The position numbers and the translations under genes are program-made. A stretch of DNA of 30,585 nt from the IMG/VR virus record IMGVR_UViG_3300017760_000049, positions 1 through 30,585 of that record; one strand, 5' to 3'. This stretch comes from a virus. Shown piece by piece: positions 1 to 30,585 of the stretch (positions are counted from its first letter, which is position 1; each line of letters begins with the position of its first letter). The notes beneath the pieces are model-generated. The model did no database searches and had not been told where the DNA came from. It worked only from the letters and a program-made list of their open reading frames with translations.

Positions 1-3000
1 GCTACCTGATCTAAGTTGATAATCTAGCTTAGTAGCATACTGTTCTGAACCTGTACCAAGTGTGGACTTAAACGCTTCTACAAATGCTTTAGTAGCTAAC
101 TTAGGATGTGCTATGGATAGTAATAATCCCTGTCTAAAAACATATGACATATCAGCAGTCGCCATAAATGCACGTGGTAAAGCAAGATACTCTGCGGTCT
201 TTTGCCACCATTCTTTTGGCTTGAGAGAGTGAACTAAACGACGAATTTCCTTCTCGTTTACGTGCTTAGCTATTAGCAAATTCTCTAGCTCTGGGTTTAG
301 AATCTCACGCTTCTCAGGAGGTTGCATCATATCTTCAAAGTCAAATGTAGCAAGTCTACGCTCTTGATCGGCAATCTTAGCTTTTAGTCGCTCAACCTGC
401 ATAGCCTCACGTTTAACCTGCTGTTGATGTTTATACCACTCTTCGTTACGAATTTGAGCACGTAAATCATCTATAACCTCCAGGTAGCCCATAGGGTCTT
501 TTACAACTCTCTCAGCCTTTTCGGGTACAATACCGGTACGTAATATGTCTTGTAGCTCAGCTATGCGGTCTTGCTGTTTCTTGAGCGTGTTAAGCTCCTT
601 AATCTTCAAAGACTGCTGTGTAGGCTCGTTTACTCTACGATTGTATAGAGTACGCTGCCAGTTCATTACCTCGTCGGTTAACTCTTTGATACGCATATCA
701 AGCAGTTCTTCTTTACGTTTCTGAGCTTCTGCTTTCTTGCGTGGTGCTTCCTTTTCTTTGATAAGCTTTTTTAACTCAAAGATTCTACCACGGAATGCGT
801 CTAACTGCTCAGAGGTGTTACCACGTTGTGTTCCCGGTATCTTAGGGGGCTCTCCATACTTTAGAATAGTTTCGAGTAATAGTATTCTATCTTGAGCACG
901 TAACTCTTTTTGTTTTACTAACAAGTCATCTAAGGCCTGACGTAGCTCTTGGCTTTTCTCTTCTGGTACTTTTTTAACCTCACGAAATCGACCATCGATC
1001 ATACGGTCAATCTCTTCTATGCGAGTAACAATCTTCTCAAGCTGAATATTTTCACGCTCGTTCTTAATAACAGCTTCTTTTAGCTTAGCAAGTTTCTCAC
1101 GCAAAACTGATATTTCAGCAGGAGTAGGCTCTTGTTCACGCTTGGGATCAAAGATGTTATCCAATGCGTTATCGATCTGAACCTCTAAATCAGCCTGTAG
1201 CTTCAGTCTTTCAAATCGTTTCTGCTCGTCACTCTTATTAGTAGTTTGACGTTGTATTCTACCAGAGATAGAGCCGTACACATCCTGTATGGTAACAGAT
1301 GGTTGTAGGTTCATTACCTCTTCTACAATCTTATCTAGATTGGTTTCTCCCTCAAAGGCTCGTATCTTAGCGTACTGATAGATAGCGTCAGCAACGTCTA
1401 GCGTAATACTTGGCTTCTGCTGTCTACCACTAGACTGTCCACCAGAACGATTAGTTTTCTTGTTAGGGTCTTTTAGGAACTCAATAATATCATTTTTCTT
1501 AGTTACTACCTTCTTAGCTTTAGCAGTTCCTCTTTGACCAACGTGACGAACATGAACCTTCTTAGCATCCGCTTTAGAGTCACGCTCACGATCTTGACCA
1601 CTAATACGCTCAAGCTCTTCAATCTGTTTAGCTAAGCGTTCATTCTCTTTAGCAAGCTCAGTTCCTTTAGATATTTCTTCAGCAGTCAACTCATCTTTTT
1701 TAGACCGAATCATACGCTGAGTTACTCCAGCTACATTGTAAGCCTTGTCTAGTATCATTCTTCTAGCTGATAAAGCACGGCCAGTCTCGCTACCACCAAC
1801 AGCATCTGCACGTAGAATGTTATTAAGCTCACCCAATAGTATTTCTCTTTCTAAGTTTAACGACTCAGAAGCATCTGAATCAATAGATGAATATAATGAT
1901 GAATCTATCTCATCCAGTCTGTTTTGAATTTGTGCAGCCCTTAGAACAAAAGTAGCGTGTTCAGTATCTGTAAGAGGTCTAGGTTGAGCACCAATCTGAA
2001 GTGCTAGATGGTTAGCCGTGTTAACATTCATTCCACGCTTAGCATTAGCTAGAGATGATGCAAACGATATAGCTTGCTCTGGCTCTAACTGACCAAACTG
2101 ATACACCTTCATAATACGTTTTATTTCTTCTAGAGTAAGTGTATAGATGCCTTCTTGTCTTTCCTGTGAATCGATAGTTTCGTTATCAACATACTCGTTA
2201 AAATCATCTTGTGTAAATGTTTCCTGTTCATCTGCCTGTGTTGATTCACCGAACAAAAAGTCAAAGTCGTCATCTGATATTTGTCTTCGACCTTTGGGTT
2301 TTTCTGCTGCTTCTGTATTCAAGGCTAACATAGGCTCAATAAACTTCTGTGTAACAATACCATTTACTCCATTGCCTAATACAACACGTGCAACTTGTGG
2401 GTCAGCAGGTACTTTGAATGTATCAGGTAAATCCATAATTCTAGCCATCATGCGACTAGTAGCACGTTTTACAACAAAGCCATGTGTGCTGTAGGCGTAC
2501 TGTACACTCTCAACAGATACACCTAAACGATTAGCAGCTTCCTTCATACCCAAATCATTTACTAGCTGTTTAACAGGCATAAGAACACGTGTAATAGCTT
2601 TTGATCCAACCATAGAACCATCTTTACGTGTAGCAGCCACACCATTCTTTTTCTGTAAATTAGAAGTTAAAGCAGGTGCAGGATTGCCAGCGTTTGTATG
2701 AGAACCTTTTTGAGTTCCAGCAGCCATAATAGGTAGCTCAGGATCAAGTCTTCCTGTTTCTATACCATAGAATATGTTGTTTAGTTCTGAGCCGTTAGAC
2801 TTCATATACTGCACATCTTCTGGTGCATTCTTAATTAGCTCTTTTGTAACCTTGTACCAGTCACCAATAGTGCCGGTTTCTTTCGGCATTTCAGGTAGTG
2901 TACCCTCACGTGTAGCTTGTAGAATCATACGCAGTCTATTAGAGCTACCGCCATAGTCTCTAGCGTTTACTATATTAATACGAAACTCATATCCCTGCTT

Positions 3001-6000
3001 GTTTAACTCTTGCTTGATAACAGCAAACTCTTTTGATTTAGAGTAGTCTGGAGCGTTCTCAATGGTTAATGTTTCTGGTTTAGCAATACGAATAATATCA
3101 GCTATCTTACGAGCTATAGCCATCTCTAACTTGCCTGGTTGTTTATTAGGATTACCCGGTGAGTATTGTGTACATGACGGTGATGTATGATAGTGTTTAA
3201 CGCCTTCTAAGTCTTTAGGGTCTACATCTAATATATTAGTAGGCTCGAAATCAGTTCCGTTAGCTACATTAGATACCTTTACAATCTCTGGGTCAAACTC
3301 AACCGCACCAGCATCTTCAAACTCCATTCCTAATGCAGCCTCAACGGTACGAACACCACTAAAAGAAGAGGCCATACTAGGTATAGCTTTTTGGAATCTA
3401 CCTTGTCTAGCATCGAAGTCAGCAAAGTCTTCGCCCAACACTCGCTCTATTTTTTTCAGAGCCTTTTGTTTGTCTTTCTCTGAAGCATTTGGATCAATAA
3501 GTAAAAACTCATTGCTATCAGGGCTTGCTTTCTTAGCGTCTTTAACTAGTACAAGTCCACCAATCTGTATAACTTCACTACCGCTTACTACTGGTTCTAG
3601 TGTTTCTCTATCGTAAAAGTATGAGAACAATAATGGGTTCATACCAACTTGCGTCCATGCAGGGTCGTTTAATAATGCTTTTGCATCAGCGTGGTTTTGC
3701 TCATCACTAACATCAACATACTCACCTCTAATGGTAGCTAGTGTAGTTTTATTAATGTCACCAGTACCAATTAGCATTGTATCTAATGGAGGAGAAAAGA
3801 ATGTAACATTTTTAAATCTTACCGAACCTCTGTAGTTAATAGGCTCATTAGTTCTTTTTGCTTTTGGATTCTTTCTAGGCAAATGAATACTAACAACAGG
3901 CACACCATGCTTTGTCATAGCAGGAATATCTTGTCTCGACTCAAATATTTTGCCTTCTTTTATTTCTTGCTTAGAATTACCACGACCTACAAACTTAGCT
4001 TGATTAACAGTTACTGACTCAGTTATTGCAGTCTCACTCGGCATAAGAGGTACTGATACGTATTTCCACGGCTCACGCTTAGCACGTATTTTGTTAATGT
4101 ATTGTTTAAAAGTAATCTGACCTGTAATAAGGTCTTTAATATCGTCAGCTAGTTTTCTTTCAAGAATATCTTTACTTGGTTTAGTAAACTCATTCTTTTC
4201 TGATGTAACTTTTTGCCGTCTACCGGGCTTTTTAACATCGGAGTCTAGGCCGGTTGTGTCAACAGTAACAACACCCATACCAGACTGCTCACTAATAATT
4301 TTTCTCTTAGTAGAGCCGTAAACCCTTGCTAATTCGTCAGTTACAGCTTTTGTTTCTTCTGGTGTTAACTTAGAGCCTTTCTTCTTCTCAGCTTCAATTA
4401 GAGCATTCTTATATCTATCCGATAGCTCTTTAGTAGGTGCTTCAAACTTACCACCTTTGTATGGGTCTAGAATAACAGAAGTCCAATGTGCTCTATCTTG
4501 CAGAATGTGTAAATGAGCTTTAGCACCTGTGTTAGCTCTCATACTAACTGGATAAGATTCATGTTCTTTTGCTTCAACATTCGACAACTCATCAATAGAG
4601 GCTACATTAATCTCAATAGCTGCATATACTTGCCCATCGTAATCTCTTCCACCTTCGTTTTTAAGAATAGGATCAGTAAGCATAGATGCAAAAGCATAAT
4701 ACAATCTATCTTTAAATCTGGTTGCTTCGGTTTTACCTTTTACTAAATACTCATAATCATCTGTTGGTAACCTGTTTATAAAAGCCTCAAGCTGTTTGCG
4801 TAGTTTAGGATTAGCAACTGCAACATCAGCTAAGCCACCTGTCATTCTTATGAGCTTCTTAATAAATGCTTTTCGTTTATCAAAGGTTGATTCACCATTA
4901 GCAGTTCTAATAGATGATATTGATGTGTCAGTTGCACCAATAAGACTAGTTGCCTTACCTACTACTGCATCATAATCAGCTTGTGTAAAATCAAAATTAG
5001 GATTGTCAATAAGGCTGTTAAGAATCTCAGGTATTGCGTTAGCCATTGTAATGCTTGAAAACAAACGATCATTACTTCCTGTCTTAAGAAGTATAGTTAG
5101 CTTGCCATCCTCAATAGCTTTGCCAGCGGCATTCTTCATAGCAGTCATAGCACCTTCAGTACCAGCCCATATCGAACCATCGTCATGAAACTTAATTACA
5201 AACCCTACGCCACCAGAACCCTCAACTAAAATCTGATCTTCGTCGCCATCTTTACCTAAGTATATATTTCCTGTGAAGGCATTGTCTGGCGTTAGAACTA
5301 ACACTTTGCGACCATTGTAGTCACTTATAGACTTTTCGTTTACAGTAACGTAACCCTGCTCTTCCAAGTCAAAGAACTGAGCTTCGTCTTGTATGTACTC
5401 AAACAGCAGATTGGCTTCTTCATCAATATATCTAGGTTGAAATCTACCGTTCTTATTCTCGGCATTATCGTAGTCATAAGCCGCACGTGTCTCTGGGCCT
5501 ACAAACTCTGACTCACGCTCAAATACATCAAGCAAACTTAAATCGTCTTGAGTAATAAACTCACCTCTAGATATCTTCCCGGCAAGTGTGTTCATCATAT
5601 AAACAGCTTTGTTGTCGTTGTCTACACGAATACCAAACGGCTCAAACACTCTATCTAAGAAACGTTGCACAACAGTCTTCTTTTTGGGTTTTAGATATCC
5701 GTAACCTGACGCCATAATACCCATTAGTTCAGCTAGTGCCTCTTCTGATTGATACTGTGCCTCAGTTCCTTGATAATGATCTTTAAAGGCATCAATTCTT
5801 TTTTGTAGTGATCTAGGCGCTACTTGGCGAATAGAGTTTAAAATCTGATTAGATGCGTATTGAACATTCTTATCATTACCAATAGTAACGTGAAAGATAG
5901 CGTGAAATACTTCGTGTGGTACTGTTGTAGCTGAAGCAAGCTCACGATTGACATGAATAGTTTTTGTTTCAATATCATAGAACCCACGCCCATCACCACC

Positions 6001-8616
6001 AGTGGCTTGATTAAAGTCTGCTGAGGTTTCATGCGTTACAAACTTAACGATAGGCATAATTTTTTGCAGTGCTATTCTAGCGTTTAAAATCTGTCTATCT
6101 AATATAGATACGGCATCCTTCTCTTGCTGTTGATTAGACTCATACTTAGATCGAATCTTTTGTATGATCTCAGCTTTTTTATCTTCGTATGATACTCCCT
6201 CTTTCTGAGCGAGTTCGTTTATTCTGCCGTCAAGTTGACCGCTCTCGATAGCATTAACACGCTCCTGGTCTTCTGCGGATAACTCAATATCTGGTTCTGC
6301 GACAGGTGTTGGTTCAGCTGCAGGTGCTAGTTCGGCTAAATCTTCTCTAACGTATTGAGCGTTTTCTTTATTCTTTTTAATAAGTCTTTGTGGGCTATCA
6401 CTTTTAAATATATCTGATTCAGGACTTACAGAACTCCAACCTTCATAAAGAGTAACTAGTGCTTCATAATATTCTAAGTCAACTTCCAATGCTTCTTTAG
6501 AATCAATCTCTATATTTTTCTTTTTATTTTTTCTTCTTTGTTCAAATAATCCTTTTAATTGTGCATAAGCAGAAGTTTTATCACTAGCAGATGCATTAGG
6601 ATTATTTATTATAGCTTCGTTTTCTAGAATTTTTTTACGATTAGCAATTTGTTGTATTTCAAACGTTATAGCGTTATATTCGTCACTCTGTTTATCTTCT
6701 ATTTTTTTTGCTTGCTCGTTTAATTCGTTTTGACGTGTTTGTAACGACTCTATAGTTTCTACTTCTGATTCAACTACAGGTTCGGCATCTGACACGATTT
6801 CGGGCGTAGGAGCCTCCTCAGTGGCTTCTTCTGCTACAGGAGGGGTAGGAGTAGGCTCCGCCTCTGTTTCGACCTCAGAAGGCGTTTCTGGGGCTTTTTC
6901 GGCATCCTCTGCGGCCTTTTGATCATTGTAGTCGTTCTTTAGGCTCTCAAAGTTAATTAGATCGTTGTATTTACTACGTTCTTTACGACCACCACGAACA
7001 GCCTCGATAAAAGATTGAGCATTCTCTTCGGACACCATCGCTGCTAATTCCTGATCGTTTTTAGATATAGCCAAACGATTGAAGTCAGCGTCAGTTAAAA
7101 CCTCACCATTAACAGTTACAAGCCCGGATTCTTCATTCATCTCGGTACGAACACGATCAGACTCAATAACACCTTTAACAGCATCTATCTCAGACTTGCG
7201 ATCTGCAATTTCACGTGTTAACTCAGCAAATTCTTTCTTATTATCAGAAGCATTTAACAATTTAAGCGAATAATACTTTGCTTCCTTTGGACTAAAACCA
7301 AAATTCTTTAGCTCTGTTTGCTGATACTTCGTGTACTGTCTAGAATTAATACCACGCTTTAATGTACCAAACGGCAATAAGATAGTTTGCATTTGCAACG
7401 CACCCTCTAAAGCGCCGTCAACTCCTTCCCCCTTATCAACTAATGGTATAGATGATCCAGTTTGAGCGTTATACTTTTGAATAGCTAGGTTTTTAAATAT
7501 GTTAAAAATATACTGCTGTGATACTTCCTCACCAACAGAAACACCAACATCAACGCCCATAACAGCTAATTGCTTTAAAGCTGCACGTGTAAACATACGC
7601 TTAGCTTTCTTCGCTGCAAATGAACCTAAACCAGCAACACGACCTTCAGCAGCACTACCAACATACTCTATGCCTGTAGCAATACTAGCATACATATTAG
7701 CGGCATCACGTGCAATTATTTCAGCTCCAGCGTTTTCTTTGCTTGTTCCAAACTCTGTGCCAAGCGTTCTAAGTAAATCATCATACAACTCTTCACGTAC
7801 AGCACCATACATAGATATAAAACCAGCTACAGGATTTAGACGACCTGTTAATAAGTATGGTGCATTAGCTGTAACCTGATACAAAGAACGCATAACCCAA
7901 GCCTGATCATCATCACCAGCTTTAAACTGTAGTTTGTTAAGTGCTTTCTCCATATCATCTGTAGTAAAATCAAAAAACTTGCGAACATTTAATCGCATTT
8001 CAGCTAGTCTTAACTGTTCTTTACGATCTAAAGATAAAGGTTTTTTACCAGTAATTAGCTGATCAGTAGCATAACCGAAGCCACCCATAGGACTTCCACC
8101 TGGTACTCTAGCTAATGCAGTTAAACCTTCGGTAGCAGCAGTCTCAATACCAGCTTCAGCAAATTTAGCAAACGCAGTTAAAGCCGCTGTTCCCCATTCG
8201 CCAGGTGTAAAACTTTCATACTTAGCATATATATCAAGCTGTTCTTTTTGAGTTTTATTAAATGATGCGTAGTCAATTTCAGCGTCATCTTTCATACTAC
8301 CAATTTCACGTATAACAGCATTATAGCCTTCATCACTAAGTGCTTGCCCGCCAGTATAACGATTACGAATATAAGATTGTGAACGTAGTTTATCTATCTC
8401 ACTAGGAGAAATACGTTGGTTTAACATCCTGCGATCTTCTTCTGAGGAGTTAGCATACAAGTCTGCAAATGCAGTATCTGAAGATTGTCTTACATCATAA
8501 CGATAGTCATCATCAAAGAACCCTACCTCAGCACGATGCTTGTTAAGAAGTTCTACAGATTCACCCTCTTCAAGAGGTCTATCCAAAGATAGAAGATAGT
8601 CTTTTCTTGTAGGCAT
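1..8616 (-). CDS. Giant polyvalent internal virion protein (zincin + cytosine-5 DNA methyltransferase + coiled coil), C-terminus cut by window edge
   Basis: The frame opens at ATG 8616 (MPTRKDYLLSLDRP) and runs to base 1, giving 2872 codons. Seven landmarks checked along it, including the window edge, are in register. Seen in order: an alanine/glycine-rich N-terminal part with hydrophobic helices (about 140-480); a P/E/T-rich linker (about 570-620); HEVFH at 901-905 followed by an E-A-L-A-E segment, the ligand pattern of a zincin metallopeptidase; a region around 1120-1180 like domains of large polyvalent proteins; a complete C5 methyltransferase domain at about 1748-2095 (SFSG motif I, Cys1815 in SPSCTQYS, E1853-N1854, SNRLRM near 1893, LGNGV at 2080-2084); a long charged coiled coil (about 2200-2790); and a segment beginning LALPRAFMATADMSYVF typical of polyvalent C-termini. 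It directly follows two internal virion proteins, the place of T7 gp16. Inferred role: injected with the DNA, where it may methylate DNA and cleave a protein. No lytic transglycosylase domain was recognised. Confidence 0.85.
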   Translation of the reverse strand, partial: MPTRKDYLLSLDRPLEEGESVELLNKHRAEVGFFDDDYRYDVRQSSDTAFADLYANSSEEDRRMLNQRISPSEIDKLRSQSYIRNRYTGGQALSDEGYNAVIREIGSMKDDAEIDYASFNKTQKEQLDIYAKYESFTPGEWGTAALTAFAKFAEAGIETAATEGLTALARVPGGSPMGGFGYATDQLITGKKPLSLDRKEQLRLAEMRLNVRKFFDFTTDDMEKALNKLQFKAGDDDQAWVMRSLYQVTANAPYLLTGRLNPVAGFISMYGAVREELYDDLLRTLGTEFGTSKENAGAEIIARDAANMYASIATGIEYVGSAAEGRVAGLGSFAAKKAKRMFTRAALKQLAVMGVDVGVSVGEEVSQQYIFNIFKNLAIQKYNAQTGSSIPLVDKGEGVDGALEGALQMQTILLPFGTLKRGINSRQYTKYQQTELKNFGFSPKEAKYYSLKLLNASDNKKEFAELTREIADRKSEIDAVKGVIESDRVRTEMNEESGLVTVNGEVLTDADFNRLAISKNDQELAAMVSEENAQSFIEAVRGGRKERSKYNDLINFESLKNDYNDQKAAEDAEKAPETPSEVETEAEPTPTPPVAEEATEEAPTPEIVSDAEPVVESEVETIESLQTRQNELNEQAKKIEDKQSDEYNAITFEIQQIANRKKILENEAIINNPNASASDKTSAYAQLKGLFEQRRKNKKKNIEIDSKEALEVDLEYYEALVTLYEGWSSVSPESDIFKSDSPQRLIKKNKENAQYVREDLAELAPAAEPTPVAEPDIELSAEDQERVNAIESGQLDGRINELAQKEGVSYEDKKAEIIQKIRSKYESNQQQEKDAVSILDRQILNARIALQKIMPIVKFVTHETSADFNQATGGDGRGFYDIETKTIHVNRELASATTVPHEVFHAIFHVTIGNDKNVQYASNQILNSIRQVAPRSLQKRIDAFKDHYQGTEAQYQSEEALAELMGIMASGYGYLKPKKKTVVQRFLDRVFEPFGIRVDNDNKAVYMMNTLAGKISRGEFITQDDLSLLDVFERESEFVGPETRAAYDYDNAENKNGRFQPRYIDEEANLLFEYIQDEAQFFDLEEQGYVTVNEKSISDYNGRKVLVLTPDNAFTGNIYLGKDGDEDQILVEGSGGVGFVIKFHDDGSIWAGTEGAMTAMKNAAGKAIEDGKLTILLKTGSNDRLFSSITMANAIPEILNSLIDNPNFDFTQADYDAVVGKATSLIGATDTSISSIRTANGESTFDKRKAFIKKLIRMTGGLADVAVANPKLRKQLEAFINRLPTDDYEYLVKGKTEATRFKDRLYYAFASMLTDPILKNEGGRDYDGQVYAAIEINVASIDELSNVEAKEHESYPVSMRANTGAKAHLHILQDRAHWTSVILDPYKGGKFEAPTKELSDRYKNALIEAEKKKGSKLTPEETKAVTDELARVYGSTKRKIISEQSGMGVVTVDTTGLDSDVKKPGRRQKVTSEKNEFTKPSKDILERKLADDIKDLITGQITFKQYINKIRAKREPWKYVSVPLMPSETAITESVTVNQAKFVGRGNSKQEIKEGKIFESRQDIPAMTKHGVPVVSIHLPRKNPKAKRTNEPINYRGSVRFKNVTFFSPPLDTMLIGTGDINKTTLATIRGEYVDVSDEQNHADAKALLNDPAWTQVGMNPLLFSYFYDRETLEPVVSGSEVIQIGGLVLVKDAKKASPDSNEFLLIDPNASEKDKQKALKKIERVLGEDFADFDARQGRFQKAIPSMASSFSGVRTVEAALGMEFEDAGAVEFDPEIVKVSNVANGTDFEPTNILDVDPKDLEGVKHYHTSPSCTQYSPGNPNKQPGKLEMAIARKIADIIRIAKPETLTIENAPDYSKSKEFAVIKQELNKQGYEFRINIVNARDYGGSSNRLRMILQATREGTLPEMPKETGTIGDWYKVTKELIKNAPEDVQYMKSNGSELNNIFYGIETGRLDPELPIMAAGTQKGSHTNAGNPAPALTSNLQKKNGVAATRKDGSMVGSKAITRVLMPVKQLVNDLGMKEAANRLGVSVESVQYAYSTHGFVVKRATSRMMARIMDLPDTFKVPADPQVARVVLGNGVNGIVTQKFIEPMLALNTEAAEKPKGRRQISDDDFDFLFGESTQADEQETFTQDDFNEYVDNETIDSQERQEGIYTLTLEEIKRIMKVYQFGQLEPEQAISFASSLANAKRGMNVNTANHLALQIGAQPRPLTDTEHATFVLRAAQIQNRLDEIDSSLYSSIDSDASESLNLEREILLGELNNILRADAVGGSETGRALSARRMILDKAYNVAGVTQRMIRSKKDELTAEEISKGTELAKENERLAKQIEELERISGQDRERDSKADAKKVHVRHVGQRGTAKAKKVVTKKNDIIEFLKDPNKKTNRSGGQSSGRQQKPSITLDVADAIYQYAKIRAFEGETNLDKIVEEVMNLQPSVTIQDVYGSISGRIQRQTTNKSDEQKRFERLKLQADLEVQIDNALDNIFDPKREQEPTPAEISVLREKLAKLKEAVIKNERENIQLEKIVTRIEEIDRMIDGRFREVKKVPEEKSQELRQALDDLLVKQKELRAQDRILLLETILKYGEPPKIPGTQRGNTSEQLDAFRGRIFELKKLIKEKEAPRKKAEAQKRKEELLDMRIKELTDEVMNWQRTLYNRRVNEPTQQSLKIKELNTLKKQQDRIAELQDILRTGIVPEKAERVVKDPMGYLEVIDDLRAQIRNEEWYKHQQQVKREAMQVERLKAKIADQERRLATFDFEDMMQPPEKREILNPELENLLIAKHVNEKEIRRLVHSLKPKEWWQKTAEYLALPRAFMATADMSYVFRQGLLLSIAHPKLATKAFVEAFKSTLGTGSEQYATKLDYQLRSGS

Positions 8617-8619
8617 ATA

Positions 8620-10149
8620 TTACCCTTCTGCTGCTAATGCTTGGTTAACTTCTTGCTCAACTTCGTAATCAGTTGGTTGACCAATTCTTGTTATACCCAG
8701 TATCTTATTAAAAGTAAAATTGGCTGATTTTTTACGAACATTGCTAAGAGCTATGTTGATTTGATTTCTTAATCCCTCTGGGCTAAAATCTATTTGAGAT
8801 TCTTGTTGTGCACGAGCAATATTAATTTTATCTCTACCAGTACGAGGAGTTTTAGCAGACTCTCTTATCTGTCTTTGCCCATCAATAGCATAATCATACA
8901 GTGTCTGCCAAGCATCTAGAAAATCATAATCAGCTATACCTGCCGGCATATTAGCTGTAGCTTCATCATACTGGTCTGCCAATAACGCAAAAGCATCACG
9001 AACTTCCGGCAAAAACGCCTCAGCAAAAGGTGTGTCCTTCCACATTAATGCGTTTTCATCAGTATTAGACATTGTGTCTATAAGAATGTCATTAAGATTA
9101 TTACGAACTAATGGTGGTATTCCGTTATCAAAGTCGTTTATTTCCTGCCAAATACTTTCAAACTCTTTTTTAGAAGCTCCTTTAAAATCACCCATAAAGA
9201 AATTGTTAATACGTTGCCCTAACTGATCTAGATTAACTGTTGCGTCTGTAGCCTTGTATGTAAGCTCTTCTGTTGAACGAGCTAGTTCTAATTTTGTTCT
9301 GTAAGTGTTTTGTAAAGCTACAGGTAAATTAGAACGGTCAATAGCATCAACAGTTAGGTTACCAGCCTTTAGTGCGGTTTCAAGTGCTCTAGTCTCTACA
9401 GACATAACTTCAGATGTAACCTGTGACTTTCTTGTTGAAATCGCACCATCAATCTCAGCTTTGCCAAAAGAAGATAACTTGTCGTACTTATCAGATGTTT
9501 TAATCTGATCTAGCTCATCTATTTCAATAAGAGTAGAAATTTGGCTTTTGAGCATAGCCTGTGTACCCTCATCTACAAACTCCATTGCTTGCTCCGCAGT
9601 AATATATCCAGAGGTTTGCAGGTTGCTAATAGAGTCAAGACCTTGCTGATACTGCTCATTAGTACCACGCATCTGTGCAAAAGCTGATTCTTTAATACTT
9701 GTAACGTGCTCAGAGGATTGTAACTTTAATCGGTCTAGCCTTTCACCAGCTATCAAGTCTTGTTCTTCAAGAGCAAACCTTTGAACAAATCTGTTCATCG
9801 ATGACTTAGGATATCTGCGTGACTCTAACTGACTGCGGAAGCTTTCAATTTCTGGCTGTATGACCTCTGATTCTATATCAGCAAAGTGAGTGCCATTTTG
9901 CATAGCCTCAGCTTTACGATCTACTAGATCATTTTTGAATTTGTTTAGTTGTACTTCGTAATCAGCTTCAGCAGCTTCTTTTTCAAGTTTATCATACTTT
10001 GCTTGAAACGCTTCGCCAAAGTCAGCAATGATTTTACCAGTTTGCTCTTGCTGACGTAATCCTTCAATCTCTGCACTTGCATCATATTTTACTCCTGCTT
10101 GTTCGTCTGAAACTCTTACTTGCTGTTCGTATAAAGGTATCTGAGGCAT
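8620..10149 (-). CDS. Internal virion protein, gp15-like position
   Basis: This is a 509-residue, mostly helical, Gln/Glu/Lys-rich protein without signal peptide or membrane segment. Its N-terminal half, about residues 25-160, reads as coiled coil (for example QAKYDKLEKEAAEADYE). It lies between the small internal virion protein and the giant polyvalent protein, three bases before the latter's start. In T7-type phages the gp14-gp15-gp16 trio is packed in the head and ejected to form a channel for DNA entry; size, order and composition fit gp15. The assignment rests on position and composition, as I see no diagnostic motif. The start is supported by an AGGAT ribosome site upstream of ATG 10149. 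Confidence 0.65.
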   Translation of the reverse strand: MPQIPLYEQQVRVSDEQAGVKYDASAEIEGLRQQEQTGKIIADFGEAFQAKYDKLEKEAAEADYEVQLNKFKNDLVDRKAEAMQNGTHFADIESEVIQPEIESFRSQLESRRYPKSSMNRFVQRFALEEQDLIAGERLDRLKLQSSEHVTSIKESAFAQMRGTNEQYQQGLDSISNLQTSGYITAEQAMEFVDEGTQAMLKSQISTLIEIDELDQIKTSDKYDKLSSFGKAEIDGAISTRKSQVTSEVMSVETRALETALKAGNLTVDAIDRSNLPVALQNTYRTKLELARSTEELTYKATDATVNLDQLGQRINNFFMGDFKGASKKEFESIWQEINDFDNGIPPLVRNNLNDILIDTMSNTDENALMWKDTPFAEAFLPEVRDAFALLADQYDEATANMPAGIADYDFLDAWQTLYDYAIDGQRQIRESAKTPRTGRDKINIARAQQESQIDFSPEGLRNQINIALSNVRKKSANFTFNKILGITRIGQPTDYEVEQEVNQALAAEG

Positions 10150-10161
10150 AATAATATCCTA

Positions 10162-10719
10162 TTAATTATAAGGTTCAAAAATAGGCCCTACAAAGTCATT
10201 TACTGGAGTGCCAAATAGTCCTGTGTCAACAGAGTCAACAACTTCATCACTACCGAAACTAAACTCAGGACTAAACAACGAAGTTCCTGCTTTCAACGCA
10301 CCTGATAACAAGGTGTTAGATGCTGCCTGATATGCTGCCTGTCTAGCCATCTGGCCTTCGTACTCAGTCATATCTGCACCAGCCCCAGCTTGTTGCTCTT
10401 GTATCATTCGGTTTCGACGTTTGTTCATAATATCCTGTTGCATAACACCCGCCTGTTCGAGCATTACAAACAACGGTGTATCGCCAGTTATAACAGTATT
10501 AGTCTTAGAGTACGCAGCACGTTGAGTAGCCTTAGCTCTTCGTCCACTATCAGTCATACGGCGTGTCTCTGTCTTCCTAGCATACGCAATAGATTGTGCT
10601 TTATTACGCTGTAGCTGAGCGTTATATTCAGCTTGACGCATTGCTGCATCGCCTTGTCCTCTCTGTGCTTTTGCAGATACAGCCGCACCAATTAAACTAG
10701 CAAATATTTTAAACATCAT
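10162..10719 (-). CDS. Small internal virion protein, gp14-like
   Basis: The 185-residue protein has a short hydrophobic N-terminus (MMFKIFASLIGAAVSAKA), followed by a long Ala/Gln/Arg-rich helical region with many A-x-x-x-A patterns and a more acidic C-terminus. This architecture is common in the smallest ejected core protein of podoviruses, and the gene sits in the expected place just downstream of tail tubular protein B. Its ATG overlaps the TGA of that gene (ATGA), which points to translational coupling; a GGAGG-type site lies upstream. Function by analogy: entry into or lining of the outer-membrane/periplasmic ejection channel. The call rests on context and composition. Confidence 0.65.
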   Translation of the reverse strand: MMFKIFASLIGAAVSAKAQRGQGDAAMRQAEYNAQLQRNKAQSIAYARKTETRRMTDSGRRAKATQRAAYSKTNTVITGDTPLFVMLEQAGVMQQDIMNKRRNRMIQEQQAGAGADMTEYEGQMARQAAYQAASNTLLSGALKAGTSLFSPEFSFGSDEVVDSVDTGLFGTPVNDFVGPIFEPYN

Positions 10720-13700
10720 TTTCTTATGCCTCCAGTATCAATTCTAGGTGTCATTGACAAAACTGTACAAGGAACAGGGTCATCGCTTACGATATAAACT
10801 GTCTGCAAGTATTCTGGTGCATTAGATAGATAGACCTCCGCTGTTTCGCTAACCATTCCTGTACCCTGAAACTTAACTGGTTGCAAATCAGATGCTGTCT
10901 CAGTCTGACCACACTTGGCACTAACAGTATCTTTAAATCTAATAGTAGCCATAGATGCGTTTGATTTACTACCAACTGTACTGCTATAACGACCTTCATA
11001 GTTTATATATAAAGGTGCTAGTGTCGAAGTAAACTTCTTGCCTATAACAACTTTGCTGTAAGTAGTAGAAAATAAATAGGCCTGGCAAGTAGTGCTACCT
11101 GATACTGTAAAGGTTTCATCAGCAGGGTTACCTGTTAAAGCGATAGTAACGGTATCTGTATCGGTTATATCACCAGTCTGTAAAAGATATTTACCATTCG
11201 GGTCGGTAGTTGTAAAACCGAGGTTAGCAATGTTAATCGTGTCACCTACTGATAGGTTGTGTGCAGCACTAAAGTTAATTACAATCTCATCACTCACAAT
11301 AGATGCACTCGAAATAGTTAAGCTAGTAGCTGTTCCTATATTTAAGTCGCCATCAGAATCAACAGTGCCTGTTCCTATCTCAACACCATTAGCCACAACT
11401 GTGTATGTTTCACCAATAGCATAATTGTAATTAGATATAGTTCCTGTGGCCAGGTTAGTAAATGTTTTGTAGTAATCTAAACCATTGTACTCACTAGTGT
11501 AATTTGTACCCCACTCACGTGCATCGAGTTTGCAAATATATCTAGCATCCGCACTATTTACTGTTAGTTTAATAACAGCATAAACTTGGTCTGGGCCATC
11601 TTCAGATGGAAGTACCATTACAGACTCAAAGTCTCCAGTACACTTCTGTCTATGCCATCCGATAACATCTTGATCACGCTCGTATGTCATACCAATAAGG
11701 TCTTTATCGCTGTTTATTGACCATATAATATTATCAGGCTGTTGCTGATATGTAAGAGAAACAAACCCATCTTTTGATATATGCTCTGCTAAAAGAGTTA
11801 AATCTGGTGCTACATAGTCTTGTGCATCAAAGTTAAATATCCACTCACGAACTTTTTTACCCTGACGCATCAAGAATAGTACCGCTGAGTTAACTAACAA
11901 CCCGGCAGTAGCGGCAGAGCCGTATGTTGTCTTACGCTTTAACTCAAAAGAGGTAGGGGTAACAGGCTTGTTATCTGACTCTGATCCTAACGCCCACTCG
12001 CTACCAGATGTACCAATAACTAAAAACTTCTGTGGTACAAGCCATTGTATGCCATCTAACTGCCCAGAGTTAATAGTAAGTCTCATCGGAGATGTGTCGA
12101 GCGTAGCAACTTTAAACTGAAAAAAGTTATCAATCTCACTTAACCATAGTGTATTAGGGTTATTGGTTGTACCTGCAAATACTAATCTACCTTCAAAAAA
12201 TGCACAAGTATCAGGGAATCCTCTGTAGTTAGAAAACGCACCTTCAGACCATCTGTACATTTCTGGAACAGTTTCAAACCAATGACCATCATTTAATTGA
12301 TCTACAAACTCATCTCCATCACTTGAACCTACTGGAGCAAGACATTGATAATATTCTGCTTTAGTGCTAAAGTTGTATTTTTTATTTGCACCAGTAGTGT
12401 CAGCAACCCAGAACAACTCACTGCCATCTGTTGTATCATCGTAAAACGAACCAGTAACATTGGTAGAAGAGAACTCAGTGCTTAAATCAAACTTTCCTGC
12501 TGATGTAAATTCTGGAGTAAAAAACACAATTTCATTGTTTGTTGAATCAATGCAATAAATTTTATTTATAGAAGCATCGGATACTCCAGTTATATCGGTA
12601 ATAAATTCAGTATTAGACTCGCCTGTCGGTTTCGCAACAAAACTACTTTGAGGAATATTAAAATCATAGTTTACGTTTTGTGAGAAAAAACTTTTTTGGG
12701 TTTCAAATGTACCACTTGAAGAATACCTTCTTATTCCTACGTTTGTGTTAAAATCTAAGTCGTCCCTAGTTTTATAACCATATCTATGTTGTGCCGTCAT
12801 TACGCAAGATATATAAAACTTGCCATTCAATACGCCTATACTTCTTGGAATGGTAATGTCTTTAAAAGTTCTATTTGGGCCTGAAAAAGAATAAGGTGTA
12901 GCTTCATCTGATAGAAACTGAACACCATTGCTTCCGTCTATGTCATATTTAAAAACCTTAAATCTTTCAAACCCGCTTGTCGATGATCCAGCGTTGTAAA
13001 AAGTTTCAGTCTTAGCAGTTATACCACCTAACACATATACATGATTACTATAATATGCAACATCAAGACCTGTATTATTACTAGAATCTAAATTACTCGC
13101 AGTCCATTGGTCGTATGGCATAAAGTTGTCAGAGCTGTCTTTTGTAAAAACATTAACCTTACGAGCATTATCAATAGCATAGTATTTAGCATCACCATAC
13201 GCACCACCACGCATATTGTCTAATCCAGAAGTATCAGAAATCGTTTCAACATCAAACGTTAAGTTAGCCGCACCACCACCACCTAATGCAGCGTCAGTAA
13301 TTGTAAATTGATTAGTAACAGCGTAGTTCTTACCAGAAACACCGAGCATTGTAACAGTAGCTGCACCAGTTCCAGATGCTACTACTACTCGTATTCTAGC
13401 TCCCGTACCAGGGCCTGCACTGCTATCAGTAGAGCTAACTTGAGATGATATTCCAGTTGTAGTTCCGTGTACAAAATCATAAGTGCCGGCTGTTCGACTT
13501 GAATTTGCTGCGCTAACATTATGTACAGTAGCACATAATCCGTTAAATGCAGATAAGTCTTTAGATACATTTGCATACTCTAATCCAGCCGATAATTTTA
13601 CTTTATCACCTTCTGCAAAAGCTGTATCAATAGCCCATTCGGTAATATAATCAGTAATAGAATCTTGGAAGTTTGATATCACATTAGCCACTACGCTTGT

Positions 13701-14669
13701 AGCTGAGTTGTAACCTGTAATCCGAACAAGTGAGTTAACAGTAGTTGAAGTCGGAATTAGAGATATTACACAATTTCCAGTTAAATCACCCTTTTCATAT
13801 TGAACACGCAATAAGGTATTGTTTCCCTCTGGAGCATCGGAAGAAATAGCAAAGTTTTTTGCTTCTGTATCATGATCTACTCTACGTGTATCGCATACAG
13901 TAATGTACTCTTCAAATGAGTTGCCGCCATCAACACTTCTATCAATCGTAATACGACCACTCCATGACGCAGCAGTTTCAAAATCCCAATCACTATTTGA
14001 TACGTTAATAGATTCTGAAACACCTGAATCAGTAAACTCTTTAGCTAATGATAGGTTTCCCTCAACCCTTGCAGCTTCAAAACTAAAATATCCACCCACC
14101 ATATTACTATTAAATAAATCCTGAGACGCAGTTAAGGTTGTTTCTCCACTTTTAGAAGATGTAGTAATTGTTATAGTGTTGTCGGTGTTCTCTTCAAGAA
14201 GTGGAGGGAAAGACCACTCAACCTCGCTTGCCAACCAATTTGTATCACCGAGCCTTTTAATCTCGTAGGGTGGGTGATTCTTATGTACAAAAAATAAAAT
14301 ATCAGCAGATTGCGTAAACTGTATATCATCAAGTTCTGCTTCTAGATGAGGTATAGATAAATTTATATCACCAGAGCCTCCTTGATGCGGTGAATCATTT
14401 TTCCATATACGAACGTTTTGATTAGTAAACTCAATTATATATTTCTCTGATACATTAAATATAAAAGGTATAAGCCTGGCTTTATTATTACCTAAAGAGT
14501 TGCCTAAGTATTTTAAAGCAGGTCTTTTAGTTGCACCACCATAAGGTAACGGTACAAAGTTTTCCATCTTCAAACAGCTTTTGTTGTAGATTTTTTCTAC
14601 ATCTTCACGTGCATAAAGGTATGGAGATACTTCACCGCCATTAAAGTTATTTATGGTTAACTTAGCCAT
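10716..14669 (-). CDS. Tail tubular protein B / tail nozzle, enlarged by inserted beta-rich domains
   Basis: The N-terminus (MAKLTINNFNGGEVSPYLYA, then KMENFVPLPYGGATKRPALK) and a C-terminal core beginning near residue 815 (RGFPDTCAFFEGRLVFAGT, then the block around TSGSEWALGS) are hallmarks of the T7 gp12-type nozzle, which forms the distal tail tube. Known members are about 800 residues; this one is 1317. Most of the extra length lies at about residues 150-790: Ser/Thr/Gly-rich beta-type sequence, a GTGAAT-type glycine-rich stretch, and a Tyr/Asp-rich segment (about 490-780) whose repeated strands look like a beta-propeller. A second Ser/Thr-rich insertion sits near 1130-1210. Inserts on the nozzle surface could bind receptors or fibres; this is inference. 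The gene starts two bases after tail tubular A ends. Confidence 0.88.
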   Translation of the reverse strand: MAKLTINNFNGGEVSPYLYAREDVEKIYNKSCLKMENFVPLPYGGATKRPALKYLGNSLGNNKARLIPFIFNVSEKYIIEFTNQNVRIWKNDSPHQGGSGDINLSIPHLEAELDDIQFTQSADILFFVHKNHPPYEIKRLGDTNWLASEVEWSFPPLLEENTDNTITITTSSKSGETTLTASQDLFNSNMVGGYFSFEAARVEGNLSLAKEFTDSGVSESINVSNSDWDFETAASWSGRITIDRSVDGGNSFEEYITVCDTRRVDHDTEAKNFAISSDAPEGNNTLLRVQYEKGDLTGNCVISLIPTSTTVNSLVRITGYNSATSVVANVISNFQDSITDYITEWAIDTAFAEGDKVKLSAGLEYANVSKDLSAFNGLCATVHNVSAANSSRTAGTYDFVHGTTTGISSQVSSTDSSAGPGTGARIRVVVASGTGAATVTMLGVSGKNYAVTNQFTITDAALGGGGAANLTFDVETISDTSGLDNMRGGAYGDAKYYAIDNARKVNVFTKDSSDNFMPYDQWTASNLDSSNNTGLDVAYYSNHVYVLGGITAKTETFYNAGSSTSGFERFKVFKYDIDGSNGVQFLSDEATPYSFSGPNRTFKDITIPRSIGVLNGKFYISCVMTAQHRYGYKTRDDLDFNTNVGIRRYSSSGTFETQKSFFSQNVNYDFNIPQSSFVAKPTGESNTEFITDITGVSDASINKIYCIDSTNNEIVFFTPEFTSAGKFDLSTEFSSTNVTGSFYDDTTDGSELFWVADTTGANKKYNFSTKAEYYQCLAPVGSSDGDEFVDQLNDGHWFETVPEMYRWSEGAFSNYRGFPDTCAFFEGRLVFAGTTNNPNTLWLSEIDNFFQFKVATLDTSPMRLTINSGQLDGIQWLVPQKFLVIGTSGSEWALGSESDNKPVTPTSFELKRKTTYGSAATAGLLVNSAVLFLMRQGKKVREWIFNFDAQDYVAPDLTLLAEHISKDGFVSLTYQQQPDNIIWSINSDKDLIGMTYERDQDVIGWHRQKCTGDFESVMVLPSEDGPDQVYAVIKLTVNSADARYICKLDAREWGTNYTSEYNGLDYYKTFTNLATGTISNYNYAIGETYTVVANGVEIGTGTVDSDGDLNIGTATSLTISSASIVSDEIVINFSAAHNLSVGDTINIANLGFTTTDPNGKYLLQTGDITDTDTVTIALTGNPADETFTVSGSTTCQAYLFSTTYSKVVIGKKFTSTLAPLYINYEGRYSSTVGSKSNASMATIRFKDTVSAKCGQTETASDLQPVKFQGTGMVSETAEVYLSNAPEYLQTVYIVSDDPVPCTVLSMTPRIDTGGIRK

Positions 14670-14671
14670 CT

Positions 14672-15343
14672 TTAGAATGAACCGTAGTTAGTTTGAGAAA
14701 AAGGAGGCCATGACTGAGACTGTGTGCTTGGTGAGATGATAGTTGACTCTAACCATTCACTATCAACAACAGGCATAGTCTGTTTCTCAAATCCATTCAC
14801 ACGCCTTGCTTCAGGCATAATAATACTATCAAATTCTTTTAGGATACTAACTTCTAGATCACGATCTCCAGTAATCGGAACAGCTAACTTCATAGCCAGG
14901 TAAGTGTAAAACGCTCTAGAAAATAGAGAGTCCATATCAGTCGGGTCGGGACGTTTGTCGTAACACATCCAAATTTCTTCAAAGTCAGTTAATAAAAACC
15001 CATCCTCGATAACCCACTCTACACGTGGTTGTATTGAAGTGTACTGACTATCAGTATTGCTGACGTATGTAGCTCGGATATAATCAGTAGGTAGGGTATG
15101 TGCGTTTTGATATTGAAACAAAGGGAACTTGGGGTCTGTAGTAGTAGCTTTTACAAGTTTAGCACGTTTCTTACAGCAAGCCCACGGATGCATACGAACA
15201 AGCTCATCAAGAGCTACATCGTAATGAAGCCGAGCTTGAGACCCGGCTATTGTAGTGTCATTATCGAAATCTGTAATCTGCAATCGGTCTGAACCAATTT
15301 TAGATAAAGCTAGATTAGTAAGTATTACTTTAGTAAGTGCCAT
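14672..15343 (-). CDS. Tail tubular protein A (head-tail adaptor, gp11-like)
   Basis: A 223-residue protein beginning MALTKVILTNLALSKIGSDR, the typical opening of the T7 gp11 family, with the internal HPWACCKKRAKL and LPTDYIRATYV segments also characteristic (the family usually has HPWNFA-like and LP-D-L/Y-IR blocks). Family length is about 190-230 residues, so it appears complete. It forms the dodecameric ring between portal and nozzle. It is immediately followed by tail tubular B with a two-base gap and is separated from the upstream decoration-like gene by an intrinsic terminator, so its level may depend on read-through. An AGGTGTC-type ribosome site precedes ATG 15343. Confidence 0.9.
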   Translation of the reverse strand: MALTKVILTNLALSKIGSDRLQITDFDNDTTIAGSQARLHYDVALDELVRMHPWACCKKRAKLVKATTTDPKFPLFQYQNAHTLPTDYIRATYVSNTDSQYTSIQPRVEWVIEDGFLLTDFEEIWMCYDKRPDPTDMDSLFSRAFYTYLAMKLAVPITGDRDLEVSILKEFDSIIMPEARRVNGFEKQTMPVVDSEWLESTIISPSTQSQSWPPFSQTNYGSF

Positions 15344-15356
15344 GACACCTCCATAT

Positions 15357-15385
15357 AAAAAAGGGTAGGGGAGGTTTCCCTCCCC
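15357..15385 (-). terminator. Rho-independent terminator between decoration-like gene and tail genes
   Basis: On the minus strand GGGGAGG pairs with CCTCCCC around a GAAA tetraloop (seven GC-rich base pairs), followed after a short TACCC stretch by six T residues (bases 15362-15357). It lies seven bases after the stop of the 137-aa gene and before tail tubular A. The likely role is partial termination, so that capsid and decoration messages exceed tail messages. Confidence 0.8.
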
Positions 15386-15391
15386 AATGTA

Positions 15392-15805
15392 TTACTCGTT
15401 TGTAGCGATTAGGATGTATCCAGAAATTGTTACTGATTGATTTACATCAGAATCAGTTGTAACAATTAATGTTGTACTTCCTAAGTCAACACTACCTGCC
15501 GCACTACCAGTAGTAGGAAATGCAATGCTTCCTGCCGCAGATGTAGCACCTGAAGTACCTACTGCATCAGTATCATCCGCATGACCAACAAGAATAGTAG
15601 AGTTAGTGCTACCACTATTTGGGTCTGTGAAGAACAAGCTCGCACCAATTAAGCGTGCTTCCTGTGGAAGAACACCACTAATAGTGTGAGTTCCTGCACC
15701 TGTGCCTGTTGCTAAAGATACTGGAATTGCCTGAACATTTCCACGATAGTTAGACTTTGTAACAATACCTGCGTTTAACGCAGTAACTTCTGTTGAATTT
15801 GCCAT
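15392..15805 (-). CDS. Putative capsid decoration / head-associated protein
   Basis: The 137-residue protein is rich in Gly, Ser, Thr, Ala and Val with alternating beta-strand patterns and almost no charged stretch (for example TISGVLPQEARLIGASLFF). It lies 20 bases downstream of the major capsid gene and just before a terminator, so it is probably transcribed at the same high level as the capsid. Composition, size and position fit a capsid decoration or cement protein. I do not recognise a specific family; a small head fibre or stabilising protein is an equal alternative. Confidence 0.55.
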   Translation of the reverse strand: MANSTEVTALNAGIVTKSNYRGNVQAIPVSLATGTGAGTHTISGVLPQEARLIGASLFFTDPNSGSTNSTILVGHADDTDAVGTSGATSAAGSIAFPTTGSAAGSVDLGSTTLIVTTDSDVNQSVTISGYILIATNE

Positions 15806-15825
15806 TTTATAAGTCTCCTAACCTA

Positions 15826-16836
15826 TTAAACACAAGGAATAACAATTACTTTTTCCTCTTCCATGCGGACAGCACCAAACTCTGCCTTCATGTAAGCGTA
15901 GTAATTAAACGATTTATCAGCCCGTTCTGACACCTTAGTAGTCATGTCAGGGTTGATTTCCAACAATCCAGCATCTTGCACAAATGCATAACAAGCACGT
16001 GCAGTATAACTTGAAGCATCCCAAGCACCTGTAGATGAAGATACGTCACCATCAGCAATTTTAATAGTGCTTCCTGAGCCGTTAGTAGCAGAAGTACCTA
16101 AAGATACTGTAGTGCTAGAAGACCACGGAACAATATTGCTAACGCAGAAATGACATCCCATGTAGTCATAAATAACTCCTACAGATCCGTCAATCGGACG
16201 TTGTGCTGAATAATCCAAGTTAATAAACTCGTCTTGTTTCATCATGTCATTCCACTCGTTCCAAGAAATCTTGAATACAGGCTTTTGATTTTCGATGTCA
16301 ACAGACAGGTTACCGAACTGTGTCAATGAACCCAAGAAACGCTCGTAAGTGAACCCTTCTGAGATAACAGCAGAACCAACAGCACCACCATCTTTGATGA
16401 GGTTGTTTGCGTTAGTTAGGAAGGTATCAGTTTCACCATTAACTCCACCTTTAGCCGTACCCAAAAGAGCTTGGTCTAAGATGATGTCTTCTTGGCGAAG
16501 AAACTTGTTCTTCATAACTGCTAGTTTAGCATTGCGAGGATCAGTTCCCATCTTGCTTAAGTCAGCCCAATCCATGAATTGGCCGTCTTGGAATGCTTGA
16601 CGAGTCACCCGGCGACGGCTGTAATCAATGTCTGATACAGGTGAGTCGCCGAAGCGGTTAGTTACTTTCTGGGGTAAACCACCACCAGATGTTCTTTGAT
16701 ACACACCCTCCTTACGGAACAGATCGCCAGTAGCCAACTGAACGTAAGGACGGAGTTTACCACCTTTAGTTTCAACCGTTTCACGAATAGCACGGTCAAA
16801 ACCAATTACATATGTGTCGAGCAGATTTCCTGCCAT
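15826..16836 (-). CDS. Major capsid protein
   Basis: The 336-residue protein begins MAGNLLDTYVIGFDRAIRET and contains the SDIDYSRRRVTRQAFQDGQF block followed by a DWADLSKMGTDPRNAK helix and an EDIILDQALLGTAKGG segment. These match a widespread phage capsid family (HK97-like fold inferred) in which S-x-x-R-R-R, D-x-A-D and a I-L-x-A-L-x-G-T-A pattern recur in this order. It follows the scaffold gene and precedes a decoration-like gene, the classic order. Unlike most late genes here it has a dedicated strong promoter (16978-17006) and a leader of about 135 bases, consistent with high expression. An AGGAG ribosome site precedes the ATG. Confidence 0.85.
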   Translation of the reverse strand: MAGNLLDTYVIGFDRAIRETVETKGGKLRPYVQLATGDLFRKEGVYQRTSGGGLPQKVTNRFGDSPVSDIDYSRRRVTRQAFQDGQFMDWADLSKMGTDPRNAKLAVMKNKFLRQEDIILDQALLGTAKGGVNGETDTFLTNANNLIKDGGAVGSAVISEGFTYERFLGSLTQFGNLSVDIENQKPVFKISWNEWNDMMKQDEFINLDYSAQRPIDGSVGVIYDYMGCHFCVSNIVPWSSSTTVSLGTSATNGSGSTIKIADGDVSSSTGAWDASSYTARACYAFVQDAGLLEINPDMTTKVSERADKSFNYYAYMKAEFGAVRMEEEKVIVIPCV

Positions 16837-16888
16837 AATAATACTCCTATTTACAATTTAATAATCAGTTTATTTCGGCTCTGAGTAT

Positions 16889-16971
16889 CCTCACCGTGAG
16901 GGTCTAGCCTAATATAAGGTTCTCACCCTAGATTATCATACAGGCTCTTGCGAGGTATCCGTTTCAAATCT
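16889..16971 (-). promoter_or_regulatory. Structured 5' leader of the major capsid mRNA
   Basis: Predicted transcription starts near base 16971. From there the RNA can fold as AGATT (16971-16967) pairing with AATCT (16934-16930), enclosing ATAC/GTAT and CTC/GAG steps with a three-base bulge and a GCAA tetraloop (16958-16938). A second hairpin, CCTCA-CGG-TGAGG, lies at 16889-16901, and a GTGAG upstream (within 16920-16930) can compete for its CTCAC strand. Such a 5'-terminal fold may protect the message from decay or control ribosome access. Folding was done by eye only. Confidence 0.5.
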
Positions 16972-16977
16972 GTTGTG

Positions 16978-17006
16978 CTTATATTAAATTTTAATTTTAT
17001 TGTCAA
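16978..17006 (-). promoter_or_regulatory. Sigma70-type promoter for the major capsid gene
   Basis: On the minus strand a perfect TTGACA (17006-17001) is followed after exactly 17 AT-rich bases by TATAAG (16983-16978), five of six matches to the -10 consensus. It lies between the scaffold stop and the capsid start, so the capsid gene can be transcribed by unmodified host RNA polymerase independently of the upstream late genes. Confidence 0.85.
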
Positions 17007-17014
17007 GAAATTAA

Positions 17015-17842
17015 TTAAGAAATTTTACGTAACAATGCTTCACGCTCTTTAATCATACCGAGGTAAGGCAGTTCACTTGTATTTCCTCTATACTCATTCA
17101 TCTTCTGTTCAAGCTCTACAAGCTGATCGTTGATGGTAGCATAGTTATCACTCTTGCGAGTTTCAATAAGATCATCACTATCAATCAATGGAACAACGTG
17201 CTCAAAGACAGCTTTGATAAACTCAGTGTTGTTTCCGATATTAGGATCATCTTTAAACTCACCAAGACCTAAGTAATCCATAGTTTCAGATACTTTAGCC
17301 AAGTTGTATTCATACTTATCACCCTTCCACTCTTCACGCAGAACACCTTCGGATTCCTGACGATATACTTCCTGCTGTGTGTCAGAGTTGTTATACTCAT
17401 CAATAGCATTCTGCATCTCAAACTCTAGGATAGCTTGTGCTGCTTCAGGGGGGATGTTTTTCTCATAGGCGAGTTGACGAAACGCATCGATACGCTCTTG
17501 ATCTAACTCAAGACCTTCTGGTAGTTCACCAGATTCGAGCGAGTATGAATCATAGTCTTCTGGAATGCCCATGATTTCACGCCTCTTAGCTACGTCATTC
17601 GCATCTTCGGAAGTCCAAAACTCTTCAGCTTTGCGTCCGATTTGTGATTGAGCATTAATAGTACCCTTAACTAGATCAATGGGGTTGTCATACTTTGACC
17701 AGATAGAATGCTTGCCTAAATCTTCTGGCAGTGCTTCTACCCAACTTTGGTTGAATTTACCATCATCCGATAGGATGTCTACAGGCTGTGTTGCAGTTTC
17801 CTCAACTGAGGGTGCTTCGACAGGTGTCTGTTCTTCGCTCAT
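17015..17842 (-). CDS. Capsid scaffolding protein
   Basis: The 275-residue protein is acidic and helical. It has a disordered Glu/Thr/Pro N-terminus, then a segment containing WVEALPEDLGKHSIWSKYDN and LVKGTINAQSQIGRKAEEF, a pattern shared by podoviral scaffold proteins (LP-E-L, W-x-KY, A-QS-IGRK). The C-terminus is Lys/Arg-containing and helical (about 235-275), as expected for the part that contacts capsid subunits. It sits directly upstream of the major capsid gene, as scaffold genes usually do. An AGGAG site precedes ATG 17842. Confidence is high because motif and position agree. Confidence 0.85.
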   Translation of the reverse strand: MSEEQTPVEAPSVEETATQPVDILSDDGKFNQSWVEALPEDLGKHSIWSKYDNPIDLVKGTINAQSQIGRKAEEFWTSEDANDVAKRREIMGIPEDYDSYSLESGELPEGLELDQERIDAFRQLAYEKNIPPEAAQAILEFEMQNAIDEYNNSDTQQEVYRQESEGVLREEWKGDKYEYNLAKVSETMDYLGLGEFKDDPNIGNNTEFIKAVFEHVVPLIDSDDLIETRKSDNYATINDQLVELEQKMNEYRGNTSELPYLGMIKEREALLRKIS

Positions 17843-17857
17843 ATATACTCCTTTTGG

Positions 17858-17986
17858 TTAATAATTAGACATAAGCGTCTTTTTCTTTTTCTTCATAGCT
17901 TTGAAGTCATCACCAGTAATCTTTTTCTTAGGACTTGCTACTGAGGCTAACTTCTTTTGTTTCTTTGAATACTTTCCGTATGGCAT
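17858..17986 (-). CDS. Tiny lysine-rich protein, 42 aa
   Basis: Reading from ATG 17986 to TAA 17858-17860 gives MPYGKYSKKQKKLASVASPK and a C-terminal run of six lysines in the last third. An AGGAG site lies upstream and the neighbours on both sides are close and co-directional. It is the last of four consecutive very basic small genes. Function unknown; the charge suggests nucleic-acid binding or a minor head component that contacts DNA. Opening residues like MPYGKYS recur in small phage proteins from memory, but I cannot name a family. Confidence 0.6.
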   Translation of the reverse strand: MPYGKYSKKQKKLASVASPKKKITGDDFKAMKKKKKTLMSNY

Positions 17987-17988
17987 AG

Positions 17989-18225
17989 TTATCTCCTATA
18001 TGCTTTAGTTTTTTTTAAAATTCTTTTTGGTTGCTTAGAATGCTGTTTACCTTTACGTGTATCTTCACGTTTTTTTCTAGTAGTGGATGCATACTCCGCT
18101 GAAGATAATGCAGTAATAGCCGCTGATGGCAGGTAACGCTCACCTGTTTCGCTAGACTTCTTACCTGACTTTGTACGCCATTTCTGCTTAGTCCATCTTT
18201 TTAAAGAACGCTGTGGAGCTTTCAC
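17989..18225 (-). CDS. Small basic protein (KRWTKQKWRTKSG type), 78 aa
   Basis: The start is GTG 18225, which shares GTGA with the stop of the previous gene, indicating coupled translation. The protein is about one-third Lys/Arg and carries the block LKRWTKQKWRTKSGKKSSET followed by GERYLPSAAITALSSAEYA and a basic tail. This block recurs in small proteins of phages and large DNA viruses, in my recollection related to DUF5872-like sequences; its role is unknown. In-virion DNA condensation or a DNA-binding regulator are possible. Confidence 0.7.
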   Translation of the reverse strand: MKAPQRSLKRWTKQKWRTKSGKKSSETGERYLPSAAITALSSAEYASTTRKKREDTRKGKQHSKQPKRILKKTKAYRR

Positions 18226-18398
18226 GATTTGTATCCCCCACCTGCAGCCTTGTATTTTTTAGCCAACATCTGTGCTTTACGAGCTGACCATTGACCCGGT
18301 CTGCCACCTTTACCACTACTCATAATGCTTTGGAATAAACGTTTACGCATACCTGGCTTAGTATAGTTACCTGATTGATTTACTTTTGACTTAGCCAT
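18222..18398 (-). CDS. Small basic protein (GQWSARKAQMLAKKYK type), 58 aa
   Basis: ATG 18398 opens a 58-codon frame ending at TGA 18222-18224. It starts MAKSKVNQSGNYTKPGMRKR and ends with GRPGQWSARKAQMLAKKYKA followed by a GGGYKS tail, a motif that recurs in DUF5872-like small viral proteins as I recall. It is strongly basic. The stop overlaps the GTG of the next gene by four bases, and its start lies one base beyond the end of the preceding gene. Function unknown. Confidence 0.7.
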   Translation of the reverse strand: MAKSKVNQSGNYTKPGMRKRLFQSIMSSGKGGRPGQWSARKAQMLAKKYKAAGGGYKS

Positions 18399-18399
18399 G

Positions 18400-18678
18400 T
18401 CAGCACCTCCACTTTCTTAACGATAATGCTTTACGTGTAGGACGACCTTTAGAATCCTTCATTGGGCCTTTCACTCCACTCATACGAGCACAGAATGACT
18501 TTCGTCTCTTAGCAGACTTGCTACCACGTTTAACTTTACCAGTAACTGGTGCTTTTAAATTGCTACCAGTCTTGCGATTATAATACGATCTACCTTTAGC
18601 AGATAGACCACCTGTAGGGTTCTTATGCTCTTTACGCATAGAGACACCCTTTTTTTTACTTAACAATGTTCTAGCCAT
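18400..18678 (-). CDS. Small basic protein, DUF6321-like, 92 aa
   Basis: I place the start at ATG 18678, overlapping the lysozyme stop (TAATG). The protein contains KNPTGGLSAKGRSYYNRKTG, then SNLKAPVTGKVKRGSK and a SFCARMSGVKGPMKDSKGRP block ending near ALSLRKWRC. This sequence pattern is highly conserved in a phage protein family that I recall as DUF6321. Two cysteines could bind metal, but the rest is Lys/Arg/Gly-rich and likely nucleic-acid binding. It belongs to the run of four basic genes between lysozyme and scaffold. Role unknown. Confidence 0.75.
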   Translation of the reverse strand: MARTLLSKKKGVSMRKEHKNPTGGLSAKGRSYYNRKTGSNLKAPVTGKVKRGSKSAKRRKSFCARMSGVKGPMKDSKGRPTRKALSLRKWRC

Positions 18679-19226
18679 TATAACTCCCTTGCAGCTACAT
18701 CCCACTCTCCCTCTTCAGGACTTAGCATATTATTAAATCTATCTACGTTTCTCTGAGCACGACTGCCTACTTGCCCCCAATATTTTGTGTTTTCAAAATT
18801 ATCTTTGTGTGGATCTCTGTACTGAAGTTCAGCGGCAGCCATTCTCCAGTTAGTAATTTGATCAATGTTACTAGTAGACTTAGCAGCTTTTTTTATATAG
18901 CTGTAGGCATTTTTAAACTTGTTAGTCCAACCAAACCCCATGTTAAAAGTAAGGTCTAGTAATGCCATCTGCTGTTGAGTAGTAAAGTTTTTGTAGCCAG
19001 GTATGGTTTTAGTTTTTTCGTAGAACTTATTGAAATCCTCAATAAACATACGCTCAATAGTCTTATCGTTTACGTAATCTTTTAACTTAAGTTTACTATC
19101 TTTCGGCAACTTGTGACCAATACCTACAGTGAGATGACCTTCGGTATCTTTGTATACACGATTACGATAACCCTCGTTACGACGAAGCATTAACATCGCA
19201 CGTTCTCTAAACTCAACATCAGTCAT
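18678..19226 (-). CDS. Endolysin, T4-type lysozyme (glycoside hydrolase 24)
   Basis: From ATG 19226 the 182-residue protein has E18, D27 and T33 in RRNEGYRNRVYKDTEGHLTV followed by GIGH. The spacings (9 and 6) equal those of the E11-D20-T26 catalytic triad of T4 lysozyme. It would cut the glycan chains of peptidoglycan at lysis. Start choice: ATG 19226 overlaps the end of the Bbp19-like gene by eight bases. The frame stays open upstream to GTG 19382 and would add a hydrophobic leader, but that stretch overlaps the Bbp19-like gene and lacks a clear ribosome site. No holin was recognised in the window. Confidence 0.85.
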   Translation of the reverse strand: MTDVEFRERAMLMLRRNEGYRNRVYKDTEGHLTVGIGHKLPKDSKLKLKDYVNDKTIERMFIEDFNKFYEKTKTIPGYKNFTTQQQMALLDLTFNMGFGWTNKFKNAYSYIKKAAKSTSNIDQITNWRMAAAELQYRDPHKDNFENTKYWGQVGSRAQRNVDRFNNMLSPEEGEWDVAAREL

Positions 19227-19425
19227 TGCTACAGATTGCCTCGATGTACCTAAACATATCTTGCATACCGTTTCGGTAGGATGCTTCTGAATGACTGAGT
19301 GCTGAGCCGGCCTGCTTATCAATAGCACAAAAGTCACGAAGATCAGCAATAACTTTTTCACCGTCTGAGTTATGGAATACACTTCTATAAGAACCTACTA
19401 GGTTAAGTATCTCTTTTTCGCCCAT
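19219..19425 (-). CDS. Bbp19-like small phage protein
   Basis: The 68-residue protein contains ADLRDFCAIDKQAGSALSHS and ends with a helical stretch around NGMQDMFRYIEAI. D-F-C near the middle and an R-x-x-x-x-x-I helix near the C-terminus are characteristic of the Bbp19 family, small proteins encoded next to the portal gene in many podoviruses. Function is unknown; proximity to portal suggests a minor head or ejection component. Its ATG shares one base with the portal stop (TAATG), and its end overlaps the lysozyme start. Confidence 0.7.
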   Translation of the reverse strand: MGEKEILNLVGSYRSVFHNSDGEKVIADLRDFCAIDKQAGSALSHSEASYRNGMQDMFRYIEAICSND

Positions 19426-21068
19426 TACTGCCCTTGTAGTTGATTAATAATACTGTTATCAGCAACATCTCCACTTACCTTCTGTGCGGCATCAGCCAAC
19501 TTAGGTGCAGCATCAATCGCCATTTGCTGTTGTTGCATCATCATCTCTTGTTCACGTTCCTCAGCCACAACCTCTGGGTCTTTAAGTGCATTCATGCTAG
19601 AACTGTTTGCATACCATATCTCACGGAACAGCTTGTCTGGGTCGATGTTCTTCAATGACTCAAGCATCTGTGGATTCATTTGAGATAGCTCACCAAACAC
19701 ACGTAGCGTGTTAATAGCACCCATAGTCTCAAATGACTTGGTTGCCATAGACAAACGGCCAACATAGTCTACTTCGTATTGCGGAGAGTCTAACAACTCT
19801 TTTGGCATAGGCGGTAGCAATTTACGCTTAGCACAAATAAAGTATATGTGATTCATTAGAGGCGTTATATGCTCTTCAATGTAACGAGATACAAATGGTG
19901 CAAGCGTCATCAAGTCAGTAGTCATACGCTCACTAACTTCTGTAGCGGTCATATTTCTGTACTGGTCTAGTGGACGAAACAGATGATTAAAGAACATACG
20001 TTTGATTTGATCGTCATGCAACTTGTACATATCCATAGCTATGCCAGGATCACCATTAGGTGCTAGACGCTCTGGCTTGCCATTAGGGTTGGTTGCTCTC
20101 CAGCGAATAAATGAACCAGCTCGGTTACTCATACCCGAAACACTATCGTCATCAGGAATCAACCACTGTGGGTTAGCGTGTTGCTCTGCTGAAATCATCA
20201 TAGAGCGGTAGATAACATTCGTGCGACGAGCAGTACCCAAGATCATACTCATAGGCGAACGACCATATACCTCTTCGTTGCCAACCATAAAGCGTGATAC
20301 TTTGTACGGATTAAAATCAAATCCGCTTTCTTTTAGTATCTTTCCGTTTTGTCTGGCTACATGATAAGATGCAAAAGGCTTGTCTGTGTTCTTCTTACTG
20401 TTTTTTGTATAGTCAAGTCGTGGCTCGATGAAGTGAATAAACTTGTACTTCTTGTCGTAGTTAGTATCTACTTCATTTACAATGTGACCTAGCTCAGCAG
20501 CAATAAGAGCTTCTGTTCCAAACTTCTGAATACATTGGCGTGGAGTAAGCTGATATTCTCTAGCTACAGTGTCAACCATACCATTATGATTTTCATCGAT
20601 TCTAATATCACGAATCACAATGTTACGAAAACGCACAATATCCTTCTCATCTTCTTCGATTGTTAAACAGTTAGTGCCAAAACAACCAAGAGATAGTAGT
20701 GCTTGAAACTCTTCCTGCGAGAAGTTAGAACCAATTAAAACCTGATGTATGATGCGGCTTACTTCTTCAAAGTAGTTAGCTACGTTATCGTTAGCCATTA
20801 ACTGTGGGAAAGGATGTCTATACTTAGCCCATACAGTGTTCGGTGGGAACATATGCGAAAAGAACCCTGCTGCAAACGAATAGTTAGCTTCGATGCAGGT
20901 ATCAATCATACGCTGTGGAGGCTTCTCCTGGCCAGCTACACGAATACGATTAATGTTGTCATTTGTTTGATAGCACCAGTCTGCACATTCCTGCCACAGA
21001 TTCATCCAGTTACCGATAACATTTGAGTTCATGCTATCGTAACGTTTAATTATATTTTTGCCGTCCAT
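19425..21068 (-). CDS. Portal protein (T7-type head-tail connector)
   Basis: A 547-residue protein of family-typical length. The block IDTCIEANYSFAAGFFSHMF followed by PPNTVWAKYR near residues 55-85, the VYGRSPMSMILGTARRTNVI block near 270 and the MTATEVSERM helix near 370 are typical of T7 gp8-type connectors. The C-terminus is Gln/Met-rich (EREQEMMMQQQQMAIDAAPK), likely disordered inside the head. The dodecameric ring forms the DNA gate and the docking site for terminase and tail tubular A. Start ATG 21068 shares one base with the stop of the upstream proline-rich gene. Confidence 0.93.
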   Translation of the reverse strand: MDGKNIIKRYDSMNSNVIGNWMNLWQECADWCYQTNDNINRIRVAGQEKPPQRMIDTCIEANYSFAAGFFSHMFPPNTVWAKYRHPFPQLMANDNVANYFEEVSRIIHQVLIGSNFSQEEFQALLSLGCFGTNCLTIEEDEKDIVRFRNIVIRDIRIDENHNGMVDTVAREYQLTPRQCIQKFGTEALIAAELGHIVNEVDTNYDKKYKFIHFIEPRLDYTKNSKKNTDKPFASYHVARQNGKILKESGFDFNPYKVSRFMVGNEEVYGRSPMSMILGTARRTNVIYRSMMISAEQHANPQWLIPDDDSVSGMSNRAGSFIRWRATNPNGKPERLAPNGDPGIAMDMYKLHDDQIKRMFFNHLFRPLDQYRNMTATEVSERMTTDLMTLAPFVSRYIEEHITPLMNHIYFICAKRKLLPPMPKELLDSPQYEVDYVGRLSMATKSFETMGAINTLRVFGELSQMNPQMLESLKNIDPDKLFREIWYANSSSMNALKDPEVVAEEREQEMMMQQQQMAIDAAPKLADAAQKVSGDVADNSIINQLQGQ

Positions 21069-21247
21069 TATCCTAACTTCTCACTTCCACCGAGCCGTGA
21101 GGTTAAAATGGTAGATGCGTAACCACGACGTTGTTGTGATTGTTTGCGTCCCAGCTCCATCTGAGCAGAAACATCTCGACGCTCAACAGGGGGTGCAGGT
21201 GGTGGTGGTGGTGGTGGTGTCGGTGGTGGTTTTGGTGCTGATCCCAT
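21068..21247 (-). CDS. Small proline-rich head-region protein, 59 aa
   Basis: ATG 21247 to TAA 21068-21070 gives MGSAPKPPPTPPPPPPPAPP followed by VERRDVSAQMELGRKQSQQR and a C-terminus containing GYASTILTSRLGG. The poly-proline tract is encoded by a (GGT) repeat on the plus strand. Proteins with a short proline run and a R-R-x-x-S-T-I-L-T-x-x-L-G ending occur next to podoviral portals, from memory; function unknown. An AGGAG-type site (AGGAGATATT) precedes the ATG and the stop overlaps the portal start. Confidence 0.7.
   Translation of the reverse strand: MGSAPKPPPTPPPPPPPAPPVERRDVSAQMELGRKQSQQRRGYASTILTSRLGGSEKLG
21198..21230 (+). repeat. (GGT)7 and (GGT)3 trinucleotide repeat encoding poly-proline
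   Basis: Seven GGT units at 21198-21218 and three more at 21222-21230, separated by GTC, form the proline tract of the minus-strand 59-aa gene. Slippage would change proline number in steps of one without a frameshift. Confidence 0.9.
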
Positions 21248-21255
21248 AATATCTC

Positions 21256-21483
21256 CTAACCTAATAAGGTTCTTCCTCCGTAAGTGTAAATATTCCTAGG
21301 CTTTTGAGCCTCCTCTAATGAAAACGTAGTCATGCCTCTCATTCTTTGTTGAGTTTGCTCTCCTGTTTCTCCAGTATAAGCTCCTTCTTTAGCTTCTATT
21401 TGAGATTCCCTTAAACGTTTTTGTTTAACGATTTTAGGTTCAGGTAGTTTATATTCGGTTTTAGCTGGTGAGCTACTTCCCAT
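21256..21483 (-). CDS. Small phage protein of unknown function, 75 aa
   Basis: Begins MGSSSPAKTEYKLPEPKIVK and ends with RNIYTYGGRTLLG; charged and probably disordered through the middle. It shares the MGSxxP opening with the next gene downstream (MGSAPK), and both end in a short hydrophobic/Gly segment (TSRLGG versus GGRTLLG), so the two may be distant paralogues or have a common role near the portal. ATG 21483 overlaps the end of the preceding gene. Function unknown. Confidence 0.65.
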   Translation of the reverse strand: MGSSSPAKTEYKLPEPKIVKQKRLRESQIEAKEGAYTGETGEQTQQRMRGMTTFSLEEAQKPRNIYTYGGRTLLG

Positions 21484-21799
21484 AACGCCTCATTATTTTT
21501 TTAAATTCAATCAGCCTATAGTTGCTATCAAACCGCTCAAAACAAATAAAATCAAGCGGCTCAACTAAATCAAAAAGTGGCCTAGGATTTCCTGCGAGCA
21601 AATATATAAACCAAGTATCAAGTTTGTCAAGTTCTTTTTCAGAGTTTTTTACTATTGAATTTGAATAAGTTTTATAACCACACACAAAAACTTCATCATT
21701 ATTAATAATAACACCATGCTCACCGCAATAATCTAGTACGCTGTAGAAATCATTAACATCTTCGTAAAGGCTTCTAGCTTCTTTATACGGACTTAACAT
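21473..21799 (-). CDS. Conserved-looking hypothetical protein between terminase and portal, 108 aa
   Basis: The protein is globular in composition, with mixed strands and helices: MLSPYKEARSLYEDVNDFYS at the start, LDTWFIYLLAGNP in the middle and FERFDSNYRLIEFKKIMRRY at the end. The size and the LAGNP...FERFD...YRLYxF-like ending remind me of the small GNAT-like proteins (DUF2833 type) encoded near the structural genes of T7-like phages, but no acetyl-CoA motif is visible, so this is a weak suggestion. ATG 21799 overlaps the end of the large terminase gene by seven bases. Confidence 0.6.
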   Translation of the reverse strand: MLSPYKEARSLYEDVNDFYSVLDYCGEHGVIINNDEVFVCGYKTYSNSIVKNSEKELDKLDTWFIYLLAGNPRPLFDLVEPLDFICFERFDSNYRLIEFKKIMRRYGK

Positions 21800-23172
21800 A
21801 CGAAATAGTCATCCTCATAATGCGTATGGTTTACACGTGTTTTATTACGCAACAAATACTCGTCTACCATATTATGATGCAAAGCCATAAACATCATTCG
21901 GGCTGCGTCTGCTCCGTGTGAGTGCTCGTTGTGCAAGATTTTTCCAGTATTGGGATTCCATTGGTAGTTCGTGAGATGCTCCAACAACCCAGAAGCTCGT
22001 CCATCGATGTATATATTTGGCAAGTTGCGGCGAACAATTTCGATGTCATCACGGACTGAATTCGTTTTGGGAATCGGACGTACTTCAAAACCAAACTCAG
22101 TACGACAAAAATCAATAATGTTGATACCGGTACTGTTACTTCGTTTCTTAGAATCGTGGGGCATATAGTGTCCGGCATACTTGTATCCTTTCTCGTTTAT
22201 TACATCTATGTAGTGTTTTATGTCGTGACCAGTGTTCTCGTAGTAGTCAATAATATAGGGTGTACTACCAGACATCCTGGCAAATACAATAGCCGTAGGA
22301 TCATCCATACCCAAGTCCCAGAATGTGTATACAGGTTGACCATTTAGCTGAAAATCACCTATTCTGCCATCATTGTGTAGCTTAGTCATTTCATATCCGT
22401 ACACAGAGTTAGCCACATCCGCTACAGCTTCGTTTAGATACTCCTGCCTAGCTAGTGAGTATGAGATCATCTTTGAGTCAACTCGATCTTGTACGTTCAA
22501 GTATGGACGATTAGTCAATGGGTCTGTCTGGCCAAGCAACTCTGGGTTCAAGTTCATTTCATCACCTACCCAAGCGTATCGTTTTGTTTGTTTTGGCGTT
22601 AACCACTCGCAGTACCAGTCAGGGTCAGCCTTGTTAGCTTGGTACATCTGATACAACTGGTTCTTTTTACCACGCATAGTTCCGTTGGCGATAAGAAAAG
22701 CGTTACCTTCGTCTAAAATAGGCGACAAGAACCCGGTCACTTCTTCTTTGTGCAAAGAAAACTCAGACAAGGCATAGCCATAACCACCCTGCCCCACAAA
22801 GTCTAGGTTGTCTGTACCGCTGAAGTTAATCACAGAGCCATTTATCAGACCTATCTTCATATCGGTATTGTTTTTGTACAACACAGTCTCAGGAGGGAAT
22901 ATCAAGTCTAATAGGTGACCACCCTTGCCGTTAATTGTAACAATATTGTTCCATATTGCACGTTCAGCCCACTTCCTAGTAGGAAATAGGTAGTAGTATG
23001 ACCCAACACGCTGTAAAGCTCTCTTAGACAATATAGAAGCTGTGGTTACATCCTTACCATGACGACGAGGCCAGGATATTAAGATGTTACGAACACCCCT
23101 ATCCATCTCTCGCCAGCAGTCAAGCTGATACTCTCTAGGCTTTAGTTGTGGTATTGTTATCTTGGTAAGCAT
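21793..23172 (-). CDS. terL: Large terminase subunit
   Basis: A 459-residue packaging motor. The ATPase half has a Walker-A-like SWPRRHGKD at 33-41 (family form of GxGK, with K40) and a Walker-B-like GYALSEF near 130. The nuclease half shows the acidic metal-ligand blocks YTFWDLGMDDPTAIV near 265, YMPHDSKK near 325 and HSHGADAARMMFMAL near 420. It cuts the concatemer and drives DNA through the portal. The start overlaps the end of the small-terminase candidate by 38 bases, as is common for the terS-terL pair. Confidence 0.95.
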   Translation of the reverse strand: MLTKITIPQLKPREYQLDCWREMDRGVRNILISWPRRHGKDVTTASILSKRALQRVGSYYYLFPTRKWAERAIWNNIVTINGKGGHLLDLIFPPETVLYKNNTDMKIGLINGSVINFSGTDNLDFVGQGGYGYALSEFSLHKEEVTGFLSPILDEGNAFLIANGTMRGKKNQLYQMYQANKADPDWYCEWLTPKQTKRYAWVGDEMNLNPELLGQTDPLTNRPYLNVQDRVDSKMISYSLARQEYLNEAVADVANSVYGYEMTKLHNDGRIGDFQLNGQPVYTFWDLGMDDPTAIVFARMSGSTPYIIDYYENTGHDIKHYIDVINEKGYKYAGHYMPHDSKKRSNSTGINIIDFCRTEFGFEVRPIPKTNSVRDDIEIVRRNLPNIYIDGRASGLLEHLTNYQWNPNTGKILHNEHSHGADAARMMFMALHHNMVDEYLLRNKTRVNHTHYEDDYFVC

Positions 23173-23452
23173 TTACAAAATCCACCATCTGTATAATTAT
23201 ATCCCTCTCAGCTTCACCCAAACCAAGCTGTCTCGATAGCTCCTTACCAGAAGCTGCATTACCATCGGCTGTCTGCTGTAGCAAATATTCCCAAACCTGT
23301 TGCTGTACCGTCTCCTTGTCCGAAAAGTCAATGGTCACCTTCTCTTTAACCTTATCCTTTTTGCGTCTAAATTCAGCCAACTCTTGGGCGTAAGCCCAAA
23401 ATTTTTTATTATCACCTTCTTTGAGGTCGTTATAGATAGTCTGAGCACTCAC
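23135..23452 (-). CDS. terS: Putative small terminase subunit
   Basis: The 105-residue protein begins at GTG 23452, which shares GTGA with the stop of the 53-aa gene upstream. It is helical and charged (KKFWAYAQELAEFRRKKDKV), with a possible helix-turn-helix around GKELSRQLGLGEAERDIIIQ. Position directly before and overlapping the large terminase, plus size, support small terminase, which recognises the packaging site and stimulates the motor. No family-specific motif was recognised, hence moderate confidence. Confidence 0.65.
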   Translation of the reverse strand: MSAQTIYNDLKEGDNKKFWAYAQELAEFRRKKDKVKEKVTIDFSDKETVQQQVWEYLLQQTADGNAASGKELSRQLGLGEAERDIIIQMVDFVNAYQDNNTTTKA

Positions 23453-23610
23453 TTCTTAGACCAGTTTATCTCATCGTAGTTCGAGCGATATTTCTCTTTG
23501 TCAAACATAGCGTATGTGTAGTTATCTCCTGCCCTAGTCTTATTCTTACGCCAATCACGCTCGTCCTGACCCTCTTGTGTAAACTGTCTTGGTACATTAC
23601 CCTTCGGCAT
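23449..23610 (-). CDS. Small hydrophilic protein upstream of terminase, 53 aa
   Basis: ATG 23610 to TGA 23449-23451 reads MPKGNVPRQFTQEGQDERDW, then KNKTRAGDNYTYAMFDKEKY and a short tail ending WSKK. It is highly charged, with no membrane segment or metal site. It overlaps its upstream neighbour by 14 bases and the GTG of the small terminase by four, so it belongs to a tightly coupled cluster. Function unknown. Confidence 0.6.
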   Translation of the reverse strand: MPKGNVPRQFTQEGQDERDWRKNKTRAGDNYTYAMFDKEKYRSNYDEINWSKK

Positions 23611-23740
23611 CTTCAAGCTCCACTACAAAACAATCCATACATACACGCTCTTCAATATACCCCTCTTCATCAACAATCTCAAAAATAGGGTTATCTTCGC
23701 TGTCAATACAACCGCATCTCTCACAGACCTTAATCTTCAT
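23597..23740 (-). CDS. Tiny zinc-ribbon protein, 47 aa
   Basis: From ATG 23740 the protein reads MKIKVCERCGCIDSEDNP, an acidic middle, then RVCMDCFVVELED. Two C-x-x-C pairs about 29 residues apart predict one structural zinc site. Overlapping starts and stops link it with the neighbouring genes on both sides. Such mini zinc ribbons often bind RNA polymerase, nucleic acid or another protein; nothing here says which. Confidence 0.65.
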   Translation of the reverse strand: MKIKVCERCGCIDSEDNPIFEIVDEEGYIEERVCMDCFVVELEDAEG

Positions 23741-23873
23741 AGTTTACCTCATATGTCTCGTCAAATTCACAACCACAGTATGGACAAAAGGTTGGATCAT
23801 TGATATTATCATCCATATCAGCTATAAAAAAATAATTTTTACACGTGCCACATTCTATATAAGCAATATCCAT
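23730..23873 (-). CDS. Tiny zinc-ribbon protein, first gene of the leftward block, 47 aa
   Basis: ATG 23873, preceded by AAGGCGG, opens MDIAYIECGTCKNYFF, then an acidic stretch, then FCPYCGCEFDETYEV. C8, C11 and the CPYC pair give a four-cysteine zinc ribbon. It is the first gene after the divergent control region, so it should be made first among the leftward genes. Its length equals that of the next gene, another two-CxxC ribbon, suggesting a duplicated pair, though sequence similarity is low. Confidence 0.7.
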   Translation of the reverse strand: MDIAYIECGTCKNYFFIADMDDNINDPTFCPYCGCEFDETYEVNYED

Positions 23874-23929
23874 AACCGCCTTATAATGCTTAACCTCTAT
23901 TACAGTCAAGAATAAATGCCCAAAAATTT

Positions 23930-23956
23930 AAAAGTTTATAAAAGGTCTAAACTTTT
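23930..23956. repeat. Nine-base inverted repeat, candidate operator
   Basis: AAAAGTTTA (23930-23938) and TAAACTTTT (23948-23956) are exact inverted copies separated by nine bases. The repeat overlaps the -10 element and most of the spacer of the candidate leftward promoter, so a bound dimer would block polymerase. Confidence 0.55.
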
Positions 23957-23964
23957 TATTGCAA
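23935..23964 (-). promoter_or_regulatory. Candidate leftward promoter
   Basis: On the minus strand TTGCAA (23964-23959), 18 bases, then TATAAA (23940-23935). Transcription would start about 55 bases before the first zinc-ribbon gene. A second weaker match, TTGACT-18-TATAAG, lies closer to the gene, but its -10 touches the ribosome site. Confidence 0.45.
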
Positions 23965-24154
23965 AATTAAAAGCGATTCGACCCCACCCCCCAATCGAAC
24001 CCCCCAGTGTTTGCAACTCTTTGTCAGACCATATTGTTTACCTGAGATGTGTGAAGACCCCGGCCAGTATAATTTATTATTCAGACGAGGGCGTTGTTTT
24101 GGACGATTGTCAAACAAATTGATCAGAAACTTTCAGGCTGGCACATCTGATGCT

Positions 24155-24277
24155 ATGTGTGTGTGCGTAGAGAGCTCTCAAACTGCACCGAAAGAATGTC
24201 TAAACTACCTCTTTTATTTTGTTGTTCTATGTATAGGGATTGTTTACTATTTATGGAGTTGGTTGGTTAATGGTTAG
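24155..24277 (+). CDS. Possible 40-aa single-pass membrane peptide
   Basis: ATG 24155 opens MCVCVESSQTAPKECL followed by a continuous hydrophobic segment YLFYFVVLCIGIVYYLWSWL and a short VNG tail. The membrane helix is convincing in itself, but there is no good ribosome site, and the same bases contain the best rightward promoter, so the frame may be an accident of T-rich DNA. If real it could be a small holin-like or membrane-stress peptide. Confidence 0.25.
   Translation: MCVCVESSQTAPKECLNYLFYFVVLCIGIVYYLWSWLVNG
24222..24250 (+). promoter_or_regulatory. Candidate early rightward promoter
   Basis: TTGTTC (24222-24227), 17 bases, then TACTAT (24245-24250), four of six in the -10. It would give a leader of about 50 bases ending in AACAAGGAGCAC before the first early gene. 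The -35 is weak, so an activator or a phage polymerase cannot be excluded. Confidence 0.4.
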
Positions 24278-24308
24278 CTAATCACATAAGCACAACAAGG
24301 AGCACAAA

Positions 24309-24575
24309 ATGAAACGAGTAATACATGAGACGCATTATAAAGGCTGCACGCTAGATGATGTGAAGCAAGCTATAGCAGATGGAGCAATGCCACGAGCTAA
24401 TGCACAGATGGTAGACGGACACGCAAAGATGGTTGTGTCTGATTATCTTGGCAAAGTAGATTACAATGAAAATGGTGAACGTGTAGAGCATACATATGAT
24501 TTCGACTGGTCACATACCGCAGAGATCAGAGATTACCTAAACGAAGATTATGAGGGAGGATTCTATGTTGTATAA
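24309..24575 (+). CDS. First early gene, small protein of unknown function, 88 aa
   Basis: The protein reads MKRVIHETHYKGCTLDDVKQ at the start and ends with HTAEIRDYLNEDYEGGFYVV; it is acidic, without membrane segments or a recognisable motif. A strong AAGGAG site seven bases before the ATG and its first position in the early operon suggest high early expression, as is usual for host-takeover proteins. I do not recognise the family. Confidence 0.75.
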   Translation: MKRVIHETHYKGCTLDDVKQAIADGAMPRANAQMVDGHAKMVVSDYLGKVDYNENGERVEHTYDFDWSHTAEIRDYLNEDYEGGFYVV

Positions 24576-24780
24576 CAATCCGCAGCCACCAATCGACCCA
24601 CCAGAGTATGGTTCATATTCTGAGGACGATTTTACACGCTACACGATCACAATCGATGTGACACTCAACACGCTTGAGTATGATGTTGAGACATATGTTG
24701 AATCGTTGATCAAAGAGAAGCTCACCGATGAAGATATTGGTGAGGAGTTAAACAGCATCAAGTTTGAGGAGGTGCAGTAA
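24565..24780 (+). CDS. Small acidic early protein, 71 aa
   Basis: I choose ATG 24565 (MLYNNPQPPIDPPEYGSYSE) because GGGAGGA lies four bases upstream; an in-frame ATG at 24550 would add five residues but has no ribosome site. The rest, with the strand-like TRYTITIDVTLNTLEYDVET and an acidic helix, is compact and negatively charged, like many small phage inhibitors of host proteins, though no target can be named. It overlaps the first gene by 11 bases and the next by one (TAATG). Confidence 0.65.
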   Translation: MLYNNPQPPIDPPEYGSYSEDDFTRYTITIDVTLNTLEYDVETYVESLIKEKLTDEDIGEELNSIKFEEVQ

Positions 24781-25052
24781 TGAATGACGAATTAAAAAAA
24801 TTAATCAAAAAGCTAGACTTGGAGGAAGGGATTTCCAAGAAGCGGTATGAATTGGAAGAATTAAGTTACGATATGGATGTCCCCTCATATGAGGATAATG
24901 GTAAATTAGAAAGGGCAAGGGCAGATTGGAAGCAAAAATTTGCGGTATGTGTAGCAGTCTCCAAAGCTCTGGGACAAGATGAGCAGGGAAACGATATATA
25001 CTTTAAACTTCTAAAAGAGGAGGAGGCAAAATATGTATTCAACGAAGGATAA
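24780..25052 (+). CDS. Small charged helical early protein, 90 aa
   Basis: The ATG overlaps the previous stop (TAATG) and is preceded by GAGGAGG. The sequence begins MNDELKKLIKKLDLEEGISK and is almost entirely charged helix with heptad-like spacing through about residue 60, so a short coiled coil is likely. No catalytic or metal-binding motif is visible. Function unknown. Confidence 0.65.
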   Translation: MNDELKKLIKKLDLEEGISKKRYELEELSYDMDVPSYEDNGKLERARADWKQKFAVCVAVSKALGQDEQGNDIYFKLLKEEEAKYVFNEG

Positions 25053-25389
25053 ATCACCGCTAGAAGCGGTACAAGGTATGCTCGTTTGGGTGTACGATTG
25101 CAGTCTAGGCAATTCAAGTAATGGCGGTTTATCGTCATATTGTCAGATACTAGAGATCGGTAAGGATATTGAGCTTGTGAAGGGCAATCTCGGCTCATGC
25201 ATCGCTAGACCGATTAAAAAGCCACCAGAAGGTCATATCGGATGGATGAGTGGTGGGTGCTACATATCCACTCACGACAGTCGGTTCAGTGAAGCAGTTG
25301 AGCATATACTCGGTCATCGATTCTATGGTGCGATACCATTGCATGACCGCAGTGAGACTCAAGAGATGTATGATAGAATGTGGCATTAA
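25033..25389 (+). CDS. Early protein of unknown function, 118 aa
   Basis: Starts inside the end of the previous gene (20-base overlap) with AGAGGAGGAGG upstream. The N-terminal half is beta-rich (GMLVWVYDCSLGNSS, YCQILEIGKDIELVKGNLGS), like a small barrel such as an SH3-like fold. The C-terminal half has two cysteines and several histidines. No known family recognised. Position suggests an early accessory role. Confidence 0.65.
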   Translation: MYSTKDKSPLEAVQGMLVWVYDCSLGNSSNGGLSSYCQILEIGKDIELVKGNLGSCIARPIKKPPEGHIGWMSGGCYISTHDSRFSEAVEHILGHRFYGAIPLHDRSETQEMYDRMWH

Positions 25390-25399
25390 GGAGATGAGT

Positions 25400-25564
25400 A
25401 TGGACAGCAAACAAAAAAAGAATTACACCATCGCAGTGATGGATGTGATAAGCAGATCAATGGAGATGATCAGCAAATATCCAGATCAGTCCGTTGGGAT
25501 TATTAATCATATGAAGGAGCGGTTGAATGAACTGCTCTTTGAATACATGGAGGTAGAATCATGA
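25400..25564 (+). CDS. Small helical early protein, 54 aa
   Basis: ATG 25400 is chosen because AAGGAG ends six bases upstream; ATG 25394 in the same frame sits too close to it. The product begins MDSKQKKNYTIAVMDVISRS and continues as methionine-rich amphipathic helices. Its stop overlaps the next ATG in ATGA, indicating coupling. Function unknown. Confidence 0.6.
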   Translation: MDSKQKKNYTIAVMDVISRSMEMISKYPDQSVGIINHMKERLNELLFEYMEVES

Positions 25565-25737
25565 GTAGGTGCAATAAAATTGAAGCAGAAGATATTTACT
25601 TTGCCATCATAGAACACTTAAACATGGAACATCTTTGCATTGAAGATGATCCCGATGGCGGTACTCGTAATACTGAATATGGTCGTGATTTATATTATAT
25701 GATAGATGATCTATTTAATCAGGAGGTGGAATTATGA
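25561..25737 (+). CDS. Small acidic early protein, 58 aa
   Basis: ATG 25561 to TGA 25735-25737 reads MSRCNKIEAEDIYFAIIEHL, then EHLCIEDDPDGGTRNTEYGR and ends near FNQEVEL. It is acidic and helical. Both ends overlap neighbours by ATGA, and AGGTAG lies upstream of the start. These coupled starts support the gene despite its size. No family recognised. Confidence 0.6.
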   Translation: MSRCNKIEAEDIYFAIIEHLNMEHLCIEDDPDGGTRNTEYGRDLYYMIDDLFNQEVEL

Positions 25738-26018
25738 AGTGGACGAATGACGTTGTTAGTCGGTGCTGCGGAGCTGTAGCACATGAGAGGGGCAGTATGC
25801 ATATTTGCGGTGAATGCAAAGAGTGGTGCGAAGTGTATGACGAGGAGCATGAGATGGAGCAGCTTTGGGATTACATGGTCAACCATGAGATTGCCACGGC
25901 AGACGAGTTGAAGCTGGTCGTGAAGATATTTGGCGGCACGCTAGAGAATCTTGAGAAGGTGCTATTCTGCCGAACAGGTTATCGTGATCTACAACAAGCA
26001 GAGGAAGCGAGAGTATGA
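25734..26018 (+). CDS. Small zinc-binding early protein, 94 aa
   Basis: The N-terminus has SRCCGAVAHERG followed by HICGECKEWC. Cysteines at 11-12 paired with C25, C28 and C32 form a zinc ribbon of the kind found in small phage and archaeal proteins. Residues 40-90 are helical (EMEQLWDYMVNHEIATADEL). It may bind nucleic acid or a host protein; no specific function can be assigned. GGAGG lies upstream; ATGA overlaps occur at both ends. Confidence 0.7.
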   Translation: MKWTNDVVSRCCGAVAHERGSMHICGECKEWCEVYDEEHEMEQLWDYMVNHEIATADELKLVVKIFGGTLENLEKVLFCRTGYRDLQQAEEARV

Positions 26019-26182
26019 CATACGCTCTTTATAAGATGAATATGGATGCGGTGAAGCCGGCTATTCTGGCTACGTCTAAAGCTGATTTGCCGAAATCAGG
26101 TGATTGGAGATTGGTTGAGATGTTAGCGTCCAAATATCCACATCTACACAGACGCTATCTGAACGAGGAGGGATTCAAATAG
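26015..26182 (+). CDS. Last gene of the first early operon, 55 aa
   Basis: ATG 26015 overlaps the previous stop (ATGA). The product begins MTYALYKMNMDAVKPAILAT and ends LHRRYLNEEGFK; it is mildly basic, with no membrane segment. The terminator follows 25 bases after its stop. Function unknown. Coupling to the preceding gene is the main support. Confidence 0.6.
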   Translation: MTYALYKMNMDAVKPAILATSKADLPKSGDWRLVEMLASKYPHLHRRYLNEEGFK

Positions 26183-26207
26183 GCTAGGCATAGTCAACTG
26201 CCCATCG

Positions 26208-26239
26208 ACCCTTCCAGAGAGATCTGGAGGGGTTTTTTT
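26208..26239 (+). terminator. Rho-independent terminator of the first early operon
   Basis: ACCCTTCCAG (26208-26217) pairs with CTGGAGGGGT (26224-26233), ten base pairs with one G-T pair, around a six-base loop and followed by a seven-T run. It ends the eight-gene early unit. Confidence 0.9.
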
Positions 26240-26469
26240 GTGCCTAAAATTTTTAGTGGTCTGGGAATTTCGGCTGGCCGGGGATTAATTTTTTATTAGA
26301 TATTTAATTATCGATTCAGAAATTTTCAACCCAACTATGGCTGAGTTTTTTTCAAAATGAACGCAATATAATTCTGCTTAGCTTATCGACAAGAAAAGCA
26401 TTTTTTTTGTTTGTACAGTGTATCGTGATCAATTAGTTTATAACCAATCACTAACAAATAAGGAGAACT
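26240..26469 (+). promoter_or_regulatory. Promoter region of the replication operon
   Basis: A perfect TATAAT lies at 26367-26372; no good -35 is at the right distance, so an activator or other polymerase may be needed. The stretch also holds CTGGCCGGGG (26274-26283), found inverted in the divergent control region, and TGATCAATT near 26427. No gene is seen. The leader ends AATAAGGAGAAC before ATG 26470. Confidence 0.5.
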
Positions 26470-26721
26470 ATGAGTATAGAAATTACAAAGCTAGAACATG
26501 AAGAAGATACAATGTATCGCATCATTGATTATGATGAAGAGAACAGTGCACAACAGGTAATAGTATTGACACGTGAAGAGCTTGGCGACTTGCATCACCT
26601 GATTGATGTGCAGTTTATGTCAGAGAGCGAAGACCACGAAGAGTCTATGCGGCAACCCACCCAAGAGGAGATCGATAACGAGATGGCTTGGGATGATCAC
26701 AAGAATAAGTGGAGTGATTAG
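26470..26721 (+). CDS. Acidic small protein, first gene of the replication operon, 83 aa
   Basis: Strong AAGGAG site before the ATG. The protein begins MSIEITKLEHEEDTMYRIID and is acidic throughout, with a compact first 50 residues and a Glu/Asp/Gln-rich tail. No family recognised; small, acidic phage proteins at this position often modulate host enzymes, but this is only analogy. Confidence 0.7.
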   Translation: MSIEITKLEHEEDTMYRIIDYDEENSAQQVIVLTREELGDLHHLIDVQFMSESEDHEESMRQPTQEEIDNEMAWDDHKNKWSD

Positions 26722-26725
26722 TCGT

Positions 26726-27106
26726 ATGAAAAACTATGTTACTAAAGCAGAACGTGTCCGTAGGAAGCATTGGAATCGTAAGATGTGGAGGCGTTGCAAA
26801 GCGGATTGGGAAGAAGCTCTTTCTCCAGTTACAAACCAATACCTCAAAGTAAAGGTGGCGTGTGTTGTGATGTGGGATTCTCAGGATGATAAACTAAAAC
26901 AGGGGCGTGATTTCTCATACCTCAAATCTCTTTCTGATAATTACCGGCCATACTACGAGGAGGGTTACAACCAGGAAGAGTTAAAAGATATATTAATTAA
27001 TCTTGGTTATCCAAAAGATCATGCTATAAAACGTTCGACACCACCAAAGGGTGCGGACTATGAACAATACAGAAGATTAAAAAAGAAACAGGAGGCACAA
27101 CTATGA
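26726..27106 (+). CDS. Basic protein of unknown function, 126 aa
   Basis: I place the start at ATG 26726 (MKNYVTKAERVRRKHWNRKM), four bases after the previous stop, because the longer in-frame extension overlaps the whole end of the upstream gene. The N-terminus is strongly basic with several Trp; the middle reads YLKSLSDNYRPYYEEGYNQE and the end is Lys/Gln-rich. It could bind DNA. The stop overlaps the HIRAN-like gene by ATGA. Confidence 0.65.
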   Translation: MKNYVTKAERVRRKHWNRKMWRRCKADWEEALSPVTNQYLKVKVACVVMWDSQDDKLKQGRDFSYLKSLSDNYRPYYEEGYNQEELKDILINLGYPKDHAIKRSTPPKGADYEQYRRLKKKQEAQL

Positions 27107-27486
27107 TAGGCTGCAACTTAGCAGGAATACAAAGTATTGATTACAACTTCGAGTTCGGTTCAGGAGAAGAGGTTGTTGTTCATCACGATAAGCAGTGGGA
27201 TAAAGGCAACGAGAAAGCATTAGCTATTAAGCTCGATGGATTCATAATCGGTTACATACCATTAATATCCAGCATACAGGCACGTATGGATTGTGCTGAA
27301 GAGTTTAAGAATCGTGAAGCCTGGCTTAAGCATCGTGATATTAAATCAGCAGTTGAAGCTGTTAGGTTTGCTATCATACAAGATATGTTTCAGAATCATC
27401 TCACAGTTACTGGTAATATATACCGAGTCCATAAAGATGCTGATGGAAAGGTATTGTCAATCGGTGTTGTATTTGATTATATGTAA
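27103..27486 (+). CDS. HIRAN-like domain protein, 127 aa
   Basis: Residues 21-54 show strand-loop-strand features of HIRAN domains: basic/His strand EEVVVHHDKQWDKGNEKAL, then AIKLDGFIIGYIP, matching the family pattern D-x-x-N-x-x-A-I-x-V, G, x-I-G-Y-I-P. HIRAN domains bind 3' ends of single-stranded DNA or stalled forks and usually occur in SWI/SNF helicases; stand-alone forms occur in phages. The gene stands just before the replication initiator and helicase, so a role at phage replication forks is reasonable. The C-terminal half is unassigned. Confidence 0.6.
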   Translation: MIGCNLAGIQSIDYNFEFGSGEEVVVHHDKQWDKGNEKALAIKLDGFIIGYIPLISSIQARMDCAEEFKNREAWLKHRDIKSAVEAVRFAIIQDMFQNHLTVTGNIYRVHKDADGKVLSIGVVFDYM

Positions 27487-27492
27487 GGTGAT

Positions 27493-28140
27493 ATGAATAT
27501 AGCACACGCATTCAACGTAGAAGAAGCTGAGAAGTATGGTGTAAACAAAGCTATACTTCTACAGCATATACGCTTCTGGGTATCAGAGAACAAAGGTAAG
27601 AAGAGTCATACACATGATAGTAAGACTTGGATGTACCAGAGTGCTGCTGATATGCATAAGCACTTCCCTTACTGGTCTAGGCTGAAAATACATCGTATGC
27701 TGGCCAGTATGGAAGAAGATGGATTAATCGCATCCGGCAACTACAACAAGCTAGGGTTTGATCGCACCAAATGGTATACCTTAACTGATACAACGCAATG
27801 TTCATTTGAGTCACCTCTGACTGTTCAAAACGGAACAAAGAGAGATGTCGATTCTGAACAACCAATACCAGATAATAACACAAATAATAAAACAGATAAT
27901 ATGTTTGAAGATTACTGGGCTATGTACGGACGCAAAGGTAGCAAGCAGATAGCTAAGAGGTATTGGTCTAAGTTATCTGAAGATGATAAGGTAGATATTG
28001 GTAAAACAATTATACCATACACTATGAGCAGAGATAAAAAATACTGCCTAGATTTTCAGGGTTACATAAACCCGGTCAATCGTAGGTGGGAGGATGAAAT
28101 CATTAGTCACAATGAGCATAAAAAAAGGTTGAGCATATGA
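27493..28140 (+). CDS. Winged-helix replication protein (helicase loader / initiator-like)
   Basis: The 215-residue protein starts MNIAHAFNVEEAEKYGVNKA followed by a hydrophobic helix and an aromatic W-containing strand. Residues 45-85 form a winged helix (SAADMHKHFPYWSRLKIHRM, then EEDGLIASG). The C-terminal part (FEDYWAMYGRKGSKQIAKRY) is the common W-x-x-Y-x-R-K-x-x-K block of phage replication proteins of the DnaD/DnaT/O-like type. It probably recruits the DnaB helicase encoded next; the two genes overlap by ATGA. Confidence 0.8.
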   Translation: MNIAHAFNVEEAEKYGVNKAILLQHIRFWVSENKGKKSHTHDSKTWMYQSAADMHKHFPYWSRLKIHRMLASMEEDGLIASGNYNKLGFDRTKWYTLTDTTQCSFESPLTVQNGTKRDVDSEQPIPDNNTNNKTDNMFEDYWAMYGRKGSKQIAKRYWSKLSEDDKVDIGKTIIPYTMSRDKKYCLDFQGYINPVNRRWEDEIISHNEHKKRLSI

Positions 28141-29405
28141 AAAAATTACCTGTTTCTTCGGAATCAGAGGAGGGTGTGCTGGGGTCGGTCTTACTTGACC
28201 CTAGTATAATTCCTAATCTACCGCTACACAAAGAAGACTTCTATGACCCACGCAATGCACATCTATGGGATTACTTAGTACAGCAGTATTCAGAAGGTAA
28301 AGCGATGGATGCCATTACGATTGGTGCATGGCTAGAGTCGCACAACAAGCTAGGATCAATAGGAGGATATGATAGGCTAGTAGAGTTACAGAGAGATACC
28401 CTGATACCTTGTCATTCACAGTATTATGCAGAGGGTGTACTGAAAACATCTAAGCTACGCCAGGAGATCAAGGTGCTTGAAGATGGGTTAGCTGTAGCCT
28501 ATGGTGGAGATACTTCATCAGAGGGAGTCATAAGCGGTTTAATCCGTGCAAATGTAGATGTTGAGAAGGACTTAACTCTGGAGCAGTATGGAGAGAAGTT
28601 CATCGAAGACTGCATCAATGGACAGTGTGGTCACTTTGGATGGTGGTGCAATGAGTGGAATGAAAAGCTAGGCCGACAATCATCTGAGTTGGTACTACTA
28701 CACGCACCTCGATCAACCGGTAAGACTGCGATGATGCTACAATGGCAGATAGCGGCACATATGCGTGGGGACAGAACGCCACTTGCATCTATCGAAATGC
28801 TGAAGGGTGAGTTACTACCTCGATACCTGGCTCATGTTGGGCAGATGGATACCTACCGCATGAAGGTAAGGCCTGTCGGTGCTACACAGGACGAAGCAGA
28901 ACGAGCAAGAAAAGCATTATCTCAGGTAGCTAAACTTAATCTATGCGTTCGTGATAAAGGTATGACCATTGAAGATATACGTGGTTGGGCTGTAGCTGAA
29001 TGGCGTAATGGAGCACAGGCTATATTCATTGACAACTTGCTATCTATTTCAGATGGCGGTAAAAAGTATGATAGTAAGACTATTATGTATGATGATTTCA
29101 TACGCAAGTTCCGTGACCTTCGTGATGATCTTAAGATACCAATCATTATCTTAGCACACCCGAATGCCAATATGGAGATCGCATGGTCTAAAGATGTAGA
29201 GAACTTTGCTGATCAGATTATACTGTTAGCTAACGTGCCGTCAGATGGCATGGATGTTAATGGAGAAAGAGTACAACAGATGCAGTTAGATGGAACTCAT
29301 GTTATTGCTAAGTTCCAAAAGAATAGACAAGGACTAAGCCCGGTGGCTCACCTTGAATTTAAAGGCGATACACAAACATTTAGACACATAAGATGGGAGA
29401 TATAA
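28137..29405 (+). CDS. dnaB: Replicative DNA helicase, DnaB family
   Basis: The 422-residue protein has the DnaB N-terminal helical domain (SEEGVLGSVLLDPSIIPNLP to about residue 110) and a RecA-fold ATPase with Walker A APRSTGKT (190-197; K196) and Walker B ending IFIDNLL with D299, followed by a conserved PIIILAHPNAN segment. It forms the hexamer that unwinds the fork. It lacks a primase fusion, and no primase was found in the window. The start overlaps the initiator stop; the stop TAA overlaps the ATG of the alternative frame and lies one base before the GTG of the methyltransferase. Confidence 0.95.
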   Translation: MKKLPVSSESEEGVLGSVLLDPSIIPNLPLHKEDFYDPRNAHLWDYLVQQYSEGKAMDAITIGAWLESHNKLGSIGGYDRLVELQRDTLIPCHSQYYAEGVLKTSKLRQEIKVLEDGLAVAYGGDTSSEGVISGLIRANVDVEKDLTLEQYGEKFIEDCINGQCGHFGWWCNEWNEKLGRQSSELVLLHAPRSTGKTAMMLQWQIAAHMRGDRTPLASIEMLKGELLPRYLAHVGQMDTYRMKVRPVGATQDEAERARKALSQVAKLNLCVRDKGMTIEDIRGWAVAEWRNGAQAIFIDNLLSISDGGKKYDSKTIMYDDFIRKFRDLRDDLKIPIIILAHPNANMEIAWSKDVENFADQIILLANVPSDGMDVNGERVQQMQLDGTHVIAKFQKNRQGLSPVAHLEFKGDTQTFRHIRWEI

Positions 29406-30585
29406 TGTGGATACTACCAAAACAATTACACACCTTAGCCTCTGTAGTGGATACAGCGGAATCGGACTCGGACTTAAGAGAGTTCTGCCAAACCTGCGAG
29501 AAATCGCTCATGTGGAGATCGAAGCCTTCGCTGTTGCGAACCTGGTGTCGAAGATGGAATCGGAACAAATTCATGCAGCTCCTATATACACGAATGTTAA
29601 GACCTTCCCATACGAACGATTTTCTGGATGCGTGGACATTCTATCAGGGGGATTCCCGTGTCAACCGTTTAGTGCAGCAGGAGCTAGAAAGGGAGTTGAT
29701 GACCCTCGCCACCTCTATCCCTACATCAGCAGAGGAATCAGTAAATGCAAACCTAGAATTGTTTTCCTCGAAAACGTTGAAGGAATCATCTCAAGCAAAA
29801 CAGCAGACGAAGAGTCAGTTCTCAAGTATGTCCTCGGAGACTTGGAAAGCATGGGTTACCGAGCAACGGCAGGAATATTCTCAGCGGCTGAAGTTGGCGC
29901 ACCTCACCAAAGAAAAAGAGTCTTCATCATGGGGTACTCCTGCGACAAACGATGCAAACAAAACGCCACATTGCGAAATAAACAGCAATCAAGCAGGATT
30001 GACGAGGTCAGTAGGGAGAGCCGAGGCAAATTGGGCTACTCCGAGAGCGAGTGCAACAGACTCGACAAGACCGAATGGGAAGGGAGGAATACCACTAGCA
30101 CAACAAGCAAAGAGTTGGGCGACTCCGAACACAATGGACACACTACCTGCACGGAGTCCAGAGAAGTTAGCGGAAGCCAAGAAAAAGGGCGGATGCAAGA
30201 ACTTGAGGGAAGAAGTAATGAACTACCCAACACCGAGAACATCGGATGCGGAGGGCGGTCGAATAGAGACCTTCGTGGAGGACGGAACATTCAAGAGCAA
30301 GCGTCACAAAAGCAACCAAACATTCGGGGCGAAGCTGAGGGATGCGGTGGAAAGTTACCCAACACCGACAGCCAGGGATTGGAAGGGTTGCGGGAATGCA
30401 ACAACTCGAAAGGATGGCAAACACCGGATGGACAACCTAGAAGCTATTGTGAAGTATGGCCCGCAAGACCCAACGAACCACAGTACGAATGGGAAGAACC
30501 ACGCACTAAACCCAAGTTGGGTAGAGCAGCTAATGGGACTACCAGTAGGGTGGACAGACTTAGACTCTTGGGTAACGGAGTCGTA
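29405..30585 (+). CDS. Second reading frame overlapping the methyltransferase gene (candidate dual-coded protein), cut by window edge
   Basis: This frame is open from ATG 29405 to the window end (393 codons). The recognisable part begins near 29828 with MSSETWKAWVTEQRQEYSQR and LKLAHLTKEKESSSW. It then has five W/Y-x-TP modules (about 29930, 30032, 30116, 30224, 30356; for example WATPRAS, WATPNTMD, YPTPRTSD, YPTPTARD) and the block LNPSWVEQLMGLPVGWTDL at 30506-30562. I recall the same module and block types as recurring phage proteins, so this is probably a real product. Likely starts are ATG 29699 (GGGAG upstream, spacing short), ATG 29828, or ATG 29405, which shares the methyltransferase ribosome site. 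Function is unknown; LNPxWVExLMGxPxGW resembles motif IX of some C5 methyltransferases, suggesting a link to target recognition. Confidence 0.55.
   Translation, partial: MWILPKQLHTLASVVDTAESDSDLREFCQTCEKSLMWRSKPSLLRTWCRRWNRNKFMQLLYTRMLRPSHTNDFLDAWTFYQGDSRVNRLVQQELERELMTLATSIPTSAEESVNANLELFSSKTLKESSQAKQQTKSQFSSMSSETWKAWVTEQRQEYSQRLKLAHLTKEKESSSWGTPATNDANKTPHCEINSNQAGLTRSVGRAEANWATPRASATDSTRPNGKGGIPLAQQAKSWATPNTMDTLPARSPEKLAEAKKKGGCKNLREEVMNYPTPRTSDAEGGRIETFVEDGTFKSKRHKSNQTFGAKLRDAVESYPTPTARDWKGCGNATTRKDGKHRMDNLEAIVKYGPQDPTNHSTNGKNHALNPSWVEQLMGLPVGWTDLDSWVTES
29407..30585 (+). CDS. DNA cytosine-5 methyltransferase, C-terminus cut by window edge
   Basis: Chosen start GTG 29407 (MDTTKTITHLSLCSGYSGIG), six bases after GGGAGA. 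Motifs seen: I (LSLCSGYSGIGLGL, 10-23), IV (FPCQPFS, catalytic C85), VI (E122-N123-V124), VIII (QRKRVFI, Q168-R171) and X (LGNGV, about 388-392). The enzyme would transfer methyl from S-adenosylmethionine to C5 of cytosine. The region between motifs VIII and X, where the target-recognition domain belongs, is polar and repeats LxxxxxxxG-type modules (ELGDSEHNG, ELPNTENIG, KLPNTDSQG). It overlaps a second long open frame. The gene is the last visible in the replication operon and probably protects new phage DNA from restriction, or marks it; no nuclease partner is seen. Confidence 0.9.
   Translation, partial: MDTTKTITHLSLCSGYSGIGLGLKRVLPNLREIAHVEIEAFAVANLVSKMESEQIHAAPIYTNVKTFPYERFSGCVDILSGGFPCQPFSAAGARKGVDDPRHLYPYISRGISKCKPRIVFLENVEGIISSKTADEESVLKYVLGDLESMGYRATAGIFSAAEVGAPHQRKRVFIMGYSCDKRCKQNATLRNKQQSSRIDEVSRESRGKLGYSESECNRLDKTEWEGRNTTSTTSKELGDSEHNGHTTCTESREVSGSQEKGRMQELEGRSNELPNTENIGCGGRSNRDLRGGRNIQEQASQKQPNIRGEAEGCGGKLPNTDSQGLEGLRECNNSKGWQTPDGQPRSYCEVWPARPNEPQYEWEEPRTKPKLGRAANGTTSRVDRLRLLGNGVV

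Follow-up and report, generated by a model that had tools for sequence, protein, structure and literature searches.

A phage locus that probably encodes the two subunits of a C5-cytosine DNA methyltransferase in two frames of the same DNA

The virus record analysed in the present study (hereafter the window, which is the entire record of 30585 bases) ends inside a gene in which two reading frames on the same strand are both open and both conserved. On the evidence of its sequence and that of its homologues, this locus is very probably a two-subunit C5-cytosine DNA methyltransferase encoded by one DNA stretch read in two frames. Frame A (29407–30585; this and all features given below are on the + strand) would encode the catalytic, alpha-like subunit, as indicated by matches to PF00145, TIGR00675 and phrog_363, and frame B (29405–30583) would encode a beta-like subunit carrying the target-recognition region and motif IX, as indicated by its openness in homologues, the purifying selection acting on it and a match to phrog_1008. 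Both genes are cut at their 3′ ends by the end of the record.

Frame A is open from GTG 29407 and frame B from ATG 29405, each for 393 codons up to the end of the record and with its stop codon beyond it, which confirms, as far as the record reaches, the first-pass annotation of two stop-free frames of approximately 393 codons. An in-frame ATG at 29393, upstream of ATG 29405, would extend frame B to 397 codons. The two frames had been described as offset by two bases. This offset needs correcting: frame B lies in the +1 frame relative to A, and the overlapping starts form AUGUG (29405–29409). The claim that such openness is unlikely to arise by chance held in two null models: shuffling the synonymous codons of A produced 7.6 ± 1.8 frame-B stops and resampling A with the codon usage of the window produced 18.8 ± 3.2, and a value of zero was never reached in 20000 replicates of either. 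The +1 frame of five other long genes in the window contains 5.9–7.5 stops per 100 codons. The dual-coded gene (29407–30585) has a GC content of 0.50, compared with approximately 0.40 for most of the window, and this might reflect either the avoidance of AT-rich stops in two frames or acquisition of the gene. Elsewhere, the sign of the GC skew flips at 23900–24000, where transcription turns from the − to the + strand, and this switch divides the window into a half with terminase-like and structural genes and a replication half.

Viral contigs were scanned for homologues twice, once with each frame as the seed, and the recovered loci encode both. In 135 distinct genes, frame B averages approximately two stops, which with few exceptions fall in the last codons past the GWT block, and the four other non-A frames of the same genes contain 8 to 20. 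Before B's own end, a single frame-B stop was found in 127 viral homologues, whereas permutation of the synonymous codons of A predicts 743, and flanking genes show 5.8 stops per 100 codons in the corresponding frame. As the loci found with A alone match this pattern, the low number of stops is not an artefact of the B-seeded search. Stops do not accumulate in frame B of these 127 genes, and the kilobase-scale dual coding proposed in the first-pass annotation is supported.

Selection on each frame was assessed by classing substitutions between related pairs according to their effect in each frame and dividing by the opportunity for each class. Changes silent in A that alter B occurred at 0.26–0.29 of the both-silent rate over codons 1–178 and at 0.13–0.20 in the module region of the second half, and changes silent in B that alter A at 0.10–0.13 over codons 1–178, 0.66–0.76 in the module region and 0.25–0.57 at the 3′ end; the both-silent class is small and single ratios are therefore approximate, but the contrast with a control of 56 flanking-gene pairs, in which the pseudo-B value was 1.05, is large. 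Divided into bins of 30 codons, the first 180 codons gave B/A rate ratios of 1.1–2.9 in every bin, compared with approximately 6.3 in the control. These data show that the first half constrains both frames, the middle mainly B and the end mainly A, so that frame A, being only weakly constrained there, is nearly free in the central module region until its last motif. Selection is thus not confined to one frame, both being constrained over codons ~1–178, and by this evolutionary evidence both frames are coding. We consider it extremely improbable that frame A is the sole gene and frame B a by-product of A's amino acid composition and of shared ancestry. Frame A is indeed the better recognized protein and the homologues do share ancestry, but this reading has to accommodate the hundreds of predicted and missing stops, a module region that conserves B and not A, likewise in an independent gut-bacterial group, and the persistence of B where A is broken (loci L035 and L078) or has ended (L131, L137 and L139). 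B as a shadow of A was rejected on the shuffling nulls, the stop counts in homologues and the flanking-gene controls.

Both frames begin at the AUGUG double start (29405–29409), in which the ATG of B (29405–29407) overlaps the GTG of A (29407–29409). The ATG also overlaps the TAA stop (29403–29405) of the upstream ORF (28137–29405), assigned as replicative-helicase-like by inspection of its motifs, giving the string TAATGTG. A Shine–Dalgarno sequence GGAG (29396–29399) is common to both starts and lies at aligned spacings of 12 (AUG) and 14 (GUG), where the definition of aligned spacing and the window for dual initiation are those of PMC9841429. This is exactly the spacing of the published dual-initiation experiments in Escherichia coli, in which Kohl et al. 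found that ribosomes use both codons of AUGUG at 12/14, the AUG approximately 2–3-fold more (PMC9841429). The double start is conserved, with AUGUG in 92 and GUGUG in four of approximately 125 homologues, and many of the remainder have one start per frame a few bases apart. Among the double-start sites of the family the commonest spacing is also 12 (range 9 to 18), and a Shine–Dalgarno sequence of at least 4 nt is absent at 38 of 88 sites.

Frame A matches PF00145 (E 3.6e-38), TIGR00675 (E 1.1e-33, above its cut-off) and phrog_363 (E 2.7e-52), and has a PDB match to M.HhaI. From the sequence and the alignment with M.HhaI, we located motif IV, GGFPCQPFSAAG, with the catalytic cysteine in PCQ (29647–29682), motif VI, ENVEG (29770–29784) and motif VIII, QRKRVFIM (29908–29931). 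Motif X, LLGNGVV (30565–30585), is followed directly by the end of the record, and homologues end in LLGNGVVP. The chain carries the catalytic domain with motifs I, IV, VI and VIII as well as the C-terminal motif X (GN.V), and by these motifs and profiles we identify it as a C5-cytosine DNA methyltransferase with motifs I–VIII and X. No motif IX was recognized in the frame A chain, and a counterpart block is found in frame B.

The N-terminal part of frame B (29405–29902; MWILPK..SLMWRSKPS..TW..RW..., with a helix ETWKAWVTEQRQEYSQRLK) has conserved columns and is under B constraint in every 30-codon bin, and most homologues open with MWI(L/I)PK. It is followed by the xTP modules WGTP, WATP, WATP, YPTP and YPTP (29930–30505), the region with an omega_B of 0.13–0.20 against an omega_A of 0.66–0.76, and the frame A sequence over the same DNA is a weakly constrained linker (LGYSES, LGDSEH, LPNTEN...). 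By a simple pattern count, B homologues contain 0 to 7 such modules. The motif IX-like block LNPSWVEQLMGLPVGWTDL (30506–30562) comes next and was assigned from conserved columns and profile alignment; its V, M, G, P and W are invariant across 73 homologues. Both the xTP repeats and this block were found as first annotated. In profile alignment, the block of B aligns with the block that directly precedes motif X in single-chain methyltransferases. This single-chain block in turn lines up collinearly with residues 273–307 of M.HhaI, at −3.7 bits and not significantly by itself, and for this reason we took the one-chain relatives as evidence instead of the residue-level match. Scans of frame B against Pfam and NCBIfam gave no meaningful match, and an AlphaFold model of B alone (mean pLDDT 56, pTM 0.28) matched no PDB structure; given this poor model, the role proposed for B rests on sequence, motif order and the one-chain relatives. 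Frame B does, however, match PHROG 1008, labelled ‘DNA methyltransferase’, over residues 207–386 (E 2.1e-22). The earlier statement that the second product has no described function therefore needs amending: this match, the fusions to a catalytic domain described below and the resemblance to motif IX and target-recognition regions of C5 methyltransferases make it most plausible that B is a second subunit of the methyltransferase.

The methylase of mycobacteriophage Rita joins both types in one chain, with PHROG 363 (A-type) over residues 1–385 and PHROG 1008 (B-type) over residues 196–388 (E 2e-61), and a direct comparison agrees with these profile matches. A model of a further single-chain relative, L177 (mean pLDDT 68.9, pTM 0.72), superposes end to end on M.HhaI, with residues 1–381 on chain residues 12–326 (Z 22.5, rmsd 3.3, 236 aligned). 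In one-chain fusions of this kind, the B modules and block sit exactly between motifs VIII and X. This placement bears on the possibility that B, although translated, is unrelated to the methyltransferase, for example a regulator or an anti-restriction protein, and overlaps A by chance. We consider this very unlikely: no Pfam or NCBIfam family matches the N-terminal part of B and no PDB fold resembles the model of B alone, as might hold for such a partner, but it would leave without explanation the position of its modules and block in the fusions, the lack of a recognizable motif IX in A and the switching of motif X between A and B.

That switching is seen among natural variants of the locus. 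In L038, L039 and L136, A ends early and motif X has moved into B; in L035 and L078, many stops interrupt A in the module region and B is intact; and in L131, L137 and L139, B runs past the end of A and has more xTP modules on the C-terminal side of the motif IX block, which gives the impression of modules relocated or added there. These variants lend support to frame B encoding a protein of its own and to A being able to dispense with its module region. In L035 and L078, motif X is retained further downstream in frame A, in a stretch that has a possible start (MADTT...), and the enzyme is possibly in three pieces there, judging by sequence. Two further loci differ in other ways. In L127 (3001–4720), an HNH-endonuclease-like frame starting MKAKHSVLIKHCSHCGKEMQ directly follows the B block and frame A is open throughout, which looks like a homing-type insertion that kept A open. 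In L165 (uncultured phage KM23-C739), frame A is broken by a frame change between motifs I and IV, which is either a sequencing error or real.

The one-chain relatives also speak for a programmed frameshift, in which ribosomes would start in A and shift +1 into B after motif VIII to yield one fused methyltransferase, with frame B before the shift not being protein. The authors of PMC4351075 left a frameshift possible in Cluster O mycobacteriophages, in which methylase genes overlap, and in L038, L039 and L136 a shift from A to B would restore the motif order I–VIII–IX–X. We nevertheless think it unlikely here. A frameshift explains neither why B is constrained from its first codon on, in all 30-codon bins, nor why it has its own conserved start, and these two observations disfavour a model based on frameshifting only. 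In addition, motif X of the window lies in A, so that a second shift back would be needed, and there is no stop at the junction in the window.

Under the two-subunit reading that we prefer, a single ribosome-binding site would direct initiation either at the AUG (B) or at the overlapping GUG (A). Product A would comprise the SAM-binding and catalytic motifs I–VIII, a weakly constrained linker and motif X. Product B would begin with a helical N-terminal part, continue with xTP modules in variable number, which are the probable DNA-recognition region, and include the motif IX block absent from A. The two would assemble into a single active enzyme, which probably modifies the phage DNA against host restriction. 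To a broader picture we attach an even chance, namely that completely co-extensive frames starting at one AUGUG, a subunit ratio set by the choice of start, a recognition subunit with exchangeable xTP modules and an overprinted domain, and a catalytic frame that is only a passive open linker to motif X across the module region are the main organization of this prokaryotic branch of C5-methyltransferases.

The arrangement is not restricted to the window's group, and related genes of many phages and prophages share it. The B block also retrieved bacterial and archaeal loci. Among the best 80 of 327 hits, a catalytic domain lies upstream in 77, the block is in the +1 frame of this domain in all 77 and A is open past the block in 70 of them; these loci are related to varying degrees, so the numbers are not a tally of independent events. 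In an independent set, mainly from gut bacteria, the pattern recurred from approximately codon 141 to the block, with values of 0.11 for B and 0.42 for A, and constraint on B was weaker (0.56–0.64) before that point, which argues that the N-terminal part of B is specific to the window's group. The arrangement is also found in cultured phages, among them epsilon15, Acinetobacter phage ABMM1, Microcystis phage Mae-JY24, Synechococcus phage Ssp-JY39, Paenibacillus phage Shelly and Mycobacterium phage Krili. Most of the phage records examined annotate one frame, either A alone or B alone, and few annotate both; the record of Shelly gives B as ‘g55 internal gene’. Frame B is annotated and the catalytic frame A omitted in L162 (Ssp-JY39), L164 (Sc-Yong805-2) and L175 (SOVA965), and frame A is annotated and frame B omitted in L161, L163, L166 and L174. 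The dual-frame arrangement explains this inconsistency of the public annotation.

To our knowledge, cellular organisms and DNA phages rarely have long overlaps on the same strand that are conserved over hundreds of genes. The kind of locus described here is already known from M.EcoHK31I (PMC3404938) and the Cluster O genes (PMC4351075). In the searchable literature, which leaves most subscription papers outside, only mentions of M.EcoHK31I and M.AquI and PMC4351075 were found for a dual-coded phage methyltransferase family, and a paper on Paenibacillus larvae phages contains no text on the internal methyltransferase gene. What is new within that literature is that the overlap is complete, starting from a shared AUGUG, and deeply conserved, that selection on the two frames has been quantified, that motif X can switch frame and that the +1 arrangement is so widespread. 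As both parts of a single enzyme appear to be encoded by the overlap, the choice of start codon could set the ratio of the subunits, and the overlap could force their co-inheritance. The locus would also offer a natural case of AUGUG dual initiation, which has hitherto been studied mainly with reporters.

Among characterized enzymes, the second polypeptide of EcoHK31I was reportedly described by Lee, Kam and Shaw in 1995 as translated from a different frame within the first gene. The large subunit of M.EcoHK31I contains motifs I–VIII and X as well as the described TRD, and motif IX is in the smaller second polypeptide (PMC3404938). The window has the same division, with motifs I–VIII and X in A and the motif IX-like block in B as judged from their sequences, and on the preferred reading its split enzyme would resemble M.EcoHK31I in mechanism. 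It differs in that B spans all of A from the shared AUGUG and has an extra N-terminal part and xTP modules, and in that the recognition region is proposed to be in B, not in the large subunit. M.AquI is naturally split after motif VIII, with the later motifs in the second subunit (PMC3404938), and L038, L039, L136, Krili and Kingmustik0402, with motif X in B, resemble it; the window, in contrast, has motif X in A and two completely overlapping genes. The rnpA–rpmH genes of Thermus are likewise read in two frames from adjacent starts with a common ribosome-binding site (PMC9841429). Unlike the window, they have AUGGAUG, with rpmH nested inside rnpA, and they encode unrelated products. The multispecific C5-methyltransferases of the Bacillus phages SPR and phi3T carry exchangeable recognition modules in tandem, located after motif VIII and before motif IX. 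The xTP modules of the window, which are candidate recognition units, lie in the same position. The SPR and phi3T enzymes differ in being single chains in a single frame. Finally, the Cluster O mycobacteriophages have two overlapping methylase genes with coding potential in both frames, and whether these give two products or a frameshifted one was left undecided by the authors (PMC4351075). Corndog 6/7 (Cluster O) and the ‘g55 internal gene’ of Shelly belong to the same family as the window and have the same +1 overlap, but differ in that the overlap is partial or nested and the starts are separate. Our analysis bears on the Cluster O question, and for the window's group it argues for two products.
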